This document shows, in pieces, positions 1-64,000 of a DNA stretch of 64,000 bases. This stretch comes from a virus. Both the position numbers and the translations under genes were made by a program. How positions within the stretch are numbered: the stretch's first letter is position 1; every line of letters begins with the position of its first letter. Under the pieces are notes generated by a model. The model was not told the origin of the DNA, searched no databases, and saw only the letters and a program-made list of their open reading frames with translations. The stretch is taken from the IMG/VR virus record IMGVR_UViG_3300031977_001295, positions 1 to 64,000 of that record. The stretch is one strand, 5' to 3'.

Positions 1-353
1 TTTTCGTATGCCTTGACATCATCAAAAAGTTCAGTACATATTGCCCGATAAGGTCCAGTAAATGCATTGAGTTTATCTTCTAATGTTCCAGGCAAGTATC
101 CCACTTCTCGTGTGGGGACAACGCTGCGAATGATTTGAACTTTATCGTAAGGCGTGGATTTATCCATCACCTCTTCTAGTGCGAGATACAATGCAAGAAA
201 AGTTTTACCTGTTCCAGCTGTACCCGTGAGTGCAAGATGGTCTCCATCTCTCCAAGATAAGAAGGCCTCTCTCTGTTTGTCGGTGATTGGGTCTACGGTA
301 ATTAGATTATCCAATCGAATATTCATTTGTTCCGTTTGTTTGTTTTGTTTCAT
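1..353 (-). CDS. phoH: PhoH-like P-loop ATPase, N-terminal part (cut by window edge)
   Basis: The gene starts at 353 and runs off the left edge; 117 codons are visible. The Walker A motif GTAGTGKT is at about residues 43-50, followed by the PhoH family stretches IIRSVVPTREVGYLPG and LEDKLNAF. PhoH proteins are RNA-helicase-like ATPases common in marine T4-like phages; their role in infection is not settled. The start overlaps the stop of the upstream 77-codon gene as ATGA, so both are probably translated in a coupled way. Confidence 0.93.
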   Translation of the reverse strand, partial: MKQNKQTEQMNIRLDNLITVDPITDKQREAFLSWRDGDHLALTGTAGTGKTFLALYLALEEVMDKSTPYDKVQIIRSVVPTREVGYLPGTLEDKLNAFTGPYRAICTELFDDVKAYE

Positions 354-583
354 ACTTTAATGGTATTGTTTTTACCGGAACCCTGTTTAATGGCTTTCAG
401 GTGGTCTTTCCATCCATCTGATGTTTTGGATAAAGACGAGGTTGTTGTGCGAACAATTTTCATTGCTTCAAGATGCACTTGTTCCCATTCACCTGATTCA
501 ACTAGTTTTTCTTTTTCAGAGATTTTCAAAAACATTTCTTTGATTTCTCCGGTCTTCACATTTTTCATATCGTATGTAGGCAT
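350..583 (-). CDS. Small conserved phage protein, FmdB-like N-terminus
   Basis: A 77-residue protein beginning MPTYDMKNVKTGEIKEMFLK. The start resembles the FmdB-type short proteins seen in T4-like marine phages (MPTY followed by a beta-hairpin), but the zinc-binding cysteines of true FmdB proteins are absent. It lies directly upstream of phoH and overlaps it by the ATGA junction. Function unknown. Confidence 0.8.
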   Translation of the reverse strand: MPTYDMKNVKTGEIKEMFLKISEKEKLVESGEWEQVHLEAMKIVRTTTSSLSKTSDGWKDHLKAIKQGSGKNNTIKV

Positions 584-598
584 AATAAATTCCTAATA

Positions 599-618
599 GG
601 CACCCCGTTAGAGGTGCC
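599..618 (-). terminator. Hairpin, possible weak terminator or processing site
   Basis: The arms GGCACC (599-604) and GGTGCC (613-618) form a 6-bp stem in the gap between two minus-strand genes. On the minus strand it is followed by an A/T-rich stretch but no clean T run, so termination would be partial at best. The same GGCACC core is used in the convincing terminators at 9689 and 63381. Confidence 0.4.
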
Positions 619-631
619 CGTTAGATTAGGA

Positions 632-790
632 TCACCCCCTTATAACTTGTTGTATAGCGGCATCTAAGAATGCTTGTTTTTTCTGCATTCTATATGCTGC
701 CTCCGATTTCCCCTTTTTATTTAACTTATGGATATAATGTCCAAGTTCTCTAGAATCTTTTTTAAGTCTTTCAATTTGATTTGCTACCAT
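632..790 (-). CDS. Small basic protein, unknown function
   Basis: A 52-residue ORF, lysine/arginine rich (MVANQIERLKKDSRELGHYI...), predicted mostly helical. It sits in the run of minus-strand genes between a DUF6433-like gene and the FmdB-like gene. No family recognised. Confidence 0.6.
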   Translation of the reverse strand: MVANQIERLKKDSRELGHYIHKLNKKGKSEAAYRMQKKQAFLDAAIQQVIRG

Positions 791-825
791 AGGCAAACTC
801 CTGTTCTAGTTAATGGGAATCATAA

Positions 826-1263
826 TCAAGTCGGGATTAAATCTGGGTAGGCCTCCTTAACTAATTTTTCTGTTAATCCTTTCACAGGTGGTTTTTTGTT
901 TATCATAGATACTAGTACTCTAGCATCTTCTGGGTGGACTGATTCACAAATTTCAATGAACATTCTCTCTCTTTTAATTGAATTCAAGTTTTCACTTTCA
1001 CGTAAACCTTTTACGAAATACTTGAATTTCATATGTTGTTTGAGTAAAGTAGAGGGATATGATTCTTCTTTATTTGGAGTGTAAGGTACATCTCCAGCTG
1101 GAAGATTCCATTGAATATTAGGATCAAAGGTGCCTTGCAGAACATCTCTTACAGGCATGATGTTGTTTTCTTGTAGAACGTTGATTTTGTCCTTTCGTGT
1201 TTTAGCAGAAGATACTTTATTCAGTATCTCAAACACTTCCAATTTTTTCATACTGATTGCCAT
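826..1263 (-). CDS. DUF6433-like conserved T4-type phage protein
   Basis: A 145-residue protein with the pattern KTRKDKINVLQ, then VLQGTFDPNIQWNLP and PYTPNKEE, which I recognise as the DUF6433 family widespread in T4-like marine phages; no function is known. A strong early promoter (TTGACA, 17 bp, TATAAT at 1293-1321) lies upstream. Its leader carries the 25-nt sequence that recurs at 58139. An alternative start is Met5, but the AGGGA at the end of the leader favours 1263. Confidence 0.85.
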   Translation of the reverse strand: MAISMKKLEVFEILNKVSSAKTRKDKINVLQENNIMPVRDVLQGTFDPNIQWNLPAGDVPYTPNKEESYPSTLLKQHMKFKYFVKGLRESENLNSIKRERMFIEICESVHPEDARVLVSMINKKPPVKGLTEKLVKEAYPDLIPT

Positions 1264-1266
1264 ATA

Positions 1267-1291
1267 ATATTATCCCTGGCGTGTTAAGCTT
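1267..1291 (-). repeat. 25-nt repeat, copy 1 (leader of early promoter)
   Basis: On the minus strand this reads AAGCTTAACACGCCAG then GGATAATAT. It is identical over 25 nt to 58139-58163 on the plus strand. Both copies start one base after the -10 box of a sigma70-type promoter. Confidence 0.9.
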
Positions 1292-1292
1292 C

Positions 1293-1321
1293 ATTATACA
1301 CATCATAAACGTGCTTGTCAA
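1293..1321 (-). promoter_or_regulatory. Consensus sigma70 early promoter
   Basis: The minus strand has TTGACA (1316-1321), a 17-bp spacer and TATAAT (1293-1298), a perfect match to the bacterial housekeeping consensus. It would drive the 826-1263 gene and those downstream through phoH. Confidence 0.85.
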
Positions 1322-1322
1322 G

Positions 1323-1988
1323 TTATTTAGATTTTTCTTTTGCAATCCATTTTTTAGCAACGGGTTTGGTCGGTTCTTGTTCAGTAAACTTTTTAGCCCA
1401 CTTATAACCTTGTTGAGTTCCTGCTTTCCAATTCGCACCATCACTATTATCTAGGACGATGAAATTTCTACCAAAGTGCCCTTGGAATTTACCGATGTTG
1501 TTCTGTACTGCCTGCCACATCTTTGAGACTTCATCATCAGGAAGGGACCTAGCACGCGCCCTGTTGCGTGCCAAGGCGGTTTCTTTATCGGTGTTGACGA
1601 ATATCATTGCGGTGTCATAACCAAGACGTTGCAACTCCACAGACTGTTTCTTAATCTTGTCGTAGTCTCTACCAGTACCATCAATGACGATACCCAAACG
1701 ACCTTTAAGGTAGAGCTCTTGTTTTTTACCAGTGAGAGTTTTTGCCCGGCCACGCATTTCTTGACCTTTGACAGAGAAGATGTTTTCGGGATTCATTTCC
1801 ATACCCGCCTTCTTCATAGCATTCTCGAAGGCATCGTCGGAGTTCACTACACGCATACCTAATGCCGTGAGTGCGGTCTGACCGACGATAAAAGATTTGC
1901 CCGAACCAGGCCCACCTGCGAGGAAGATTGCTTTGAAGATTGCGGGGTCATTGACCCCTTCTGAAATAAACTGTTTAAATTTTAACAT
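1323..1988 (-). CDS. P-loop kinase (zeta-toxin/polynucleotide-kinase type) with capsid-targeting N-terminus
   Basis: A 221-residue protein. Residues 1-10, MLKFKQFISE, resemble the T4 capsid-targeting peptide and end in ISE before G, a prohead-protease-like site. Then comes FLAGGPGSGKS (Walker A, about 23-33), a probable second kinase motif VIDGTGRDYDK and a C-terminal arginine-rich lid (ARNRARARS). This fits zeta-toxin or polynucleotide-kinase-like folds; the substrate is unknown. I infer it may be packaged in the head. It overlaps the GIY-YIG gene upstream by a few bases. Confidence 0.75.
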   Translation of the reverse strand: MLKFKQFISEGVNDPAIFKAIFLAGGPGSGKSFIVGQTALTALGMRVVNSDDAFENAMKKAGMEMNPENIFSVKGQEMRGRAKTLTGKKQELYLKGRLGIVIDGTGRDYDKIKKQSVELQRLGYDTAMIFVNTDKETALARNRARARSLPDDEVSKMWQAVQNNIGKFQGHFGRNFIVLDNSDGANWKAGTQQGYKWAKKFTEQEPTKPVAKKWIAKEKSK

Positions 1989-2398
1989 CTGCTTAAGTGA
2001 TTAGAATGTATTTTACAACCAATGAAACTATTGTAATACTTATCATCCAATAGAACGTCATTTTCAAACTGTAACTTAGCTTCATAATATGAACAGTCGC
2101 CTTTGGTCTTACATAATTTCAATATTACTCTATTATATATACTTTCCCCGTTCTGGATAACACGTTCTTTTAAAACTTCGTTTGACCCAAAGTATGTGCG
2201 CCAATCACTCTCTACGAGGGTTCTCTTGCGTCTCTTACGGGTTTTTGTTACGGGGAGTATCTTTGGCTTCCAAAAAAACTTTTTACCGATATACTTCATA
2301 CCAGTAGTTTTTTCTTCAATACAATAAACAAACCCAACGAGAGAACGCAAATCCTCTTCGCTGGGTTCATATATTTTGTCTTCATAATACCAAGTCAT
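1982..2398 (-). CDS. SegE-like GIY-YIG domain protein, putative endonuclease
   Basis: A 138-residue protein with the GIY-YIG signature in the form GFVYCIEE...GMKYIGKKFF near residues 22-41, then a basic insert (TKTRKRRKRT) and YFGSNEVLKERV. This matches the SegE-type GIY-YIG group of T4-like phages, which are homing or DNA-degrading nucleases. There is no intron next to it, so it is probably a free-standing nuclease. The activity is inferred from the fold signature only. Confidence 0.75.
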   Translation of the reverse strand: MTWYYEDKIYEPSEEDLRSLVGFVYCIEEKTTGMKYIGKKFFWKPKILPVTKTRKRRKRTLVESDWRTYFGSNEVLKERVIQNGESIYNRVILKLCKTKGDCSYYEAKLQFENDVLLDDKYYNSFIGCKIHSNHLSRC

Positions 2399-2410
2399 GG
2401 TATTATATAG

Positions 2411-2551
2411 TCAGTCAGCTATTGTCCACTCTTCGTTGACATCTTCGCCACACATTGGACAATTGCAGGGGAGTTCATCTTCACCATATACGACAAGATG
2501 ACATACACATTCACAAGAAGGACATTCTAATGTGTAATTATACTCATCCAT
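2411..2551 (-). CDS. 46-aa zinc-ribbon protein
   Basis: A short protein with paired cysteines: CPSCEC near the start and CNCPMC further on, a typical zinc-ribbon arrangement. Its start shares one base with the stop of the ribonucleotide reductase gene (TAATG), indicating translational coupling to that enzyme. Function unknown. Confidence 0.7.
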   Translation of the reverse strand: MDEYNYTLECPSCECVCHLVVYGEDELPCNCPMCGEDVNEEWTIAD

Positions 2552-4476
2552 TATGCTATCTCGCAGAATCCTGAAGCGCAAGCTAGTTCTTGGCTACCCA
2601 CTGTCATATCGGACGCCTCATATTCTGCAAGTTTGTTCCAGTCCACATCCTTGGGCATTTGTGCGAGCAACTCCTTGTAACCCGCTTCATCAGTATCTTG
2701 ATACGGTGCTTGTGCATACGTGTGGTCAGAGAACGGTAAGAACGATACACCACTCATAAAATCAAAGTGATTGTACACCCATGCACCCACGTCTAACCAT
2801 TCGTGCTCTTTCACTGAGACGGTGATAGAAGGCTTGTGTTCGCACCAGTGTATCTGATAGGTCAACCACATCTCTAACTGTTCGATAGCGGTCATGTCGG
2901 TACGAAAGACCGCACCCTTGTCTACCTTGATAGGAAAAGAAAATACAGATGTGTGAGATGGATTCATTTGGTCATCTTCTACAGGAAATCCGGCATCAAC
3001 CATCATCTGCGTCAACGGGTCTTTCTTGTCTCCACGTACTGTACGAATGTAGTAAGGGTTGTGACGTGCGTGAATACCTGAGGCTGCATCAACCAATTGA
3101 GATACCGTACCTGATGGTTTAACACAAGTGATTGCGACTGACTGATTAATACCTAATAACTTAGACATATGTGCATTAGTCTCAACTGCAATCTGCTTGA
3201 GTTTTTCAAGGTTGTCAGCAAGGTCTTTTTTACCTTTCTTGCCATTGGTTAACGGGTTGTCCATAATACCTGTCATAGAAACACCCAACAGGCGTTCCTC
3301 CTCACAGTTCTTTTTCCAAGATGATGAAACATACTTGAAGTTAACCAAACTACTCTGGAAAGTCCCCAGAATCGTCGCCAGACGGGTTTTCTCTGCGAGG
3401 TCTTCCCAAGTGTCACTTGGACGTACTACAACCTCTGAGAGGTTACAGAATTCACGTGAACGCAGAATAATCTCTGAACAAGGGTTTGTACCAAACTCAT
3501 GGTCCCCAATTTCCCTTCGGCCTGATGCGGCTGCCATCATGTTAGCAGATGCACGATTGAAGATACCTCGTTCACCAGATTTGGAATCGTAGAGTGCTTT
3601 CCACTCATCCATAAAGATACCGATATCGGGTTTCTCAGTGTAACAGGCAGAGTTGTTTGCAAGAGCACGATGTCCAAAATCATTCCACCATTGTCCAGCT
3701 TTCGCATGACGCATACGGTCATCAGAAAGGTTTGACAACGAGATTAACGCAGAACGGCGTACACCACCCACCACAACAATCTCTGCAATCTTACAGACGA
3801 TATCATGACACTCAACGGAGTTAAGTTTACGACCAGCAGCGTTCTTAAATGTAGACACACAAAACTCAAACAACTGATTGAGAGGTTCGGGACCAGATGC
3901 ACGCCCACCAAAAGTCTTGAGAGGTGCACCAGCGGGACGTACTTTACTCAGGTCCCACATTGGGACTTGACCAGCATATAATAAACCAATCAATTCTTTC
4001 AAGGCTTTCGCCCAACCCAATTTAGAGTCAGCTACAATAATCGTTGTGTCTGTACTATGAAACTCCTCTGCAACTACAGGTAGTTGTGATACGTATTGAC
4101 GTTCTACAGAAAAACCTACACCAGTACCATTCATTAGCACATAAAGAATTTCATCGAAGGCGTGTGGTTTATCTACCGCAATGTAAGAACAGTTGTACCC
4201 AGCAATATTTTCTCGTTTCAATGCTTCACCGGCGGTCATAAGACAACGCATTGACGGCATTATTTTTTGCGATAATACCGCTTCTTCAAGTTCATTACGA
4301 AGGTTGTTTGTTAGTTTATAATCACAAGTTTCTTCTAGATGTTCAGTAAAAAAGTCAAAGTATCTAGAAATAGTTTCTTCCCACGTTTCTCGTCTCCCTT
4401 TCTCAGGTAACCATCGTGAGTATCTGGAAAGGTGGATAAATTCTTGGTAACTCGTGGGTAAGTAATTACTGGGCAT
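2551..4476 (-). CDS. nrdJ: Adenosylcobalamin-dependent (class II) ribonucleoside-triphosphate reductase
   Basis: A 641-residue enzyme making dNTPs from NTPs with a B12-derived radical. Visible are an active-site cysteine in AGYNCSYI (about C96), the FGGRASGPEPL loop, the radical/disulfide region NPCSEIILRSREFCNLSE, and the C-terminal redox pair CASGFC. No NrdB partner is present, as expected for the monomeric class II type. I place the start at 4476 because AGGAGG lies 9 nt before that ATG; the ATG at 4494 would itself overlap that Shine-Dalgarno. Most T4-like phages carry class I NrdAB, so this is a notable replacement. Confidence 0.93.
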   Translation of the reverse strand: MPSNYLPTSYQEFIHLSRYSRWLPEKGRRETWEETISRYFDFFTEHLEETCDYKLTNNLRNELEEAVLSQKIMPSMRCLMTAGEALKRENIAGYNCSYIAVDKPHAFDEILYVLMNGTGVGFSVERQYVSQLPVVAEEFHSTDTTIIVADSKLGWAKALKELIGLLYAGQVPMWDLSKVRPAGAPLKTFGGRASGPEPLNQLFEFCVSTFKNAAGRKLNSVECHDIVCKIAEIVVVGGVRRSALISLSNLSDDRMRHAKAGQWWNDFGHRALANNSACYTEKPDIGIFMDEWKALYDSKSGERGIFNRASANMMAAASGRREIGDHEFGTNPCSEIILRSREFCNLSEVVVRPSDTWEDLAEKTRLATILGTFQSSLVNFKYVSSSWKKNCEEERLLGVSMTGIMDNPLTNGKKGKKDLADNLEKLKQIAVETNAHMSKLLGINQSVAITCVKPSGTVSQLVDAASGIHARHNPYYIRTVRGDKKDPLTQMMVDAGFPVEDDQMNPSHTSVFSFPIKVDKGAVFRTDMTAIEQLEMWLTYQIHWCEHKPSITVSVKEHEWLDVGAWVYNHFDFMSGVSFLPFSDHTYAQAPYQDTDEAGYKELLAQMPKDVDWNKLAEYEASDMTVGSQELACASGFCEIA

Positions 4477-4525
4477 AAGAATGCGCCTCCTCATTCGTCA
4501 AGGGGTTATTGTTATCGGTGGAAAT

Positions 4526-4554
4526 ATTATATAGTATTATTCGTTGTTTGACAA
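4526..4554 (-). promoter_or_regulatory. Sigma70-type early promoter of the reductase gene
   Basis: Minus strand TTGTCA (4549-4554), 17 bp, TATAAT (4526-4531), about 50 bp upstream of the reductase start. Confidence 0.75.
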
Positions 4555-4558
4555 CCAG

Positions 4559-4711
4559 TCAATCAATTAATTCTATCATAATTTTAATCAAACCCGCACA
4601 GACTGCAACAACTGTCAACCATGTTATGTCGGGATTTGCTTGAGCGAAATCAATGATGAAACTTAAAACTTCACCGATGAAATCAATTAGAAGTTTGACT
4701 GTTTGGCTCAT
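4559..4711 (-). CDS. 50-aa single-pass membrane protein
   Basis: Encodes MSQTVKLLIDFIGEVLSFII... with a hydrophobic C-terminal segment (TWLTVVAVCAGLIKIMI). It overlaps the end of the lipoprotein gene 4683-5135 and lies just after the spanin-like genes, so a role in the envelope or lysis is possible but not shown. Confidence 0.6.
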   Translation of the reverse strand: MSQTVKLLIDFIGEVLSFIIDFAQANPDITWLTVVAVCAGLIKIMIELID

Positions 4712-5135
4712 TGTTTTCTAACCAATCTTCGGCAGTAGTACCTTCTGATTCGGTTGTCGCTTCACGATAGTAAATGATGAGTTCTTTCTGTTGCCTCACA
4801 TAACGGCGAACTTCTTGGAAGTTCTCTGCCATTTTCTCATAGCCATCGGGTGTCAAAGCAAACACCACGAAATTGCCGTCAAGAATCTTCTCAACTTCTT
4901 TCTTCTTCTCTTCATAGTTCTCTTCAGTGATGACGAAGAAGTTTACGTTAAGAAGGTCAATCTCCTGTGGTAACGGCGGTTGATAGATTCGCAGAGGAAC
5001 CTTCTCCGTCACTGTTATAATTTGGGGTTCTGGTGGAATAATTTCTGGTTCTGGTCCCCACTCAAGGCGAGGCATCCAAGAACATCCCGCTGTTAAAGCG
5101 AGCGAGAGATAGATGATCGGTTTACACATGTACAT
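4683..5135 (-). CDS. Predicted outer-membrane lipoprotein, conserved in marine T4-like phages
   Basis: A 150-residue protein with a lipoprotein signal (YLSLALTAGC, lipobox cysteine at about residue 18). A proline-rich linker and the conserved stretches VPLRIYQPPLPQEI, FALTPDGYEKMAENFQEVRRYV and ELIIYYREA follow. I recall similar proteins in cyanophages. It directly follows and overlaps the spanin-like genes. Met3 is an alternative start. Function unknown; an envelope role at lysis is an inference. Confidence 0.75.
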   Translation of the reverse strand: MYMCKPIIYLSLALTAGCSWMPRLEWGPEPEIIPPEPQIITVTEKVPLRIYQPPLPQEIDLLNVNFFVITEENYEEKKKEVEKILDGNFVVFALTPDGYEKMAENFQEVRRYVRQQKELIIYYREATTESEGTTAEDWLENNEPNSQTSN

Positions 5136-5278
5136 AATTTTTTACTTCCCCACTGTTCACATACCATGACCTGTCTTCCGCATGGTGAATTATATTTAAC
5201 TGGTCCCACTGCCTTCAGCATCTGACACCCCTGTAGGGTCAGGAGTATCATCAGCATCCATAAGTTCTTTCGTATCAT
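5093..5278 (-). CDS. o-spanin-like (Rz1-type) small lipoprotein
   Basis: A 61-residue protein with a signal peptide and lipobox LTLQGC (cysteine at about 18), leaving a mature chain of about 44 residues with four more cysteines. Its first 28 codons overlap the end of the coiled-coil gene 5196-5654 in another frame, the architecture of Rz/Rz1 spanin pairs that fuse inner and outer membranes at the last step of lysis. The assignment rests on architecture, not on sequence identity. Confidence 0.6.
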   Translation of the reverse strand: MIRKNLWMLMILLTLQGCQMLKAVGPVKYNSPCGRQVMVCEQWGSKKLCTCVNRSSISRSL

Positions 5279-5654
5279 TTTCTAGGTCTCGAAAGACTTG
5301 TTCTGTTTTAGCGTTCATGCGTTTTTCAATCATCCCTGGCTTCGCACGAGCAAGTCTCGTTAAGTTGTGATCTTTAAAGATCTTCATAGCATTATCTTTC
5401 TCTCGCTGTAACTCATTATTCCTTGCGGTGAGTGCAGACATTGCCGCCTCTGATTTCTTTGCATTTGCTTCCGCTGCAGCAAGTGACGCTTGTGCAGTTT
5501 CCACTGCTTTTTCCATCTGCACCTGATTCTCTTTCAAGGTGCGGTTGTTTGCCTCTAGTTGTGCTTTCGCTGCCTCTAGATTAGAAACAGTCACTTGGTG
5601 ATAAGCAAATCCTCCACCAAGAACAATAACAAATAATAATATGATGTATGGCAT
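5196..5654 (-). CDS. i-spanin-like inner-membrane coiled-coil protein
   Basis: A 152-residue protein with one N-terminal membrane segment (IILLFVIVLGGGFAYHQV) followed by a long alanine/glutamate-rich coiled coil (about 25-100) and an acidic tail. An Rz-type spanin would sit in the inner membrane with the coiled coil in the periplasm. The downstream lipoprotein gene starts inside its 3' end, which supports the pairing. Confidence 0.65.
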   Translation of the reverse strand: MPYIILLFVIVLGGGFAYHQVTVSNLEAAKAQLEANNRTLKENQVQMEKAVETAQASLAAAEANAKKSEAAMSALTARNNELQREKDNAMKIFKDHNLTRLARAKPGMIEKRMNAKTEQVFRDLENDTKELMDADDTPDPTGVSDAEGSGTS

Positions 5655-5818
5655 TATTTTACAACTCTTTTTCTTTTCCCTGCTACTTCTATATATCCAC
5701 GAGTTAATACTTTATATTTTTTCTTCTTCTTTCGAGGGCCGGGTGGGTCATCAGGTGGAAGTCCAGCAATACCAGAACTTGTTGTCATTGTTTCTGTGAA
5801 TTGTTTAAATGTCTTCAC
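5654..5818 (-). CDS. Small basic protein with capsid-targeting-like N-terminus (GTG start)
   Basis: A GTG start overlapping the upstream stop as GTGA gives a 54-residue protein that begins MKTFKQFTET. It continues with a proline-rich turn and a very basic segment (GPRKKKKKYKVLTRGY). The N-terminus is like the T4 internal-protein signal MKTYQEFIAE. The basic body would suit DNA binding in the head. An internal ATG at residue 11 is an alternative start that would lose the signal. Confidence 0.6.
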   Translation of the reverse strand: MKTFKQFTETMTTSSGIAGLPPDDPPGPRKKKKKYKVLTRGYIEVAGKRKRVVK

Positions 5819-6402
5819 TTGTAGATTTCTCCCAAGGTAAAATGAATTTTTTGTCCGGTGTTGATGTGAATTCCCTGATAAACATTGATACCAAAAACGT
5901 CCCCAACTGGAAAACAGTTATCCTCAACTTTTACTTTATCTTTCGCAATTACAATGTCATCTAAGGTTTCAGAAATTAATTTTTCGTTCTTGACTCGATA
6001 AATGCCTGGTGAAATCTGATTATCATTTAAAAGATACCATCCATGTTGTTCTTCCAACATATCTAAAATATCAATGCCACTTTCTTTGGTAATTTTTTCT
6101 AAATTTTTATCAGATACACCAAAATGTTCTTTAAGTAAAAAAAGTGCAGCCGCGTAAGTACCTATTCTAGATGACCCGCCTGGAATCTTTTCTAATAATC
6201 GTTTGATGTTGTAGACTAATCGATGAAAGGTTGTGTATGCGCCACGTTCTTCTGAAGTGTTTAGTCCCTTTGATTTGATACGTTTACCTTTCGCATCAAT
6301 AAGACCCAATTTAAAGGCGTCAGTATCTTCCCACTTCGTAACCAGTAGTTTTAAAAAACGAAAAGTGTAAACCAAGTCACCTGCTTTTGTGAGTAATGAC
6401 AC
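5815..6402 (-). CDS. Conserved hypothetical protein of marine T4-like phages
   Basis: A 195-residue protein with the stretch VYTFRFLKLLVTKWEDTDAF and YTTFHRLVYNIKRLLEKIPG, which I have seen in cyanophage and pelagiphage genomes without a function. No signal peptide or membrane segment. It is linked by ATGA/GTGA overlaps to both neighbours. Confidence 0.8.
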   Translation of the reverse strand: MSLLTKAGDLVYTFRFLKLLVTKWEDTDAFKLGLIDAKGKRIKSKGLNTSEERGAYTTFHRLVYNIKRLLEKIPGGSSRIGTYAAALFLLKEHFGVSDKNLEKITKESGIDILDMLEEQHGWYLLNDNQISPGIYRVKNEKLISETLDDIVIAKDKVKVEDNCFPVGDVFGINVYQGIHINTGQKIHFTLGEIYK

Positions 6403-6773
6403 TATATGTTCCTTAATGATTCAACAACATTCTCGTCCATACGGACACCTATGTATTTATCATTTTCAATTACTTTCAGAAATATTAAAAATGGTTTTAT
6501 TACAGGCCAGTGCCGATTAATATCCATTTTGTACTCAAGCATCTTTAATCCAGCAGGAACACTGAAAACATTGAATATGACAATTAAATGATTGAGAATC
6601 AGTCGTTCAGATAACTTACCACCTTCAACATAACGGTTGATTAATCTTTTAACGTATTTAAAACGTTTTAAGTCTTCGTGGAATTCATCTGCATCGATGC
6701 AAGTGGGGTTATAATAATGCCTAGCAGCAAAGATAGGAAATACATCTTCACTCAGTGTTTCGAATAGTTTCAT
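6402..6773 (-). CDS. Conserved hypothetical protein of T4-like phages
   Basis: A 123-residue, mostly helical protein (MKLFETLSEDVFPIFAARHY, FKYVKRLINRYVEGGKL, ERLILNHLIVIFNVF). The family recurs in T4-like marine phages with unknown role. The start overlaps the stop of the QueF-like gene. Confidence 0.8.
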   Translation of the reverse strand: MKLFETLSEDVFPIFAARHYYNPTCIDADEFHEDLKRFKYVKRLINRYVEGGKLSERLILNHLIVIFNVFSVPAGLKMLEYKMDINRHWPVIKPFLIFLKVIENDKYIGVRMDENVVESLRNI

Positions 6774-7198
6774 TTATGATGCTGCCAAAGTTTATCGGAA
6801 CCGCCCAGATGACCCCAATCAGAATCAGCGGTCATCTTACTACTTATTCCTCCTCTCGGAGCAAACTCAATCTCTATACGCAATCGTTCTGGTGTGTACA
6901 TCGCATAAAGTTGTTGATACATTACATCAATACATCGTTCATAACTTACAATGATATCACGATACTGATAGATGTATTCTTTTAACGATTTGAGTTCAAT
7001 GGTCTTTTTGTCGCCATAAAACCAAATGGTGATGTTCCCAAAATCTGGTTGACCTTTGACTCCCAGAAAAGTAAATTCTGGAATAGAAATTCTTTGTTCA
7101 TACCCTTTACTTGGATTGGGAAGTGCCTTGAGCAACGAACCCGTAATTTCGCCCCAAAGTTTATTCTGTGCTTTGTTTGAGTTTGGTTGTGTCTTCAT
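6770..7198 (-). CDS. QueF-like (7-cyano-7-deazaguanine reductase fold) protein lacking the catalytic cysteine
   Basis: A 142-residue tunnelling-fold protein. It keeps the QueF landmarks GQPDFG (49-54, with the catalytic Asp52), TIELKSLKEYI (67-77), a glutamate at 87 and the FAPRGGIS strand (112-119). In QueF a cysteine sits a few residues before GQPDF and forms a thioimide with preQ0; here the matching position is Leu45, so the standard reductase reaction looks impossible. It may bind 7-deazaguanines or pterins, or do other chemistry. It is coupled to iscU upstream (38-nt overlap). Confidence 0.8.
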   Translation of the reverse strand: MKTQPNSNKAQNKLWGEITGSLLKALPNPSKGYEQRISIPEFTFLGVKGQPDFGNITIWFYGDKKTIELKSLKEYIYQYRDIIVSYERCIDVMYQQLYAMYTPERLRIEIEFAPRGGISSKMTADSDWGHLGGSDKLWQHHK

Positions 7199-7571
7199 GT
7201 TTCATCCTATAATCATTAATCGCTGCTTTTATCGCATCTTCGGCAAGTACACTACAGTGGATTTTGACGGGGGGGAGGGCAAGTTCTTCTGCGATGTCGG
7301 TGTTTTTAATATTCCCAGCTTCATCAAGACTGCGACCTTTAACCCATTCGGTAAGGAGGGAGGAAGAAGCGATAGCACTTCCGCATCCGTAGGTTTTAAA
7401 CCGAGCATCTTCGATAATTCCATCATCATTCACCTTTATCTGTAATCTCATTACATCGCCACAGGCAGGCGCTCCCACCATACCTGTGCCGATATCTTCA
7501 TCGTCTTCGTCAAAACGACCAACGTTACGAGGGTTTTCGTAGTGGTCCATTACTTTATCACTATATGCCAT
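7161..7571 (-). CDS. iscU: Iron-sulfur cluster scaffold protein IscU
   Basis: A 136-residue, full-length IscU. All three cluster cysteines are present: C37 in GAPACGDV, C63 in YGCGSA and C106 in KIHCSV. So are Asp39, His105 and the LPPVK chaperone-binding motif at 99-103. IscU builds 2Fe-2S clusters with host IscS and hands them on via HscA/HscB; the phage copy probably works with the host machinery. Neighbours are a lipase gene (one-base overlap) and the QueF-like gene. Confidence 0.93.
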   Translation of the reverse strand: MAYSDKVMDHYENPRNVGRFDEDDEDIGTGMVGAPACGDVMRLQIKVNDDGIIEDARFKTYGCGSAIASSSLLTEWVKGRSLDEAGNIKNTDIAEELALPPVKIHCSVLAEDAIKAAINDYRMKHEDTTKLKQSTE

Positions 7572-8344
7572 TAATCTTCTTTACACCATCGTTCTAAATG
7601 ATGAATGTATTCGTGAATACTATGGTCACTGAAATTATCTATACGCCCACTTTTAATACCCATCCACATACCACGCAACTTATCTTTGACCAATTGCCAA
7701 CCAGACAAATTTCTGACCAAACCATGTGCGTTAATGTAACGAGATTCGCCGTGATGTTTATAACCCATAAAGACTGGAGGAACAGTGGTCACAATATCAT
7801 TATTGTTTCTCCAACGATAATGTGTTACAGGTAAACTTTTACAATACTTATTCCAACCAACACGTGGGGAACCATAGGTGTATAGTTCTTCCACTTCAAC
7901 GTCAGGAATCTTTTCCTTGTCAAGAGAACATCGTGCAGCGACGATTGTCGCCATTGCAGCACCAAGACTGTGACCTGTTACCCACACCTTTCTCTTACCA
8001 ACAGCTTTAGGACTTAAGTCTTCTAGAATCATAGGCCATAGTTCATCAACTTCACCCTTGAATCCCTTGTGCACTCTACTGACCGTCTCGGATAAAACTG
8101 GAATTGCTCTTAGGTCTGCTTTGATATCATTAAATTCTGTGGGTTGAGTTCCACGACATGCAATTACCATGTCATTTTTGTTTTGAAAACGATATGCTTG
8201 AGCACCATCTCGATTATAAAACTCTACTTGAGTGAAACCATATGCTTTAACAGCTTTCTTCGCTTCTTTTTCATCAAGGTATGCGATACTGCTCAGATTT
8301 GCAAATAGTACACTTCTTTCTTTATGTGATAGTTTACTAATCAT
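7571..8344 (-). CDS. Class 3 (alpha/beta hydrolase) lipase
   Basis: A 257-residue protein with the nucleophile elbow VTGHSLGAA (Ser126), a probable acid Asp183 in NNNDIVTTVPP and a histidine near 241 in SDHSIHEY. This is the order expected for class 3 lipases. It has no signal peptide. It could degrade host membrane lipids late in infection or be a virion component. It overlaps the upstream membrane-protein gene (ATGA) under a late promoter at 8725. Confidence 0.88.
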   Translation of the reverse strand: MISKLSHKERSVLFANLSSIAYLDEKEAKKAVKAYGFTQVEFYNRDGAQAYRFQNKNDMVIACRGTQPTEFNDIKADLRAIPVLSETVSRVHKGFKGEVDELWPMILEDLSPKAVGKRKVWVTGHSLGAAMATIVAARCSLDKEKIPDVEVEELYTYGSPRVGWNKYCKSLPVTHYRWRNNNDIVTTVPPVFMGYKHHGESRYINAHGLVRNLSGWQLVKDKLRGMWMGIKSGRIDNFSDHSIHEYIHHLERWCKED

Positions 8345-8697
8345 TTCTTTTTCTCCAGTTTTTTGATTCTTGCATCAAGTTCGGGCCACACGTCAAACTC
8401 GTGTAGTTCTTTACACGGGTGACTGTGTTTTTCTAACTGTGCAATACGAGATTCAAGTTCATCAATTTTTTTGGTGACTTTAGGATATTTCTTTCGCCAC
8501 GCTGTGGGGTCATCCTGCAACCATTCCCATCCAAATTTATCGACGAGTGAATCTAAGAAAAGGTCGAATTTAGCATAACACCAGAGTGCCATATGAGTGT
8601 CTTTGAACCACGCCAAAAACGCAGCGCCAAAAACAGAACCGGCGATAGCTGTGTATATCCACAGCGTATCACCGAACATAGCGGATAAGGTTTCCAT
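8341..8697 (-). CDS. Membrane-anchored coiled-coil protein
   Basis: A 118-residue protein with one N-terminal membrane segment (IYTAIAGSVFGAAFLAWF) and a coiled coil at about 75-92, ending in a lysine-rich tail. It is 28 bp downstream of a TATAAATA late promoter and coupled to the lipase gene. Function unknown. Confidence 0.7.
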   Translation of the reverse strand: METLSAMFGDTLWIYTAIAGSVFGAAFLAWFKDTHMALWCYAKFDLFLDSLVDKFGWEWLQDDPTAWRKKYPKVTKKIDELESRIAQLEKHSHPCKELHEFDVWPELDARIKKLEKKK

Positions 8698-8724
8698 GTA
8701 AAACTCCCAGATGAATTCTAGGAG

Positions 8725-8732
8725 TATTTATA
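8725..8732 (-). promoter_or_regulatory. T4-type late promoter
   Basis: Exact TATAAATA on the minus strand, the sequence read by the gp55 late sigma factor, placed 28 bp before the start at 8697. Confidence 0.7.
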
Positions 8733-8734
8733 TT

Positions 8735-8932
8735 TTAAGATTCAGTTAAAAATACTACTTTATCTTTATGCACTACAATTTCTTTACCTTCTCTTTTAAT
8801 AGGCAAGAATTTTCTTTCATCATTCATGACATCAGACAAACGTGAACCCGTTGGTAAATAGATTTCACAATCAAGCCAACGAGTCCCGTCCGATAACGAT
8901 ACTATAACTTTCACTATTCTAAAGGTTTCCAT
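8735..8932 (-). CDS. Small beta-rich protein (DUF6812-like), paralogue of 9836-10042
   Basis: A 65-residue protein (VIVSLSDGTRWLDCEIYL, then MNDERKFLPI and IVVHKDKVVFL). The last two stretches align with MNDDRMFIPF and VHLNKSNIAYI of the gene at 9836, so the two are paralogues. Both resemble the DUF6812 group from memory. Function unknown. Confidence 0.7.
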   Translation of the reverse strand: METFRIVKVIVSLSDGTRWLDCEIYLPTGSRLSDVMNDERKFLPIKREGKEIVVHKDKVVFLTES

Positions 8933-8943
8933 ACTTTATATAG

Positions 8944-9282
8944 TCACCAAGTGAATCGAATCTCTGTTTCGAGTTTAGTCTTTGCTTCTTCGCCTCGTTC
9001 ACGTTTGCCTTCGAGTTTACCCTTGACAATAAGCGTGTCAGACAAACGAGTCTTATATCCTGCTTCCCAAGACGAACCACCTGTCATGTGTCCACCTTCA
9101 AAGTAAATCTTGTTGCCAGTGAGTGATTTTTTCTCATAACCGAAACGAGTGTGGTGTACTGCGTCAGTAGAAGCAAAGTCTTTGAAGACATGTTCTGATT
9201 TGATTTCTATATAGGGACTTGCTTTGACTGAACAAGTAGCTAATAAACACAAGACGCCAATTACTATGATTAAGTATCTCAT
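8944..9282 (-). CDS. Exported protein with signal peptide
   Basis: A 112-residue protein whose first 22 residues are a signal peptide (YLIIVIGVLCLLATCSVKA). The mature part is rich in alternating polar/aromatic strands and ends in RFTW, like an outer-membrane barrel strand. Function unknown. Confidence 0.65.
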   Translation of the reverse strand: MRYLIIVIGVLCLLATCSVKASPYIEIKSEHVFKDFASTDAVHHTRFGYEKKSLTGNKIYFEGGHMTGGSSWEAGYKTRLSDTLIVKGKLEGKRERGEEAKTKLETEIRFTW

Positions 9283-9420
9283 ATTAAGATTCCTTAAATT
9301 TATTAAAATTCCTTTTTATATAGAAAAGATGAGATTAATTCTCATTAAGTTTTAGCGAACTTAAATAAAAAATAACGGTTTCTTTAATAAGTAACGACGA
9401 ACCTTAACTGAGTCTTAACT

Positions 9421-9690
9421 ATGGAAGCAGTACTTGTGTTTTTGCTTTTAGTTCCAGGTGGTATTGTTGCGGACGCGTTAGTCAAAAACAAAATCGATGA
9501 TTGTTGGGAACGCGGAGAATCGTTCTGCGAGTATCGCATGAAACCCTTTAACTCTCTCAAGCGTAAGCGATACCTTGAATCACTAGACGGTGGTATTGAT
9601 TACAAATTAGAATGTGAAGTTTGGATGGAGTATGATCCTGAGTATGCTAAGACTCTCAAGCAATGCCAACCCGAACAGCGGGACGTATAA
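9421..9690 (+). CDS. Plus-strand small exported or membrane protein
   Basis: An 89-residue ORF with a hydrophobic N-terminus (VLVFLLLVPGGIVADALV) and four cysteines in the body, on the opposite strand to its neighbours. No good Shine-Dalgarno or promoter is visible before it. A minus-strand terminator sits right at its 3' end, which isolates it from the convergent operon and is the main support for it being a gene. Confidence 0.5.
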   Translation: MEAVLVFLLLVPGGIVADALVKNKIDDCWERGESFCEYRMKPFNSLKRKRYLESLDGGIDYKLECEVWMEYDPEYAKTLKQCQPEQRDV

Positions 9691-9714
9691 AAAAAAGGGC
9701 ACCCGTAGGTGCCC
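9689..9714 (-). terminator. Intrinsic terminator (minus strand)
   Basis: Stem GGGCACC (9697-9703) / GGTGCCC (9708-9714) with a CGTA loop, followed on the minus strand by eight T residues. It closes the late operon that reads leftward from about 13.3 kb. Confidence 0.9.
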
Positions 9715-9724
9715 TCCCGCTGAG

Positions 9725-9835
9725 TCAGAATACTACAAACCCCAACACCAACCCTATGTTCAGTCCAATACTGCACATAAGAAGGAACTGGTGACTGTAT
9801 CGGACTTCGCGGGTTTCAAAAACCCTGCAGCCCAT
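9725..9835 (-). CDS. 36-aa membrane peptide
   Basis: Starts at 9835, immediately after the stop of 9836-10042, with GAGGAG before it. The C-terminal half is one membrane segment (CSIGLNIGLVLGFVVF). It is the last gene before the terminator. Function unknown. Confidence 0.55.
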   Translation of the reverse strand: MGCRVFETREVRYSHQFLLMCSIGLNIGLVLGFVVF

Positions 9836-10042
9836 TTACTCCTCCTCATCTAACACGATATAAGCGATATTTGATTTGTTCAAATGAACCTCAGCACCGC
9901 TTGGTTGAATGAAAGGTATGAACATTCTATCATCGTTCATAATCCAAGGAATGACATCCTCAGATTTGAGCGTGTGAGTTTCTTCACCCGTCAATCTACC
10001 ATGTATCGTGTTTCCATTAACAAACGTTACTTTAACACGCAT
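9836..10042 (-). CDS. Small beta-rich protein (DUF6812-like), paralogue of 8735-8932
   Basis: A 68-residue protein, MRVKVTFVNGNTIHGRL..., sharing the MNDxRxFxPF and VHLNKSNIAYI stretches with the 8735 gene. Predicted small beta fold. Function unknown. Confidence 0.7.
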   Translation of the reverse strand: MRVKVTFVNGNTIHGRLTGEETHTLKSEDVIPWIMNDDRMFIPFIQPSGAEVHLNKSNIAYIVLDEEE

Positions 10043-10061
10043 GAGTCTGTACTCCCTATCC

Positions 10062-10520
10062 TTAGTCAGCGAGAGGGTTGTCCAGTGCAGTTTGAATCTT
10101 ACTATTCAAGCGATCTTCAACCGCTTTGATTTTCAGTTCTGTATCTGTCTGTAAACTCTCCCTACGATTGTCAAAACGTTCAGTCGCCTTGTCAATCATA
10201 TCTTTGACTTTATCTTCCATTTCCCGATTCTGGTCTTCGATTCTGTCCACATTCTTCTCCATCCGATTGAAGTCATCTCTCAGATCGTTCTTAATGCTTC
10301 TTGAGTAATCAATCGCTTCATCTAGTTTTGTTTCGATGACATTGTTTCGTGCTTCTATCTCTCCCACATCGATATTCTGGATTATCTCCTTCATGTCCAT
10401 GTAGTCCTTATAGAATTCGAAACCACCCCAAAGCGCACCACCCGCAGTGGATAATGCTGTGAGAAGAATCATCATCTTCCCACCTTTGAAGGTCATTCCT
10501 GCAAATTCTACTTCAGCCAT
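10062..10520 (-). CDS. Membrane-anchored long coiled-coil protein
   Basis: A 152-residue protein. An N-terminal segment with MILLTALSTAGGALWGGFEF spans the membrane, and about 100 residues of charged coiled coil follow. The start (MAEVEFAGMTFKGGK) matches a family I recall from cyanomyoviruses. It is in the late operon of exported proteins. Role unknown; a lysis or envelope function is possible. Confidence 0.75.
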   Translation of the reverse strand: MAEVEFAGMTFKGGKMMILLTALSTAGGALWGGFEFYKDYMDMKEIIQNIDVGEIEARNNVIETKLDEAIDYSRSIKNDLRDDFNRMEKNVDRIEDQNREMEDKVKDMIDKATERFDNRRESLQTDTELKIKAVEDRLNSKIQTALDNPLAD

Positions 10521-10522
10521 GT

Positions 10523-10975
10523 TTACTCCTCATCGTCAGCAAACTGCAAATTACGCAGCTGCGCGACCTCTGCTTGTAATCTTTGTATCTCTAGTCTTCT
10601 TCTTTCGAGTTCCAGCTTATAGAGAGTGTTACAGTTAAGACGTTCTTTAGGTTTGTCTAGCGGAATCGTAATCTTCGCATAGACGCCAACGTCTTTGACA
10701 AGTTCGTTCGAGTCGTAATAGTCCGGCATGGTATAGGAACTTCCGAACCTATTATTGTACGGACCATTTTGGTTTAGAATACCCACAACGCCAAACTCTA
10801 GTGCCGTAGCACCACCGATAGCGTTAGAGCACTCTAAGTTACCCGCTCTTACTCTGTCTGATGCATATGAACCCGGCGATGACGGTAATGCCAAGTTCAA
10901 AGAACTTGACTCCGCATACACTCGGTCACATACAAACAACAACAACACAAATAACAATATTCTCATAAGTTTCAT
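10523..10975 (-). CDS. Exported protein of late secreted-protein operon
   Basis: A 150-residue protein starting at the ATGA overlap with the upstream gene. The signal peptide is MKLMRILLFVLLLFVCDRVYA, written here as two parts: the basic MKLMR and the hydrophobic ILLFVLLLFVC. The mature part has SLNLALPSSPGSY, two cysteines and a C-terminal coiled coil. Similar exported proteins occur in cyanophages. Function unknown. Confidence 0.7.
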   Translation of the reverse strand: MKLMRILLFVLLLFVCDRVYAESSSLNLALPSSPGSYASDRVRAGNLECSNAIGGATALEFGVVGILNQNGPYNNRFGSSYTMPDYYDSNELVKDVGVYAKITIPLDKPKERLNCNTLYKLELERRRLEIQRLQAEVAQLRNLQFADDEE

Positions 10976-11349
10976 TTCACTTTCGAGCAAATCCTCGAAG
11001 CCATAATTGATTTCGTAGATCCGTCTTGGAGTGTCAGAGACTTAGTGCAAATATAAGTTACTCTATCTCTGTTCTTCTCCTGAATATAGACATCAAATCT
11101 CTTTGTATCAAGATACTCTACATTAATAACTTTCCCGCCTTGGACAATAAACGGAATCTTGTTCCACTCACTGTCATAAACGTTTACCCTATAATACCTA
11201 ATGTCATCACGCTTATTGAATAGTTTCATACTTGCCTTCAACGCACCCGTAATATGAGTTGTTTCCAACTTCGGGTATGTTGGAGTAAAGTCGTGGGCAA
11301 GCGAGGCTTGCCCACTTAGTAACGTCAACAACAACATGATCTTTTTCAT
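10972..11349 (-). CDS. Exported protein, possibly chaperone-like (beta-sandwich)
   Basis: A 125-residue protein with a cleavable signal peptide (MKKIMLLLTLLSGQASLA). The mature chain reads like the first domain of a periplasmic pilus chaperone: MKLFNKRDDIRYYRVNVYD, then FDVYIQEKNRDRVTYIC. Two cysteines could pair. The resemblance is by eye only. It precedes no usher gene; its upstream neighbour encodes a pilin-like exported protein. Confidence 0.65.
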   Translation of the reverse strand: MKKIMLLLTLLSGQASLAHDFTPTYPKLETTHITGALKASMKLFNKRDDIRYYRVNVYDSEWNKIPFIVQGGKVINVEYLDTKRFDVYIQEKNRDRVTYICTKSLTLQDGSTKSIMASRICSKVK

Positions 11350-11359
11350 ATGATTTTCC

Positions 11360-11863
11360 TTAAATTGCGATACACTCAGCAGTTACAACCGCTTGGTACT
11401 GACCGCCAGGAAACGCCTTATTGTACCCATAATCAGCTTCTGATTCTACTTTAAACCACGTAGAACCTGCGATTGAAAGGTCAATTTCGGTTACGTTATC
11501 ATACTCTACTTTACTGGTATCATAAGCAGACATCCCGGCATCGCTAACTTGGTCAACAGACGTGCTGCCAGTCCAAGTAACGACATCGTTCAAGACAGGA
11601 GATTCGGTAAAGGAAGTAGGATGAGAAATTCGAGCCATATAATAATCAGCCTGAATCACATCAAACCGTACAACCGGATGTACACCGCCAGATGCACTCG
11701 CCGTAGTGAGTACTTCGGGTGATGCGTTACCGTAAACTCCCGCAGTGTCTTGCGTTACGATGCACTTAGATTCCACTGAACCGCTAATGGGAATCTCTTC
11801 CGCAAACGCACTAGCACAAAAGGTCATAAGTACCGCCAATGATATAAAAGTTTTATTGAACAT
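11360..11863 (-). CDS. Exported pilin/spore-coat-U-like beta protein
   Basis: A 167-residue protein with a signal peptide ending ASAFA. The mature N-terminus EEIPISGSVESKCIVTQD and the C-terminal YQAVVTAECIAI place two cysteines as in secreted beta-sandwich fimbrial subunits. No catalytic motif. Fold assignment is an inference from pattern. Confidence 0.65.
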   Translation of the reverse strand: MFNKTFISLAVLMTFCASAFAEEIPISGSVESKCIVTQDTAGVYGNASPEVLTTASASGGVHPVVRFDVIQADYYMARISHPTSFTESPVLNDVVTWTGSTSVDQVSDAGMSAYDTSKVEYDNVTEIDLSIAGSTWFKVESEADYGYNKAFPGGQYQAVVTAECIAI

Positions 11864-11890
11864 TGCTGTTCTCCCTTTTTGGTTTGTTTA

Positions 11891-12781
11891 CTACTTTTCA
11901 TACTGTAGTCGGACAAGTTCTTGATGCTTCATTTCTGAAGCAAGCCCTTGTCTCAATCCTCTGCTGTTCGATGGTATCTTTCCGTCAGGTGGCATTGCCC
12001 CATCCGGATAAGATCCTCCGACCAGTTGAGCTTGGTAAGACTGAGGTAGTTGTCGTATTGCCATCAACATATCGTGCAAGCGTTGTGCATCACCTGCTAT
12101 GTCAGTCTCATTAGCAATACCGAGTAACTGCTCCAGTCTCTTTTCAATTTCTTCTACTTTCTCTAAAGCCTTTTGCCTAGCCTTTTCTTTCTCGTCATCT
12201 TCTTGTGCTTTCCTATTTGCTTTCCGATCCAACTCTTCTTGTACCACATCGTCTTCAAGAGGATCATAAACTTCGACCTCGTTTAATTCAATCACAAAAG
12301 GGTCCTGATAGCCTGGACACTGAGGATTAGACTGAGGGTCAAAACAAGGGTCATACTGATATGTGTAATACACTTCCGGATTTTTGACCGTACCAAACCC
12401 CTCAACCTCAATTGACCCAGCACCCCAGTAAGAGATGTCGATGTAATCTACAGGCACCGCTTTGTTAATTGAATTGCCTGGTATACCCGACCAATCATCA
12501 GTCGAACGAAAAATATAACCAGGCCCTCGTGCATTTTCGTTCTGCACATGAACCAACATATCGTCCTCAGTGTTCTTCTCAACTTCGTATCGATACACTA
12601 CATTGCTTACCTGCAACCCTGCCTGCTGTGGGAGCACACGAGTCATTACCCAGTTCAAACCAAACTGTGCAGCATTGTTCGTTGTCCCGTAAACAGGTGA
12701 GGTGTCAAACTCTTCAGATAAGGAGTAACAAGAGTAAACTAGCAACACCAGCACCGCCAAGCAGCGTCTTAGTACCTTCAT
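11891..12781 (-). CDS. Exported protein conserved in marine T4-like phages
   Basis: A 296-residue protein: signal peptide (about 1-22), a beta-rich domain with VMTRVLPQQAGLQVSNVVY and GPGYIFRSTDDWSGIPGNS, a two-cysteine patch (YDPCFDPQSNPQCPGY), then a charged coiled coil (about 180-225) and a basic C-terminus. I recall close relatives in cyanophages and pelagiphages, all without function. It overlaps the upstream gene by 67 nt. Confidence 0.75.
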   Translation of the reverse strand: MKVLRRCLAVLVLLVYSCYSLSEEFDTSPVYGTTNNAAQFGLNWVMTRVLPQQAGLQVSNVVYRYEVEKNTEDDMLVHVQNENARGPGYIFRSTDDWSGIPGNSINKAVPVDYIDISYWGAGSIEVEGFGTVKNPEVYYTYQYDPCFDPQSNPQCPGYQDPFVIELNEVEVYDPLEDDVVQEELDRKANRKAQEDDEKEKARQKALEKVEEIEKRLEQLLGIANETDIAGDAQRLHDMLMAIRQLPQSYQAQLVGGSYPDGAMPPDGKIPSNSRGLRQGLASEMKHQELVRLQYEK

Positions 12782-13271
12782 TCATCCCTTCCTTTTCTTT
12801 CATGCCAGGTTGAGCTTCTTCATTGGTAACCCATGCTGCTTTTGCTTGCTCCCCAATCAATCCGTCATACGGACATGGTGTGCCAGCCATCATCATCGCG
12901 TCAAAGACTCTTGGGTCTTGACACATCGTAGAAACTGCTGCGACTTTCATACCCATATCGTACAAAGTCTTAGACAGTTTGAGTCGTTCACAGTTCTCGT
13001 CTGTTACCTGAGTGCCAGTCGAGATACCTAGAATCTGTGTTTGAATTGCACCAGCAACTCCGAACGTACATAAGTCTGAGTTTGACGTATTAATCGTTGG
13101 AGTAATAGCTGACGCGGGTGGCGACTTTAAAGTCGTTGTCGTTGTCGAGTTTGTATTCACATTGCTATCTGTGATTGATTCAGTTCGAATCGTGTCATCA
13201 GGGGGTGTCACTTCTTGTCCAAATGTCACACTCGCACAGAAAGCCATAACAAAGAATAGTAAGTATCGCAT
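12714..13271 (-). CDS. Exported protein with C-terminal membrane anchor
   Basis: A 185-residue protein: signal peptide (MRYLLFFVMAFCASVTFG), a Thr/Ser/Asn-rich stretch, then a conserved core with four cysteines (NCERLKLSKTLYDMGMKVAA, MCQDPRVFDAM, GTPCPYDG) and a C-terminal hydrophobic tail (VASLLLLLLI). The Shine-Dalgarno TAGGA fits the ATG at 13271 better than the one at 13277. It is the first gene after the late promoter at 13300. Known in marine T4-like phages; function unknown. Confidence 0.75.
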   Translation of the reverse strand: MRYLLFFVMAFCASVTFGQEVTPPDDTIRTESITDSNVNTNSTTTTTLKSPPASAITPTINTSNSDLCTFGVAGAIQTQILGISTGTQVTDENCERLKLSKTLYDMGMKVAAVSTMCQDPRVFDAMMMAGTPCPYDGLIGEQAKAAWVTNEEAQPGMKEKEGMNEGTKTLLGGAGVASLLLLLLI

Positions 13272-13299
13272 TACCATATCCTAGTTATAATGTCAGGTA

Positions 13300-13307
13300 T
13301 ATTTATA
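13300..13307 (-). promoter_or_regulatory. T4-type late promoter of the secreted-protein operon
   Basis: Exact TATAAATA on the minus strand, about 29 bp before the first secreted-protein gene. Confidence 0.75.
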
Positions 13308-13311
13308 AGAT

Positions 13312-14865
13312 TTAATCTTCAATCCAAGACATAGAGATAGCATTACGAGTTATTTGCTGGGAACTTCTAATCAGAACAGACACTTCATTGCCTGGAGGGA
13401 TTGCAATTCGAAGGTCTTCTAGAACTTGAGTACCTGAACCACCCGCTTCAACATCAAAGATATACATTAATCTTTGGTCTCCCAATGTCACTACGGAAGT
13501 TGTATTAGAGGTGGATACTGAAGAAAATTCGTTTATAGAGTTGAACTCTCTGGTGTCTGCTACTCCTGTTGGGTTTAGAATTAGAGCAACTGTAACAGGA
13601 CCAGTACCACTAAAAGCGCAATTAATATTTTTTAATATTATTTCTCTTGTGTTGATTTTGTTTCTAAACACTCTATTATTGGCCGCTGTTAAAACGTGAT
13701 ACCAAGTGTTGGCATTTAGGTTAGTAGTACTTTCTCGGAAAGTTGCAGTTGGTAATTTTGTAGTATTGATCAGTCCTTCGATAGCACCCATCATCGACGC
13801 ACCTTCAACCACAATACTTGTACCATCACCACCCAGTGATGCGGCAACATAACCAATTTTCAGAGAAGGGTTATCGATGTGAACATCAGTGTTACGGTTA
13901 CTATAATGCTCGTGATGAAAATGAATCATATCACCATTGGTGGGATTCTCGATAGCATAACGAATCTCTCCAGCGCCCAACCAACGGAAGTTGATTTGAT
14001 ACACATTGAGTTTCTGTGGGTCGATAGTAACTTTGGATGGACCATTTCCATCTAAAGTGTCTTGATTAAATTCTGCTTGAGGAGTCCATAGATCCGTGTG
14101 TGCCACACCTGTTTGTTGAGTAGTAAGTGTAGCAGAAGTACCAGTGTAACTAAAAGCACCTGCTTTGGGACCAACACTTGTTGCCAAGAAACAAACTTTA
14201 TCGTCGTAAGTTTCAACAATCCAACTAGCATTACCCGCAAAAGCATCTGCAATTTTTACTGCCGCTTCTTGATTAGTATCAGTAGAAAGAATTGCTACTC
14301 CAGTGCTAACACCGTCCAGTTCTACCTGTACAGTTTCAGTTGCAGTGGCAGTTACAGTGAGAATTTCAATATGTGCTTTACCGCCGTTCTGTCTCAGAAC
14401 ACCAAACGATGTTCCATCATAACCAACCTGAACTGCTTGTTCTTGTGTAAAGAAACCCGCACGTTGTGTATACCCAGCAACACCAGTACTAAACTTTGCG
14501 GTGAATCTTCCCAGTGCACCTTGGCCGGGACGATATCTAACAGCACGTCGAGAACGAATAACCCCATAGGAACCAATACCGGTCGCATCAGTTGTCACTT
14601 GCATCAATGTGTCAGTGGTAGTTGCGGTGCCTGGATTTCCGGTAAAGGTGCCGGTAAAGGTTTCAAACAGTTGTGGATCTAATCCGTAAAGTCCATCCAA
14701 TTGAAAAACTGGATTGACCGGAATAGAAATATTCTCACCAAAAGCAGATCGTGAAGTCGCACCTTCGTTGTGAATACGACCATATTGGTCTGCGACCATC
14801 TGAACTTCGTATAACACATTGTTATTTCGGTTCAGCGTCTGTTTATTGGTATCAAACTGCGCCAT
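13312..14865 (-). CDS. Large virion structural protein (fibre or head-decoration type)
   Basis: A 517-residue, beta-rich, Gly/Thr/Ser-rich protein without signal peptide. The stretches RSRRAVRYRPGQGALGRF, TQRAGFFTQEQAVQVGYDG and NVYQINFRWLGAGEIRYAIE resemble a family of structural proteins seen in cyanophages and other large viruses. A role in tail fibre or capsid decoration is inferred. The start shares a base with the stop of the upstream coiled-coil gene. Confidence 0.7.
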   Translation of the reverse strand: MAQFDTNKQTLNRNNNVLYEVQMVADQYGRIHNEGATSRSAFGENISIPVNPVFQLDGLYGLDPQLFETFTGTFTGNPGTATTTDTLMQVTTDATGIGSYGVIRSRRAVRYRPGQGALGRFTAKFSTGVAGYTQRAGFFTQEQAVQVGYDGTSFGVLRQNGGKAHIEILTVTATATETVQVELDGVSTGVAILSTDTNQEAAVKIADAFAGNASWIVETYDDKVCFLATSVGPKAGAFSYTGTSATLTTQQTGVAHTDLWTPQAEFNQDTLDGNGPSKVTIDPQKLNVYQINFRWLGAGEIRYAIENPTNGDMIHFHHEHYSNRNTDVHIDNPSLKIGYVAASLGGDGTSIVVEGASMMGAIEGLINTTKLPTATFRESTTNLNANTWYHVLTAANNRVFRNKINTREIILKNINCAFSGTGPVTVALILNPTGVADTREFNSINEFSSVSTSNTTSVVTLGDQRLMYIFDVEAGGSGTQVLEDLRIAIPPGNEVSVLIRSSQQITRNAISMSWIED

Positions 14866-15392
14866 TAGTTGCTCTTATTGTTCCAAAGATCGAATAATGT
14901 TTCAATCTTCTCGGCTTGAGTTTCAATCTCAGATTCGTGACGAGATTGTGTAATTTCCATTCTATTGAAATCTTTCAGCTGCGTCTCTAACAACTGAATA
15001 CGAGTTTCAAGATACTTTATCTTTATCTCTTGTTCATTATTTATCTTAACTGATTGTTGTACCTCTTCAGGTGGTGCCCAGTTGTTTCGGAATTCAGTAT
15101 TAACCTCAACCACTTTTTCGAGTGCTTGAATCTTACTGTTCTGAATCATATCATCGGGCAATGCACCTAACTCTCCAAGAGGCCACTTCTGTCTAAAATG
15201 AGAGTTCTGTTCAATATATTGACTTGCCAAGGTCAAGTCTCGCTCGAGAAAAGTGATGCGTTCTACCAGTTGGAAATAACCCATCACAACAATGCCCGCT
15301 GTGATAATTAATCCAATCAAATTACGAAGCGGTATAGTGATAGCAGAGTCTTCGCTTACATCAAAACTTTTATTCTTCATCTTCTTCTTCAA
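14865..15392 (-). CDS. Membrane-anchored coiled-coil protein
   Basis: A 175-residue protein with a single membrane segment (LIGLIITAGIVVMGYFQLV) near residues 25-43 and two coiled-coil stretches in the long C-terminal part. The start at 15392 overlaps the previous gene by 23 nt; Met5 at 15380 is equally possible. Function unknown. Confidence 0.7.
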   Translation of the reverse strand: MKKKMKNKSFDVSEDSAITIPLRNLIGLIITAGIVVMGYFQLVERITFLERDLTLASQYIEQNSHFRQKWPLGELGALPDDMIQNSKIQALEKVVEVNTEFRNNWAPPEEVQQSVKINNEQEIKIKYLETRIQLLETQLKDFNRMEITQSRHESEIETQAEKIETLFDLWNNKSN

Positions 15393-15519
15393 CTACAATA
15401 ACACATTGTAAATGTTCTTCTCGAATTTCGATTGTTTCTTTTGGTTCGATAATATCAACAATCTTAGTACCGACCCATGAACCAAAAGTAATTAGAACAC
15501 CTATCAAAATGTATTCCAT
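15370..15519 (-). CDS. 49-aa membrane peptide with acidic tail
   Basis: MEYILIGVLITFGSWVGTKI is a membrane segment, followed by a Glu-rich tail ending VVEEEDEE. Its start overlaps the stop of the EF-hand gene (TAATG). Function unknown. Confidence 0.6.
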   Translation of the reverse strand: MEYILIGVLITFGSWVGTKIVDIIEPKETIEIREEHLQCVIVVEEEDEE

Positions 15520-15860
15520 TACTCTTTCTTCTTATTACCCACCGCATCAGCCGCAAAGAATGCAGACACTAACACTGCAATAGAGGCAAAATATGTTGGT
15601 GCAATATCAGCAATCAAACTTGCTGCGGTATCTAAACCAAACAATGATGTGCAGAAAATACCAAAAGGATATAACAACAATCCTATTAATGAAAACCAAG
15701 CCATCTTACGAATAGCATCACGTTGTGCATCTTGGTCTTCTAGTTCTTTCCTTTTAAACTCTAAGTCCATATGTGCTTCGAGTTCGTCCATAGAGATGTG
15801 TCCATCTCCGTTAGCATCCGCTGCGGCTAATTTTTCATCAACTGTTTTCTTTGCTGCCAT
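15519..15860 (-). CDS. EF-hand plus two-helix membrane protein, holin candidate
   Basis: A 113-residue protein. Residues about 13-26 form a canonical EF-hand calcium loop (ADANGDGHISMDELE). A charged helix and two membrane segments follow (WFSLIGLLLYPFGIFCTSLF and PTYFASIAVLVSAFFAADAV), with a lysine-rich tail. Size and topology suit a small holin; calcium control would be new to me for a holin, though similar proteins occur in marine phages. Holin function is an inference. Confidence 0.7.
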   Translation of the reverse strand: MAAKKTVDEKLAAADANGDGHISMDELEAHMDLEFKRKELEDQDAQRDAIRKMAWFSLIGLLLYPFGIFCTSLFGLDTAASLIADIAPTYFASIAVLVSAFFAADAVGNKKKE

Positions 15861-15996
15861 CTTTCTTTACCTCTTCGTCGTTTGATTGTTCGGCATCATC
15901 ATTAAAATAATGTTTTGTCCAATCATGATGAAGAGGGGCTACACCATTCACGGGAGCCTCATGCAACATTTTCACATCAGATTCTTTGTTACTCAT
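15838..15996 (-). CDS. 52-aa hydrophilic protein
   Basis: A short acidic ORF (MSNKESDVKMLHEAPVNGVA...) joined by ATGA to the upstream gene and overlapping the EF-hand gene by 23 nt. Function unknown. Confidence 0.5.
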   Translation of the reverse strand: MSNKESDVKMLHEAPVNGVAPLHHDWTKHYFNDDAEQSNDEEVKKDGSKENS

Positions 15997-16826
15997 TTTG
16001 TTGTGTCTTTGGGTTTCTCAGGATTAAGATGACCTACACGTTTTTCGCCTGGACGCAACTTGGAAAGTTTAGTAACTCGACCTGCCTTTGAAGCATCGTC
16101 GTGACCTTTTTCTTCTGTGTCATCGACTTCGGGATTCTCCATATCATGGTCTTTCGCCATATCCTTTGCCGCTTTACCCTTATACTTGTCAAGCATGGTT
16201 TCACCCTTTGCAGCACCCTTAGAACGTTCTGCGTAGGTCTTACCTTCTTTCATTTTTTTCTTAGAAGCGTGTGAATGATTCTTTTCTGAGACAATCGTGA
16301 GTTCTTCGACAGGAACATCAAACTCAACACCGTGTTCAAACATTACATCGTAGTGAGTGACGATGGCAGTACCGTCTTCTTGTTCTACTAATGTATGTTC
16401 GCCCGGAATACACTCACCATAACCCCACTGTTCAGATGTTACGTGTGATGCACAATCGTGCTTGAGAGCTTTAGTTGCTGACTTATCGTCCATATCTTCT
16501 TCAGACATTTTCTTCTTTTCAGCAGAGTCGTACTTAGAACATTCGGGGTCGTGATTCTCTGAAGAACCGCCACACTCAGCACACTTCTTCATACCATCCT
16601 TATCCATATCCTGTTCGACTTCTTCACTCTTAGCAATTGCCTTACGACGCTTGTGAAGATACTCATCTGATGAATCGACATCACCATCATTGTCGATGTC
16701 TTTGTCATCACGGTCAGCGTGTTTGCCTTTCAATTCATCTTTATCGACAGGATCAAGTTTTTTATTTTTTTTCTCAACAACTTCCTGCCAAGCTGCTGTG
16801 ATACTATCAATTAATTTACGATCCAT
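15993..16826 (-). CDS. Highly charged protein with calcium-loop-like motif, probable internal head protein
   Basis: A 277-residue, Lys/Glu/Asp-rich, low-complexity protein. The stretch ADRDDKDIDNDGDVDSSDEY contains an EF-hand/dockerin-like DxDxDG loop. Six cysteines cluster around CAECGGSSENHDPEC and KHDCASH. Similar proteins lie near head genes in marine T4-like phages. Together with the adjoining capsid-targeted genes this suggests a scaffold or internal head protein, but no targeting peptide is present here. Confidence 0.65.
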   Translation of the reverse strand: MDRKLIDSITAAWQEVVEKKNKKLDPVDKDELKGKHADRDDKDIDNDGDVDSSDEYLHKRRKAIAKSEEVEQDMDKDGMKKCAECGGSSENHDPECSKYDSAEKKKMSEEDMDDKSATKALKHDCASHVTSEQWGYGECIPGEHTLVEQEDGTAIVTHYDVMFEHGVEFDVPVEELTIVSEKNHSHASKKKMKEGKTYAERSKGAAKGETMLDKYKGKAAKDMAKDHDMENPEVDDTEEKGHDDASKAGRVTKLSKLRPGEKRVGHLNPEKPKDTTK

Positions 16827-16838
16827 GTCGTACTACTC

Positions 16839-17135
16839 CTAGACTAATTTTACAACTTCGTTAATTAATGCAACAATAATTGCTGCACCCACACCCCATG
16901 TAACCCTTGAAACGATATCTACTCTTGCTTTGACATCGTGCATACATTCGTGTACATGGTCCAGTTTCTCAGAAAACTTGTTTGCTCTCTGATGAGACTC
17001 CTCTCTTCGCATCTCAAGGTCTTCTATCTTGGTGCTCATTACGGCAGTGGTTGTGGTTAAATCACCCACCGCGTTTGTAATCTTGTCAATTTTCTCTTCA
17101 ATGCGTTCAAGACGCTTTGCTTGTGTTTCTGCCAT
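16839..17135 (-). CDS. Coiled-coil protein with C-terminal membrane anchor (XhlA-like topology)
   Basis: A 98-residue protein: coiled coil (about 5-70) and a C-terminal membrane segment (VTWGVGAAIIVALINEVVKL). The layout matches haemolysin XhlA-type phage proteins associated with lysis. Function unproven. Confidence 0.6.
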   Translation of the reverse strand: MAETQAKRLERIEEKIDKITNAVGDLTTTTAVMSTKIEDLEMRREESHQRANKFSEKLDHVHECMHDVKARVDIVSRVTWGVGAAIIVALINEVVKLV

Positions 17136-17141
17136 TCTACC

Positions 17142-17405
17142 TTATTCCTGAATGTCTATTACTAAATCGTTCATTCCTTTAATGACTCTATGATACATCA
17201 TTGCAGGAATATGGTATTGTTCACCTTCTATTAACTCTATCGGCAATTCACCATTGTACTGCAACTGCCAACCTTGTCCTTCTAATACCGTGATAACTCT
17301 ATCTTGTCTATCACGATGCCATTCAAACTCTTCGGATTGATTGTGTATCGTTCTTATACTTTCGTTATCAGTATAAGGTTTACCAGAAGTAGTTTCCACC
17401 ACCAC
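17142..17405 (-). CDS. Small cupin-domain protein
   Basis: An 87-residue single-domain cupin: WHRDRQDRVITVLEGQGWQL and the second half EGEQYHIPAMMYHRVIKG, with histidines that could bind a metal. Possible roles are sugar or small-molecule binding. It overlaps the upstream capsid-targeted gene by 26 nt. Confidence 0.7.
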   Translation of the reverse strand: MVVETTSGKPYTDNESIRTIHNQSEEFEWHRDRQDRVITVLEGQGWQLQYNGELPIELIEGEQYHIPAMMYHRVIKGMNDLVIDIQE

Positions 17406-17787
17406 TCAATCCTAATTGTTTTGCATAACGAGGTAAACGACACGCCCAATAGGCTGCCGTTGTCTTATCATTCTGTTGCGAACACTTATGTCTCGCAGCA
17501 AACGACTTACGGGCTTTAGGGTCATTCAACTTAACCTTTAACCCTGTAGTATCTCCCCAAGTAACTTTCTTAATGTTACCCGTTGAGGGGTCCTTGACAT
17601 ATACGTAATACTTTTTAGGACCACCTGCCTTTGGTTTGTTCAACTCAGGTTGCGCCTCTTCAAACATAGGTCGTTCAAGAGGAACGTTTCTACCTTCGAA
17701 CAAAGCGAACTCTGGTTCGGCATCAAAGTCGGGTTCACGGCAATCGTCGCAACACGCTTCGTTAATAAACGCCTTAAATGTTTTCAC
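17380..17787 (-). CDS. Capsid-targeted internal protein with conserved C-terminal domain (DUF5872-like)
   Basis: A 135-residue protein. Residues 1-10 MKTFKAFINE followed by A match the T4 internal-protein signal and its protease site. The C-terminal domain has KYYVYVKDPSTGNIKKVTWG and ARHKCSQQNDKTTAAYWACR, which I link to the DUF5872 family; the two cysteines and LPRYAKQLGLSGGG are typical. It probably enters the prohead and is injected. Its start overlaps the polyprotein stop (ATGA). Confidence 0.75.
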   Translation of the reverse strand: MKTFKAFINEACCDDCREPDFDAEPEFALFEGRNVPLERPMFEEAQPELNKPKAGGPKKYYVYVKDPSTGNIKKVTWGDTTGLKVKLNDPKARKSFAARHKCSQQNDKTTAAYWACRLPRYAKQLGLSGGGNYFW

Positions 17788-19403
17788 TTAGCTTTCCCTA
17801 AGATTTTCCATACCGCTGATGCCAACTTAGCAACAGGCATCTTTTCCATTTTCTTTTTGTTTGCATCATTGACTTTATCATATACAGTCAAGATTGCGTT
17901 AGCAGTCTGCATGTCCAGACCTTTCTTTGCACCTTTGTTCTTAACAACATCACGTGCAAGGTCAATAGCGTTTGCTTCATCAAGTTCGACTGATTCATTC
18001 ATTGACTTGATATGACTAATCGCAGCCTGCTTTGCTTTGGTAAATGATTGAAAGGTTTTCCACTCTTTCCCGTCAATGTGCACAACAACGGGGTCAGTCA
18101 TCTTTTTGCCTTTACGGAGATGTGTGTGAGTGTGGTCTTTACCATTCGCATCCTTGTAAACATAGGAAGCAATAAATTTCATTCCTGCGGGAACCTTCGA
18201 TGCTTCGTTGACCGACTCAACGTACATATTCAACTCGTACTTGCGACCTGTGTTGTACACTTGAACGTGAAGGTTCTGTTTCTTGTCTGTCTTGAGAATA
18301 TGCGATACGGTTTTGCCAGTCGAAGGTTTTCTTGGGCCTGATGCGACTTTACTATCGATTTCATCAGGACGAACAGTTACACCATGTTTCTTCTTAGCAT
18401 GGGCATATGCGTGTTGCATTGCCGCAGAATACGTATCGTGATAGATGTCATATCCAGTCGCAGACTTACCAGCATCTCTTTTTTCTTCGATTGACTCTTT
18501 GATGCTGTAGGAATTGATAGTCGCTCCCATATCACCCAATGCGAGGGTTGCGTCTTCACCATCTCGACTATAAAGATGGAACTTCATTCCACCAGGCTTA
18601 TTGGGGTCAACCATATTGACCTTATCAACGTTGTACTTTGCACTGCGTGATTTACCTTTCACCATGAAGGTACGTTTAGTGCTACCTCTAATGCCAGAAC
18701 CATAATCGATTGTAATCATGGAACCTTTCTTGAGCTTGTCAAAATCTTTACGAGACACTCTGGTTGCTTCATCAAGTTCGACTGATTCTTTTGCATACTT
18801 CTTCTTAATCTTGTCGTATGTGACACCAGAATCGATTGCCTTCTTGACCATCGCCTTTGCTTGACCTTGAGGAACCTTATACTTCTTCATCACCATCTGA
18901 ACTGCTTGGTCCATGTTCTTAGATGAACCGATAGTTGTCAGAATGTCTTTGATATCTTTGATGGTTGTTTCATCAAGTGACTCAAGCGTGTTAGGAAAAT
19001 CTTGATTTACTTGGTCGGTTGCTTCTTTTACTTTATCAGGAAGACCTTTGTGTTTTGTCTTTGCAAAATCTTTGACATCCTTTTTCTTCATCGTCTTAGC
19101 TGCTTGAGCAACTTCGGGAGAAGGTGCGTCCATTTCACCTTTCTGCACAGCACGAACCATACCCATAAACTTTTGCTGTTGTTTCGATACTGACTTCTCG
19201 TCAAGTTTTCCACGAAACTGTTCAAATGTGTAGGTCGCTTTTGAAATGTCGGATTTATCCACAGTAACTTTTTTCCCTAAAAATTTTAAAAGGTCCATGA
19301 CTTTCTTAAAGTTTCCTTTCTCGATATAAGTTCCCGCAACGTGTTTTGCTGCGTTCTTAAAATCTTTTTGTCTAACTTTAAGAGATTCTTTTTTAATGTT
19401 CAT
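17784..19403 (-). CDS. Probable internal head polyprotein with repeated prohead-protease sites
   Basis: A 539-residue, lysine-rich, modular protein. The octapeptide ESVELDEA occurs at 206-213 and 470-477, and ESVNEA at 396-401. Each ends in a hydrophobic residue, any residue, Glu, then Ala, the cut site of T4 gp21-type protease. Cutting would give about 212, 188, 76 and 63 residue pieces. The second piece holds a beta-barrel-like region (GSMITIDYGSG, KRTFMVKGKSRSAKYNVDKV) and a basic region with HDTYSAAMQHAYAHAKKKHG. The third holds FIASYVYKDANGKDHTHTH. No enzyme motif is evident. It lies among capsid-targeted genes. Confidence 0.75.
   Translation of the reverse strand: MNIKKESLKVRQKDFKNAAKHVAGTYIEKGNFKKVMDLLKFLGKKVTVDKSDISKATYTFEQFRGKLDEKSVSKQQQKFMGMVRAVQKGEMDAPSPEVAQAAKTMKKKDVKDFAKTKHKGLPDKVKEATDQVNQDFPNTLESLDETTIKDIKDILTTIGSSKNMDQAVQMVMKKYKVPQGQAKAMVKKAIDSGVTYDKIKKKYAKESVELDEATRVSRKDFDKLKKGSMITIDYGSGIRGSTKRTFMVKGKSRSAKYNVDKVNMVDPNKPGGMKFHLYSRDGEDATLALGDMGATINSYSIKESIEEKRDAGKSATGYDIYHDTYSAAMQHAYAHAKKKHGVTVRPDEIDSKVASGPRKPSTGKTVSHILKTDKKQNLHVQVYNTGRKYELNMYVESVNEASKVPAGMKFIASYVYKDANGKDHTHTHLRKGKKMTDPVVVHIDGKEWKTFQSFTKAKQAAISHIKSMNESVELDEANAIDLARDVVKNKGAKKGLDMQTANAILTVYDKVNDANKKKMEKMPVAKLASAVWKILGKAK
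17974..17996 (-). repeat. Repeat encoding ESVELDEA, copy 2
   Basis: 23 nt identical to 18766-18788, in the same frame of the same gene; both encode the putative protease site. Confidence 0.9.
18766..18788 (-). repeat. Repeat encoding ESVELDEA, copy 1
   Basis: 23 nt identical to 17974-17996, 792 bp apart (264 codons). Identity at nucleotide level, including codon choice, suggests duplication of a linker module rather than convergence. Confidence 0.9.
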
Positions 19404-19409
19404 AACTTC

Positions 19410-19417
19410 TATTTATA
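19410..19417 (-). promoter_or_regulatory. Possible late promoter before the polyprotein gene
   Basis: Exact TATAAATA on the minus strand, but it ends only 6 bp before the start codon at 19403, so a transcript from it would have almost no leader. It may be fortuitous. Confidence 0.4.
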
Positions 19418-19645
19418 TTACGCCAAATCTTTATCGTGATTGAGACCACCTTTCTTCTTTTTAACGATAAACGCATTGACCCTAGCATATCCCCATTGTT
19501 GTGGAGTAGTGCCTGGACGATGGCCCGTTTTCCATGCAGCAACACCACGGTCATAAACTTTTTTTAATGTTGCCCTTGAAATACCAGACTTCGCAGCTTT
19601 GTCTGCGAGAGCGTCTTCGGTAATCACGTAATCTTTAAACTTCAT
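19418..19645 (-). CDS. Capsid-targeted small protein (DUF5824-like)
   Basis: A 75-residue protein starting at the ATG of MKFKDYVITE, another capsid-targeting-like peptide (ITE before D). The body (SGISRATLKKVYDRGVAAWK, GHRPGTTPQQWGYARVNAFI) matches what I know as DUF5824. Longer versions of the ORF reach back into the nucleotidyltransferase gene and are unlikely. It overlaps that gene by 11 nt. Confidence 0.75.
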   Translation of the reverse strand: MKFKDYVITEDALADKAAKSGISRATLKKVYDRGVAAWKTGHRPGTTPQQWGYARVNAFIVKKKKGGLNHDKDLA

Positions 19646-21026
19646 TGTTTTTACCCTTATGTTTAACATAACCTTTTTTAGTGGCTTTCTTCTTGTCTGT
19701 ATGAACAGTCGCTTTATTAAACTTGTGTGCAAACTTAGCAACAGGATTTTTCGTACTTTCTTTTCGTGGATTCGTTTCTCGTGCCTGTCTTCTTGCTTTG
19801 GTAATCCTAGCCCTATCAATCATTCTATCGTGACGAATCTTATCAGCGTCCAGTTCACGATTGATAACTTTTCTAACAGAAGAAACTTCATCGTCTCTAC
19901 GGAATTTTTCACCAAACATTTTGTTGTATGCTTTGGTATACTTGGAAGGCTTGGTTTCTGTGGTCTTATCGCCTGGCGCAGGTTTGTATGCGTTAGGGTC
20001 ATCATCGTCCATCTTAGACTGTCTCTTAAACTGACGGTCTCTAGCAATCTTCTGCGCCTTAGATAAACCTTTGTGATAACGAGCAGGTTGTGTTCCCTTT
20101 CTCTTACCAATCTCTTTGTCTTGCGGAGTATCGGTTTCTTCGTTAGGCGTAATCTTCTTCGCCTTCTTAGTAGATGCAGGAGTTCCCCATTCAGGTTGAT
20201 TCGATTCAATTAATTCAATACCGTCCAACCATTGGCGTGTTACTCTACCTTCATCTAATGCTACAATAACATAGTTTGTGCCCAGACGATAAATCTCACC
20301 TTCTTTCATCGTATCTTTTACAAGAACTCTGTCACCAGGCTGGAATAACTCACCAGCGATATACTTTTCTCTGGTTTCAGAAACAACACCTAAATCGACG
20401 TGATTCTTAAATTCTTTGGTTTCTTTCAAACCCATTCCAACACGAAGGTCATTGAAAAGACGCTTAGCGTCTCTGTCAGACATTGATGATGGTACGCCCT
20501 GTGAGAATGTAGTAAAATCATTATTCGCAACATTCGCACGTTGTTTGGAGGCAGACATACCCTCAACACCTTCAGCATCGGGGTCACGGTCACCCGCAGA
20601 TACTACGTTAATCTTTTCAAAGTTGTAGAATCCGTGTCTCGCTTTGGTACCATTGTATTTGTTCAATAATGTTTGAAACTCAGTAATGCGGTCAGCACCA
20701 ACAACCATAGTGATTCTATTAAATCCTTGATTGTGGAGGGCTACAGCAATGTCGAAAGTGTTCCTAACTTTCTTATCAAGAATAACATTACGAGCATGTT
20801 TTGGGAACATTTTACGAACATGTTTTATTTTCTGTTCGTAAGATAATGGATTCTTCTTTGGGTCTGAAGATTGGGAAAGATACACATAATAGGGGTTACG
20901 TCCAGCCTTAGTGGCAAGAACTGACATCAACTTTCCATGACCAATAGTAGGAGGATTCATCCTTCCAAAAGTAAAGAATGCCTCTTTGTTTTCTTCTACT
21001 AAGAATTGTTTAAATGAGGGTATCAT
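19635..21026 (-). CDS. Capsid-targeted nucleotidyltransferase-fold protein
   Basis: A 463-residue protein. Residues 1-11 MIPSFKQFLVE form a targeting-like peptide. The next domain (about 15-185) is a cytidylyltransferase/NMN-adenylyltransferase fold with FGRMNPPTIGHGKL (HxGH-type site) and MSASKQR (ISSTxxR-type). A small beta domain (GDRVLVKDTMKEGEIYRLG) and a very basic C-terminal 180 residues follow. The basic tail suggests DNA contact inside the capsid. Substrate unknown. Confidence 0.8.
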   Translation of the reverse strand: MIPSFKQFLVEENKEAFFTFGRMNPPTIGHGKLMSVLATKAGRNPYYVYLSQSSDPKKNPLSYEQKIKHVRKMFPKHARNVILDKKVRNTFDIAVALHNQGFNRITMVVGADRITEFQTLLNKYNGTKARHGFYNFEKINVVSAGDRDPDAEGVEGMSASKQRANVANNDFTTFSQGVPSSMSDRDAKRLFNDLRVGMGLKETKEFKNHVDLGVVSETREKYIAGELFQPGDRVLVKDTMKEGEIYRLGTNYVIVALDEGRVTRQWLDGIELIESNQPEWGTPASTKKAKKITPNEETDTPQDKEIGKRKGTQPARYHKGLSKAQKIARDRQFKRQSKMDDDDPNAYKPAPGDKTTETKPSKYTKAYNKMFGEKFRRDDEVSSVRKVINRELDADKIRHDRMIDRARITKARRQARETNPRKESTKNPVAKFAHKFNKATVHTDKKKATKKGYVKHKGKNNEV

Positions 21027-21463
21027 TATTTCGCACCAGTTTGAACCTTTTTACGTTTTCTTTCCATTTCTTGTTTTCTCGCAAGAGGTAATGTCTTGCG
21101 AACTAAATTCTGAATACGTGATTGAGGCAGTTTGTCGATGCGGGCTTCTATTTCTTTTCTACGTGCAGCGGGGACTTCGTTACGAGATTTACCCTTTGAA
21201 AATTTTAGAAACAGTGTGTTTCTTACCTGTTTCATAGTTCTCTTTTTAAGAACGTCGATTGAAGCAGTCTTACGTGCTGCTTTGGCGCGGCCGAGTTTCA
21301 ACTTCGCTTTCATTCTTTTCATCAGACGAGAACGAGCACGTCTCTGAGAAAAATTCAGAGCCTCGTCTTGTTTGCGGTCTTTCGCATTTTTACTGATTTG
21401 GTCATCCATTCCGGGCGTGTAGTCCACGGTCTGAAAGTCCCTGAAACGAAGTGGTTTGGCCAC
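21026..21463 (-). CDS. Very basic DNA-binding-like structural protein
   Basis: A 145-residue protein with about a third Lys+Arg (QRRARSRLMKRMKAKLKLGR, then KTASIDVLKKRTMKQVRN). The family recurs beside these head-packaged genes in marine T4-like phages. It probably binds packaged DNA; no targeting peptide is evident. Its start and stop abut both neighbours. Confidence 0.75.
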   Translation of the reverse strand: MAKPLRFRDFQTVDYTPGMDDQISKNAKDRKQDEALNFSQRRARSRLMKRMKAKLKLGRAKAARKTASIDVLKKRTMKQVRNTLFLKFSKGKSRNEVPAARRKEIEARIDKLPQSRIQNLVRKTLPLARKQEMERKRKKVQTGAK

Positions 21464-21465
21464 TT

Positions 21466-22689
21466 TTAATTCCTCGTCGGTTTATCCCATCCCTTCAAAA
21501 TATTTGGCGAAAAGTTGTTGTATGAAAATTCCAATCTATCAACAATCTTTACCGCATCACCACCTAACTTATCGATTGCTACGTAACCCTCAGCACCCGT
21601 TACTTTAAAACCTTTAGTCGTTTTAACAAAGGTGTCGATGTTTTGCAATCGATTAAGTTTATTTATAAGTTTCATTTTCGCAAGAACAATTAATTTCTGA
21701 AGTCGGAACATATCGATGAGGTTGACTTTATTTTTGAGTGAGAAGAAAGAGAGTAACTCATCTCTCTTCTGTCTTTGTGTCGCCTTTCCAGCGGAAGTTT
21801 TTCTTTTAGCTATTTCTTTACCGTATTTACCGTGAATCCATCGAATCAACTTCTCAGTATGTGCTACTTCGTTTCCGATGACGGCGCCTTTTCGGACGAA
21901 GGTGTTGTTGTAGGTTTCGATGTGTTGTGCGAGGGTGGGGTTTCCTTCCAATTCTCGTAATGTCTTCCCGCTAATAGAATTAAATAAAACTCCAATTTGT
22001 GATAGAAGTTCGTTAACATCTTCGGTTTCTCTCTTAGTCATCGTTGCATTAGTTACGTCTCGCAACATTGCATCTTGTGACCATACATTGGAAGATGATT
22101 TTAAAGATTTAACATCAACGCCATATGAAGCTCTCATGGTTTCAAATGTTTTTCCAGTGTATGTTGTGTGCCAAACAATTCCTATTTTGGCTGCTCGAAT
22201 AGGTGCAGACTGTTCGTATGGTACAGCGTATACAATTGTGTTGGGGTGAAAGGTCACATACCTTTTACCATCAATATTTTCGGTGGACAAATCTCCACGT
22301 CCAAACAGAAAGTCGCCCTGAATCACCCCTTTGATTCCCAAAGCAGGTAAATATCTCAGAGCGTCTTTCAGTTTGGTTGAGAGGTCGCCTGACGTGTCAG
22401 CATCGATCTCAGTTTCGGTCTTATAGACCTTTGGGTTCTTATTAAAGATACCCTTTTTGGCAACAAAGAACTGCCCGTCCCTTGGGTCAGTACCAGCAAA
22501 GATAGCGGGAGCTCCATCCCACTTAACCGACACTCTACCCTCCTTCTTGCCTGAAAGCATGTCTCTCAAATCACGCAGCGCAAAAATAGCTTGACGTGTC
22601 CCGTTGACACCACCATAGAGAACCTTGTCCTCGATATGGGTCATGTGCGTATTTTTTTGTTCTGTTAAAAAATCTGAGAGTGTTTTCAT
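21466..22689 (-). CDS. Capsid-targeted nucleic-acid-ligase-fold protein (DUF6267-like)
   Basis: A 407-residue protein. Residues 1-10 MKTLSDFLTE form the targeting-like peptide (LTE before Q). The core has the ligase nucleotidyl-acceptor motif VKWDGAPAIF (KxDG, lysine near residue 56), FVAKKGIFNKNP, a motif III-like VIQGDFLFGRGD, FHPNTIVYAVP, and a late VKIVDRLEFS. This is the covalent nucleotidyltransferase layout of DNA and RNA ligases. I recall the family as DUF6267 in marine phages. Whether it seals nicks is untested; delivery with the DNA would suit early repair. Confidence 0.8.
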   Translation of the reverse strand: MKTLSDFLTEQKNTHMTHIEDKVLYGGVNGTRQAIFALRDLRDMLSGKKEGRVSVKWDGAPAIFAGTDPRDGQFFVAKKGIFNKNPKVYKTETEIDADTSGDLSTKLKDALRYLPALGIKGVIQGDFLFGRGDLSTENIDGKRYVTFHPNTIVYAVPYEQSAPIRAAKIGIVWHTTYTGKTFETMRASYGVDVKSLKSSSNVWSQDAMLRDVTNATMTKRETEDVNELLSQIGVLFNSISGKTLRELEGNPTLAQHIETYNNTFVRKGAVIGNEVAHTEKLIRWIHGKYGKEIAKRKTSAGKATQRQKRDELLSFFSLKNKVNLIDMFRLQKLIVLAKMKLINKLNRLQNIDTFVKTTKGFKVTGAEGYVAIDKLGGDAVKIVDRLEFSYNNFSPNILKGWDKPTRN

Positions 22690-22695
22690 AATATA

Positions 22696-22911
22696 TTATA
22701 CTCGTTGGTCCCAAAAAGTCTTACTCAACTCACCACGAGTTGCATCAGCGGTGTCAGTTACTTTACGAACACGAGTATAGACTTGATGAGAACCATCGGT
22801 GCGAACACCAGCGGTTTGTTTTTGCCAAAGTGCAGTCTGTTTCCCGCCTGGGTCTGGCGGATTATCATCATACTGCCAATTTGGATTGCCTGGAATGTTT
22901 TGCCACGCCAT
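22696..22911 (-). CDS. Small conserved structural-type protein
   Basis: A 71-residue protein beginning MAWQNIPGNPNWQYDDNPPD and ending GELSKTFWDQRV, a pattern I recall in many T4-like marine phages. It has its own late promoter at 22939. Probably a virion component; function unknown. Confidence 0.75.
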   Translation of the reverse strand: MAWQNIPGNPNWQYDDNPPDPGGKQTALWQKQTAGVRTDGSHQVYTRVRKVTDTADATRGELSKTFWDQRV

Positions 22912-22938
22912 TGAAAATATCTCGCAAAGGTTTCATAC

Positions 22939-22946
22939 TATTTATA
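22939..22946 (-). promoter_or_regulatory. T4-type late promoter
   Basis: Exact TATAAATA on the minus strand, 28 bp before the start at 22911 and upstream of the capsid-targeted gene cluster. Confidence 0.75.
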
Positions 22947-22949
22947 CAA

Positions 22950-24353
22950 TTAATATAGTTTGACAAAGTAACTTGATTGGTCCGTATCCGATTGTGCGTA
23001 ACGAAACATTTTAGTTGTGAATTCGTTTCTCTTTGCAGCTGTACTACTCATAAGAATATCAACAAACTGCATACATATTGCTTTACTATTTTTAAAATTA
23101 TAATCAGACTCTTCCATAAAGCCCATAAACTCTGGTTTTTCCATCAGAGGTTTACTGGGTTGAGACTTACTATTATATTTTTTATACAACTCGTATAGTT
23201 GTTCTTGAAACTTACCGTTAGTTTCATTCTGTTTAATCCAGTTAAGGTAGTCTCTTTCAGAACCAAACCCGCCGTATATTGTTTTTCCGAATACTTGTTG
23301 ACAATAGAAGTTTACATTACCGCCACCAATCTTACCACCAGCTGCAGCACCACCTTTAATCTCACCTTGCCAAGAGGTGTCACCACCAAAGGTTCTAAAT
23401 TGAACATCACCTTCACTGGTCTTCACATAGATGTCTTGTGAATTGAAGAAGTCTCCCGTTTTGCCGTATGTGAAACTTAGAAACTTATACGATGGTCTGC
23501 TTGCTAATTGACTGGGCGTGTTGAACTCTGTCCACTTAGCTTTTGCCTGATTTGCGGATACTTTCTTAAGCGATATTCCTAACAACTTACCTTTTTTTGC
23601 TAGGTCATATACCGCAGAATTAAGTTCACCCCAACTACTAATATGTTCTTTTAATGGAGTCTCAGTGGGTCTAAACGTGGAAGCCCAAATATCGCCAGGA
23701 TTCCATTTATCATTTGAGAAACTACCTGGCGCCTGAGGCATTCCATTTTGTTTATCAATCTTGTGACAGTCTGCCTTCGCTTTGTACACTTCATTCATGA
23801 ACTTAGAACCACGATGAAAGTATACCACACCTCTCATCTTACTTCCATGTTTGTCATACAGTGTATTGGCAGTCTTTATGTAAACGTCTGTCTCAACCCA
23901 GTTTGCAGGACCATTTTTCAAACAATCGTTTAGTGAAACGTCGGCATTGACATATTTCTCGGCTGACTTAAGGTCTTTGGGTGATACGGAAGTGCACTTA
24001 CCCTTCTTAACATTGAAAACATAGGAACAATAATAACACTGTAAGGATTCAGTATACTTGGTATCTTCAGCACCACCACCAGAACCAGAACCACCACCAA
24101 AGTCTTTGTCTTTGAAGACTTTGGTAAATGACGTTTCTTTGATAACTTTAGAGGAAGAAGATTCTTTATATTGAAGAATTCTCTTTTTAGAATCGTACCC
24201 AATTCCGACAACAGTTTTACCAGCTTTGGTTGTCCCAATAATAAAAGGTTTTTTATCTTTTATTTTCAAAGAAAAAATTTTATCACGAGTTTCTCCGGCG
24301 TAATCACCGGAACTCGCAGTCTTTGAAAAATCTTTTGATTGTAGGGCAGCCAT
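22950..24353 (-). CDS. Large hypothetical, probably virion-associated protein
   Basis: A 467-residue protein (from the ATG at 24353, preceded by TAAGG right after the upstream stop). It has a Gly/Ser linker (GGGSGSGGGAEDTKY) at about 84-98, a four-cysteine patch (CYYCSYVFNVKKGKC) that could bind zinc, and a glycine-rich region GGAAAGGKIGGGN. No enzyme family recognised. The ORF extends 20 codons further upstream but would then overlap the DUF1289 gene. Confidence 0.65.
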   Translation of the reverse strand: MAALQSKDFSKTASSGDYAGETRDKIFSLKIKDKKPFIIGTTKAGKTVVGIGYDSKKRILQYKESSSSKVIKETSFTKVFKDKDFGGGSGSGGGAEDTKYTESLQCYYCSYVFNVKKGKCTSVSPKDLKSAEKYVNADVSLNDCLKNGPANWVETDVYIKTANTLYDKHGSKMRGVVYFHRGSKFMNEVYKAKADCHKIDKQNGMPQAPGSFSNDKWNPGDIWASTFRPTETPLKEHISSWGELNSAVYDLAKKGKLLGISLKKVSANQAKAKWTEFNTPSQLASRPSYKFLSFTYGKTGDFFNSQDIYVKTSEGDVQFRTFGGDTSWQGEIKGGAAAGGKIGGGNVNFYCQQVFGKTIYGGFGSERDYLNWIKQNETNGKFQEQLYELYKKYNSKSQPSKPLMEKPEFMGFMEESDYNFKNSKAICMQFVDILMSSTAAKRNEFTTKMFRYAQSDTDQSSYFVKLY

Positions 24354-24357
24354 ACCC

Positions 24358-24555
24358 TTATTTATAAATATTTTTCCAGTATTCTTTTTTTCTCTCGGAA
24401 CAAGCGTCAACAATGTGTTTTCTTTCGTTTTGGTCGAAGGTATCCCACCATTGAATCTCAGTTAACAAACGAAAACAACCGATGCACATTTCATCGGTAT
24501 CTAAAACACAAACCCCCAAGCAGGGGGAGTATACGTAATCTTTTTTGGGGTTCAT
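24358..24555 (-). CDS. DUF1289 family cysteine-rich protein
   Basis: A 65-residue protein with the DUF1289 signature SPCLGVCVLDTDEMCIGCFR followed by EIQWWDTFDQNER. Bacterial DUF1289 proteins are small and probably bind a metal or iron-sulfur cluster through the four cysteines. It overlaps the upstream secreted-protein gene by ATGA. Confidence 0.8.
   Translation of the reverse strand: MNPKKDYVYSPCLGVCVLDTDEMCIGCFRLLTEIQWWDTFDQNERKHIVDACSERKKEYWKNIYK
24359..24366 (-). promoter_or_regulatory. Possible late promoter
   Basis: TATAAATA on the minus strand, inside the overlapping palindrome TATTTATAAATA (24359-24370), so it reads on both strands. It ends 5 bp before the start at 24353, which makes it doubtful. 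Confidence 0.4.
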
Positions 24556-24833
24556 CTTTTGAAATCGATTTTATCACATTCGAAACGTTCGATGCAATTT
24601 TGAATTTGTCTCTTCTTAATTGCAACGTCCATCTGAGCTCTAATTTTCTGAGCACGAACGTAGTCATCAGCCTTTTCGACATAAATTTCTTTAATCTCGA
24701 TTTCACCCTTTTTAGTGAACTCTTCTTTCACTTCTTTAATGATGAACGCTGCAGCAAGAATATCACCGATATTGGTGGCCTTCGCAGGAACAGCAAACAA
24801 AATTAACAACAAAGCAATCAGAACTTTTTTCAT
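24552..24833 (-). CDS. Small exported protein
   Basis: A 93-residue protein with a signal peptide (MKKVLIALLLILFAVPAKA), then a charged helical body with one cysteine pair near the C-terminus (CIERFECDK). It is the first gene after the strong promoter at 24858. Function unknown. Confidence 0.65.
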   Translation of the reverse strand: MKKVLIALLLILFAVPAKATNIGDILAAAFIIKEVKEEFTKKGEIEIKEIYVEKADDYVRAQKIRAQMDVAIKKRQIQNCIERFECDKIDFKR

Positions 24834-24857
24834 GATGATTTCCTTATTTACGAGGTA

Positions 24858-24886
24858 ATTATCTCAGGTATTTGGGGAAATGTCAA
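24858..24886 (-). promoter_or_regulatory. Early promoter with ATTAC-N3-GTAA palindrome
   Basis: Minus strand TTGACA (24881-24886), 17 bp, GATAAT (24858-24863), running straight into ATTACCTCGTAA. The same palindrome overlaps the -10 box at 26118, 34540 and 35566. Confidence 0.85.
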
Positions 24887-24920
24887 CAGCGAAAAATGGA
24901 GATAAAGTGGAAGATTTACT
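24887..24920 (-). repeat. Conserved element upstream of promoter, copy A
   Basis: About 34 bp, plus-strand core ACAGCGAAAAATGGAGATAA then AGTGGAAGATTTACT. Closely matched by 29862-29896 and less closely by 28157-28191. Each copy ends in the stop codon of the upstream gene. Confidence 0.7.
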
Positions 24921-25101
24921 TCCAACTTACCGCCATTTCCCATGCCAAAAAATTCACTTTTATACAGTAAAAACTAGGCGAGTGGGTTTCTAGATATATA
25001 AAAATGGAAGGTAGGAGAGCCAATTCTTTGTATTGTTTCCAAGTGTTATCCATTTCAAATCGAAGGCCCCTATCGAACACACTATTTTTAGACATCATCA
25101 A
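24916..25101 (-). CDS. Small hypothetical protein
   Basis: A 61-residue ORF joined to the next gene by ATGA. The N-terminal half (SKNSVFDRGLRFEMDNTWKQ) looks protein-like; the C-terminal half lies over a conserved promoter element. Moderately supported. Confidence 0.45.
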   Translation of the reverse strand: MMMSKNSVFDRGLRFEMDNTWKQYKELALLPSIFIYLETHSPSFYCIKVNFLAWEMAVSWK

Positions 25102-25406
25102 AATTCTCCAACAGCTGACTTATACGACTGAGTTTCTACTGCTTCACTTACCGTCTTTGCTGTCGCAAAGATTTGACGGTAAATAACCCCCTTGTCATTA
25201 TATATATTCGCACTGGGGTAACCTTCAGAGTTGCGTTCCATTTCAACCAGTTGACGTTCTTGACTATTTCGAGCAAGCGTACAAGCTTGGTCACGAACGT
25301 TTTGATAGATTTCCAAAAGAGAACCTTCATAAGGTCCTAATACGTTAATCACAACGTCATCAGGACACGTTTCCATTTCGACCAAAGTCAATTCAAGTTT
25401 TTCCAT
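25098..25406 (-). CDS. Hypothetical protein of early region
   Basis: About 102 residues from the second of two adjacent ATGs (25406), which is 7 nt after AGGAG; 25409 is the alternative. Sequence begins MEKLELTLVEMETCPDDVVI. Predicted soluble alpha/beta protein, no family recognised. It lies behind a hairpin that also contains a promoter. Confidence 0.65.
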   Translation of the reverse strand: MEKLELTLVEMETCPDDVVINVLGPYEGSLLEIYQNVRDQACTLARNSQERQLVEMERNSEGYPSANIYNDKGVIYRQIFATAKTVSEAVETQSYKSAVGEF

Positions 25407-25420
25407 CATATTACTCCTCA

Positions 25421-25492
25421 TTAAAAAAAAAATACGGTCTTGACATTTCACTCATACCAATTTTAGGAATTTTCGTTTGAAATGTCAAGACC
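25421..25492 (-). terminator. 15-bp inverted repeat followed by T10: intrinsic terminator
   Basis: Perfect arms at 25436-25450 (GGTCTTGACATTTCA) and 25478-25492, loop of 27 nt, followed on the minus strand by ten T residues (25424-25433). It would end transcripts of the 25499-25774 gene. The same hairpin contains a promoter. Confidence 0.75.
25460..25488 (-). promoter_or_regulatory. Early promoter embedded in a terminator hairpin
   Basis: Minus strand TTGACA (25483-25488) in one arm, 17 bp, TAAAAT (25460-25465) in the loop. RNA started here would begin inside the hairpin and lack the upstream arm. Confidence 0.65.
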
Positions 25493-25498
25493 ATAAAC

Positions 25499-25774
25499 TT
25501 AGTGGACCACATCCATGTTAGGTACTTTTGCTTTGTTCAGTACACCATCGACATACCAGTCGAAGAAAGTGGCAGGACCCCAAGCATCAGCAGCACCCGT
25601 ATCGAAATACGCATCGTGAATTGCTAAACCAACTTTGTCTGCGACATCATCACGACCATCTTGAGTCAAGTACCAACCATCCGGTAAGGTGTGGTCAGCA
25701 AGAGTACCAAGGTCAAGGTTGTCCATGTCCAACAGCGGTTGAACAAAGTAATCAAAAAAATCATTTCCATCCAT
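25499..25774 (-). CDS. Acidic hypothetical protein
   Basis: A 91-residue, strongly acidic protein (MDGNDFFDYFVQPLLDMDNL..., FFDWYVDGVLNKAKV). Small acidic early phage proteins often act as DNA mimics or inhibitors, but nothing here proves that. It overlaps the previous gene by TAATG. Confidence 0.7.
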   Translation of the reverse strand: MDGNDFFDYFVQPLLDMDNLDLGTLADHTLPDGWYLTQDGRDDVADKVGLAIHDAYFDTGAADAWGPATFFDWYVDGVLNKAKVPNMDVVH

Positions 25775-25953
25775 TATACAAACTCCTCATTATCAATTTC
25801 TCGTGCTTCTTCCAAAATCTCAACGGCCTGCTCGACGGTGAAACCTTCTTCAGTCAGACGTTGAACAAATTCAAAGTTGGCGGGGAAGCCGGGGTATCCA
25901 GCATCACCAAACTCTTGAACAATCTTACCGATTCCGTAGTTTAGAATTTCCAT
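25774..25953 (-). CDS. Small protein related to the C-terminus of 33506-33946
   Basis: A 59-residue protein. The stretch GYPGFPANFEFVQRLTEEGF and EQAVEILEEAREID aligns with GYPTLREDSSFVDRLMDLGY and ERAVELMAEYEVDYEEW of the gene at 33506. Probably a helical domain shared by early proteins. Function unknown. Confidence 0.65.
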   Translation of the reverse strand: MEILNYGIGKIVQEFGDAGYPGFPANFEFVQRLTEEGFTVEQAVEILEEAREIDNEEFV

Positions 25954-26093
25954 TATGCCATACCCTCCGCTTCAAGTACAAGTGCGAGAACCTCAGTGAT
26001 ACGCTTCTCAATACGAGCATTGTCAGCGTCACACAACTCACCACGAATCTCTAACAGACAATCCAACTCATTTCTCAAATCGTTTATATCCAT
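25953..26093 (-). CDS. Small helical protein
   Basis: A 46-residue protein (MDINDLRNELDCLLEIRGEL..., RIEKRITEVLALVLEAEG), joined to the next gene by TAATG and first in the operon from the 26118 promoter. Function unknown. Confidence 0.6.
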   Translation of the reverse strand: MDINDLRNELDCLLEIRGELCDADNARIEKRITEVLALVLEAEGMA

Positions 26094-26117
26094 CTCTATC
26101 TCCTTAATTACAAAGTA

Positions 26118-26185
26118 ATTATCGCATGGGAGATATGATTTGTCAACACTTTTTTTAGACTATTTTAGAATAAGAATATAACTTT
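26118..26185 (-). promoter_or_regulatory. Early promoter cassette, copy 1
   Basis: Minus strand: TTGACA (26141-26146), 17 bp, GATAAT (26118-26123), overlapped by ATTACTTTGTAAT. Upstream is the conserved block TTATTCTAAAATAGTCTAAA then AAAAGTG. The cassette recurs nearly unchanged at 35566-35630 and in part at 34540-34605. Confidence 0.85.
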
Positions 26186-26188
26186 TTG

Positions 26189-26371
26189 TTATATGAAGGG
26201 ACTGTATATTTTCTTCCATTCGTAGGTATAATCAGGAGTTTCCTTAGCTATCCACATTCCACTGTGGGGTTTGAAATGGCGATTTGCAGCTTCCATCGCT
26301 TCAACCAAGGTATCAGTTTCAACCAGAAATTTTCTGCCTTCGTAAATCATCAAATAGGTTTTTTCTGTCAT
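26189..26371 (-). CDS. Small hypothetical protein
   Basis: A 60-residue protein (MTEKTYLMIYEGRKFLVETD..., WKKIYSPFI) linked by ATGA to the glycosyltransferase gene and ending just before a promoter cassette. Function unknown. Confidence 0.65.
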   Translation of the reverse strand: MTEKTYLMIYEGRKFLVETDTLVEAMEAANRHFKPHSGMWIAKETPDYTYEWKKIYSPFI

Positions 26372-27081
26372 TGCGTAGTGCTCGATTGACTAACCTGAAC
26401 GATGGTTGCCGCAGGATACAAACAACCCAGAGCTCGAGGCATCAGTTGTTTGCACATAATAGCGTCATTGGGCCATGCGCCATAATCGTGTACAAGCGAT
26501 ACTAGTTTTTTCGCACCCGATGGTCTAAGGTAGTAAGCAGAGTTCCCTGGCAGACCCGCAGGATGCGCCTGAGACCGAATATAGGGCACATCGACCACAC
26601 ACTCAGCACTCGTAGCAGACTCTTCAATCTTTTGTTGATACGTATCAGCACGTGGCGTTGCACCACGTTGAGGACGATTGAGAGCAACCACAGACCTAGT
26701 AGATGATTCCAAAACATCTAGATTCAGTTTACGAAGGAACACAGCGTCATGTTCAAAGATGAGAAAATCTTCTTCGTGGGTGATACACTCCAACCACAAA
26801 CGATAATGTGACATGAAACAGGCGATTCGTTTTTCAGGAACAGCCGTCTGATATCCGGTTTTAGTCAAACCAGTTGCGAAGTCCACAACCTCTTGGCCAT
26901 TCCAAGGATAGTTCCAAGTGATTTGATGAAATGTCATTTCACCTTTAATAGTCTTTGGAGTAGACGCTTCGAAGGGTTCGATATCAAATTTGTTCCACAC
27001 CTTCTTGGAAGAGTCGATTAGACGATTGGATTCAGCAACTGAGTTACTATCGTCTAGTATTGTGATTACTTTTGCTTTCAT
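26368..27081 (-). CDS. Glycosyltransferase family 25-like protein
   Basis: A 237-residue protein with GT25 (LPS-biosynthesis) features: CFMSHYRLWLECI, then DFLIFEHDAVFLRKL with an acidic metal/sugar site, and NSAYYLRPSGAKKLV and WPNDAIMCK. Phage GT25-like enzymes may glycosylate DNA, capsid or cell-surface sugars; the acceptor is unknown. It is coupled to the alarmone-hydrolase gene by ATGA. Confidence 0.75.
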   Translation of the reverse strand: MKAKVITILDDSNSVAESNRLIDSSKKVWNKFDIEPFEASTPKTIKGEMTFHQITWNYPWNGQEVVDFATGLTKTGYQTAVPEKRIACFMSHYRLWLECITHEEDFLIFEHDAVFLRKLNLDVLESSTRSVVALNRPQRGATPRADTYQQKIEESATSAECVVDVPYIRSQAHPAGLPGNSAYYLRPSGAKKLVSLVHDYGAWPNDAIMCKQLMPRALGCLYPAATIVQVSQSSTTQ

Positions 27082-27593
27082 AATGAATCAATAAACCCCT
27101 GATAGTGTTTGGTCACATCTGGTATATCTAGTGCAATCATCATTCGAATGGTTTCACCACGAAAAGTTTCCCAGAACTTAGGGTCATATTCTTCGATACT
27201 CTTTGCGTTATGTTTCATATCAAAGAACTTAATGATTTTAACTTCGGTGGGAGCCTGTGCAAGATAGGCGTTGTATACCGTTTTCCTAGTCGCACGATTG
27301 CCCACAAACTCAGGCGGTTTGGTCAGAAACCAAACGTAACGAGCAACGGTCTCACCAAAGATTTCTTCGATGTCTTCCTGAGTCGCATCCGTATCTTCTA
27401 CAGTATCGTGAAGAAGAGCGGCCGCGATAACTTCATCTGGTGCTTCTTCTTTTAAAATCAGTTCGTAATAAGCACTCACAGCTTCTGCAACTGCTTCACA
27501 ATGTGTGAAGTATGCTTCGCCCGTGTACTTCCGTGTTTGACCTTTGTGCTTCATTCCGCCCCAAAGTTTAGCCTGTTCTACTAATGCGCCCAC
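27078..27593 (-). CDS. HD-domain small alarmone hydrolase (MESH1/SpoT-HD-like)
   Basis: A 171-residue protein from a GTG at 27593 (ACGGAG five nt before it). The HD motifs are in place: His31 in YFTHCEAV, His62-Asp63 in LLHDTVEDT and Asp125 in KFFDMKHN. This is the metal site of MESH1 and the SpoT hydrolase domain, which remove pyrophosphate from ppGpp. There is no synthetase domain. The enzyme could hold down the host stringent response. A longer ATG start at 27641 would overlap the metalloprotease gene by 61 nt. Confidence 0.8.
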   Translation of the reverse strand: MGALVEQAKLWGGMKHKGQTRKYTGEAYFTHCEAVAEAVSAYYELILKEEAPDEVIAAALLHDTVEDTDATQEDIEEIFGETVARYVWFLTKPPEFVGNRATRKTVYNAYLAQAPTEVKIIKFFDMKHNAKSIEEYDPKFWETFRGETIRMMIALDIPDVTKHYQGFIDSL

Positions 27594-28036
27594 AATAACT
27601 CCGTTAAAAATTCTTCCATTTCGAATGCCTCTACTTCCCAAGGCTGTTTGTTATATTTAATCTTGACACCACCACGAGGTCCATAAGGAACCGTTTGACC
27701 TTTCCACTTGGTCATCTCGCCGTTCAGTTCTTTGCGAACATACTGTCGAACGTGGGTCAACTCATGAGCAATCGTCGCAGCAATCTCTCGAGCAGTCGCT
27801 TGTCGAAACCCACCGTCGATAACAACCTTAGCAACCTCAACGATGAACTCGTCTTCGTGGTCACCAACCTGAGCATAACCAAAGGCACCTTCAGCACAAG
27901 CGATTGCAAACTTGATATGAATATCAATTTCACGCTTAGTGAACTCACGAGGAAACAACTCGTCAATCACTTCTTGAGCAAACTCTTCGTAAACTTTACG
28001 ATTCTTAATGCGTCCGTGGAAGTGTAAATTAATCAT
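27581..28036 (-). CDS. Zinc metalloprotease-like protein (SprT-type HExxH)
   Basis: A 151-residue protein with HELTHVRQYVRKEL (HExxH at about 90-94) and a downstream glutamate in PWEVEAFEMEEF that could be the third zinc ligand. SprT-like and related phage proteases are small and cytoplasmic. The target is unknown. It is first behind the 28061 promoter. Confidence 0.75.
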   Translation of the reverse strand: MINLHFHGRIKNRKVYEEFAQEVIDELFPREFTKREIDIHIKFAIACAEGAFGYAQVGDHEDEFIVEVAKVVIDGGFRQATAREIAATIAHELTHVRQYVRKELNGEMTKWKGQTVPYGPRGGVKIKYNKQPWEVEAFEMEEFLTELLWAH

Positions 28037-28060
28037 GGTGTTCTCCTCAAATACAAGTGT

Positions 28061-28089
28061 ATTGTCTCATATTTGGGGGCTAGTGTCAA
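28061..28089 (-). promoter_or_regulatory. Early promoter
   Basis: Minus strand TTGACA (28084-28089), 17 bp, GACAAT (28061-28066), followed by the palindrome-like AATACACTTGTATT and GAGGAG before the start at 28036. Confidence 0.8.
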
Positions 28090-28092
28090 CCC

Positions 28093-28155
28093 GTAAGCCC
28101 TTGATTCTAAAGGGGAAAAGGAGAAGGAAAAACCCTAATAGAATCAAGGACTTAC
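28093..28155. repeat. 17-bp inverted repeat in an early intergenic region
   Basis: Arms 28093-28109 (GTAAGCCCTTGATTCTA) and 28139-28155 pair in 16 of 17 positions, with a 29-nt purine-rich loop. It lies just upstream of the promoter at 28084. No T run follows on the minus strand. Confidence 0.75.
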
Positions 28156-28156
28156 A

Positions 28157-28191
28157 GTAGGGTGAAAAGTGGAGATATAATGGAAGTTTCA
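28157..28191 (-). repeat. Conserved element, copy C
   Basis: Plus-strand GTGAAAAGTGGAGATATAAT then GGAAGTTTCACT; related to copies at 24887 and 29862. Here it is separated from the promoter by the inverted repeat. Confidence 0.55.
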
Positions 28192-28464
28192 CTCAGAAGG
28201 GTATCCTTCGTACCATTTTACCAATGTATTGACCCGAAATGACCGCCAGGAGTCTTTATCGAGTGACCAAACCACCAAATGGTCAGAACTCTCTTGCTGT
28301 TCCAGAATCTCCGGCACGTTGTGATTAGACAACTCAGGATTGAGTGTGCTAGGCATGACTCTTAGTTCATCAGTGTCAATTTTAGTGAACTCTACCGTCA
28401 CTACACCTTTCTTTGCGGCATCAACAAACCCTTTGATGTCGGTATGTTCTTTTCTAGTTTTCAT
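28189..28464 (-). CDS. DUF2693-like small protein
   Basis: A 91-residue protein: KGVVTVEFTKIDTDELRVMP, then LVVWSLDKDSWRSFRVNTLV and KWYEGY. This is the layout of DUF2693, small phage proteins with an SH3-like look. Function unknown. It is coupled to the upstream gene by ATGA. Confidence 0.75.
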   Translation of the reverse strand: MKTRKEHTDIKGFVDAAKKGVVTVEFTKIDTDELRVMPSTLNPELSNHNVPEILEQQESSDHLVVWSLDKDSWRSFRVNTLVKWYEGYPSE

Positions 28465-28850
28465 GCAGCCCTCTCTTTGATTATTAAAGTATCTTTAGGC
28501 AAAACAAATCTCCAACCGCCGTTAACAAACGCACGAATGGGTCTTTTCGCCTGAGTCAGTAACATTACTGGAGATAGGTCTTCACCAAAGTCAATCATTC
28601 GGTCCATATAGACCTCAGCATCTTGTAGGGTTTTAAATTTACCTACAAACTCTTTGTCGTTTTTAACGACTCGCACTTCGAAGTCTTTCAGAGTTTCCAA
28701 CTCTTGTTGTTCTTCTAGGTGAGCGTTAATGATTTCATTACACAAGGCGAGTGGCACTTTTGCCACTCGTTTCTCAAACACTTCATCGAGAATAACTCTT
28801 CGATACTTCGTGGGGATTTCTTTGTGTGAACGATAATGAACCATTTCCAT
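28461..28850 (-). CDS. Hypothetical protein of early region
   Basis: A 129-residue protein from the ATG at 28850, which has GGAGG nine nt upstream and follows the previous stop by one base. Sequence MEMVHYRSHKEIPTKYRRVI, later FVNGGWRFVLPKDTLII. No family recognised. Confidence 0.7.
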   Translation of the reverse strand: MEMVHYRSHKEIPTKYRRVILDEVFEKRVAKVPLALCNEIINAHLEEQQELETLKDFEVRVVKNDKEFVGKFKTLQDAEVYMDRMIDFGEDLSPVMLLTQAKRPIRAFVNGGWRFVLPKDTLIIKERAA

Positions 28851-28851
28851 G

Positions 28852-29805
28852 TTATGCTGCCTCCGCATATTCAATTGCTGTGTTAATCGCTTTCAACTTT
28901 CGAGTTTGGTTTTGACCGAACCAAGCAGATGCCATTCGAGTATCTGCGCTTCGACCTAACTGGTGGTCAGTCATATAAGTGACTGCGTTTACCGCATTCC
29001 ACCAAGTGCCAGGAAACAGGTCAGCACCAGGCTGAGTATCGATTAATTCGATAGTGTTCTTGGCAGTCGTTGACAACTCTTTAAACTCTTTTACTTCTTT
29101 ACGCTTGGTGTTAGCCGCAGGAAAGACAGTGTTCATGAATGTCAACAAATTGTCTTGAGTGTATCGCTTAGTTGCGAGGAAGTTTGCCATATCTTTGTAT
29201 AACTCAAACTTCTCGTGAGCAAGACCCATCTGTTCTTTAACAGCAGAAGGATTGAAAGTCTTGCGATGGTTAACGATTGCTTCGTTTACAGATTCCATAC
29301 CTAAAGAGTAGTTCATTGTGTTCTGACACACCACACGAACAGGCGTCATGCGAATGTTCACAGACTTACCATAAATGTGAGGATTAGAGAATAACATGTA
29401 GTTATCAACTTGGTCTTTACCAAGAACATCAAAAGACTCTTTAATCTTCGCAAGAACCCAAACAATCTTACCATCCTTAAGAGAACCAGCGGTATGCATT
29501 TCCATATCGCCCGCAGCGCAGAACTCATTGAAGAAGTTAAACGCTTCTTCGTTCTGAATAGGTTCCCAGTTATCACCAACCATAGGTGCGAGAACCGTGT
29601 TATCAGATTCACGAATCAGGGCATTGGTACCCGTTTGAATAATCTCACCGTCATACATCGCAACGGTAGGCACTTTAGTTACCCGCCAGTCAACACCGGC
29701 CTTTCTCATCATCTGCATAGGTGTCAGGTCAGAAGATACTTTCTCACCCAAACCATGCCAGGGTACTTCGCCAGCGTATGCCATTGTTTCAACTTCGTGT
29801 GACAT
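28852..29805 (-). CDS. DUF932 (phage/plasmid-like) protein
   Basis: A 317-residue protein with the DUF932 signature: YAGEVPWHGLGEKV, MVGDNWEPIQNEEAFNFFNE and MTPVRVVCQNTMNYSL. The family is common on plasmids and phages (TIGR03299 type). Its function is unknown, though links to DNA metabolism or anti-restriction have been suggested for plasmid members. Confidence 0.88.
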   Translation of the reverse strand: MSHEVETMAYAGEVPWHGLGEKVSSDLTPMQMMRKAGVDWRVTKVPTVAMYDGEIIQTGTNALIRESDNTVLAPMVGDNWEPIQNEEAFNFFNEFCAAGDMEMHTAGSLKDGKIVWVLAKIKESFDVLGKDQVDNYMLFSNPHIYGKSVNIRMTPVRVVCQNTMNYSLGMESVNEAIVNHRKTFNPSAVKEQMGLAHEKFELYKDMANFLATKRYTQDNLLTFMNTVFPAANTKRKEVKEFKELSTTAKNTIELIDTQPGADLFPGTWWNAVNAVTYMTDHQLGRSADTRMASAWFGQNQTRKLKAINTAIEYAEAA

Positions 29806-29836
29806 TTGTCATTCCTTTTTGATTATTTAAAAACAT

Positions 29837-29865
29837 AGTATACCAAAAATATTTTGAAAACACAA
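29837..29865 (-). promoter_or_regulatory. Early promoter of the DUF932 operon
   Basis: Minus strand TTGTGT (29860-29865), 17 bp, TATACT (29837-29842). The conserved element 29862-29896 lies directly upstream. Confidence 0.7.
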
Positions 29866-29896
29866 CAGCGAAATATGAAAATAAAATGGAAATTTA
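29862..29896 (-). repeat. Conserved element upstream of promoter, copy B
   Basis: Plus-strand ACAGCGAAATATGAAAATAA then AATGGAAATTTACT; about 80 percent identical by eye to 24887-24920. Confidence 0.7.
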
Positions 29897-30703
29897 CTGA
29901 AAGAATTCTTCGAGCGTATTCACGTCAGTTTGATGTGCACAAACATTTTTCTTATTGTATTTAATATCTTCAAAGGTAAAAGAAGGTTGTTCAATTTTCT
30001 TTTTTTCTTTTCGTACTGTGACATCCCACCATTCTAAATCTTTATCTTTGGGATAGTCCCTAGTCCAATTTAAATTAGAAGTCTTCAACATCTTTTTAGC
30101 TTTCTTGTTCAGAGGGTAAATGTATCGAAACATGTATCCGTCAATTTTACGAATGCCCTTAGAAACCATAAAGTCGGAAGTCAACCAGAAAATTTTCTTT
30201 CGGTTGCTGAAGACGGCGTTTTCCTTACACAGCTCTTTAGTTGAACGTGGATGCAGCTTCTCACCGTTCTCCATCATGTAAACGTTAGTCCAATACTTCT
30301 CACCAAAGTAGAAGTTAGATGCTTGATAAACATAACCACACTTACCCATGATACCGTCAGCCATAGTGTAGAGATAAAGTTTATTAGGATGATTCTCTTT
30401 AATCCATTTAACTGTTGCTGATAACATTTGAGATTCACTGTTCTTGGGCATATCAGGATGCATACACATCTTTCCAATTTCCCAGTAGTCTTTTGACTCT
30501 AGACCAGTAAACATTTTATTGATTGTTGCTTTGGGTTGAGTTCCCCAACCTAGAGTAAGAACACCTACCAAATCATTCTCAAGATAAAATCCGAGAAAGT
30601 GTTTGGTAAGTTTAGGCATAACTGGTGAGTAATGATACTTCTGAACAAACTCAGTCGCATCAAACTTTCTTAGTTCTTTGACAGTGTAATTGAATTTAGA
30701 CAT
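29894..30703 (-). CDS. Mom-like (GNAT-fold) DNA-modification protein
   Basis: A 269-residue protein. The N-terminal 170 residues fit Mom: FVQKYHYSPVMPKLTKHFLG, LVGVLTLGWG, EIGKMCMHPDMPKNSESQML, then GKCGYVYQASNFYFGEKYW. Phage Mu Mom converts adenines to a modified form that escapes restriction. The C-terminal 100 residues are basic and less conserved. It is first in its operon upstream of the 29860 promoter. Modification of this phage's DNA is an inference. Confidence 0.75.
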   Translation of the reverse strand: MSKFNYTVKELRKFDATEFVQKYHYSPVMPKLTKHFLGFYLENDLVGVLTLGWGTQPKATINKMFTGLESKDYWEIGKMCMHPDMPKNSESQMLSATVKWIKENHPNKLYLYTMADGIMGKCGYVYQASNFYFGEKYWTNVYMMENGEKLHPRSTKELCKENAVFSNRKKIFWLTSDFMVSKGIRKIDGYMFRYIYPLNKKAKKMLKTSNLNWTRDYPKDKDLEWWDVTVRKEKKKIEQPSFTFEDIKYNKKNVCAHQTDVNTLEEFFQ

Positions 30704-30738
30704 TCTATTATAATATCACAAACTGATAGAACATTCAA

Positions 30739-31788
30739 TCATTCACCTACTGTATTACCGGCATATACTCCATTGAATTGATTGTTAACTCTAATGAAAG
30801 TAGCACACTTACTTAATTGTTTTAATGTCCGGGCACCAACATAAGTGCAAGCAGAACGAAGACCACCAAGAATATCATGAATGGTGGCGTCAACGGGCCC
30901 ACGGTAAGGAATTTCCACAACCCGTCCTTCACTCGCTCGATAATCTTTGAATTCATCTCCTTGCGCTTCCTTTGAAGACATTCCGTAGAATTTAATTTTG
31001 TCACCTTCTACAGTTCCACCACCTTCATCATGACCAGCAAGCATTCCACCCAACATTACAAAGTCTGCACCTGCAGCGAACGCTTTTACGATATCGCCTG
31101 GAGATGAGCAGCCACCGTCAGCAATAATATGACCACCAAGGCCATGAGCTGCATCGGCACACTCAATAACAGCCGAGAGTTGAGGGTAACCAATGCCAGT
31201 CTTAATACGAGTAGTGCAAACGCTGCCAGGACCAATCCCAACTTTAACGATGTCAACTCCACGTAGAATTAACTCCTCTGTTATATCCGGCGTAACCACG
31301 TTTCCGGCAATGATTGTTGTGTCTGGAAAGAGTTCACGAATCTCCGAGACTCTTTGAATAAATCTTTCACTATATCCGTTAGCAACATCTACACAGATAA
31401 AAGGTAAATCAAAACTGTTCTGTTCTATTTCATATTTATAGGTGAACAGTTTGTCCATGTCTTTATCACTAACACCTGTAGATATCGCATACCAATTGTC
31501 TTGGATTTCTTGGTTAGAAGATTTTACTGAACGAATCACATCATAAAAGTCACAACTTTTTACAAGGCACGTAAACAACTTGTGTTTACTTAATTCAAGT
31601 GCCATACCAATTGTGCCTACACCATCCATGTTCGCAGCCATGATTGGAATACCACTATAGGTTCGACCACTATTTCTAAATGTATATTTTCTTTCTAATC
31701 CAACTTGGGACCGACTCCCCATTGTTGACCGTTTGGGTCTTAATAAAACATCACTATAGTCAAGTTTGACCTCATTATCAATTCGCAT
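30739..31788 (-). CDS. guaC: GMP reductase
   Basis: A 349-residue enzyme, almost the length of E. coli GuaC and lacking the CBS domains of IMP dehydrogenase. It converts GMP to IMP with NADPH. Visible are [23 protein letters not shown], the catalytic cysteine loop [38 protein letters not shown] and [13 protein letters not shown]. It would feed purine pools for phage DNA, in line with the reductase at 2551. The next stop-start gap is one base. Confidence 0.93.
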
Positions 31789-32112
31789 TTAACTAATCAT
31801 CTCCGAAATTTCAGTGGCGTATTTTTTGTTGGTTACAGGAACAGCGTTGGATTTGTGGAGGGTTGCGATTCCGATAACGTAGTCTCCGGTGTATCTTGGA
31901 GATTCTTTACTATCTCCTCTCGCCTCTGTTGGAGAAGCCACGCACGATGCGTAGCGTTTTGTCTCAGCCGCTCGTTCTTGAGCGATTGACGGTTGCGGTT
32001 TCCATTCCTGAAACTTCGGCGGGACATATTTGACACAGACTTCTCCTTTTGGCTTGCGGGGTTTACGTTTGCGACCAAATTGGTCATACCGAAAACTATT
32101 ATGTATATGCAT
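31789..32112 (-). CDS. Conserved hypothetical protein of marine T4-like phages
   Basis: A 107-residue protein from the ATG at 32112 (TAATG overlap). Basic N-terminus (YDQFGRKRKPRKPKGE). The C-terminal KESPRYTGDYVIGIATLHKS and NAVPVTNKKYATEI is a pattern I recall in many cyanophages. Function unknown. Confidence 0.75.
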   Translation of the reverse strand: MHIHNSFRYDQFGRKRKPRKPKGEVCVKYVPPKFQEWKPQPSIAQERAAETKRYASCVASPTEARGDSKESPRYTGDYVIGIATLHKSNAVPVTNKKYATEISEMIS

Positions 32113-32594
32113 TACGAATTCCAACAAATCTCTACACGTGAATCGCCTGAACCATTCCAGTGAACGGTACATCCACATTCTTCTATTAATGGTATCACAT
32201 CTTTCAGGTTTTTGCAACCCTCTTCGGAACCATCGAAACAAAATAGCGAACCAACTGTTTCTTCAGGTGGATAACAAACAAAACCTTCTACGGTAGTATC
32301 GGGTTCGAAGTCTGGTGTTTCATCAGACGGAAGATATCCAGAGCCACCACAATCTTCACAATCCACCCACTCCTGTTCATCGTCTTCGCCATAACTGCCG
32401 CCTTCGCCGTAACACGATACACACTCAGTATCAAAATCAACTTCGCAATCTTGTGAGTGATTGAATAAAACTTTGGACATATCCGCTTCGTATGGAACAT
32501 CATTCCAAGCACACGTCTGACAGCAAGGAAGATTCCAACCAACGAACCATCCCTCTTCGGTCAGTCGTTCCTGCAATTGTCTAAAACCGTTCAT
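32112..32594 (-). CDS. Hypothetical protein with DnaJ-type zinc motifs
   Basis: A 160-residue protein from the ATG at 32594, which overlaps the upstream stop as ATGA. It has LPCCQTCAW, then a CxxCxGxG pair (CVSCYGEGG and CEDCGGSG) like the DnaJ zinc centre, and an acidic body. Function unknown. Confidence 0.7.
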   Translation of the reverse strand: MNGFRQLQERLTEEGWFVGWNLPCCQTCAWNDVPYEADMSKVLFNHSQDCEVDFDTECVSCYGEGGSYGEDDEQEWVDCEDCGGSGYLPSDETPDFEPDTTVEGFVCYPPEETVGSLFCFDGSEEGCKNLKDVIPLIEECGCTVHWNGSGDSRVEICWNS

Positions 32595-32770
32595 TCCACT
32601 ATACCTAAACTTTTTCCAATAGTGCACTCCAGCTCTTCTACAGAAACGGCATCCTGCATGGTTTCCAGAGCTCGACGCTTGGGGTTTATGTTAAACTTAT
32701 CCTGAAACCAGAAATTGATACCGTCAAAAGTATCAACTAACCATCTAAAAATCTCTCGCCGTTTGATCAT
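32591..32770 (-). CDS. Small hypothetical protein
   Basis: A 59-residue basic/aromatic protein (MIKRREIFRWLVDTFDGINF...), linked by ATGA to both neighbours, which strongly supports translation. Function unknown. Confidence 0.65.
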   Translation of the reverse strand: MIKRREIFRWLVDTFDGINFWFQDKFNINPKRRALETMQDAVSVEELECTIGKSLGIVE

Positions 32771-33147
32771 TTTCCGTACAGTTCCTTTTTACCCAACACC
32801 ATGAACTGCCAGCCGTTTGTTTTACACAGTTGCCTGGCGGATTCCCATTTAGCTTTGTTTATGTCCCACTTCCACTGAAATTGTGGTTTGATTTCCACCA
32901 TGATGGTTCTGCCATCACGTGCTTCCACCAGAAAGTCTGGATAGTAATTATGCCAGCGATCGTCCTTGGGTGACACATAGGGTATGTGCAACTCTTCTGA
33001 ACTCCAGCTCACTATCTGGTCTGACCTGTCACAATACAGCATGAACCTTCTTTCCCACAACGAGCGGTAGGTGATCTTTTTCACATTACCAGTATACTTG
33101 TGTGGATTGGCAGGACAGAATCTTCCCTGGATTGCAGTTGTTTTCAT
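32767..33147 (-). CDS. 4: Head completion nuclease-like protein (T4 gp4-like)
   Basis: A 126-residue protein matching T4 gp4: GRFCPANPHKYTGNVKKITY, RSLWERRFMLYCD, then the nuclease core WHNYYPDFLVE...VEIKPQ (PD-(D/E)XK). In T4 gp4 acts with gp50 and gp64 after packaging, before tail joining. Its position among early genes is unusual for a head gene. A TnsA-like nuclease is the alternative reading. Confidence 0.75.
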   Translation of the reverse strand: MKTTAIQGRFCPANPHKYTGNVKKITYRSLWERRFMLYCDRSDQIVSWSSEELHIPYVSPKDDRWHNYYPDFLVEARDGRTIMVEIKPQFQWKWDINKAKWESARQLCKTNGWQFMVLGKKELYGK

Positions 33148-33183
33148 GGCAGGTCGTTCCTGAAGTTTTTTCTAAAGCTCATA

Positions 33184-33354
33184 TTATCCTTCCTCTTCAT
33201 CTTCACCAATACAGATTGCTCGATGACGTTTCACCTCTAGATACGCCGCAATCAAATCACGATATTGGTCACCTATAAATGACCATCGGTGTCTCTCAAA
33301 GATATCAAAAAAATCACGAGATAACGAGAGTTCTTGCATATGGTTTTGTTCCAT
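33184..33354 (-). CDS. Small hypothetical protein
   Basis: A 56-residue helical protein (MEQNHMQELSLSRDFFDIFE..., ending GEDEEEG). It overlaps the next gene by TAATG. Its LSRDFF/RH pattern resembles the LSRALM pattern of that neighbour, so they may be diverged duplicates. Confidence 0.6.
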   Translation of the reverse strand: MEQNHMQELSLSRDFFDIFERHRWSFIGDQYRDLIAAYLEVKRHRAICIGEDEEEG

Positions 33355-33506
33355 TATTGAACGCCCTCATCCATTTGTTTTTGATAATGATTCAGCAATG
33401 CGTTATACGCTGCAATAGCTTCCTTATGAAGATAGATTCTATCTTCTTCCAAGGCCCGCATTAAAGCACGAGACAATCGAATCTCTTCGTAGTACGAATC
33501 TTCCAT
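33354..33506 (-). CDS. Small hypothetical protein
   Basis: A 50-residue helical protein (MEDSYYEEIRLSRALMRALE..., AYNALLNHYQKQM), in a TAATG chain with both neighbours. Function unknown. Confidence 0.6.
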   Translation of the reverse strand: MEDSYYEEIRLSRALMRALEEDRIYLHKEAIAAYNALLNHYQKQMDEGVQ

Positions 33507-33946
33507 TAAGAATTCCTCCACTCTTCATAATCAACTTCATACTCTGCCATCAATTCGACAGCACGTTCAACCTCATATCCAAGGTCCATCAATCTATCAA
33601 CGAAAGAACTGTCTTCTCTCAACGTAGGATAACCATGCAGTCTCCAATCAACCAAGATGTTCAGCTCAGCACGATCATATTGCTTAGGCATCGTTCTTGG
33701 AACTTTCCGAAACACGTTCGGCATCTCAGGACGATATCGGTCAATCAAAGATTCTGCTTGAGTCTCATACCCGCGAGCAACCAAAACGTTTTTCACGTAG
33801 TTGATTTCAGAAGCGCGTTGTGAACCACGATAGTAGGCATCGCCTTCTGCCATCTGGAAGTACCAGTCATGAGTCGCACACAGTTCCTTGAGATGATTCA
33901 CGATTTCCATCGTGTGAGTCTCGGGAGTGATTTCAGTTAACAGCAT
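33506..33946 (-). CDS. Hypothetical protein sharing a C-terminal domain with 25774-25953
   Basis: A 146-residue protein from the ATG at 33946 (AGGAG six nt upstream). The N-terminal part has EIVNHLKELCATHDWYFQMA; the C-terminal 45 residues are related to the small gene at 25774. Function unknown. Confidence 0.7.
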   Translation of the reverse strand: MLLTEITPETHTMEIVNHLKELCATHDWYFQMAEGDAYYRGSQRASEINYVKNVLVARGYETQAESLIDRYRPEMPNVFRKVPRTMPKQYDRAELNILVDWRLHGYPTLREDSSFVDRLMDLGYEVERAVELMAEYEVDYEEWRNS

Positions 33947-33956
33947 TACGTTCTCC

Positions 33957-34508
33957 TTATGCATACCAGCTTCGGTAGAAGTCTTTACCCTCGGGGGCAG
34001 GACTTGCGTATTGACAATCGCTGATGTTAATACCACGACCAGTGATTCGCTTGGTGAACGCTTCACCAATAAAATGGTTCAAGACAGGAACAACTCGGTC
34101 ACTCATATATTGTTCGCTACCTTCAATCGTTCGCAGGGCAATCTCACGAAGAGTCACAGTAGCACCCTTCTTAGCAACAACTTGGTAGGCATCAACGTTG
34201 GTCTGTTCCCAACCCCAAGTGGCGACGAAGATGTCACCCTTCTTGACGTTCTCTTGCGCTTCCTTACGAGCGGCAGCCTTCGCGGCTTTGCGCTCTGCCT
34301 TGTACTGTTCAGCACGTTCAAGTTTAGCGAGAAACTCTTCGCAGAACTCAATCCTTCGTGCTTCAGTCTTGAAGCGATAACAGAACTCGACCTTGTAACC
34401 CAGACGAGCACGTTTGGTGCGTCGAATACAGGTGGCGACAGGACGCTCTGCGTCGAACGTTAACTCGTAACCACGCTCTGCAAACTTCTCAATCAATTGT
34501 GCTTCCAT
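33957..34508 (-). CDS. Hypothetical protein with Lys/Ala-rich middle
   Basis: A 183-residue protein: an N-terminal domain with YKVEFCYRFKTEARRIEF, a helical AERKAAKAAARKEAQE linker (about 68-83), and a C-terminal beta-rich part (KGDIFVATWGWEQTNVDAYQ). Similar domain order occurs in other phage early proteins. Function unknown. Confidence 0.7.
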   Translation of the reverse strand: MEAQLIEKFAERGYELTFDAERPVATCIRRTKRARLGYKVEFCYRFKTEARRIEFCEEFLAKLERAEQYKAERKAAKAAARKEAQENVKKGDIFVATWGWEQTNVDAYQVVAKKGATVTLREIALRTIEGSEQYMSDRVVPVLNHFIGEAFTKRITGRGINISDCQYASPAPEGKDFYRSWYA

Positions 34509-34539
34509 AACTCACTCTCTCTCATTAATTTACTTGGTA

Positions 34540-34605
34540 ATGATCTCATGGTTTGAGAACATAGTCAACACTTTTTTCATGAATTTTAGGAATACGTTAT
34601 ATTCC
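34540..34605 (-). promoter_or_regulatory. Early promoter cassette, copy 2
   Basis: Minus strand TTGACT (34563-34568), 17 bp, GATCAT (34540-34545), overlapped by ATTACCAAGTAAAT. Upstream is TATTCCTAAAATTCATGAAA then AAAGTG, a diverged form of the block at 26147 and 35596. Confidence 0.75.
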
Positions 34606-34611
34606 TGATTT

Positions 34612-35115
34612 TCATGAATAGTTAACTTTAATAGTTCGTCTTTTCTTGCCCTGATTGACAATTAGGTCACCACTAAAGTACGTAACTCTTTGATTATCAA
34701 CAAGTTCTTTTTTACCGTAATGAGTAGCATAGTAGTTTTCACCGCCGCCTTTCCAATCAGACTCTAATAAAGGTGTACCGGCCACGAAAAATTTGGGTTC
34801 ACCATCAACAATATCCCAACTGACGAAGATATAGTAGCCCGGTCTTTTTGAGAACTTACCACCACGCCAGTTATGACCATTAGTCGTTTTTATCTCGATT
34901 GGTTCGCCATGAAATCGAATATCGGGTTCACTGTCCAACTTAGGGGCAATAGCACCTTCAATCATCTTTTCGATGTTGTTTTCAAACAATCCGGAAATGT
35001 CCTCAGACAGTTGTTTGTTACTCTTTCGAAGACCCACCTCTTCATAGATAGACAACAATCTTTTTAGGTCTTTTTTTACGCCATTCAGAACGTTTTCTTT
35101 GATTTGAATACTCAT
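34612..35115 (-). CDS. PD-(D/E)XK nuclease, restriction-endonuclease-like
   Basis: A 167-residue protein from the ATG at 35115, which overlaps the upstream stop (ATGA). The active-site core is EPDIRF...GEPIEIKTTNGHNW (PD then ExK). The following RPGYYIFVSWDI and GGGENYYATHYGKKELVD resemble type II restriction enzymes. There is no methyltransferase beside it, so it may attack host DNA while phage DNA is modified or protected. Confidence 0.7.
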   Translation of the reverse strand: MSIQIKENVLNGVKKDLKRLLSIYEEVGLRKSNKQLSEDISGLFENNIEKMIEGAIAPKLDSEPDIRFHGEPIEIKTTNGHNWRGGKFSKRPGYYIFVSWDIVDGEPKFFVAGTPLLESDWKGGGENYYATHYGKKELVDNQRVTYFSGDLIVNQGKKRRTIKVNYS

Positions 35116-35318
35116 AGTAACTTGCAAGCCTCCCTCCACGTTTCAGCATGAAAATGGGTGATATGCCCCTTGATTTGGGGAGCGGGTCCACCGTGTATTT
35201 CGATTACACGAGCAATACCTTGCGGAGACCTAGCACGACCTACCATCTCGTCGTTTTTGTAAAGATGGAAAACTGGAGTACCCCAGTCGGTATAAGCACA
35301 CACAACTCGATTAATCAT
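35112..35318 (-). CDS. Small hypothetical protein
   Basis: A 68-residue protein (MINRVVCAYTDWGTPVFHLY..., HITHFHAETWREACKLL), in an overlap chain with both neighbours. Function unknown. Confidence 0.65.
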   Translation of the reverse strand: MINRVVCAYTDWGTPVFHLYKNDEMVGRARSPQGIARVIEIHGGPAPQIKGHITHFHAETWREACKLL

Positions 35319-35536
35319 TACACACCCTCCGCAAGAAGATAAACACCAACCGCTGTGGGAACTTCACCCCAAGGATACTCAGCCGTCAACAATCGCCACT
35401 TGGCGTGGTACTTGATAGTACGGTCTGCGACACAAACAACGACCTGTTCACCACGATCTTCAACGACCACACCTTCTTCTTCACCGTGGTGAGCACCGTA
35501 AACGTACTGAACCCTGCGACCTTCTAAACACTCCAT
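35318..35536 (-). CDS. Small beta-rich hypothetical protein
   Basis: About 72 residues from the ATG at 35536 (AGG eight nt upstream; a GTG at 35545 is the alternative). Sequence GRRVQYVYGAHHGEEEGVVV and EQVVVCVADRTIKYHAKWRL suggests a small SH3-like barrel. First gene after promoter cassette 3. Confidence 0.65.
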   Translation of the reverse strand: MECLEGRRVQYVYGAHHGEEEGVVVEDRGEQVVVCVADRTIKYHAKWRLLTAEYPWGEVPTAVGVYLLAEGV

Positions 35537-35565
35537 ATCAATCACCTCATCTCAATTACAAAGTA

Positions 35566-35630
35566 ATGATCTCATGAAATGTTATGTTTTGTCAACACTT
35601 TTTTTAGATTATTTTGGAATAAGGATATAA
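35566..35630 (-). promoter_or_regulatory. Early promoter cassette, copy 3
   Basis: Minus strand TTGACA (35590-35595), 18 bp, GATCAT (35566-35571), overlapped by ATTACTTTGTAAT. Upstream TTATTCCAAAATAATCTAAA then AAAAGTG is nearly identical to the cassette at 26118-26185. Confidence 0.85.
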
Positions 35631-35639
35631 CTAAAAGTT

Positions 35640-35718
35640 TGGTCGGGGTGGAGGGATTCGAACCCCCGAAACCCCTCGCTCCCAAAGCGAGTGCTCTACC
35701 AGACTGAGCTACACCCCG
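35640..35718 (-). tRNA. tRNA-Pro (anticodon UGG)
   Basis: On the minus strand the acceptor CGGGGTG pairs with CACCCCG. The D arm is GCTCAGTCTGGTAGAGC, the anticodon stem-loop CTCGC-TTTGGGA-GCGAG (anticodon TGG) and the T loop TTCGAAT. The 3' CCA is encoded (35640-35642). It is a complete cloverleaf. Confidence 0.95.
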
Positions 35719-35720
35719 AA

Positions 35721-35760
35721 AAACGAGAATTGTATATATAAACACAACTTACTCTCGTTT
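35721..35760. repeat. 8-bp inverted repeat next to tRNA-Pro
   Basis: AAACGAGA (35721-35728) and TCTCGTTT (35753-35760) flank an A/T-rich loop with TATATATAAA. It could be part of the tRNA precursor on the minus strand or lie at a plus-strand promoter for 35765. Confidence 0.45.
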
Positions 35761-35764
35761 GAAA

Positions 35765-35914
35765 ATGGACTACAAGAAAGAAATCTCAGAAAGATACAAA
35801 CCAGCTGAAGGTCAGATATTTTACATTTACCGGACCTTCAGTGGTAAGGTGGTTGCCTTAAATTATAAGACAACTGCAGCAGAACTGTTACAGACGATTA
35901 AGTGGGCCGCTTAA
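35765..35914 (+). CDS. Small plus-strand hypothetical protein
   Basis: A 49-residue ORF (MDYKKEISERYKPAEGQIFY..., ELLQTIKWAA) on the opposite strand to its neighbours, filling the gap between tRNA-Pro and the cupin gene. Its stop overlaps the cupin stop by a few bases. The composition is protein-like; no good Shine-Dalgarno is visible. Confidence 0.45.
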   Translation: MDYKKEISERYKPAEGQIFYIYRTFSGKVVALNYKTTAAELLQTIKWAA

Positions 35915-36327
35915 TCTGCGTTCAGGTCGGTCAAAGGATTGCCCGGATGACCCTCAATCATTGGCGTCTCTAAACGAACTCCTTGAGTACGTCGAACAAT
36001 ATCGTCTGAATTAAATTCTGACCAATACAATTCGAATGCAACGCCATCGTTAACACCTACAAACTGATGCCACTTGCCTGGAGGAACTTTATAGTAATCT
36101 CCAGCACGTAGAATAGTTTGGTCACACAAATGGGGTTGTTCGTCTGTCGGTTGGTCTGGCCATACTTTGACCATTAACGTTCCGGACTCCACGAAAAAAC
36201 CATTCCACTTAGTTTGATGATAATGTTCTGAACAACAAACATTTGCTTTGAACTCGATTCGATGGAACTCAAACGAAGGTGTATGTTCAACGAGTTCTGT
36301 AGTACCCCAAATTTTTCCTGACTTCAT
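35911..36327 (-). CDS. Cupin-fold protein
   Basis: A 138-residue protein with a cupin core: CCSEHYHQTKWNGFFVESGT (histidine pair and glutamate) and AGDYYKVPPGKWHQFVGVND. This layout binds a metal and often a sugar or small acid. It ends with a conserved-looking MIEGHPGNPLTDLN tail. It is last in the cytochrome-GlyA-peroxiredoxin operon, with a one-base overlap. Confidence 0.8.
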   Translation of the reverse strand: MKSGKIWGTTELVEHTPSFEFHRIEFKANVCCSEHYHQTKWNGFFVESGTLMVKVWPDQPTDEQPHLCDQTILRAGDYYKVPPGKWHQFVGVNDGVAFELYWSEFNSDDIVRRTQGVRLETPMIEGHPGNPLTDLNAD

Positions 36328-36749
36328 TATAAACTCTCAATGTATTCTGATAACTGTTCTATATCTAGGTCACTCAATAAACCTGCCTGACTCCACATCA
36401 TAGATGACTGGCGACCAACACGCTCTCCATTCTTGTATGCGACCAGACGTTGTTTGATGTAGTCAGCAGTTTGACCCTGTAGTGCAGGACCAACACCACC
36501 CTCACCCTTCATACCATGACAAGCGATACAACCTGCATACTTTGCCTCGCCTGGCAATGCAACAACCTCTGCTACCTCAACTGCTTCACCAGCGATTACA
36601 ACTCTGGGTTTAAACAAAGTGTAGTCAACCGTGGCTTTATCATTATCGTCTGGGCCCATCATGGGTGTAACACGAGTACCAAAAATTTTGTTAGGGTCAC
36701 ATCCACTAACCAAACTTAGCACCAGAATTAACGGAATCACTTTTAACAT
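36327..36749 (-). CDS. c-type cytochrome lipoprotein
   Basis: A 140-residue protein. Residues 1-17 are a lipoprotein signal (VLSLVSGC, lipid cysteine 17). The C-terminal domain is a small class I cytochrome c with haem site GCIACHG (C74, C77, H78), VGPALQGQTADYI, and Met117/118 as sixth ligand in SSMMWS. Maturation would need host lipoprotein and haem-attachment systems in the periplasm. It could carry electrons to a terminal oxidase during infection. It is a rare gene in phages. Confidence 0.85.
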   Translation of the reverse strand: MLKVIPLILVLSLVSGCDPNKIFGTRVTPMMGPDDNDKATVDYTLFKPRVVIAGEAVEVAEVVALPGEAKYAGCIACHGMKGEGGVGPALQGQTADYIKQRLVAYKNGERVGRQSSMMWSQAGLLSDLDIEQLSEYIESL

Positions 36750-36834
36750 TTTTTCTATGCCTCCAAATTATAAAATGAAACGGGAACATTGTGATTAAAT
36801 AAACCACGCTCAGATAAATTGCCCACTCAATCAC
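36706..36834 (-). CDS. 42-aa membrane peptide between GlyA and cytochrome c
   Basis: A GTG start overlaps the glyA stop as GTGA. The product is IEWAIYLSVVYLITMFPFHF and more, one membrane segment and a basic tail. It overlaps the start of the cytochrome gene by 44 nt. The coupled start and hydrophobicity support it; it is too short to be certain. Confidence 0.45.
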   Translation of the reverse strand: MIEWAIYLSVVYLITMFPFHFIIWRHRKNVKSDSVNSGAKFG

Positions 36835-38000
36835 GCTAACTCCATTACTGCGTTAGAAATTGTACGAGCGATTTCTCTAAACCACTCTGCGTCTTTCCCT
36901 CTAGTTGTTTCAGCAGCAGTACCGATACGAATACCACTAGTGAATTTTGGTGGTAGTGGGTCACCAGGCACACTGTTTTTGTTCACCACAATCTGGTGGT
37001 CCTGCTCTAACCTGTCAGCAAGTTTAGACCCCATCACCTGATATTCTTTCAAGTCAAGCAGAATGATGTGACTATCTGTACCATCCGTCACCACATACAT
37101 TCCTTGTCGCCTAAACTCGTCTGCCATTTCCCATGCGTTGTCTACCACGTTCTTTGCATACTCTCGAAACTCTGGTTGCCGTGCTTCGTAGAATGCCTGA
37201 ACCTTTGCAGCAACCTGATTCATCAACGGGCCACCTTGTGTGCCAGGAAATAAAGCTCCATTGATTTTCTTGGTATACTTATCGTCCTGCCACATGATAA
37301 CTCCGCCACGGGGTCCACGTAACGTCTTGTGGGTCGTTGAAGTGATAACATCGGCATAACCAAAGGGTGAAGGGTAAACGCCTCCAGCAATCAATCCTGA
37401 GTAATGTGCGATGTCTGCAAGCAGGATAGCACCTTCACGTTTTGCGATAAAGTTAAAGAATTCCCAGTTGATTCTTCTTGGATATGCCGAGGCACCAGCG
37501 ATAATCATCTTAGGTTCGTGTTTCGCAGCAAGCATATCCACTTGGTCTTCATCAATCCAACCTTGTGAGTCTACACCATACTGAATGATGTTGAATAGTT
37601 TGCCTGAGATGTTGACCTTGTGTCCGTGAGACAGATGTCCACCATCGCCAAGACTGAGTGAGAGGATGGTATCTCCTGGCTTCAGAAGACCCATCATCAC
37701 TGCAAGATTGGCATTGGCACCCGAGTGTGGTTGAACATTGCATAAGAAATCTTCATCAAAACATCTCTGAAGTTCTCGCATTGCAAGATACTCAATATCG
37801 TCGTACCATTCACACCCGTTGTAGTATCGTTCGCCCGGATACCCTTCGGCATACTTGTTAGTCAGAATAGAACCAGACAACTCACGCACCTTTTCACTAG
37901 CAAAATTCTCACTAGCAATCAGTTGTGCATAATCTTCTTGTCTTGCCGCCTCTTTCTTCATGTAATTAACAAGAGTCGGGTTCATGCCAAGTTTCTTCAT
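36831..38000 (-). CDS. glyA: Serine hydroxymethyltransferase
   Basis: A 389-residue PLP enzyme interconverting serine and glycine while loading tetrahydrofolate, the one-carbon source for dTMP and purines. The start at 38000 is fixed by the ATGA overlap with the peroxiredoxin gene. Visible are LIASENFAS, TNKYAEGYPGERYYNGCE, HSGANANLAV, DIAHYSGLIAGG (Asp196, His199) and the PLP lysine K225 in STTHKTLRGPRGG. All key residues are present. It is an auxiliary metabolic gene that complements guaC and nrdJ. Confidence 0.95.
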   Translation of the reverse strand: MKKLGMNPTLVNYMKKEAARQEDYAQLIASENFASEKVRELSGSILTNKYAEGYPGERYYNGCEWYDDIEYLAMRELQRCFDEDFLCNVQPHSGANANLAVMMGLLKPGDTILSLSLGDGGHLSHGHKVNISGKLFNIIQYGVDSQGWIDEDQVDMLAAKHEPKMIIAGASAYPRRINWEFFNFIAKREGAILLADIAHYSGLIAGGVYPSPFGYADVITSTTHKTLRGPRGGVIMWQDDKYTKKINGALFPGTQGGPLMNQVAAKVQAFYEARQPEFREYAKNVVDNAWEMADEFRRQGMYVVTDGTDSHIILLDLKEYQVMGSKLADRLEQDHQIVVNKNSVPGDPLPPKFTSGIRIGTAAETTRGKDAEWFREIARTISNAVMELA

Positions 38001-38545
38001 GCTACCTCTTTTACTGCACTTTGACAATATGCCAAAAGATTTTCTGGCGTAGAAACCTCATAAGGGTCATCATCAGCATTATCTCGTTGACTCGCTTCAG
38101 GGAAAATTGCTTCCACCACACCATCATTTACAACCATCGCATATCGCCATGAACGTTGACCAAACCCGAGATTATCTTTACTCACTAGAGCTCCAACACC
38201 CTGAGTAAATAAACCGGAACCATCTGGAATTACTTTGACGTTCTCTAATTTTTGGTCTTTAGCCCAAGCATTCATCACGAAGGAATCGTTTACCGACATA
38301 CAATAGATTTCATCGATACCCGTCTTTTGGAATTCACCAAAGTTGTTTTCGTATCCAGGCAACTGATACGTAGAACATGTTGGTGTAAACGCTCCGGGCA
38401 AACTAAACAACAACACCCTCTTACCAGAGAAATAATCGGCAGTTGTTTTATCTTCCCATCGATATGGGTTAGGTCCTTCAATTGATTCGTCTCTTACACG
38501 AGTACGAAAAGTTACATCGGGTAGAGATTGTCCTTTTTTAATCAT
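37997..38545 (-). CDS. Peroxiredoxin (Prx5 type)
   Basis: A 182-residue thiol peroxidase with the peroxidatic site LPGAFTPTCSTYQLPGY (Cys57) and SVNDSFVMNAWAKD, typical of the Prx5/AhpE-like group. It reduces peroxides with thioredoxin or glutaredoxin. It may protect the infected cell from oxidative damage. ATGA overlaps on both sides tie it to glyA and a small upstream gene. Confidence 0.92.
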   Translation of the reverse strand: MIKKGQSLPDVTFRTRVRDESIEGPNPYRWEDKTTADYFSGKRVLLFSLPGAFTPTCSTYQLPGYENNFGEFQKTGIDEIYCMSVNDSFVMNAWAKDQKLENVKVIPDGSGLFTQGVGALVSKDNLGFGQRSWRYAMVVNDGVVEAIFPEASQRDNADDDPYEVSTPENLLAYCQSAVKEVA

Positions 38546-38673
38546 AGGTTTTTCCTTCTATAAAATGAAATAAATTCTGGCCATCGAAACATTCCTTCAC
38601 GAATACGACAATAAAATAACCCGTCATAAGGCGGGTCTAACTTTACTGGTATATCAAGTTCGGTCTGAACCAT
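38542..38673 (-). CDS. 43-aa hypothetical protein
   Basis: Short ORF (MVQTELDIPVKLDPPYDGLF..., FISFYRRKNL) joined by ATGA to the peroxiredoxin gene and overlapping the membrane-protein gene upstream by 20 nt. Function unknown. Confidence 0.55.
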   Translation of the reverse strand: MVQTELDIPVKLDPPYDGLFYCRIREGMFRWPEFISFYRRKNL

Positions 38674-38899
38674 ATCTATAATCCCTCTTGTCTATGAAAC
38701 TTCTTAAAATATATTTTCTAATTACAGCGAGAACAAATAAAACTGCCGTAATAAAAAAGGTCATTTCTGCGGCAGTCATACCTAAACGCAAACCCAAACT
38801 TATTAGAACAAAGTTGATAAAAAGATTTAAAGGGGTTGCAGCTATGGTATCGACTACAGCGAATTTTAGATTTGTTTTATCTAAACTCATCATCATCAA
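38654..38899 (-). CDS. Two-helix membrane protein (DUF7220-like)
   Basis: An 81-residue protein with two membrane segments (TPLNLFINFVLISLGLRLG and MTFFITAVLFVLAVIRKYIL). It resembles the small phage membrane family I know as DUF7220. The start is one of four consecutive ATG codons (38891-38899). Function unknown. Confidence 0.7.
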   Translation of the reverse strand: MMMMSLDKTNLKFAVVDTIAATPLNLFINFVLISLGLRLGMTAAEMTFFITAVLFVLAVIRKYILRSFIDKRDYRYGSDRT

Positions 38900-39086
38900 A
38901 TTCTAAATCCAAAGAAAAGGTCGTTGTATCTAGGTCATAACCTTCTGTTACATTATATGACATTTCTTTGGTCATTTCAAGGTCTCGAACAAATTCATCA
39001 ATGAACCTTCTCTTCGCTCTTGTATAAGAAGCGAGTTCATCAAGTTTCTTCTGACGATAATCACAGAGACTAATCACATTACTCAT
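38877..39086 (-). CDS. Small hypothetical protein
   Basis: A 69-residue protein (MSNVISLCDYRQKKLDELAS..., acidic C-terminus DLEFDDDEFR). It overlaps the membrane-protein gene by 23 nt. Function unknown. Confidence 0.65.
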   Translation of the reverse strand: MSNVISLCDYRQKKLDELASYTRAKRRFIDEFVRDLEMTKEMSYNVTEGYDLDTTTFSLDLEFDDDEFR

Positions 39087-39101
39087 AATATAAAATACCT
39101 T

Positions 39102-39290
39102 TTATTTTGAATGAGGGGGTTTTTTTACTTCGACAAACCACTCGTGTTTACGAGACTTAGGATTATACTTCTTCATCCTAAATTTTTCGGGGTGCTTACG
39201 TTTCTTGTAAACGGTGTAGTGGTAATCGTGCGATTCCCTTGTTTGTCCTTCGGGAATCAGATATACCACATCGAGGTCTTTTCTAGCCAT
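39102..39290 (-). CDS. Ribosomal protein bL33-like protein
   Basis: A 62-residue basic protein. Residues 21-60, with HYTVYKKRKHPEKFRMKKYN and PKSRKHEWFVEVK, line up with bacterial L33 (YTxxKxKRxxPEKxxxKKxxPxxRxHxxxxExK). Some large marine phages carry ribosomal proteins. It could enter host ribosomes. The N-terminal 20 residues are unlike L33. It is coupled to its upstream neighbour by TAATG. Confidence 0.7.
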   Translation of the reverse strand: MARKDLDVVYLIPEGQTRESHDYHYTVYKKRKHPEKFRMKKYNPKSRKHEWFVEVKKPPHSK

Positions 39291-39451
39291 TACTTAGGGT
39301 CTCCAGCTGGGGCTCTTACCAAAGAAAAAAGATGATTCTGAACTTCATGCCATTCTTCACGTTTATACGTAATTAGTGTACCATCTGGTTCAATTAATTC
39401 AAAATCACCATCCCAATTACACTTCAATTCGATTGTCGTATTCGCCGACAT
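39290..39451 (-). CDS. 53-aa hypothetical protein
   Basis: MSANTTIELKCNWDGDFELI..., a short beta-rich ORF directly coupled (TAATG) to the L33-like gene. Function unknown. Confidence 0.55.
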   Translation of the reverse strand: MSANTTIELKCNWDGDFELIEPDGTLITYKREEWHEVQNHLFSLVRAPAGDPK

Positions 39452-39461
39452 TATATTAGAT

Positions 39462-39929
39462 TCAGACAAGGCCAGCTTTCTCCAGTGTCATATCAACGAT
39501 GCCTTCTTCAATAAGTCGGCGACGATTAATCATATGTTGTGCTTGAACTTCTTCTTTACTACCACCAAAGTAAGGTACGCAATGGCCCTCATCAATCATG
39601 ACTTCGGTAACTGGACGCCATGAATCTTTGTTGAAATCGTAAACAGTAAAGTCACCTAAGATTCGACCGAACTTACCTTTCATATCTTCGCCGTTTTTCG
39701 CAACTTGTGTTTTGAGAACACACTCTTTACCAAGTAACTCTTTTAGTCGTTTCTTTGCGGCAAGACCGAACGCCTTTTCAACTTTATCTCTTGTACGAGA
39801 TTCTGGTGTATCGATTCCCATGATACGTACACGTTCATCTTTTAACCAGATTCCGAAACCCAAGTCAATGTCAACATCTACAGTGTCGCCATCAACAACT
39901 TTAACCAGTTTACATCTATACTCGTGCAT
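39462..39929 (-). CDS. Thermonuclease (staphylococcal nuclease-like)
   Basis: A 155-residue SNase-fold protein: VKVVDGDTVDVDIDLGFG (metal-binding aspartates), VRIMGIDTPESRTRDK (catalytic arginine), GRILGDF, and GHCVPYFGG. No signal peptide, so it acts in the cytoplasm. The family is frequent in cyanophages; host nucleic-acid breakdown is the likely role. Confidence 0.9.
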   Translation of the reverse strand: MHEYRCKLVKVVDGDTVDVDIDLGFGIWLKDERVRIMGIDTPESRTRDKVEKAFGLAAKKRLKELLGKECVLKTQVAKNGEDMKGKFGRILGDFTVYDFNKDSWRPVTEVMIDEGHCVPYFGGSKEEVQAQHMINRRRLIEEGIVDMTLEKAGLV

Positions 39930-40295
39930 TTAATGTTCACCTCTATTGTTAGTTAATTTGTTCCAATCATCAGGAGTAACATTATCTATACTATGATGTC
40001 CAGGCGCAGGTTTGATAGCTTGTGTATATTCTTGGTCATGAATGAACAATTGAATCAGTGTATAATGTAAGACTTTCACCAAGTCTTTTCGCCATTCAGT
40101 TGGTGTCTCACCTTTCTTCCCATATCGTTTCAGATACTTTTTAGCATTACCAATACAAAATCCTGTACCGTGACCATCATCAATAATGTCCTCAGTCGCT
40201 TGAATCTTGCCGCCAGCATAATGTTGGTCGTATGTTTGATCGACATACGCTTTCAACTCTTCAATGAGTTTGTCTTCATTAAATTTGTAATTCAC
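39930..40295 (-). CDS. DUF3310-like protein
   Basis: A 121-residue protein with GHGTGFCIGNAKKYLKRYG, the mark of DUF3310, a phage family predicted to bind nucleotides. It overlaps the cytidylyltransferase gene by 17 nt. Function unknown. Confidence 0.8.
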   Translation of the reverse strand: MNYKFNEDKLIEELKAYVDQTYDQHYAGGKIQATEDIIDDGHGTGFCIGNAKKYLKRYGKKGETPTEWRKDLVKVLHYTLIQLFIHDQEYTQAIKPAPGHHSIDNVTPDDWNKLTNNRGEH

Positions 40296-40698
40296 TAACT
40301 CTTCTCCTCAAATCACTTGTAGAAAACCTATGGTCTCTTTTATTAAAGTAAACTTCAATTCCTCTTGAAGCACATATATCACGGCCGGTGAAATTAGAGT
40401 CTTTATACTCTTCACCTATTATTCTAACATCTATGTTTACCATTTGCAAGATGTCTTCTAAATCAGTTTCACTTTGATATGGTATAATTTCATCCACATA
40501 CTTAACACCAACCAGCTGTGTATATCTCTCCACCAAAGTTTGAACTGGTGAATTTTTTTCAGAACGGTCAAGTGAAGGGTCAACCTGTAAACCACAAATC
40601 AAATAATCACATTGTTCTTTCGCTTCACGCAACATCGTAATATGACCAGCGTGAAGCAAGTCAAACGTACTGGCTGTAAACCCTACTACCTTTCCCAT
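40279..40698 (-). CDS. Glycerol-3-phosphate cytidylyltransferase-like protein
   Basis: A 139-residue single-domain cytidylyltransferase: GFTASTFDLLHAGHITMLRE (HxGH), VDEIIPYQ, IGEEYKDSNFTG, and FSTSDLRRR (RTEGISTT-type end). TagD-like proteins make CDP-glycerol-type sugars. In T4-like marine phages this gene is common but its substrate is not known. Confidence 0.85.
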   Translation of the reverse strand: MGKVVGFTASTFDLLHAGHITMLREAKEQCDYLICGLQVDPSLDRSEKNSPVQTLVERYTQLVGVKYVDEIIPYQSETDLEDILQMVNIDVRIIGEEYKDSNFTGRDICASRGIEVYFNKRDHRFSTSDLRRRVSELQI

Positions 40699-41327
40699 CG
40701 ATAAAACTCATGTTGTCCAATTGTACCCGTGTATTCCATACCACGGTCTTTAACCCACTTAGGTCTAACTTGTAGTGAATGATAATGGGTAGCACCCTCA
40801 GTTATTCCTCGCCAGTTACCTTTGTCGAAAACTTCTTCTGCCATCATATATGATTCTGCCCAAGCATCGGGGTCGCCAGGTTCGTCACTTACACCATCAC
40901 AGAACCACGAGAACTGACACATGTGACGTTTAGGAACCATGTTACCTTTCCAGTTCTCAACCCAAACAGTTTGCTTTACAACTTCACATACCGTGTTAGG
41001 ATAGTATGAATCCTCAACACGATTCATTACAACATCCGCGACAGCAGACTGTCCAGCAAAACTGTCGCCGCGAGACTCATGATAAATATTGAGAGCAAGG
41101 CAGTAACGTTCGTCTCTAAGGTACTCCTCTTCAACTGTTGGTCCAGTTGCTGTGACAACAACTTCCTCTTCAGTAATAATCTCTGTCTCTTCGACAGTTG
41201 CGACTTGTGATTGTTGAAAATTTTGTTTCGCATCAGAAACCACCCAATCAACGAAAAAGTACAAAACAAAAAACCAAAAAACTCCGAAACAAGCGAAGGC
41301 TAGTTTCCATGTTATCGATTTTTTCAT
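40686..41327 (-). CDS. SleB-type cell wall hydrolase with N-terminal membrane anchor (endolysin)
   Basis: A 213-residue protein. An N-terminal hydrophobic segment (LAFACFGVFWFFVLYFFVDW, about 9-28) is followed by an acidic linker. The Hydrolase_2 domain (about 75-213) has CLALNIYHESRGDSFAGQSA, MNRVEDSYYP, CQFSWFCDG. The anchor suggests export by Sec, as in signal-anchor endolysins. This is the main candidate for peptidoglycan degradation at lysis. Confidence 0.85.
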   Translation of the reverse strand: MKKSITWKLAFACFGVFWFFVLYFFVDWVVSDAKQNFQQSQVATVEETEIITEEEVVVTATGPTVEEEYLRDERYCLALNIYHESRGDSFAGQSAVADVVMNRVEDSYYPNTVCEVVKQTVWVENWKGNMVPKRHMCQFSWFCDGVSDEPGDPDAWAESYMMAEEVFDKGNWRGITEGATHYHSLQVRPKWVKDRGMEYTGTIGQHEFYRWER

Positions 41328-41560
41328 TAGACTATTTTCCTTTTCTTTCCTTCTATGTCTGTTGCTGTTATAGTATAAGAAGAAGTTTCATCAACGAATT
41401 CCGCAGTAAGTGTTTCTCCATCTCGACAAAAAGAGTTTGCCATGAATTGCCAATGACTTTCAAACGCTTTCTTAGCTCCAATCGTGCGACCCCACCAATG
41501 AGCCGCCGTCATCCACACTAAGAACATCAAAGTTAATTCTGTCGGTGATAAATTGACCAT
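41327..41560 (-). CDS. Small membrane protein
   Basis: A 77-residue protein with an N-terminal membrane segment (LTLMFLVWMTAAHWWGRTIG) and a C-terminal beta-rich tail. It precedes the endolysin gene with a TAATG overlap and has a strong GGAGAGGG Shine-Dalgarno. A lysis-accessory role is possible. Confidence 0.65.
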   Translation of the reverse strand: MVNLSPTELTLMFLVWMTAAHWWGRTIGAKKAFESHWQFMANSFCRDGETLTAEFVDETSSYTITATDIEGKKRKIV

Positions 41561-41574
41561 TTACCCTCTCCTTA

Positions 41575-42957
41575 CTATTGAATACGTAAACCTTTCAACC
41601 GTTGACCAACATTTGAATTATCAAACACTGGACCATCATCAACCGTGTCATCTGTCAAATTTTGTTCAGACTGTTCTACATCATACAACTTCATTTTACT
41701 TCTGTCAACCCCTATCACAAATCTTTTGTTTTGATTAGGGTCATTGTATCGGTTTTTAAGTTGTTTCACCATAATCTGATTTAGACTTTCCATCTCTTCA
41801 CTGGTAACAAGAGCGAACATTAAATCAGCAGTAGCAGGTAGACCAAAAGATTCAGAGGTATCCTCAAGGCCTGGGTCAGAGTTTGCATAACCGGAACGAG
41901 TCGTTTGTGTTGCAGATAAAATAGGTACATCAAATTCTACTGCAAGTCCACGAATCTCTTCAGCAATTGATTTGATATATGAGTAAGAATTAATTGCACC
42001 CCCCATGCCCTTCATTCTAGATGACGCACATATATTTAGATAATCTATGAATACAATCTCAGGTTTAAACGATTTCTTTAATCGAAGTTCGTTCATTAGG
42101 GCACGAAAGTGACCCGTGTGAGCCTGACCAGTTGGGTACTCCTTGATAATCAATTTACCTTCGGTTTTTTCTCGTATCGCCGAAACCCTATCCAAGAACA
42201 TTGGTTTTGATAAATGGTCAAGTTGGTCAATAGGAACATTCAACAGATTCGCATCAATTCTTTCTGCGATTCGTTCCTCCGCCATCTCCATCGTAATATA
42301 CAAAACATTGCGTCCTAGAGAAAGGCAGTTGGCGGCGCAATGACACATAAAAAGACTTTTACCCACGCCTGTACCAGCCAGTGCGATGTTCAGAGTCTTA
42401 TTGGGGAGTCCACCTTTAGTGATTTCATTAAAGTATTCCAAGTCGAACGGAATTCTCTCCTCCTGCTCATGATAAAAGTCGTATCGCTCTTCTACATTTT
42501 CTAGATAGTCATGTCCTACATTAGTGTCAAAGCAAACCGCCAGTGCCTTTTGTAACACATCAGGAATTGCATTTTTAGTCAACTTCTGATGTTTGCCATC
42601 AATAATCTGAATCGATTCCATGATAGCATTATATACCGCTCGGTCTTGACACCATTTCTCGGTGGTCTCTAACAACCACTCTTCATCTTCATCTTTGGGT
42701 GTGAAGATATCAGGAAGGATATCAAGAGCGTGCGTATACATTTCTTCGTTCATCGTCGTAACTTCATCAAGTTCGATTTTGAACGCTTCGAGTGTGGGTA
42801 GCTTGTTGTACTTGGTTACAAACTTGGTAACTTGGTCGAACAACTCACGATATACACCCTCGAAATATTTTTTCTGAACGAAGGGTAAAACCTTCCGCAT
42901 AAAATTTTCTTGGGTAAGAATGTTACGTAGAATAGTTTTTTCTAATTCTATATTCAT
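41575..42957 (-). CDS. 41: Replicative DNA helicase (T4 gp41)
   Basis: A 460-residue DnaB-family helicase that unwinds DNA ahead of the polymerase. N-terminal helical domain, then the RecA-like core with Walker A GTGVGKS (195-201), FIDYLNICASS (Walker B), SATQTTRSGYAN and VGVDRSKM-like C-terminal motifs. Gene order with uvsX and gene 43 is as in marine T4-like phages. ATGA overlap upstream. Confidence 0.95.
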   Translation of the reverse strand: MNIELEKTILRNILTQENFMRKVLPFVQKKYFEGVYRELFDQVTKFVTKYNKLPTLEAFKIELDEVTTMNEEMYTHALDILPDIFTPKDEDEEWLLETTEKWCQDRAVYNAIMESIQIIDGKHQKLTKNAIPDVLQKALAVCFDTNVGHDYLENVEERYDFYHEQEERIPFDLEYFNEITKGGLPNKTLNIALAGTGVGKSLFMCHCAANCLSLGRNVLYITMEMAEERIAERIDANLLNVPIDQLDHLSKPMFLDRVSAIREKTEGKLIIKEYPTGQAHTGHFRALMNELRLKKSFKPEIVFIDYLNICASSRMKGMGGAINSYSYIKSIAEEIRGLAVEFDVPILSATQTTRSGYANSDPGLEDTSESFGLPATADLMFALVTSEEMESLNQIMVKQLKNRYNDPNQNKRFVIGVDRSKMKLYDVEQSEQNLTDDTVDDGPVFDNSNVGQRLKGLRIQ

Positions 42958-43250
42958 TTTGCCTCAAGGTCTTTAAATTTTACATATCCATTTTCAACAC
43001 CAACACGAAGAATATCTTGTAAAACTTCTGTAGCTTGATTTTCAAGCATCTGGTCGTTTTCTTCTACGTCTGGGTCTGGAGAGTAAATTATTTTATAATC
43101 AAACGTTAATCGTTTTTGGTTGCCATCAAATTTAACAACACCGTAACGAATAACTGTTTCAGGATATTCACCAGTTAGAAATCTAACATCCCAACCATCT
43201 CCCATTTCAACTGGTGTTGGTATGAGTTGGTAGTCAATGTTTTCTTTCAT
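42954..43250 (-). CDS. Conserved hypothetical protein between uvsX and gene 41
   Basis: A 98-residue alpha/beta protein (MKENIDYQLIPTPVEMGDGW, VIRYGVVKFDGNQKRLTFDY). It is coupled by ATGA to uvsX and gene 41. Position suggests a role in replication or recombination, unproven. Confidence 0.8.
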   Translation of the reverse strand: MKENIDYQLIPTPVEMGDGWDVRFLTGEYPETVIRYGVVKFDGNQKRLTFDYKIIYSPDPDVEENDQMLENQATEVLQDILRVGVENGYVKFKDLEAK

Positions 43251-44272
43251 TCTTCTTCCAATTCAAGTTCTAGTGAAGTTCCATTATGACCTATTTTATA
43301 CATCTTTTCAACATATTCCGTAAATGATTGGTTCTGAAGAATGTCAAGCCAGAAACTACCATCAAGTTCTGATGCTCGATATTTTTTATCTTGTCCTTCT
43401 TTTTGATACCATCCGTTAGATGGTTTAGTAACATGACCGGAAGCCAAAGCAACATCGAGCAAACCACTGTACTTGTCAATACCACCTTCCCACGAAACCG
43501 AGACAGGAATCTTAGACTTCTCTTTTACGTATCGAGACTTCTCTACGTTAATGATAAAATCATATCCGGTGATTTCAGTTCCAGTCTTGTTCTGTCGGCG
43601 TCCAAGAATCCAGATGTTATCAGCGGAGTAGTAAATACCTGTACCACCACCTACGATATCTTTCGGGAAGAGACCAATTTCTTTGTACGTATGATTGACT
43701 GCCAGCAAAGGGACATTCTTCATTGTCAAATAGGGTGTGGTCATACGAAACAAGCCTTTCAGTGCCTTAGCTCGTGACATATCGGCAACTGACTTTTCGT
43801 CTAGTGCATCTTCGAGTTCTTTCTTAGATGCAAGGTTACCGATTGAATCGATGACCACAATGACCTTATCACCGTTCTCAATGTTGTCAAGTTGATTGAT
43901 AAGGTCAAACTTTAATTCTTCAACGTTTGTGATAGGAATATGCAAAACCCTAGAAGTGTCAATCTCAAACACATCAAAGTACGATTGGGGTGAACCAAAC
44001 TCTGAATCATAGAACAACATCACAGCTTCAGGGTCCGCTTTTAAATATGCAGAGGCAATCTTCAAGGCGAAAGATGTCTTGAAGTGTTTGGACGGACCAG
44101 CAAGAACGGTCAGACCGGGCGCAAGACCACCATCAAGAGAACCCGACAAAGCTGCGTTCAGCATAGGAACATCTGTTCGTACCATTTCTTTCTTAGTGAA
44201 AAACTCAGACTTTTCCAACACTTCAGTGTGCTTGAGTTTGCTGTTCTTCTTCAGTTTATTTAATAGTGACAT
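43247..44272 (-). CDS. uvsX: Recombinase UvsX (RecA-like)
   Basis: A 341-residue strand-exchange protein. Walker A is GPSKHFKTS (59-67) in the T4 style, followed by VIVVIDSIGNL (Walker B) and the DNA-binding loops around VGGGTGIYYSADNIW. An acidic tail (LELELEEE) contacts partner proteins such as UvsY, also present at 60110. Confidence 0.95.
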   Translation of the reverse strand: MSLLNKLKKNSKLKHTEVLEKSEFFTKKEMVRTDVPMLNAALSGSLDGGLAPGLTVLAGPSKHFKTSFALKIASAYLKADPEAVMLFYDSEFGSPQSYFDVFEIDTSRVLHIPITNVEELKFDLINQLDNIENGDKVIVVIDSIGNLASKKELEDALDEKSVADMSRAKALKGLFRMTTPYLTMKNVPLLAVNHTYKEIGLFPKDIVGGGTGIYYSADNIWILGRRQNKTGTEITGYDFIINVEKSRYVKEKSKIPVSVSWEGGIDKYSGLLDVALASGHVTKPSNGWYQKEGQDKKYRASELDGSFWLDILQNQSFTEYVEKMYKIGHNGTSLELELEEE

Positions 44273-44277
44273 ATATT

Positions 44278-45219
44278 TTAATTCCTGTAAACGTATTCTA
44301 TTGCGCTGTTAGCTTCAACTTCCAATGGTCTATTATCATACCAGTTTCCAGTGTCTTTGTCAAATTCTCGACATAGGTCTGCAATCTGTTTTGGTGTGAT
44401 GGGATATTCAGACTTAACGGCGTTACCAGCAATCGCCACCATAATCTGATACATTTTGTGATACCATCCTGTGCCACTGAGTAACATATATTCTTGTCCT
44501 AGTTTCTTCGGAAAGAATGGACAGTCTTTATATGACACCCACGTGATTTCTGTGTTCTGTGCCTGTTCTTTTCGATACTTAATCACTTCATCTCGAAGTT
44601 TCTCAGGCAACTTATCTAGAAAGTTTTTACCCTTCGGGGCCTCAAAGGTCCACTTGTCCATCAGGGTCTTAGGATGAACGTGTTGACCCGCATTGATAAA
44701 GAAGAAATTAAATGCGTCCGGATATTGTGCCGGAACATAATACATTCGTGACAAATCTTTTGTTTGTTTGTCACCAATGTCTTGCAGTTCTTTATTCAGA
44801 GCGTGCCAGAAATGTGGTATGTCATCAGCGTATACAATATCAACCAACGGAAACACCAATCGAAACTTAGGGTAGTTTGGTGTGCTGCTTGCGGTAGAGT
44901 AACATACGAAATGATACTGACCGCAAATATCCTGTAGAGACGGAACTAAATCGACAGGAAGTACGCTATCAGAAGAAAAGAAATCGTCCACATCAACAGC
45001 AGCCCAACCACCCCAATAATCAACATTTTTATTAGACCTCGTAGTGTTGGGAAGATAATGAGCAGGAGTAATAAGAGGAGAAGAATTGTTTCCACCTTTC
45101 TGACCTTCTTTAACTGATAAACCTTTTAGTAATGATTCGAATTTTGCCCACGTGGTAAACTCCATAGTCCTATGGGTTTTGTTATCGAACTGATTTTGAA
45201 ACATTGTGAGTGAGTACAT
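44278..45219 (-). CDS. Primase/polymerase-like (AEP-type) protein
   Basis: A 313-residue protein. The N-terminal half has WAAVDVDDFF (DxD-like acidic pair) and VCYSTASSTPNYPKFRLVFP, a pattern of archaeo-eukaryotic primase domains. The C-terminal HKMYQIMVAIAGNAVKSEYP and QIADLCREFD resemble a PriCT-like helical domain. It lies between uvsX and the DNA polymerase. No T4 gp61 primase is in the window, so this may prime or take part in replication; that is an inference. Confidence 0.6.
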   Translation of the reverse strand: MYSLTMFQNQFDNKTHRTMEFTTWAKFESLLKGLSVKEGQKGGNNSSPLITPAHYLPNTTRSNKNVDYWGGWAAVDVDDFFSSDSVLPVDLVPSLQDICGQYHFVCYSTASSTPNYPKFRLVFPLVDIVYADDIPHFWHALNKELQDIGDKQTKDLSRMYYVPAQYPDAFNFFFINAGQHVHPKTLMDKWTFEAPKGKNFLDKLPEKLRDEVIKYRKEQAQNTEITWVSYKDCPFFPKKLGQEYMLLSGTGWYHKMYQIMVAIAGNAVKSEYPITPKQIADLCREFDKDTGNWYDNRPLEVEANSAIEYVYRN

Positions 45220-47648
45220 TATCCAAAGAAATCCTCAAGTGTTGCCTTTGGTTCTGCTTCCCAACCCACAGCCGAAAGAATCGGTTCCAGTGGGTCAAGG
45301 AATGTTTTAGCAAACATCTTATCATAATCAACGGATGATGTCAACCCCAGTTCTTTAGGAAATTGACCAGAGAAGGAAATAATGTTTTCTTTGATTTTGT
45401 TGGGGACTCGCAGATAAATGAATTTGATTTTCTCCCCGTCCTGAATCTTTTCGTATTTGTTCTGAAGACCCTCGAACCGAATGTAATGATTATATAGAAG
45501 CGCACCCCGAACGTGAATGGGTGTACCCTTACCATAGATGGTAGTCTTGTCTTCCCACTTACGCAACTCACTTACACCACGTGGAAAGGCCACATCTTCG
45601 GGTGGGAGTGATGAAAACTCTTGGCGAAACTTTCGAATAAATTCTTGAGTTTCTTCTTCGGTCCCAGTTACGATGATGGAGAACAAATCCTTGAAACGTT
45701 CACGAACAATCTGGGGCGTCGATGACTTGACGGCCTCGATACCCATCATCTTGAGTTTGGGTTCCGCAAACCGAACACCCTCACTATCGTGTACGTTGAG
45801 AATGTATCGTTTCTTTGCCATCCAGATACCACGGTCAGCAATCACCTCACGTTTCATCACCATACGATTGACATACGCATTGGTTTCTTTTGCGAGGTTG
45901 TCATACGCCTTCTCAATTACGTTTTCAAAATGTTCGCACACCTTGTCGAGGAAGTTAACGGGGTTCGCTGGGTTGTGTTGTTTCACCAACTGAGACATAT
46001 TGATATAAACAGAGTCAGTATCAATCGCAATCACATAATCATCTTTTGTCCCTAGTAATTCCTGCATCTCATCGTTTACCGCCTTCTCAGCGCAACGTAT
46101 CGCACGCTGGCCGGACAATGTGACACCCTCAGCAAGTCGATGGTCAAAGTAACGAAACCATTTGTTTGCGAGAGCACCATAGAGAGAGTTCATTAGAATC
46201 TTGATACCCGTCTGTTCAGTGTCAAGAGTATCAATCTTTATCGCAAGTTTCTTGGAAGGATTCTTTTCGTATTCTTGTTTCGCCTCCAACATCTCTTTCT
46301 TAATACCAACTCGACGGTCATAAAACTTACGAATAACTTTGGGTACAATACCTTCAAACTTATTAGAGTATCGTGTTCCGTTCGCAGCCTCACACACACC
46401 ATCGTCACTAAGAGTTTCGGGGGACATATTGTATTGAACAATAATGTTAGGATACAGAGAGTTCAGGTCAAACGAACAGACCCAATCGTGAGCACCCACT
46501 TCGGGGTCTTTCACAAAACCACCAGCAATTTTATTATTGACTTCTGCAACGGGTGGTTTGGGTGGAATGACCTTACCCTCAGCAATCAACTCGTTATAGA
46601 TGATTGCATCCCAGATAGCCGTGGTACCCAACGCATCACCAAGATTTGTTTTCGCACCATATGCCATCGTCATCACCAGAGTGATGATACCCAACTTCTC
46701 TTCGAGTCGATCAACCAGTTCAACGTCTTTTATGTTATAGTCGATAAACTTCTGAAAATCGTGTTTATATAATGAGTGCAGAGAACCATACTCATCATAA
46801 GAAAGTTTTCGTTCACCCAGTACGACATTTGCGATGTGGTCAAGTTTATAAGATTCTTGTTGTCCATATGTATTCCACGTGAATTTTTTAAACAGGTCGA
46901 AGTAGTCTAGCTGAACGATACCATCAAGGTCATACGAGATTTGTTCTCGACCACCCAGTGTCGGAATCATTCTTTTGCGTACCAACTTCCACGGCGACAT
47001 TTCTAGATATTCGTTTGTGGTGAACAGATTCATCATTCGATTGACCAGATATGGTATATCAAACAACTTGGTGTTCCAACCCGTTACGATATCAGGGCAG
47101 TTACCTTTCCACCAACCTAAGAAGGATTGTAGAAGTGCCGGTTCATCAGTACACTTAAAATATTTAACATTTTTTTCAGATAAAGTTTCATCATAGTCAT
47201 ACAATCCAAAAACATAATAGGTACTGTCCTGATTGTTTTTGACTGTGATAGAAATGACAGGATGTTTTGCCTCATCGGGAGCTGGGAATCCCTCGTCTGA
47301 TGCCACCTCGATATCAATTGTACAAACGTTTACCATATCCCTATCGAACTTAACTTCGTTCGGGAATTTGTTTGCGATGAACTGAGTTACAAAGTTTGTC
47401 TGACCATAGACAGGAAAGTTCGGGACCGCCTTGTATCGTTGTTCGAACTCACGGGCGTCCTGCATCGAATCGAATTCGATTGGAGAAACTTTGTGTCCGT
47501 CAAGACTTCTATATTTGTTGGTCGCTTTGGGAGATTGTACAAAGAGTACTGGTTTGAATTTGATTTTTTCTTCAACCCTCTGTCCGTTTTTAAATCCACG
47601 ATACAGAAGGTTGTTGCCGTATTTTGAGACTGATGTATAAAAATTCAT
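45219..47648 (-). CDS. 43: DNA polymerase, family B (T4 gp43)
   Basis: An 809-residue replicative polymerase. The 3'-5' exonuclease has [14 protein letters not shown] (Asp112, Glu114) and [14 protein letters not shown]. The polymerase has [38 protein letters not shown] and [10 protein letters not shown]. All catalytic motifs are intact and there is no intein. The promoter at 47655 ends 6 bp before the start codon. Confidence 0.97.
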
Positions 47649-47654
47649 AGACCC

Positions 47655-47683
47655 ATTATATGATAAAATTTATAGGAAGTCAA
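47655..47683 (-). promoter_or_regulatory. Near-consensus promoter abutting the gene 43 start
   Basis: Minus strand TTGACT (47678-47683), 17 bp, TATAAT (47655-47660). GGGTCT then separates it from the ATG at 47648, so the transcript would start at or next to the ATG. Confidence 0.8.
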
Positions 47684-47690
47684 GGGTGGT

Positions 47691-47715
47691 GTGGCGTTTT
47701 TGGGAGGAACGCCAC
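47691..47715. terminator. Hairpin upstream of the gene 43 promoter
   Basis: GTGGCGTT (47691-47698) pairs with AACGCCAC (47708-47715), with further outer pairing (AGGGT/ACCCT). It lies between the 47731 stop and the gene 43 promoter. No T run follows on the minus strand, so it may stall or process RNA rather than terminate. Confidence 0.45.
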
Positions 47716-47730
47716 GGAAACCCTACCACA

Positions 47731-47856
47731 TTAAATCATTGGCATATAAGTAGCGTTTACCATCAACTCAGGGTACATAATTGGACCCATAAATCCTAGT
47801 ATACAGCCACCTACAACAATTGCTGCTAACGTGTAATTCCTGATTTTGATAATCAT
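47731..47856 (-). CDS. 41-aa membrane peptide
   Basis: MIIKIRNYTLAAIVVGGCIL then GFMGPIMYPEL..., one membrane segment. ATGA overlap with the 47853-47951 peptide supports translation. Function unknown. Confidence 0.55.
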   Translation of the reverse strand: MIIKIRNYTLAAIVVGGCILGFMGPIMYPELMVNATYMPMI

Positions 47857-47951
47857 GATATCACCGTCAACACAATCATTGCTGGCGCAACTAATAATGC
47901 AGTAGCAAGCATGTAAACCGCTTGCGCTTCTTCGCTACATAAAACTTTCAT
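47853..47951 (-). CDS. 32-aa membrane peptide
   Basis: MKVLCSEEAQAVYMLATALL then VAPAMIVLTVIS, one membrane segment. Coupled to genes on both sides (TAATG and ATGA). Function unknown. Confidence 0.55.
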   Translation of the reverse strand: MKVLCSEEAQAVYMLATALLVAPAMIVLTVIS

Positions 47952-48184
47952 TACTCCTCCTTTGCAGATACCTTATAACCAGCGGCTTCCCATTGTTCAA
48001 TGGTTCGACACTTCATTTTTTTAACAGTAAGACCAGCAGGTCCACGAACTTCTACTCGTGCACAAAACTTACCATCTTCGGTTGCCTTGGCAACATAGTC
48101 TTGTTCGTCTGCTTGTACAGGTTGAGCAACAAGTGATGCTGCGAAAATAACACCGCTACATGCGGTCATGATTTCTTTTTTCAT
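47951..48184 (-). CDS. Small exported protein
   Basis: A 77-residue protein with a signal peptide (ACSGVIFAASLVAQPVQA) and a 50-residue mature domain with two cysteines (KFCARVEVRGPAGL, MKCRTIEQWEAAGY). Function unknown. Confidence 0.65.
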   Translation of the reverse strand: MKKEIMTACSGVIFAASLVAQPVQADEQDYVAKATEDGKFCARVEVRGPAGLTVKKMKCRTIEQWEAAGYKVSAKEE

Positions 48185-48202
48185 TTTAACGTCCTTATGA
48201 GA

Positions 48203-48631
48203 TTAGATTTTGATTTCGATCTTTCTCGGACGCTGTTCTTCGGGCAGTTCAACTCTCAATTTAATGACTAGTAAACCGTTGACGAATCCAGCTCCATCAA
48301 CGACAACATGGTCAGCGAGTCTAAATGTTTCCACGAATTTCTTGGTGGTAATCCCTTTATGAAGATACGTCTTACCTTCTTCTTCTTTTGGATTACCCTT
48401 GATGATTAGAACTCCAGGCTTTGCCTCGATTTCTAAATCAGCTCTTTCGTAACCACCCAGTGCAAGTTCGATGGCGTATTCCGTCTCACTATATTTTACA
48501 ATATTGTGACGGGGAAAACCCTTCTCATTTGCGCCAATGGCGGTTAGTCTTTCTACCTCGTCCCATACATGGTCGAAACCAATGAAACGAGAATGTGGGA
48601 ACGAAAACACTTTGCTTCGTGTATTAACCAT
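48203..48631 (-). CDS. Small heat shock protein Hsp20
   Basis: A 142-residue alpha-crystallin-domain chaperone: an N-terminal FSFPHSRFIGFDHVWDEVER, the core EYAIELALGGYERADLEIEA, and GLLVIKLRVELPEEQRPRKI near the end. ATP-independent holdase; common in T4-like marine phages. It has its own early promoter at 48699. Confidence 0.93.
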   Translation of the reverse strand: MVNTRSKVFSFPHSRFIGFDHVWDEVERLTAIGANEKGFPRHNIVKYSETEYAIELALGGYERADLEIEAKPGVLIIKGNPKEEEGKTYLHKGITTKKFVETFRLADHVVVDGAGFVNGLLVIKLRVELPEEQRPRKIEIKI

Positions 48632-48698
48632 AACGGTCTCCTTATCTTTAAGCGAGATTGTTGTCTAACTACCGGACCATTCCGCGTAGTCGTTAATA

Positions 48699-48727
48699 TA
48701 TATAACACTTTTGTTTTTAAATGTCAA
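48699..48727 (-). promoter_or_regulatory. Early promoter of hsp20
   Basis: Minus strand TTGACA (48722-48727), 17 bp, TATATA (48699-48704), with a 70-nt leader before the start at 48631. Confidence 0.75.
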
Positions 48728-48739
48728 CTATTTTCTTTT

Positions 48740-49426
48740 TTATCGATTATCAATTATCCAAAACCTTCTGAGGCCGTGTTCCCATCTTTTATCATTTTTA
48801 ACAACCCAATCGTATCTATGTCCTTTATTGGGGTTATTTGACATGGTAGCATTAAGGTCCTTGTCATCATAACGAGTCCACTTACACCCGTTTTTATTTA
48901 ATATTTTTTCAACAAAAGCTGGAGATGGTTTTGTTCCTTTACCATTAACCGCTTGGTCGTTGACAGCTTTAGGTTCTTGAACTTTAATTTCAAAATCTGG
49001 GTCTAAACTATCACAAACCTCCGTTTCTAAAAACATAACATTAGTATGTGTTAAAGCACATTCAAGGTCTTGTTGCCAATTATCTAAATGGTACAATACG
49101 CCCCAATGAATGATAAAATCAAACTTTTTTTCGAGGTTCCAAGGATTGTCTTGGTCTAACAACATTAGTTCTCTGTCTGGATTTATTTTCGAAAACCCCT
49201 CTCTATGAATTTCATTTCCGTCAGTGAAAGTAATATCACAACTAAACCTTTCAATAAGTTCTTTTCCTGTATGACCGTATCCACAACCAAGTTCAAGTCC
49301 GGTAGCCTCATGAAAAAAATTTTCACCCATGACAGAAACTATTTTTTTAATTCTAGATTCTCTCCACGGAATATATAAACCTTCGAATTGTGCGGTTTTT
49401 TTAAAATCACTGGGTTCGTTCGACAT
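48740..49426 (-). CDS. SAM-dependent methyltransferase
   Basis: A 228-residue class I methyltransferase: GLELGCGYGHTGKEL (SAM loop), FTDGNEIHREGF, FDFIIHWGVLYHLDNWQQDL. The N-terminal QFEGLYIPWRESR is typical of small-molecule or sugar methyltransferases. It may act with the adjacent epimerase on a sugar. Substrate unknown. Confidence 0.82.
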   Translation of the reverse strand: MSNEPSDFKKTAQFEGLYIPWRESRIKKIVSVMGENFFHEATGLELGCGYGHTGKELIERFSCDITFTDGNEIHREGFSKINPDRELMLLDQDNPWNLEKKFDFIIHWGVLYHLDNWQQDLECALTHTNVMFLETEVCDSLDPDFEIKVQEPKAVNDQAVNGKGTKPSPAFVEKILNKNGCKWTRYDDKDLNATMSNNPNKGHRYDWVVKNDKRWEHGLRRFWIIDNR

Positions 49427-49429
49427 AAC

Positions 49430-49636
49430 TTAAATCTCCATATTTTCTTCAATTAACCACTCTTTTTCACCAGCGAATGTTGGTGCGTCGGTTAATGCTT
49501 CGTCAATAAATTTACGAAGACGATACAACTTTTGTTTCTGTGGCCAATTAACAAACCCAGTCATATTTGGATCGTTCATGTTATTAATCCACGTTCTCAC
49601 ATCTTTTTCCACTTGTTCATAACTAGAAATAATCAT
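49430..49636 (-). CDS. Small hypothetical protein
   Basis: A 68-residue helical protein (MIISSYEQVEKDVRTWINNM...). It lies between the methyltransferase and the epimerase and overlaps the latter by TAATG. Function unknown. Confidence 0.65.
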   Translation of the reverse strand: MIISSYEQVEKDVRTWINNMNDPNMTGFVNWPQKQKLYRLRKFIDEALTDAPTFAGEKEWLIEENMEI

Positions 49637-50364
49637 TATTTAATATCCTCTAATACATCATGTTCAGGTTCCCAACCATATTGGGACAAAATTGTGGGGT
49701 CAGCGCAAGTGTTTTCTCGTTCTCCCGTTACTTCACGAACAGGAAGGTTATTGTCTGGCCACAAATGGTCAGCAAGTTCTTTTACGGTATGGGGATTGCC
49801 ATTACCAACATCAATTGCTTTATGCCAACTCAATTTATCGAAGTTTTCGATACAAAGGTCAATCGCAGAACACACATCGTAAACGTGAGTCCAATCACGT
49901 GTGTGATTAGTGATATACTCTACATCTCTTCTCTTCAATTTATCGTATAACATATCAGGACGAGAATCTTCACCATATACCGTATGAAATCTTAGACCAA
50001 GTGTTCCATTAGGGGCAATCTCTTCGCAGACCTTTTTGGTTGTAGCATACGGAGATAACCACCACTCGTAGATACTTGAGGATGATGCCCAGATAATTGG
50101 TTTACCATAATACTCATTAAAGATTCGGCGTGTACCTTCGACGTTCATGGACCAGAACTCTTCAGGAATCTGATGAGAACGCCTTACGCCAGCATATGCT
50201 CCAAGATGTACAACGGCATCAACTGTTGGGTCATAAACATGATTACGAATATCGTCGTTAATATCTTCTTTAATGTCTAAACAAAGAAACTCATACTTTC
50301 CAATATATTGTTTAAAAAAGTTTCTACCTATAAAACCACTAGAACCAGTTAAAAGTATTTTCAT
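49636..50364 (-). CDS. NAD-dependent epimerase/dehydratase (extended SDR)
   Basis: A 242-residue nucleotide-sugar enzyme: GSSGFIGRNF (NAD loop), VVHLGAYAGVRRS, ASSSSIY and YATTKK (YxxxK active site), then DWTHVYDVCSAI. It is shorter than typical 300-residue members, mostly at the C-terminus. A role in modifying a sugar for DNA, LPS or capsid is inferred. Confidence 0.88.
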   Translation of the reverse strand: MKILLTGSSGFIGRNFFKQYIGKYEFLCLDIKEDINDDIRNHVYDPTVDAVVHLGAYAGVRRSHQIPEEFWSMNVEGTRRIFNEYYGKPIIWASSSSIYEWWLSPYATTKKVCEEIAPNGTLGLRFHTVYGEDSRPDMLYDKLKRRDVEYITNHTRDWTHVYDVCSAIDLCIENFDKLSWHKAIDVGNGNPHTVKELADHLWPDNNLPVREVTGERENTCADPTILSQYGWEPEHDVLEDIK

Positions 50365-50379
50365 ATACTATGATGTAAT

Positions 50380-50784
50380 TCACTTATTACCGATATTGTA
50401 CTTAGGACACAGTTCCCACTGTTCTTTATCTCTATGGGAAATGATTTTAATTTGTCGCAACGGCGCACACACTTCAGCTTTCTTAGGATTATCTAATTTT
50501 AACAAACCCCAATCTGAAAGTAAAGTGGCAATCGTGTTTCTTCGTGCGATATCGTTTTCTTCTAGATTAGACTTCTTACCATCAAGTAAGAACAGTTCTT
50601 TAAAGTGAACGATAAAATACCGGCCCTGTTTATGAAGAATGTGACAGGACTGATAAAGTTTTTGTTCTTTTCTTGAGGCAACGCCAATGCGGGTTAATGT
50701 TTCACGAATCTTTAAAAAGTCATCGGGTTCATTCAATATAATTTCTAACAGGTCGTTAGGATTCCATAAACTATTTTCTTCCAC
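50380..50784 (-). CDS. regA: Translational repressor RegA
   Basis: A 134-residue protein matching T4 RegA: DDFLKIRETLTRIGVASRKE, LYQSCHILHKQGRYFIVHFK, and the C-terminal WELCPKYNIGN. RegA binds start regions of early mRNAs, including clamp-loader and clamp messages. It overlaps gene 62 by 14 nt as in T4 order. Confidence 0.93.
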   Translation of the reverse strand: MEENSLWNPNDLLEIILNEPDDFLKIRETLTRIGVASRKEQKLYQSCHILHKQGRYFIVHFKELFLLDGKKSNLEENDIARRNTIATLLSDWGLLKLDNPKKAEVCAPLRQIKIISHRDKEQWELCPKYNIGNK

Positions 50785-51148
50785 CTTTATACACCTTATT
50801 TCTAATTATTTCAATTTGTTCAGGTGTTAAAAGAGATATAGCAGAACGAGCCTTTTCATTGCTGTATCCATAAAACTCTTTAACAACTTCCAAATCATCG
50901 ACACCGGAAGGTTTACCCCATTTAGTAAAGCGCTTCCTTTTTCTAACTATATTTAGTAAAAAATGAAATTGTAACTTTTTGTCGATATGATGATACTTGT
51001 TCATCTCATTCGAGAGCATTACAGTATCTTGGAAATAGGAAAGTTGACGATTTACAATAAACGGTAGATATTCTTTCTCCGCTTCATCATCAATCATAAT
51101 ATCTTCTTTAGTATAGTTAATACTATTCACAAATTCAAATGGATTCAT
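50771..51148 (-). CDS. 62: Clamp-loader small subunit (T4 gp62)
   Basis: A 125-residue helical protein with PFEFVNSINYTKEDIM, YFQDTVMLSNEMNKYHHIDK and FHFLLNIVRKRKRFTKWGK, fitting gp62 of marine T4-like phages (shorter than T4's 187). It forms the clamp loader with gp44. In T4 it follows gene 44 directly; here a membrane-protein gene separates them. Confidence 0.85.
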   Translation of the reverse strand: MNPFEFVNSINYTKEDIMIDDEAEKEYLPFIVNRQLSYFQDTVMLSNEMNKYHHIDKKLQFHFLLNIVRKRKRFTKWGKPSGVDDLEVVKEFYGYSNEKARSAISLLTPEQIEIIRNKVYKGGRK

Positions 51149-52170
51149 TTTTTGTTCTTTTCATACATCTCATTAATTAAGTCAGCTTGTTCTTGTGTCA
51201 TCTTACGACTATCAAGTAGTTCGCCAGTCTTAGTGACATAACCCCTAGTAGTAGCGATTGCATCTTTCACCCACTTGGGCCTTTTTAGTTGTTTCGCATT
51301 AAATTTAGGTTTGGGTGGTGGTTCCGATACCGACACTTCCTGCACAGTTTCTTCTTGTATAGTTTCTACTGGCGTTTCTTTAATATCGTCTAAAACCAAA
51401 ACCTCTTTTGTTTTAACAGTCGTAGGTGTTTCCTCTCTTCTGGTCGCAATCGCTTTGGTACTTGCTATTAGTAATACCACAGCGAGTGGGTCAAAGACAA
51501 ACACCAACGAAAGAATAACACCTCTCACAGCCTTGTCATAGTAGTTCTGTGCTTCGTCGCCGTAGATTAATTCTGCGATATATTTAATCGCACCAATCTC
51601 TAACTCAAACGCAATATTTTCTCTCTTTAATTCTAACTCTTCTTCTTGTAGTTTGTCAATTGTTTGGGAGATTTCTTCTCGTGAAGCTTCTAATTGTGTG
51701 CGTTCTGTTTTCTGTTCTTCCCTTGCCTTTAAACCTCTGGTTATATACCCCCTTTCGATATACTCGTCAAGCGCAGCATCTAAAGAACCTAGTTGTTTGT
51801 CTATCGCATCTAAACGACGAGTTTCTGCTGACAATTTTCTTTGTACATTTTCTAGTTTAACATCATTATTAGATGTCTTGGTTTCCTGTTCTAAATGTGC
51901 CCTAGAAAGATAACCAAAAATACCCATACTGGTGATAAACATTAACACCACCACAGCGAGAGTTAGATACGATTTGATTGGAATACTGATTCGTTTCCAC
52001 TCAAGATGTAACCATGCGGCCGTTACAAGTTTACCCACTTCGAGTGCACTGGCCATAATCACTACTGACCAGAACGCACCAGAAAATATCGTGGACAAAC
52101 CTATAATCGAAAAGAATGCCGCAATCACCGCAAGCGTGATTGATGTTATAAACGCAAGGTAATTTGTCAA
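51145..52170 (-). CDS. Multi-pass membrane protein with coiled coil, inserted in the clamp-loader operon
   Basis: A 341-residue protein: three N-terminal membrane segments (about 5-30, 33-55, 66-88), a long coiled coil (about 95-190), a fourth membrane segment (GVILSLVFVFDPLAVVLLIA), then a proline-rich and basic cytoplasmic tail. It joins gene 62 by ATGA. I recall similar proteins at this site in marine T4-like phages; function unknown. Confidence 0.8.
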   Translation of the reverse strand: MTNYLAFITSITLAVIAAFFSIIGLSTIFSGAFWSVVIMASALEVGKLVTAAWLHLEWKRISIPIKSYLTLAVVVLMFITSMGIFGYLSRAHLEQETKTSNNDVKLENVQRKLSAETRRLDAIDKQLGSLDAALDEYIERGYITRGLKAREEQKTERTQLEASREEISQTIDKLQEEELELKRENIAFELEIGAIKYIAELIYGDEAQNYYDKAVRGVILSLVFVFDPLAVVLLIASTKAIATRREETPTTVKTKEVLVLDDIKETPVETIQEETVQEVSVSEPPPKPKFNAKQLKRPKWVKDAIATTRGYVTKTGELLDSRKMTQEQADLINEMYEKNKK

Positions 52171-52192
52171 AATAGAAACTTACTTTGAAGGA

Positions 52193-53131
52193 CTATTTTA
52201 TATTTATATTAGCCATAAGTTCTGTAAGACAGGCGACCATATTTAACTCGTGGTCGGCAACAAACGCATTCTTGTACTGATAGTCAGCCAGAATCAATAC
52301 CAGATTAGGAATTGTACTGGTTTCTACGTTATCATACATTCTGTCATAGATACCACGAAAGATTGTGTTTGGGTCAACGTCCACATTATTCACAACCCAT
52401 GTTCTCATTTTCTTAAAGTCTTTATCTTTAAGAGCCTTGAACAACAAGTCATAATCGTTGTTATCAGCAGCATTCAACACAACCGTTTCGAGTTGACCAC
52501 CAATAGAATGTCTCTGACACTCATTGATAACACGACGCCAATCAGGAGCGTGTCTCATAATTAACTGTACTAATGTTTCAGTTTTATATTCAACAAGTTC
52601 TTTGTCTAGAATATTTTTCAAACGTGCAAGAAAGGTTCCACAGAGTTCCGCAAGTTCTTTCTTGGTGGTGTTGAATTCGTACACACCACATCGAGAATGT
52701 AGTGGTTCGATGATACGATTCTTGAAGTTACAAGTAAGAATGAAACGACAGTTATCAGCAAACTCTTCAATAAACCCACGCAACGCTGGTTGGGTAGATT
52801 GGGGATTTAGGTAATCAGCCTCGTCTAAGATGACCACCTTGTATCCACCTTGCAAAGAGATTGAAGATGCAAACTGTTTTATCTTTCCTCGCAATGTGTC
52901 AATGTTGCCTTCTTCAGACCCGTTAATAACAATGTGGTCTAAGTCGAGTTCATTACACAATGCTTTTGCAACGGTAGTCTTACCCAGTCCCGCTGTTCCG
53001 GTGAACAACATATTAGGCAAGTCACCATTGGCAACTATTTTTTCAAAAACGTTTTTTAAGGATTGTGGAAGAACACAATCATCAATTGATTGAGGGCGAT
53101 ATTTTTCCACCCATAGAAAGTCGGATGACAT
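52193..53131 (-). CDS. 44: Clamp-loader large subunit (T4 gp44)
   Basis: A 312-residue AAA+ ATPase that opens and loads the gp45 clamp. Visible are WVEKYRPQSIDDCVLP (RFC-type start), Walker A GTAGLGKT (45-52), VVILDEAD (Walker B), the sensor CNFKNRIIEPLHSRC (SRC arginine finger) and the C-terminal collar. Confidence 0.95.
   Translation of the reverse strand: MSSDFLWVEKYRPQSIDDCVLPQSLKNVFEKIVANGDLPNMLFTGTAGLGKTTVAKALCNELDLDHIVINGSEEGNIDTLRGKIKQFASSISLQGGYKVVILDEADYLNPQSTQPALRGFIEEFADNCRFILTCNFKNRIIEPLHSRCGVYEFNTTKKELAELCGTFLARLKNILDKELVEYKTETLVQLIMRHAPDWRRVINECQRHSIGGQLETVVLNAADNNDYDLLFKALKDKDFKKMRTWVVNNVDVDPNTIFRGIYDRMYDNVETSTIPNLVLILADYQYKNAFVADHELNMVACLTELMANINIK
52201..52208 (-). promoter_or_regulatory. 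Possible late promoter inside the end of gene 44
   Basis: Exact TATAAATA on the minus strand within the last codons of gene 44, 31 bp before the membrane-protein gene at 52170. It could give that gene late expression separate from the clamp loader. Confidence 0.5.
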
Positions 53132-53167
53132 TTAACTTTTCTCCATAAAACATAATATAAAAAAGAT

Positions 53168-53243
53168 TGGAGCGGGATGCGAGGTTCGAACTCACGACCT
53201 CAACCTTGGCAAGGTTGCGCTCTACCAACTGAGCTAATCCCGC
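53168..53243 (-). tRNA. tRNA-Gly (anticodon GCC)
   Basis: On the minus strand the acceptor GCGGGAT pairs with ATCCCGC. The D arm is GCTCAGTTGGTAGAGC, the anticodon stem-loop CAACC-TTGCCAA-GGTTG (anticodon GCC) and the T loop TTCGAAC. CCA is encoded at the 3' end. Confidence 0.95.
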
Positions 53244-53270
53244 TAAAATCATCAGGAGTAAAAGAAAAAT

Positions 53271-53486
53271 TTATACTTCATCGGGGATAGGTTCTGGGCC
53301 TGGTCCCTGTTCTCCTTCGTTCTCAAGCAACTGAATCAGTGCAATGCTTTGGTCACGCAATTGACCAATCGTAGCCAATTCTTCACCACGAAAACCTCCA
53401 CGTGCAGCAACTGTGTCAATTACAGCAACTGTGCTGCGAGTAACTCTGTTCGCAAGATCAGTGATTTGTTCAATGTTATCTGACAT
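53271..53486 (-). CDS. Small helical protein, paralogue of 54186-54473
   Basis: A 71-residue protein from the ATG at 53486. The stretch AARGGFRGEELATIGQLRDQ matches SQRGAFKGEELESVGRVRNR of the gene on the other side of gene 45. The two flank the sliding clamp. Function unknown; a clamp partner is possible. Confidence 0.75.
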   Translation of the reverse strand: MSDNIEQITDLANRVTRSTVAVIDTVAARGGFRGEELATIGQLRDQSIALIQLLENEGEQGPGPEPIPDEV

Positions 53487-53490
53487 TATT

Positions 53491-54165
53491 TTATACTCCG
53501 TAAGTACTAGATTTTTCAAGCGCTACCCAATATTCAGTAGCAGTTTCAATATTCACAAAATGTGAAATTAATTTAGAAGAAATTCCAACCTCATAATCAC
53601 CATCAACCATTTTCAGATTGCTGATATTAAAAACGAAATTGAAACTCTCGTCTCCAAATGTTCCGTCCACATCAATAGAAAAAACATTAGATGTAGTATC
53701 TTTACTATCAATTACAGACAAACATACAACACCGCTTGAATTACTCACAGAAAGTTCTGTGTGTCCAAGCACAGAAGATGCACGTTTGATTTTTGATAGT
53801 GTCTGTCTATCTAGTGTGAATTTAACATCTGCATCAGGCATTATAATATCTTTTGATGGTTTTGTCAAGATGTCTAGGTCAGAGTAGTGATACTTTGTCC
53901 TAGACCGTCCTGAGTTGTCAATCACCAAAACATAGTTCTGTTCGAACTTCAGCCGTGGACTGTCCACTAGAGACAGCACACTGATAAATTCGTTTAGGTC
54001 ATAAATGCCAAAGGTCTCGGGAAAATCGATATCCAGTTTAGAAGAACTCAAAACATTCTTCGCTTCGGAAATAGTTTTTACCACGTTACCCTTTTCAATC
54101 ACAATGTTAGGATTGATTGTCGCATAGTTCTTAAGAACCGACATTGTTTTTTCAGAAAGTTCCAT
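53491..54165 (-). CDS. 45: Sliding clamp (T4 gp45)
   Basis: A 224-residue DNA polymerase processivity factor, also the activator of late transcription through gp55. It starts MELSEKTMSVLKNYATINPN and has FGIYDLNEFISVLSLVDSPR and EVGISSKLISHFVN, as in T4-like clamps. The length is nearly that of T4 gp45 (228). Confidence 0.95.
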   Translation of the reverse strand: MELSEKTMSVLKNYATINPNIVIEKGNVVKTISEAKNVLSSSKLDIDFPETFGIYDLNEFISVLSLVDSPRLKFEQNYVLVIDNSGRSRTKYHYSDLDILTKPSKDIIMPDADVKFTLDRQTLSKIKRASSVLGHTELSVSNSSGVVCLSVIDSKDTTSNVFSIDVDGTFGDESFNFVFNISNLKMVDGDYEVGISSKLISHFVNIETATEYWVALEKSSTYGV

Positions 54166-54185
54166 AATATAATTTCTCTAAAGTT

Positions 54186-54473
54186 TTACTCTTCAGTAGT
54201 TACCTCTTCGACAACAACTTCTTCGGTTGCATCTGATGCACCTTCTTCCTCAGCTGCAGGTTGTTGTTGTGGTGATGCTGCTTGAACAAAGTTCACTAAA
54301 CGGTTGCGTACACGACCAACTGATTCTAATTCTTCGCCCTTGAAAGCACCACGTTGTGACACAATATCAATGATATTGATCATAGCAGTAAAGTCTTGCA
54401 GAGAAATTGAAACTTTAACAGTTTCACCTTCTGGTGCCTGATCTACTACATCTACATTTTCTACTTCACTCAT
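54186..54473 (-). CDS. Small protein upstream of gene 45, paralogue of 53271-53486
   Basis: A 95-residue protein: a helical core (SLQDFTAMINIIDIVSQRGA, FKGEELESVGRV) and a long acidic tail. The core is shared with the 53271 gene. Known from marine T4-like phages without function. First gene behind the 54513 promoter. Confidence 0.78.
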   Translation of the reverse strand: MSEVENVDVVDQAPEGETVKVSISLQDFTAMINIIDIVSQRGAFKGEELESVGRVRNRLVNFVQAASPQQQPAAEEEGASDATEEVVVEEVTTEE

Positions 54474-54512
54474 TTTTTACTCCTGTATTGAATTTTGAGT
54501 TGCAGTTAATAT

Positions 54513-54541
54513 ATAGTACCAAATTAAATAATAAATGTCAA
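54513..54541 (-). promoter_or_regulatory. Early promoter of the gene 45 operon
   Basis: Minus strand TTGACA (54536-54541), 17 bp, TACTAT (54513-54518). Confidence 0.7.
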
Positions 54542-56244
54542 ATAATTTTGCTGAAATTTTTAGATTTTGTAAACTCAATCTTTCTCTCAAACTTATTATC
54601 TAACAGTTCGCCTTTGTGAGAAATAATAAACACGTTCGTTTCATCATCAAGCGTGTCTAATATCTTCAACAAATTTTCTACACCATCAGCATCCAAACTT
54701 GAATCGAACGTTTCGTCTAGAATCAATAGGTTGGTTGCAACAGAGTTTTTCATTCTAGCCACCTGTCTCCAAGTGAAAAGTAATGCTAAGTCTATTCGTT
54801 GTTTCTCTCCCTCACTGAAAGACGAATAGGAAAAGACATCTCTGTGTCTTGAACGTATGGTCTCGTTGAACCCCTCATCCAAGTCAAAGTGAACATAGAA
54901 GTCTAGGACTTGTAGGTATTGGTTTGTGAGTTTATTAATAACGGGCAAGTATTGTTTGATGATTTTGGTTTTGATGCCGGAGTCTTTGAGCATTTCTGTG
55001 ATAACATTATTGTATTCCCGTTCCTCTGCGAGCTCCATTTTCCCCTGCACGAACGTCTCACGAGATCTTCGTAAATCTTCAAGCGTAGATTTTGCGGTTT
55101 GCAAACTATCCACGTGCATCCCCCCTGCGGATAGAGTATCTTGTAAACTTGCAATTCTGGCTTTGGTGGTTCTAATGTCACGCCTGTGCATTTCGACATC
55201 TTGAAACTCAGATGTTTCTTCACGCAAAAGGTTTTCATATTTTGTCATCTCATCGTATTGCGTTGATATTTGAAGTTCGAGTTTGAGTTTGGCGTCTTCG
55301 ATTTCTCCCTTTGCGTCGATGGTTTCATTGATTTTTTTACTTTTGGTATCAGTGGTGATCTCTTGATCGCAGGTGGGACATGTGTCGTTATCCTCATAGA
55401 ACGCTACATCCTTATCGAACTTCTTAATCTTCTGATCAAACTGAAAATCAAATTTCTCAAGTTTATCAATTTGTTTCTTGGTTGCAAACAGCAACTTCTC
55501 AACTTCTCGTAACTTGGTATCAGTATACCCATCAACGAGTTTCTCCAGGCGGGCCAACTCTGCTTGCTGCTCAATTAGTTCATCTTCATATTTACTTTTG
55601 GCAGATTCAGAGATTTTTTCTAGTTCAAAGATATGATCTTCTTGTGTATCTATCTTAGAATTAACTAAGTCCAGATTGTGTGAGTTCTCAACAACCTTTT
55701 CCTTAAGTACAGCAATCTTTTCTTTTAGAATAGTATTCATTTTAGAAAAGACATTAATATCCAGTAAGTCTTCAATAACATCCCTTCGATGTTGGGCTGG
55801 CAGTTGCATGAAAGGAATAAACGACGAACTACCCAACACTACGATTTGATGAAAGGATTTATGATTAAGTTTAAGAATGTTCTGTTCCAAAACTTTTTGA
55901 TATTCTTTGGCATGGGAATCTTGATTTATCATCGTTCCATCTTGCCATATCTCAAACTTTGCGGGTTTTATTCCACGAATGATTTTAAATTGTTGACCTA
56001 ATGCTTCAAACTCGACTTCAACTAGGCAGTCTTTGTTGTTTACAGAATTAACCAATTGAGGTTTATTCACATTACGATGTGCCTTACCGAACAGAACGAA
56101 CGATAAGGCATCCAACATCGTTGACTTACCCGAACCATTCTGACCAACAATAAGAGTAGACTTGACCAACTCTAGGTTGATTGTTGTCCATTGGTCTCCA
56201 GTGGAAAGAAAGTTTTTATATTTCAGTTGTCGAAATTTAATCAT
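54538..56244 (-). CDS. 46: Recombination endonuclease subunit gp46 (SbcC/Rad50-like)
   Basis: A 568-residue ABC-type ATPase: Walker A GQNGSGKS (34-41), two coiled-coil arms meeting at the zinc hook DTCPTCDQEI, signature YSSFSEGEKQRIDLALLF, and Walker B LLILDETFDSSLD. With gp47 it processes DNA ends for recombination-dependent replication and degrades host DNA. Confidence 0.96.
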   Translation of the reverse strand: MIKFRQLKYKNFLSTGDQWTTINLELVKSTLIVGQNGSGKSTMLDALSFVLFGKAHRNVNKPQLVNSVNNKDCLVEVEFEALGQQFKIIRGIKPAKFEIWQDGTMINQDSHAKEYQKVLEQNILKLNHKSFHQIVVLGSSSFIPFMQLPAQHRRDVIEDLLDINVFSKMNTILKEKIAVLKEKVVENSHNLDLVNSKIDTQEDHIFELEKISESAKSKYEDELIEQQAELARLEKLVDGYTDTKLREVEKLLFATKKQIDKLEKFDFQFDQKIKKFDKDVAFYEDNDTCPTCDQEITTDTKSKKINETIDAKGEIEDAKLKLELQISTQYDEMTKYENLLREETSEFQDVEMHRRDIRTTKARIASLQDTLSAGGMHVDSLQTAKSTLEDLRRSRETFVQGKMELAEEREYNNVITEMLKDSGIKTKIIKQYLPVINKLTNQYLQVLDFYVHFDLDEGFNETIRSRHRDVFSYSSFSEGEKQRIDLALLFTWRQVARMKNSVATNLLILDETFDSSLDADGVENLLKILDTLDDETNVFIISHKGELLDNKFERKIEFTKSKNFSKII

Positions 56245-57302
56245 ACGATTTCTAAGCTTTGCGCCTCAACCATTAACTCGTGTACTTTATTTTTGATACG
56301 GTCCTTGTCTAAGTCAGTGTCAACCGCATCTATGTAAGTATACAACAATTTATCTGTCGATTCAATAGAAATATTTTCGTCTTCAACTTGTGCTCCGGCA
56401 AAGTCCTGAAAGTTCTCAGCAATCTGTAATCCGTATATCTTCTTAGAATTAATACGGTCAATAAACTTTTCAAACTCAGCGGGTTTGGATTTATTAATCA
56501 CAATTACCTTTACGAATTTGTTATCGAGATGCGATACCTTAGTAAGGGCTTGTTTGGATGTTGTATCATCATACAAAATCTTTTCGAATATTGTAATCGG
56601 ATTTTCTACAGCAGTTAGTTCTCGTGTGTCGGTATCGAACACATGGAAATATTTTTTGTCGTTACAGTCAGACCAAAAGAATTCCATCTGTGAACCAAGG
56701 TAGTGAATGTTGTTATTCTGAGACTTTGTGTGAAAGTGACCGGACAATACCATGTCAAACTTTGAGAATAAACCAGCGTCCATGCCATCTGTGCAGGGAA
56801 TACCCATCTGCATATCAAATCCATTTAACTCTAGATGTGCACCGCAGATATCAGCTTTACAAGTCGCAATGAAATCTCTTACACGTTTCTCGTTCTCGTT
56901 ATTAATCCAAGGGAGCAACGCAACTTTACATCCGTCATAGTCAACCACTTCGGGTTCTTCGATGATACGAACTTCCGACATATAATGACCAAGAAGTTCT
57001 TTCAAAGCATTTAATCGATTGGTATTCTTGAAGTAACAATCGTGATTGCCCGGAATAATATCCATATGAATACCATAGTCCCTGAGTTTGTCAAGGAATA
57101 TTCTTCGATTGTGATGTAACGCTTTAAAATTAATCGAAGTACGGTTTTCATAATAATCTCCAAGATGGAGAATCTTTTTGATATTATGTTCCTTTAGATA
57201 CGGAAAGAAAACATCGGTATAGAACCGTGATTGATATTCCATAAAAATTTCAGAAGAGTTTCGAATACCACAATGGGTATCATTCAGTATTGCGATTTTC
57301 AC
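56241..57302 (-). CDS. 47: Recombination endonuclease subunit gp47 (SbcD/Mre11-like)
   Basis: A 353-residue metallophosphoesterase starting at a GTG that overlaps the upstream stop (GTGA). Metal-site motifs: LNDTHCG (Asp8, His10), HLGDYYENR (Asp49), PGNHDCY, and GHFHTKS. Partner of gp46 (ATGA overlap). Confidence 0.95.
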   Translation of the reverse strand: MKIAILNDTHCGIRNSSEIFMEYQSRFYTDVFFPYLKEHNIKKILHLGDYYENRTSINFKALHHNRRIFLDKLRDYGIHMDIIPGNHDCYFKNTNRLNALKELLGHYMSEVRIIEEPEVVDYDGCKVALLPWINNENEKRVRDFIATCKADICGAHLELNGFDMQMGIPCTDGMDAGLFSKFDMVLSGHFHTKSQNNNIHYLGSQMEFFWSDCNDKKYFHVFDTDTRELTAVENPITIFEKILYDDTTSKQALTKVSHLDNKFVKVIVINKSKPAEFEKFIDRINSKKIYGLQIAENFQDFAGAQVEDENISIESTDKLLYTYIDAVDTDLDKDRIKNKVHELMVEAQSLEIV

Positions 57303-57457
57303 CAGTTATGCACCACGTTTGCCATTATAAAAAAACACGTAAGAAAATTAACCCCCACAATAATAGTGCGTAGGAGTGCAACATAATTATCGTAAGGTTC
57401 CGTCTTATCATCAGAGAATCCACCAAGGGCGTACTTCCAAATAGTCCAGAGTTTCAT
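57299..57457 (-). CDS. 52-aa membrane protein conserved next to gene 47
   Basis: MKLWTIWKYALGGFSDDKTE then PYDNYVALLRTIIVGV..., with one membrane segment (VGVNFLTCFFIMANVV). I recall near-identical short proteins at this site in cyanophages. The GTGA overlap couples it to gene 47. Function unknown. Confidence 0.75.
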   Translation of the reverse strand: MKLWTIWKYALGGFSDDKTEPYDNYVALLRTIIVGVNFLTCFFIMANVVHNW

Positions 57458-57460
57458 ATA

Positions 57461-58045
57461 TTATACCAAAAAATCTGAAAGATCGGAATCAGCGTGTCGG
57501 GTTCTCTTCTTTCGTTCTTTCTTTGAATACTCTTTTATAGCCTCATCACTTTCTTTCACTGCGTCAATACGTTCACGCAGGTCATCAATGAATGCCTGTG
57601 TTTGTTTTGCAGCTGGGTTGTTCTCAAATTCTTCTGCGACCAGTTGTTCCAAACCTGTTTCAGATAAGTATCGAAGTTTGATATCTTGTTGTTTCTTTTC
57701 TTTCTGAATCCTACGCAGGAATGCGTACCACGAAATCTGTGTAAAGTATGCGAACGCATTTGGTTTACCAGTACGTGTAGCGGTCTCTATGTTGTAGTTA
57801 TCAATCGCCTTGAGACAGTTCTCTACAGCATCCATCACCATCTCTTCACGATAGGTGTAACGAACAAAGTTTGCCTTGTGTGATAAACCCTCAGCAATTT
57901 TTAGAAAACATCGGGCGATGTAATCTGGAATCATAGGCTTAGGTTTTCCACGTGCTACAAATTCATTTGCACTCTTTACATGGTCCACAACCGCTTGGGA
58001 AAACTGTGCGTTGTTTACGTAATGTGGTTTTTCTTCTTTCTTCAT
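57461..58045 (-). CDS. 55: Late-transcription sigma factor (T4 gp55)
   Basis: A 194-residue sigma-like protein from the ATG at 58045 (58066 is the alternative). FVRYTYREEMVMDAVENCLK and FAYFTQISWYAFLRRIQKEK are the sigma region 2 stretches of T4-like gp55. It directs host RNA polymerase to TATAAATA promoters, several of which occur in this window. Confidence 0.93.
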   Translation of the reverse strand: MKKEEKPHYVNNAQFSQAVVDHVKSANEFVARGKPKPMIPDYIARCFLKIAEGLSHKANFVRYTYREEMVMDAVENCLKAIDNYNIETATRTGKPNAFAYFTQISWYAFLRRIQKEKKQQDIKLRYLSETGLEQLVAEEFENNPAAKQTQAFIDDLRERIDAVKESDEAIKEYSKKERKKRTRHADSDLSDFLV

Positions 58046-58108
58046 ATAACAAATCTCATAAATCAAAACATAAATTAATTATTACATAAAATTTTTTTCT
58101 TATCAAGC

Positions 58109-58163
58109 TTGACTTTTTAAAAAAAATATGTTACCCTAAAGCTTAACACGCCAGGGATAATAT
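58109..58163 (+). promoter_or_regulatory. Plus-strand promoter with 25-nt repeat leader (copy 2)
   Basis: TTGACT (58109-58114), 17 bp, TACCCT (58132-58137, weak), then the 25-nt sequence 58139-58163 identical to the leader at 1267-1291. On this strand it faces away from gene 55 and into the antisense of 58187-58636. A palindrome CCTAATGATTAGG follows at 58166-58178. Confidence 0.6.
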
Positions 58164-58186
58164 ACCTAATGATTAGGTGTATATAC

Positions 58187-58636
58187 CTAATGAATTAAGG
58201 GTGGAAATGGAATGATATTACTGGGTTTATCGGAATCTGAACTTCCTTCCATATCTTTTTTTGTTAGTTCTAAAAGGTAATCAGCAAGTTTTTGATATTT
58301 TCTTTTTCTCTCATAAGAGTATTCTTCACGTCGGTCATCACCAGACTCATTCATATCTTTAACAGCAACATCGTATTGGTATACCAAATATTCTGTAGGT
58401 TCAGCAGTTGAGATAATGTGGTCTGAATTAATTATAATTAAATCTTCAGTAAGTTCTTGATAATGCATCCAAGGCTTGAACATATATATTCTTTGTTCAT
58501 TACTGTGCATCCAAACAATTTCCATACAATTACGAACAACAATTTCAGAAAAATTTTCTTCAGCCCATTCAATTACATCACAAACAATTTCTTGTCCGTT
58601 TGTTAAAATAAATTGTTTTACATTTCTTTTTTTCAT
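58187..58636 (-). CDS. Conserved phage protein, Sm-like N-terminus
   Basis: A 149-residue protein: beta-rich N-terminal half (VKQFILTNGQEIVCDVIEWA, SEIVVRNCMEIVWM) that looks like an Sm/LSm-type barrel, then an acidic/charged helical tail ending NIIPFPPLIH. Conserved beside uvsW in marine T4-like phages. RNA binding is an inference. Confidence 0.75.
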   Translation of the reverse strand: MKKRNVKQFILTNGQEIVCDVIEWAEENFSEIVVRNCMEIVWMHSNEQRIYMFKPWMHYQELTEDLIIINSDHIISTAEPTEYLVYQYDVAVKDMNESGDDRREEYSYERKRKYQKLADYLLELTKKDMEGSSDSDKPSNIIPFPPLIH

Positions 58637-60108
58637 CAGATTTTTATTTCATGCATCTTATAAGGAAACTCTTCAGAATTATATATCTTAACTCTTTCAG
58701 CGCTGTGTCTCAAGGTGAAGTTTGGTTTTCCTCTGCTACGCAAGTCATCCGCAACATCGTATAGTTTAGTTGTTCTTCCGTCATCGGAGACTCGCAAACC
58801 TCTTCCAATCGATTGTAAGACTCGTATTTGTGATTTACTAGGACTAGCGAATATAATGTTATGGATATTACGAATGTTGATACCAGTACTGAAGGTTCCC
58901 AAGGATGCAAGAACAATTGAGTTAGTTTGTTTTTCAACAATTTTCCTAACGGCCTCTCTGTCGTTTGTTTTCGTTTCGCCTGACACGTAAAATAATCTTC
59001 GTCCATCATCTAATTTATTCTCAATCAACTCTCTTAGAACTTTACCATGTTTCTCTACTAAATTAAATAAAACTAGTGTGTTACCGTCAAGACTACAAGC
59101 AAGATTGCGAAGAAAACGGTTTCTAGCTTCACATGTAACTAAGAAATCAATTTCCTCTTGATAGGTAATGTTAGAAAGTTTTTCTCTAATTTCTTTATCG
59201 TATTTAAGTAACAGTATATCTATATCTAACTTTGCTAGAGTTTTTTGTTCTTGAAGTTTTGCTGTAGTGGTCACTTTGTGTACAGGCCCAAATAAACCTT
59301 CAAGTACCATCTTGTTTGTTTGAGTACCGTCTAAAGTTCCAGTTGTGCCAAATCGATACTCAGCGTTAACTGCTTTGTTCATAATAGAGGAAAGAGATTT
59401 GGCTTTAAACCCGTGACACTCATCTCCAATCACCATACCGAACTTTTCGAACCAACGTGGACCTAGTTTATGAATTGACTGCCACGTACTAATCATTACA
59501 GATTTTTCGGTGTCTTTATCTTTACCGGAATAAATGAGATGACAATTATTTTCGGCATCAAAGTTATAACTATTAAAGTCGGAATACATCTGTTCCACCA
59601 GACTAGTAGTTGGAACAATCAACAAAACTTTTTTATCTTTATATCGGTCAAGATACCATCTAAGAAGAAGATAGATGATAAAAGATTTACCGGAACCTGT
59701 AGGAGACACCAGAACACTTCTTTTATTTTCTAATGCATGTATGAAGGCATCATACTGATAGTCACGAGGCATAAACGGCAGATTGATTTTTTCAATCCAT
59801 CGCATAAGGTCCATATGGTTTAGTTTGTTTTTAGTGCCAGGCCATCCATAAGGCGTTTCTTCATATTTCAACGGTACGCCTTTTCGATAGACAAACTTTT
59901 CTATTTCTGATAGAAGACCGGCATTGATTTCGCCGTTCATACGATTCAACAGATGAATCTTACCATCCCACCTTCGTGATTTAAATGCGGGCATGTATTT
60001 TGCGCCTGGCACGTCAAAAGAAAAATAATCATACAACTCCTGAGCCAGTGAAGTTTCACACTCCACTAACTGTAACATCGCATGATTTTTTAACTTCAAC
60101 TTAATCAC
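58636..60108 (-). CDS. uvsW: DNA/RNA helicase UvsW
   Basis: A 490-residue superfamily 2 helicase that regresses forks and removes R-loops, shutting off origin-type replication. Motifs: SPTGSGKS (about 135-142), MISTWQS, GDECHG, FGTTGTL, LASLGTFSTGINI and QSIGRGLR. I set the start at a GTG (60108) just after the uvsY stop; an upstream TTG is less likely. Confidence 0.95.
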   Translation of the reverse strand: MIKLKLKNHAMLQLVECETSLAQELYDYFSFDVPGAKYMPAFKSRRWDGKIHLLNRMNGEINAGLLSEIEKFVYRKGVPLKYEETPYGWPGTKNKLNHMDLMRWIEKINLPFMPRDYQYDAFIHALENKRSVLVSPTGSGKSFIIYLLLRWYLDRYKDKKVLLIVPTTSLVEQMYSDFNSYNFDAENNCHLIYSGKDKDTEKSVMISTWQSIHKLGPRWFEKFGMVIGDECHGFKAKSLSSIMNKAVNAEYRFGTTGTLDGTQTNKMVLEGLFGPVHKVTTTAKLQEQKTLAKLDIDILLLKYDKEIREKLSNITYQEEIDFLVTCEARNRFLRNLACSLDGNTLVLFNLVEKHGKVLRELIENKLDDGRRLFYVSGETKTNDREAVRKIVEKQTNSIVLASLGTFSTGINIRNIHNIIFASPSKSQIRVLQSIGRGLRVSDDGRTTKLYDVADDLRSRGKPNFTLRHSAERVKIYNSEEFPYKMHEIKI

Positions 60109-60109
60109 A

Positions 60110-60553
60110 TTAGAAACCAGCTTCAAACTTCTTATAGTCAATCATATTCTTAATGGTCTGATGTCGCCAGTTAAGATTGTTAATAATTTCAGATAGTGTA
60201 TCTATCACAGTTTTAATGTATTGAATTTTTGCTTCGGATTGTTGAAGTTCAGGGTCACTCTCATAGTAGTGTTCCATTTCACCTTTCAGAATCTTTAGAC
60301 CATTGAAGGGGTCTGGGTCCCAACCTTTTTCTTCTATTGACTTTTGGTCTAACTTTCCATTATAATATAACCACTTATCTTTCAGAAGGATTTTCTGTTT
60401 GAACTCCGCATCTTTCATCTTTAACTTAGCATCAGCTAGAATAGACAAATACTTAGAATGTAGTGCGGGAGTGTTACGAGATGTTTCATCTAGGTGTGCT
60501 GAAGGAATTTTACTATCCTCTTCCCACATAGACAAGATATCTTTTAAATCCAT
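60110..60553 (-). CDS. uvsY: Recombination mediator UvsY
   Basis: A 147-residue helical protein: MDLKDILSMWEEDSKI, ALHSKYLSILADAKLKMKDA, and INNLNWRHQTIKNMIDYKKF, the pattern of UvsY. It loads UvsX on gp32-coated single strands. Promoter at 60582. Confidence 0.93.
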   Translation of the reverse strand: MDLKDILSMWEEDSKIPSAHLDETSRNTPALHSKYLSILADAKLKMKDAEFKQKILLKDKWLYYNGKLDQKSIEEKGWDPDPFNGLKILKGEMEHYYESDPELQQSEAKIQYIKTVIDTLSEIINNLNWRHQTIKNMIDYKKFEAGF

Positions 60554-60581
60554 TGTGTTGACTTCCTAGTAATTTTCTGGT

Positions 60582-60610
60582 ATTATACCACACTTAACTA
60601 GGAGATTCAA
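60582..60610 (-). promoter_or_regulatory. Early promoter of the uvsY-uvsW-55 block
   Basis: Minus strand TTGAAT (60605-60610), 17 bp, TATAAT (60582-60587), about 30 bp before uvsY. Confidence 0.75.
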
Positions 60611-60611
60611 G

Positions 60612-61109
60612 TTATAGTAATTCGAAATAGGAGTACCTAAAACCAGCACTAAATGTTAGGGGTGAAATTTCTGTGTTTGTTGCAGCAAATTCGATACCTG
60701 TTACGTTGACAGGAAACGCATTGACATAACGAATTTGTTTCTTTGCATTGTTGTGACTAGAAAGAATGGTTACTGTAATATCAGCTTCAGAACCAATACC
60801 AGATAAAAGAGTTCCAGCTGAGGTTTTATATTCATCATTGACAATACGATTCAACCAAGCAAACATTTCTTCGTATGATTTCATATCTTCATCAACTAGG
60901 AAAGTGAACTGCACTTCATCAAACAATATTTTATCCCCAATGATGGGCACATTCCTTCTCTGGTATGGTGCCTCTACTTCCGAGACAGAGACGCTAGGGT
61001 GTGATACGGACTGTGCAAAGTACTGGATATTAGGATAGTTCTCCTTAGAGATAGAGACCGCAAATCCAGTAGGTTGAAGATAGTTAATGTTGCTTGTCAG
61101 TTCTGCCAC
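60612..61109 (-). CDS. Tail-tube-fold protein (gp19/baseplate-like)
   Basis: A 165-residue protein starting at a GTG, behind a late promoter. The stretches FAVSISKENYPNIQYFAQSV, VPIIGDKILFDEVQFTFLVD and VNVTGIEFAATNTEISPLTF have the layout of T4 tail tube protein gp19 and its baseplate relatives. A tube or baseplate-hub role is likely; which of these is unclear. Confidence 0.7.
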   Translation of the reverse strand: MAELTSNINYLQPTGFAVSISKENYPNIQYFAQSVSHPSVSVSEVEAPYQRRNVPIIGDKILFDEVQFTFLVDEDMKSYEEMFAWLNRIVNDEYKTSAGTLLSGIGSEADITVTILSSHNNAKKQIRYVNAFPVNVTGIEFAATNTEISPLTFSAGFRYSYFELL

Positions 61110-61136
61110 GGTATGTAAACCTTTAATCGTTTCTTC

Positions 61137-61144
61137 TATTTATA
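61137..61144 (-). promoter_or_regulatory. T4-type late promoter of the tail gene
   Basis: Exact TATAAATA on the minus strand, 28 bp before the start at 61109. Confidence 0.75.
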
Positions 61145-61146
61145 CC

Positions 61147-61175
61147 TTGACACACTGGTAAAAATGCTATATACT
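61147..61175 (+). promoter_or_regulatory. Plus-strand early promoter
   Basis: TTGACA (61147-61152), 17 bp, TATACT (61170-61175), 28 bp before the gene at 61203. It is back to back with the late promoter, 3 bp apart. Confidence 0.8.
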
Positions 61176-61202
61176 ATTCCTATTGTTTGAGAATTTATTT
61201 TT

Positions 61203-62333
61203 ATGATTTTATCCAAATCCGATGCTTACTACGCAGCAAATGTGTTCGAAGAGTTCTTTAGTAACTTCGAACGTATTGATGATTATATGCGTACTGTTAA
61301 AATGGAACGCATGGAATCTTTTCCACATTCACTTCCAGGCATGGGCCCTGAGAGTGACCTTTTCAGTAACTTCAATATTCACCCGAACGATATGAACATT
61401 GGATTTTATGAATGTTCACAAGAAAAATTTATGCGTTACATGGAGATTACTACCTCGGCTCCTGTAGAGGCAAGTATCCCAGGCAAACAAATGTTATGGA
61501 TAGTAACTGAAAAAAATACTGACACTATTATCGGTATGATTCGTTTCGGTTCACCAACAATAAACTCTCGTCCACGCAACGAATGGTTGGGCGGTCCTCT
61601 TGATACAATGAATCCTGATGTGATGAAACGATTTAACAAATCTGTTATTATGGGTTTCAACATTGTACCTACACAACCGTTTGGGTTCAACTATCTTGGT
61701 GGTAAATTACTGGCAGCGATTTGTTGTTCTCACACTGTACGTGAAGCACTGAATAAAAAATACGATGCGAACATTTGTATGTTCGAAACAACTTCTTTGT
61801 ATGGTTCTACCAAAGCTGCCTCGCAGTATGATGGTATGAAACCACTACTAAGGTTTAACGGTCTGACAGACTCAAACTTCGCGCCATTGATAAATGATGA
61901 TAATTTTCGTAAGTTAAACGAATGGTTTAGAAAACGAAATGATGGTGAATCCTTGGTACCTGCTGATGCATCCTCTCGCAAGTTAAAGACCCAGACCAAG
62001 ATGGTAGGTATCATCAAAGCCTCTCTCAAACAATATGATGAAACTGCCTATGCGAAGTTCTGTCAGACCTTCTCTGATGCCAAAGGATTGACTGAAAAGA
62101 AGCGTTCTTTTTATTCAACCTACGGGTATGACAATGTGCCACAGTATCTCAACATGGAGACAGACACATTGGTTAAGAAGGATAACTTTGATCGCTTTGA
62201 ACTTGAGTCAGTCATTGACTGGTGGCGTAACAAGGCGGGCAAACGTTATGAGTCTCTGAAGTCAGACGGTAGACTGCGTTCCGTTGTGGAGACTTGGAAT
62301 ACTAACGCAGAAGGCATAGACATCATAAGATGA
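61203..62333 (+). CDS. DUF4338/DruA-like protein
   Basis: A 376-residue plus-strand protein. The middle has KSVIMGFNIVPTQPFGFNYL, GGKLLAAICCSHTVREAL, CMFETTSLYGSTKAAS and QYDGMKPLLRFNGLTDS, which resemble DUF4338 proteins; DruA of the Druantia defence system is one. The N-terminal 100 residues are less conserved. It could act in interphage competition, but an ordinary phage role is possible. It has its own early promoter. Confidence 0.65.
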   Translation: MILSKSDAYYAANVFEEFFSNFERIDDYMRTVKMERMESFPHSLPGMGPESDLFSNFNIHPNDMNIGFYECSQEKFMRYMEITTSAPVEASIPGKQMLWIVTEKNTDTIIGMIRFGSPTINSRPRNEWLGGPLDTMNPDVMKRFNKSVIMGFNIVPTQPFGFNYLGGKLLAAICCSHTVREALNKKYDANICMFETTSLYGSTKAASQYDGMKPLLRFNGLTDSNFAPLINDDNFRKLNEWFRKRNDGESLVPADASSRKLKTQTKMVGIIKASLKQYDETAYAKFCQTFSDAKGLTEKKRSFYSTYGYDNVPQYLNMETDTLVKKDNFDRFELESVIDWWRNKAGKRYESLKSDGRLRSVVETWNTNAEGIDIIR

Positions 62334-62347
62334 CTATATACTAATAT

Positions 62348-62366
62348 GAGATACATGTTGTATCTC
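62348..62366 (+). promoter_or_regulatory. Hairpin between the two plus-strand genes
   Basis: GAGATACA (62348-62355) pairs with TGTATCTC (62359-62366) around a TGT loop. No T run follows. It may protect or process the mRNA, or reduce readthrough into the ParB-like gene. Confidence 0.5.
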
Positions 62367-62393
62367 TACTAAAAATAATACAAGGAGTATTAT

Positions 62394-63383
62394 ATGCGTA
62401 AGAGCACTAAACATAGTGAAGTCTCAGGTGAGCTCGCTAACCTAAAGGGTACAGTCCGTATCCAAGACATTATCGATGCGATTCTCCGTATCGAAAACTT
62501 CAAGACCAAGACCCTAGCTGGTATGATCTCAAATGCAGTTTATGACCCTAAAGAAGTGGGTGTGGTTGCAATCGATGAGATTTGGGTTGACATGACGTAT
62601 CAACGTATTGTCCGTTTGAAGAAACTCATCAACAAACTTCAAAAGATGAACGGGTTTGATCCATACTCAGCTGGAGTAGTGGACATCGCAATCCGGCCGT
62701 CCGGAAAGAAGTTTTGTTGGGACGGTCTCCGCCGTATTATCATGGCGGGTCTGTGTGGTTTGACTCACATCAAGACTTCACAGTTGGTACACAAACAGTT
62801 TATGACTGACCTAGATTGCCAAAAAGAAGAAGCGCGTTACTTCAAGTCACGTAACGCTGATCAGGAGTCTATGAAAGCAGAAGAAATTTTTAAGTCTGAG
62901 GTTGTCTTTGGTGATCCGGATGCTCTAAAACTTTTGAACGTTTTCAAAAACTGTGAACTTGACGTAGAGGGACTAAACCCAATTGGAAAGTCTTTGGGTG
63001 GTTTTGTTGAAGTCAAGACCAATTATTTCCGAAAGGACGGTATACCCGAAGAGTACTTCATTGAGTCTTCTCGTATCATTCAAAAAGTTTATGATAGAGA
63101 ACCAACCGTTTCCGGTTATTTACTTACAGGTCTTGCATATCTTTTAATGAAGAACGAAGATGTCGATCATTCTTACAGTATTGATGAGATTGTAGAAAGT
63201 TTGGTAAATTTCAAACGTACCAATCCAAAACAAACTAATCTTATTAAGGGACGTTTGGCTGGCAATGCACGTGCAAGTATTGCATACTTAATTACTAGAC
63301 GAGCATTAAATGATAATAATGGGTTGTTAAACTCTATAGGTCTTGATGATGAGACTATGGAAATAATCGATCAAGCTGCATAA
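62394..63383 (+). CDS. ParB/sulfiredoxin-fold-like protein (DUF6551-type)
   Basis: A 329-residue protein with a good AAGGAG Shine-Dalgarno. Residues about 55-125 resemble a ParB N-terminal domain: VVAIDEIWVDMTYQR, GFDPYSAGVVDIAIRPSG and CWDGLRRIIMAGLCG. The rest is helical with basic patches. Such phage ParB-like proteins may be nucleases or NTP-dependent DNA binders. It follows the DUF4338 gene as an operon and ends at a strong terminator. Confidence 0.75.
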   Translation: MRKSTKHSEVSGELANLKGTVRIQDIIDAILRIENFKTKTLAGMISNAVYDPKEVGVVAIDEIWVDMTYQRIVRLKKLINKLQKMNGFDPYSAGVVDIAIRPSGKKFCWDGLRRIIMAGLCGLTHIKTSQLVHKQFMTDLDCQKEEARYFKSRNADQESMKAEEIFKSEVVFGDPDALKLLNVFKNCELDVEGLNPIGKSLGGFVEVKTNYFRKDGIPEEYFIESSRIIQKVYDREPTVSGYLLTGLAYLLMKNEDVDHSYSIDEIVESLVNFKRTNPKQTNLIKGRLAGNARASIAYLITRRALNDNNGLLNSIGLDDETMEIIDQAA

Positions 63384-63415
63384 AAAAAGGGGCACCGAAG
63401 TGCCCCAAATTTTTA
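63381..63415. terminator. Bidirectional intrinsic terminator
   Basis: Stem GGGGCAC (63389-63395) / GTGCCCC (63400-63406) with a CGAA tetraloop. Seven A residues precede it and AAATTTTT follows, so it works for the plus-strand operon and for gene 23 transcripts. Confidence 0.92.
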
Positions 63416-63433
63416 TAACTATCGTTATTTTTA

Positions 63434-64000
63434 TTAGTCGAGGATGTTATCCACGCGGAAAATACGATAGTACTGGTTAGCACGTACTGTGTTAGCCAAG
63501 TCACTCTGAGGTGAACCTGTACCAGCATATGGGTTAGCGATCATGCCGTAACGAGTCTTGAACCCGATACGTGGTTGGAAGTCATTCTCACCAACCGCAC
63601 GTACCATCTGGAGAGGAACGTATGGGCAGTAGAAAACGCCTGAGTCGTAAGGATTCGTACCCTTATAACCTACAGTCACGTAGTCTGTGTCAGCATATGG
63701 GTCGATGTAAACACGTGTACGACCATTCAATACACCAGCAAACGTGTTGCCTGTGTCATCTACTTGAAGGTTAGTAGAAAGAGCAGGTGAGTAATCAAGC
63801 ATACCAGCAGCAGCGAGAGCAGTAGCAACATCTGAAGAACAGATTACTACGTTACCCTTACCACGACGAGTGTCCTTAGCAATTACGTTACACTCACGCT
63901 CGATCTGTACCAACATACCCTTGAACTTCTCAACTGACCAACGACCATCAGCGTCCGTAGACAAGTCGAAGATACCCTTAGTAGTCATGTTAGATTGAAG
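63434..64000 (-). CDS. 23: Major capsid protein (T4 gp23), C-terminal part
   Basis: The last 188 codons of the major head protein; the start lies beyond the right edge. GIFDLSTDADGRWSVEKFKG, VICSSDVATALAAAGMLDYS, YIDPYADTDYVTVGYKG and GVFYCPYVPLQMVRAVGEND are classic gp23 stretches, ending in NQYYRIFRVDNIL. Terminated by the hairpin at 63381. Confidence 0.97.
   Translation of the reverse strand, partial: LQSNMTTKGIFDLSTDADGRWSVEKFKGMLVQIERECNVIAKDTRRGKGNVVICSSDVATALAAAGMLDYSPALSTNLQVDDTGNTFAGVLNGRTRVYIDPYADTDYVTVGYKGTNPYDSGVFYCPYVPLQMVRAVGENDFQPRIGFKTRYGMIANPYAGTGSPQSDLANTVRANQYYRIFRVDNILD

Follow-up and report, generated by a model that had tools for sequence, protein, structure and literature searches.

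Several unrelated, enzyme-like proteins encoded in the window (the whole 64-kb stretch of DNA analysed here, from a marine T4-like phage) begin with a short peptide. We consider it probable (about 0.8 by our estimate) that these peptides act like the capsid-targeting sequences of T4 internal proteins, with the same cut code recurring between modules and the cargo being packaged and ejected with the DNA. Comparison supplies the evidence for the pattern and for its clustering in genes of cargo type, together with the protease, the agreement of candidate cut sites with module joints, and the published presence of relatives in virions. Both the targeting sequences of T4 and NMNAT carried in virions were known before.

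An earlier note on this DNA had pointed to six such N-terminal peptides; all six were found, on the minus strand, and the positions given with them (17380, 19418 etc.) are 3' ends of minus-strand genes, not starts. Its reading, that unrelated enzymes share an N-terminus which targets the capsid as in T4 and ends in a gp21-type cut site, proved well supported, and the delivery into the host is a step that we infer. The set is larger than its list and takes in chains of modules that carry internal sites, chiefly 17784-19403, which it did not name.

Tagged proteins in the window

Table 1. Tagged genes and their neighbours in the window (a slash marks the putative cut)
Protein	Position	Strand	N-terminal peptide	DNA of peptide; start	Remark
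AAA_33/zeta-type P-loop kinase, 221 aa	1323..1988	minus	MLKFKQFISE/G	1959-1988; ATG at 1988	
Small basic protein, 54 aa	5654..5818	minus	MKTFKQFTE	5792-5818; GTG at 5818	T4 IPI-like
Small protein, 135 aa	17380..17787	minus	MKTFKAFINE/A	17758-17787; GTG at 17787	
Module string, 539 aa	17784..19403	minus			DUF3008-like module and modules B to F; adjoins tagged genes
DUF5824 second half, own gene, 75 aa	19418..19645	minus	MKFKDYVITE/D	19616-19645; ATG at 19645	
Cytidylyltransferase/NMNAT-like, 463 aa	19635..21026	minus	MIPSFKQFLVE/E	20994-21026; ATG at 21026	
Basic protein, 145 aa	21026..21463	minus	MAKPLRFRDF then DE/AL		Weaker tag; absent from earlier list
DUF6267 protein, 407 aa	21466..22689	minus	MKTLSDFLTE	22660-22689; ATG at 22689	Predicted cut E10/Q11
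Protein of same cluster as tagged relatives	22950..24413	minus			487 aa from TTG start, 467 aa from ATG; without peptide here

Four of the six peptides matched the strict pattern given below, MKFKDYVITE and MKTFKQFTE fitting it only loosely; judged by the T4 type (about 10 to 19 N-terminal residues, key hydrophobics at positions 4 and 7), agreement was likewise strict in four and loose in two.

The DUF6267 protein (Pfam, E 1.7e-103) was followed in 80 loci, retained from at least 600 that matched. Its prefix varies in sequence but keeps a fixed pattern, in which [I/L]xE adjoins KNTHMTH, the conserved beginning of the domain. In 80/80 the cut motif closed the peptide, with E at P1; P3 was I in 62 loci and L in 18. 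There were 50 distinct 8-mers and 59 distinct DNA versions, with codons mixed at fixed residues, and therefore the protein, not the DNA, is conserved. The peptide was missing in all five cyanophages examined (S-PM2, P-HM2, S-CAM9, Syn9 and S-SM1). Alignments of 32 and of 35 sequences showed no variation at K56, D58, G59, E367, G368 and K381, of which K56, D58 and G59 may form the ligase motif I, KxDG. The "ligase fold" of the earlier note was not confirmed: the AlphaFold2 model from 35 aligned sequences was moderate (mean pLDDT of 68.9; residues 1-17 of low confidence), Foldseek gave no PDB match at E<=0.001, and the profile found nothing below 0.28 among PDB sequences. Neither the cytidylyltransferase nor the kinase matched PDB sequences at 0.01, and because these searches were empty, no enzyme activity of the tagged proteins is claimed as demonstrated.

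In the 19635..21026 chain, Pfam matched a cytidylyltransferase/NMNAT-like part (CTP_transf_like at 26 bits, against a cut-off of 21), DUF7230 (above cut-off) and positions 1-66 of DUF5824, its first half (below cut-off). The gene caller put its start later, at 20927; 21026 was favoured because relatives carry the peptide before the domain. The second half of DUF5824 (positions 64-125; E 1.5e-19) is the separate 19418..19645 gene; in HTVC008M and Melnitz it is part of the cytidylyltransferase chain and directly follows EIDE and EFQLDE. The MKFKDYVITE gene is nested in a longer ORF, 19418..19819. S-SCSM1 ORF91, which has been reported from purified virions, shared 40% identity with the cytidylyltransferase over 266 aa. 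The earlier note had named the same N-terminus on relatives in non-T4 phages as evidence against it; in a small run of this test, relatives in 3/3 jumbo phages examined (529 matching records) were without the peptide. The P-HM2 cytidylyltransferase was also without it, and that of HTVC008M starts MKTLKELLRKK, without the E.

The kinase matched AAA_33 (E 1.1e-11) and Zeta_toxin (7.7e-11) in Pfam. Its relatives in the loci searched amounted to only five matches, one of them weaker, and the prefixes before the same domain include MKSFKTYLNE (locus L024), VKSFHAFLNE (locus L038) and MIPFILKE (HTVC008M). Relatives of the 5654..5818 protein (blastp E about 1e-9 to 2e-10) start with MKTFKQFNEE, MKTFKQFGEE, MKSFKEYNEE, MKSFKQFVEE, MKSFKEFMVE and similar peptides, in which the docking half is conserved and the cut half, with its L/I-x-E motif, is loose. 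The window peptide is one residue shorter than usual; the T4 IPI N-terminus reads MKTFKEFTSTTTPVSTITE, and the 5654 peptide may therefore belong to that longer type.

The 17380..17787 protein matched phrog_7595 (PHROGs, E 6.6e-13), and its domain is the last part of a fused Melnitz protein (65% over 114 aa). Relatives of the 21026..21463 protein start with MLSFKQFVSE in phage C48C1 and MKKFSELTSELIE in Melnitz (blastp 35% over 77 aa, E 2.3e-5). Relatives of the 22950..24413 protein are tagged (MLKFSSFLSE, MIGFGTFLSE, MKSLVSFISE), with a strict match in 6/19 distinct N-termini of the cluster, and the window protein resembled S-SCSM1 ORF90, annotated as a virion protein (profile E 4e-62; blastp 27% over 240 aa, E 4.5e-14).

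Frequency of the pattern and virion proteomes of relatives

The strict pattern, ^M.{0,4}[FYLIMW]..[FYL][ILVM].E, was written after the peptides of several relatives, including S-CREM2, had been seen. It matched 123 of the 902 distinct N-termini (13.6%) in the 80 DUF6267-related loci versus 0.42% of shuffled sequences and 8/7344 internal windows, the sequences compared being related and hence not independent samples. When the seed families (DUF6267, cytidylyltransferase and DUF5824) were excluded, the count was 39/795 (4.9%). Matches were found at 4/661 starts (0.6%) in T7-like marine phage loci and at 1/727 (0.1%) in gp23 loci of T4-like phages, where matches in internal windows were commoner (60/7477). 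At least one match occurred in 26 clusters and at least two distinct ones in 11, family numbers that are rough, as clustering was single-linkage and the largest cluster merges several families. The tagged families were mostly unmatched in Pfam (20 representatives), PHROGs (10) and NCBIfam (six of them and four window proteins).

Cytidylyltransferase relatives in virions have already been published (PMC3037559, PMC9602691 and PMC10665884), which revises the earlier note's view of the cargo as seemingly undescribed; a link to a capsid-targeting peptide was not found in the literature searched. The virion-borne cytidylyltransferases of all three phages examined were tagged: MKKFSAFLNE/A in S-SM1, MKSFLQFLKE/A in S-SCSM1 and MKNFSSFLTE/A in S-CREM2, where a SAM lyase and a kinase also carry the tag. 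The virion NMNAT/cytidylyltransferase, kinase and SAM hydrolase of these cyanophages agree with the present set in the MS-detected cytidylyltransferase family, and those of S-SM1 and S-SCSM1 also in the gene region, before gp61/nrdA. On the other hand, the proteome papers, in the parts available, made no tie to a targeting peptide, and the virion presence of tagged relatives rests on their MS data, the authors of two proteomes having stated that carry-over of abundant proteins could not be excluded.

The Fisher values for S-CREM2 are not blind, because the pattern postdates its peptides and the matrix limits were set late: four of six strict matches among 219 ORFs were MS-detected (0.029; 0.0043 excluding MS-detected structural proteins), and a matrix trained on other phages, with limits (E by residue 14, score 6) chosen after the S-SCSM1 results from three cut-offs tried, none fixed beforehand, gave 5/7 (0.0091; 0.00075 without structural proteins, and 0.0038 also without gp154). 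A cut-off of 8 gave 3/4 (0.042 and 0.0097), and a looser regex 6/16 (0.15 overall, not significant; 0.015 excluding structural proteins). A second test, in S-SCSM1 (282 ORFs), was supported only by ORF91, with 1/5 strict and 1/2 matrix matches virion-annotated. Six of the seven S-SCSM1 island virion proteins had no strict match, ORF89 (MDSKTFNSLSE/A) being a near miss. The S-SCSM1 record marks 48 ORFs as virion proteins, and the paper gives 45. In S-SM1, the cytidylyltransferase was tagged and the DUF6267 protein was not. Thus, among the proteins examined, the tag was not universal, five cyanophage DUF6267 proteins and most S-SCSM1 island virion proteins being without it. T4 IPII and IPIII matched the strict regex; they scored 5.2 with the matrix, below the cut of 6, and IPI was missed by it.

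Module joints and the head protease

The 17784-19403 protein consists of mobile modules strung together, with [ILVM]xE at the joints. Its sites end at residues 69, 127, 145, 212, 303, 307, 400, 470 and 476; module limits were drawn with these sites in view, and therefore the joints in relatives served as the independent test. The DUF3008-like module (Pfam, below cut-off) was 77% identical over 56 aa to S-SCSM1 ORF93, an annotated virion protein. Pfam found no metallopeptidase domain in the chain, only DUF3008 and CdiA_helical, both below cut-off.

In relatives, [ILVM].E preceded modules more often than in 200 shuffles: DUF3008, 48/50 (shuffle mean 20, highest 28); module C, 15/15 (8.4, 13); module D, 22/25 (6.1, 13; one window of the 26 contexts was too short); module F, 8/9 (4.1, 7); and the DUF5824 second half, 37/44 (14, 20). 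Module H gave 0/58 with the first window and, post hoc, 48/58 after a shift made once this null had been seen, its profile beginning about 15 residues inside the module. Modules B and E, with only four contexts each, gave nothing alone.

An S77 (gp21-type) protease lies in the same record, outside the window (G000:66008-66439, E 2.4e-44), and a gp21-family protease was present in five of the six related records searched, the sixth being an 18-kb fragment. The gp21 of these phages ends in an FKNFL motif similar to the tag; N-terminal tags, module joints and the gp21 C-terminus appear to share one loading-and-cutting code.

T4 IPI, IPII and IPIII, as far as the accessible text describes them, have the same N-terminal peptide with hydrophobics at 4 and 7, I/L-x-E cut and S77 protease in the genome. 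They differ in that the cargo here is enzyme-like and modular, the tag is common to many unrelated families, several chains have internal cut-form sites and some have no N-terminal tag. The polyvalent proteins that phages and conjugative elements encode (PMC5512222, in the part available) are likewise strung domains, thought to be packaged and then cut into working units; they carry their own metallopeptidase, whereas 17784-19403 would depend on the head protease. The same paper describes their paucity in archaea and cyanobacteria. In the giant phages SPN3US and phiKZ, according to the sections available, N-terminal propeptides of head proteins, here ejection proteins, are also cut after x-x-E by a gp21-related protease, but are mostly >100 residues long, versus about 10 in the window proteins.

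Proposed mechanism and rival readings

For this phage, we infer docking, cleavage, packaging and injection in the following form. The F-x-x-[FY]-[I/L] motif would anchor the protein to the core of the prohead, cleavage after [I/L]-x-E by the gp21-type protease would leave the enzyme loose in the head, and the freed enzyme would be packaged and then ejected together with the DNA. With the cut code between modules, as in 17784-19403, one core-bound chain would yield several small cargo proteins.

It seems very improbable that the common N-terminus plays no part in targeting and only reflects how these phages begin their genes or translation (through an AT-rich leader or coupled starts). Lys/Phe/Glu-rich starts are common in AT-rich phages, and gene starts in the window are tightly coupled, but the pattern was rare at starts in the gp23 and T7-like loci, residues stay constant while codons vary, and the same cut form occurs within chains, far from starts. 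We give equally little credit to an old enzyme part, e.g. a regulatory or dimer peptide: its retention in 80/80 DUF6267 loci would fit, but the peptide is common to unrelated domains, is absent from the examined jumbo-phage cytidylyltransferases and cyanophage DUF6267 proteins, and coincides with low-confidence residues of the DUF6267 model.

Module strings cut by another protease, or left uncut with acidic [IL]xE linkers as flexible joints, are unlikely, although E-rich linkers raise chance matches (20/50 already in DUF3008 shuffles) and for individual modules a few other patterns come up to the shuffle maximum or surpass it (in D, E.[ILVM] with 13 versus 12; [ILVM]...E with 33 versus 29 in H and, level with the maximum, 22 in DUF5824). 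Among eight patterns compared, [ILVM].E was alone in surpassing that maximum for every one of A, C, D, F, DUF5824 and H, and gp23 of related phages has the same type of tripeptide in the stretch where its cut is expected. We also doubt that the peptides target the prohead core for assembly only, as scaffold-like helpers removed before packaging, with nothing injected. Several window proteins are small and basic, and in T4, gp21 breaks down the core proteins gp22, gp67 and gp68, little of which stays in the head (PMC9026906, in the part available); however, relatives were reported in finished CsCl-purified virions, and in both DUF6267 and the cytidylyltransferase the site precedes the conserved domain instead of falling within it.

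If the peptides are capsid-targeting sequences, they would account for the presence of such enzymes inside virus particles and give a sequence rule predicting some head-borne proteins of abundant marine T4-like phages. Such a rule would help to decide between cargo and carry-over in published cyanophage proteomes, assign many unnamed genes to a stage of the infection cycle and reveal how evolution adds cargo. From family names, we would guess that the NMNAT-like enzyme, the P-loop kinase and DUF6267, with its KxDG, make up a kit that works early on nucleotides and RNA. More tentatively, at somewhat less than even odds, marine T4-like phages may share a head-cargo code (a short F-x-x-F-[IL] docking motif, N-terminal in single enzymes and C-terminal in the protease, with [IL]xE cut sites between exchangeable modules), which enzyme genes would join via about ten codons or by splicing into a chain; the head protease would decode the mix before packaging, and the early kit would restore NAD+, mend RNA and block restriction before phage gene expression.

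To the eye, 15993-16826 resembled S-SCSM1 ORF92, but blastp with low-complexity filtering returned no match and no kinship is claimed. Targeting peptides at the C-terminus of cargo showed no enrichment in cargo loci (9/840 and 8/688, versus 1.5% and 1.8% of internal windows) and were rejected as a general rule. The idea had come from S-SCSM1 ORF93, which ends in RTFKEFLEYIE, and gp21 is the exception to its rejection.

The tagged genes and conservation of the tag

All six N-terminal peptides of the T4 capsid-targeting type proposed in the earlier note were found at the sites it named, although their positions needed corrections; five are carried by recognizable or family-level proteins (see the table). 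Among the closest 80 of at least 600 matching DUF6267 loci, Glu directly preceded the conserved KNTHMTH start in 80/80, and the residue two before this Glu was Ile in 62 and Leu in 18. The prefixes of the same 80 loci comprised 50 distinct eight-residue versions and 59 distinct DNA versions: P7 was Phe or Leu, P4 was mostly Phe or Tyr, and P1 was invariably Glu, both Glu codons occurring. Since the prefixes differed in letters and DNA but shared these fixed positions, the residues drifted while the pattern was kept. Among the matches listed, prefixes of this kind were also found, with exceptions, in the cytidylyltransferase, DUF5824, kinase, and 17380 families.

Features of the virus record (window positions unless stated; single numbers are 3' ends of minus-strand genes)
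Feature	Position	Strand	E value
Tagged P-loop kinase	1323		
Tagged phrog_7595 protein	17380		
Tagged half of DUF5824 (second half)	19418		
Tagged cytidylyltransferase-like protein with the other half of DUF5824	19635		
Tagged DUF6267 protein	21466		
tRNA-Pro (tgg)	35640-35718	minus	
tRNA-Gly (gcc)	53168-53243	minus	
gp21 with FKNFL end	L002 5840-6505 = G000 (whole record) 65840-66505	minus	
Peptidase_S77 (gp21 family) gene	66008-66439, outside the window		2.4e-44

The strict pattern (^M.{0,4}[FYLIMW]..[FYL][ILVM].E) matched 123/902 distinct N-termini in DUF6267 loci, against 0.42% after shuffling and 8/7344 internal windows, and 55/752 in module-string loci, against 45/8160 internal windows, both sets having been retrieved via cargo genes and not being whole-genome samples. 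The corresponding values were 1/727 N-termini and 60/7477 internal windows in gp23 loci, 4/661 and 8/5079 in T7-like marine loci, and 0/38 N-termini in P-SSP7. When the DUF6267, cytidylyltransferase, and DUF5824 genes were excluded, matches were still found in 39/795 (DUF6267 loci) and 38/728 (module-string loci). Single-linkage clustering placed the strict matches in 26 clusters, and 11 of these held two or more distinct N-termini that matched. Few tagged clusters had a Pfam name: DUF6321, DUF2608 (with sub-threshold acid phosphatase matches), and zeta/AAA_33 kinases; one was similar to ParB-like proteins. Putative functions in NAD+ supply, RNA/nucleotide mending, and anti-restriction would fit the NMNAT-like, P-loop kinase, and S-CREM2 SAM lyase families; NAD+ restoration by phages as a counter-defence is already in print.

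Predicted cut sites between modules and the head protease

The 539-residue protein of 17784-19403, a string of a DUF3008-like module (A) and modules B to F, contains nine [ILVM]xE triplets (the presumed cut site of the head protease gp21), ending at residues 69, 127, 145, 212, 303, 307, 400, 470, and 476. Nine of nine were at presumed joints, the module limits having been drawn with the sites in view, and therefore an independent test was provided by joints in relatives, where the modules have other neighbours. Eight modules were searched in cargo-type loci and isolate stretches, and the 15 residues at each module start were compared with 200 shuffled versions of themselves. The triplet was found at the start of the DUF3008 module in 48/50 (shuffle mean, 20; highest, 28), C in 15/15 (8.4; 13), D in 22/25 (6.1; 13), the DUF5824 second half in 37/44 (14; 20), F in 8/9 (4.1; 7), and H in 48/58 (23.7; 33), the scored window of H having been moved after an initial failure; B and E, with four contexts each, were too few for this test. 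Among eight patterns tried, only [ILVM]xE exceeded the highest shuffle in all six modules (DUF3008, C, D, DUF5824, F, and H), and others did so in single modules (E.[ILVM] in D; [ILVM]...E in H). Inside the modules, the triplet was rare: 0/12 to 7/124 windows in most, and 1/12 in E.

The module orders seen were ABCDEF, CDEB, CB, DC, CD, AD, DE, DF, CF, and GH, plus single modules, and lone modules with their own tag occurred (e.g., MKSFKNFIEARG, and MKSFKELREGK ahead of module D). DUF5824 gives a clear example: in the window, its second half has a gene of its own and follows MKFKDYVITE, and in HTVC008M and Melnitz it lies within a chain, following EIDE and EFQLDE, respectively.

In the gp23 loci (best 80 of about 600), the raw count of distinct gp23 sequences with one or more [ILVM]xE triplets among the 36 residues around the expected propeptide cut was 69/69; the last triplet was LNE, LSE, LTE, INE, or similar. 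All 41 gp21 proteins recognized by pattern in these loci ended in an FKNFL-type motif such as LYETQVREFKNFLSLLK, like the cargo tags, and 40/41 had [ILVM]xE near the N-terminus. The C-terminal motif is preceded by LYE/T (the slash follows the triplet). Elsewhere, gp21 ended in FENF[IL] (DLP6 and one other record), FNDFL (S-SCSM1), or FHDLL (S-CREM2; a partial fit), and the C-terminus of T4 gp21 did not fit. We infer that the protease and the cargo share a docking site.

Virion proteomes of relatives

The putative cytidylyltransferase T4-GC190 has been reported in S-SM1 virions (PMC3037559), and an NMNAT, ORF91, in those of S-SCSM1 (PMC9602691). Their N-termini are MKKFSAFLNE/A and MKSFLQFLKE/AA, respectively, and ORF91 was 40% identical to the window cytidylyltransferase over 266 residues. 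In the S-SCSM1 ORF89-98 island, between the helicase/MazG region and gp61/nrdA, 7/10 are marked as virion proteins in the deposited annotation; a profile search matched ORF90 to the family of the 22950 cluster member (E, 4e-62), and ORF93 was 77% identical to the DUF3008 module over 56 residues. Most virion proteins of this island lacked the tag, and 4/5 strict matches in S-SCSM1 were not virion proteins.

In S-CREM2, for which 52 virion proteins are tabulated (PMC10665884, Table 3), 6/219 ORFs fit the strict pattern and 4/6 were MS-detected: gp6 (S-AdoMet lyase by Pfam; MKDFDSFLEE), gp13 (MKDLHSFLTE), gp14 (kinase; MKRFDAFLTE), and gp154 (cytidylyltransferase; MKNFSSFLTE). The Fisher values, 0.029 and (minus MS-detected structural proteins) 0.0043, apply to a pattern written post hoc, the S-CREM2 peptides having already been seen. 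A matrix trained on IMG/VR prefixes only, which added gp136 (MQTFSMFFSE), gave 5/7 MS-detected (Fisher, 0.0091; 0.00075 minus structural proteins; 0.0038 also without gp154), and these values were not blind because the limits were chosen after the S-SCSM1 and S-CREM2 matches were known. The authors of both studies left carry-over into virion preparations possible (PMC9602691, PMC10665884), and these papers name further virion NMNATs in S-CBWM1 and S-SZBM1. S-CREM2 gp12, labelled Cas9 by its authors (PMC10665884), carries LRFASFMAE at residues 17-25; a Pfam search (L091 7704-10313) gave nothing at E<=0.1, and the label looks doubtful.

Distribution of the tag and comparison with T4

DUF6267 lacked the peptide in 5/5 cyanophages examined (S-PM2, P-HM2, S-CAM9, Syn9, and S-SM1) and carried it in 4/4 other isolates examined, in a short form in HTVC008M (MYNDLLVE). 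The P-HM2 cytidylyltransferase had no tag, nor did the window 22950 protein, relatives of which carry it. Since the tag was present in some relatives and absent in others, it appears to have been gained and lost; if the virion lists are correct, proteins must also reach the head in other ways. The same N-terminus in non-T4 relatives, which the earlier note regarded as evidence against its reading, was absent from three jumbo-phage relatives (one each of Klebsiella, Pseudomonas, and Escherichia), whose proteins start at or near the domain. This fits a tag that may have been added in the T4-like line. As a contrast within the window, a second nucleotidyltransferase (40279-40698, minus), presumably of the HxGH-type family, starts directly at its domain (MGKVVGFTASTFDLLHAGH) without a tag.

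In the T4 record, the internal proteins IPII and IPIII start with MKTYQEFIAEA, and IPI with MKTFKEFTSTTTPVSTITEA. The strict pattern picked out IPII, IPIII, and the gp21 substrate gp24, along with mobB and some starts lacking annotation. With the marine matrix, IPII and IPIII scored 5.2, below the cut of 6. In T4, targeting depends on residues 4 and 7, and cutting, which takes place after L/I-x-E, depends on residues 8 and 10; Asp at position 10 permits targeting but prevents cleavage (PMC9026906). The tag itself was already known in the T4 internal-protein system; here it is spread over modular enzyme cargo with the same cut code between modules, which was not found in searches of the open-licence PubMed Central literature. 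We regard the cargo system as a variant of that of the T4 internal proteins.

The record (93,682 bases; the window covers 1-64000) is that of a T4-like phage, and gp22-like (core) and gp23-like proteins adjoin the Peptidase_S77 gene by gene calls. A small protein (MKNFKEIREASKKK...) next to gp21 (G000 66509-66718, minus, outside the window), at the T4 gp67/gp68 place, has a start resembling the MKSFKxLRE tags of lone modules. The closest annotated relatives of the DUF6267 protein were in phage C48C1 (69% identity), Stenotrophomonas phage DLP6, and Methylophilales Melnitz phages, Pelagibacter HTVC008M being more distant; DUF6267 matches were found in 466/50,697 phage records, mostly cyanophages. 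The 17784-19403 protein was present at 100% identity in a 146,377-base IMG/VR contig (L261), and by this match a longer relative of the phage exists.

Adjoining the cargo cluster, 15993-16826 (minus) encodes a repeat-like protein of acidic/basic character. It had an RyR match below threshold (E, 0.049), and four proteins of similar appearance had none; phage RyR-domain proteins are said to feed NAD+ synthesis (PMC13232231). In a short protein at 15519-15860 (minus), hydrophobic segments come after a stretch resembling an EF-hand, DANGDGHISMDEL.
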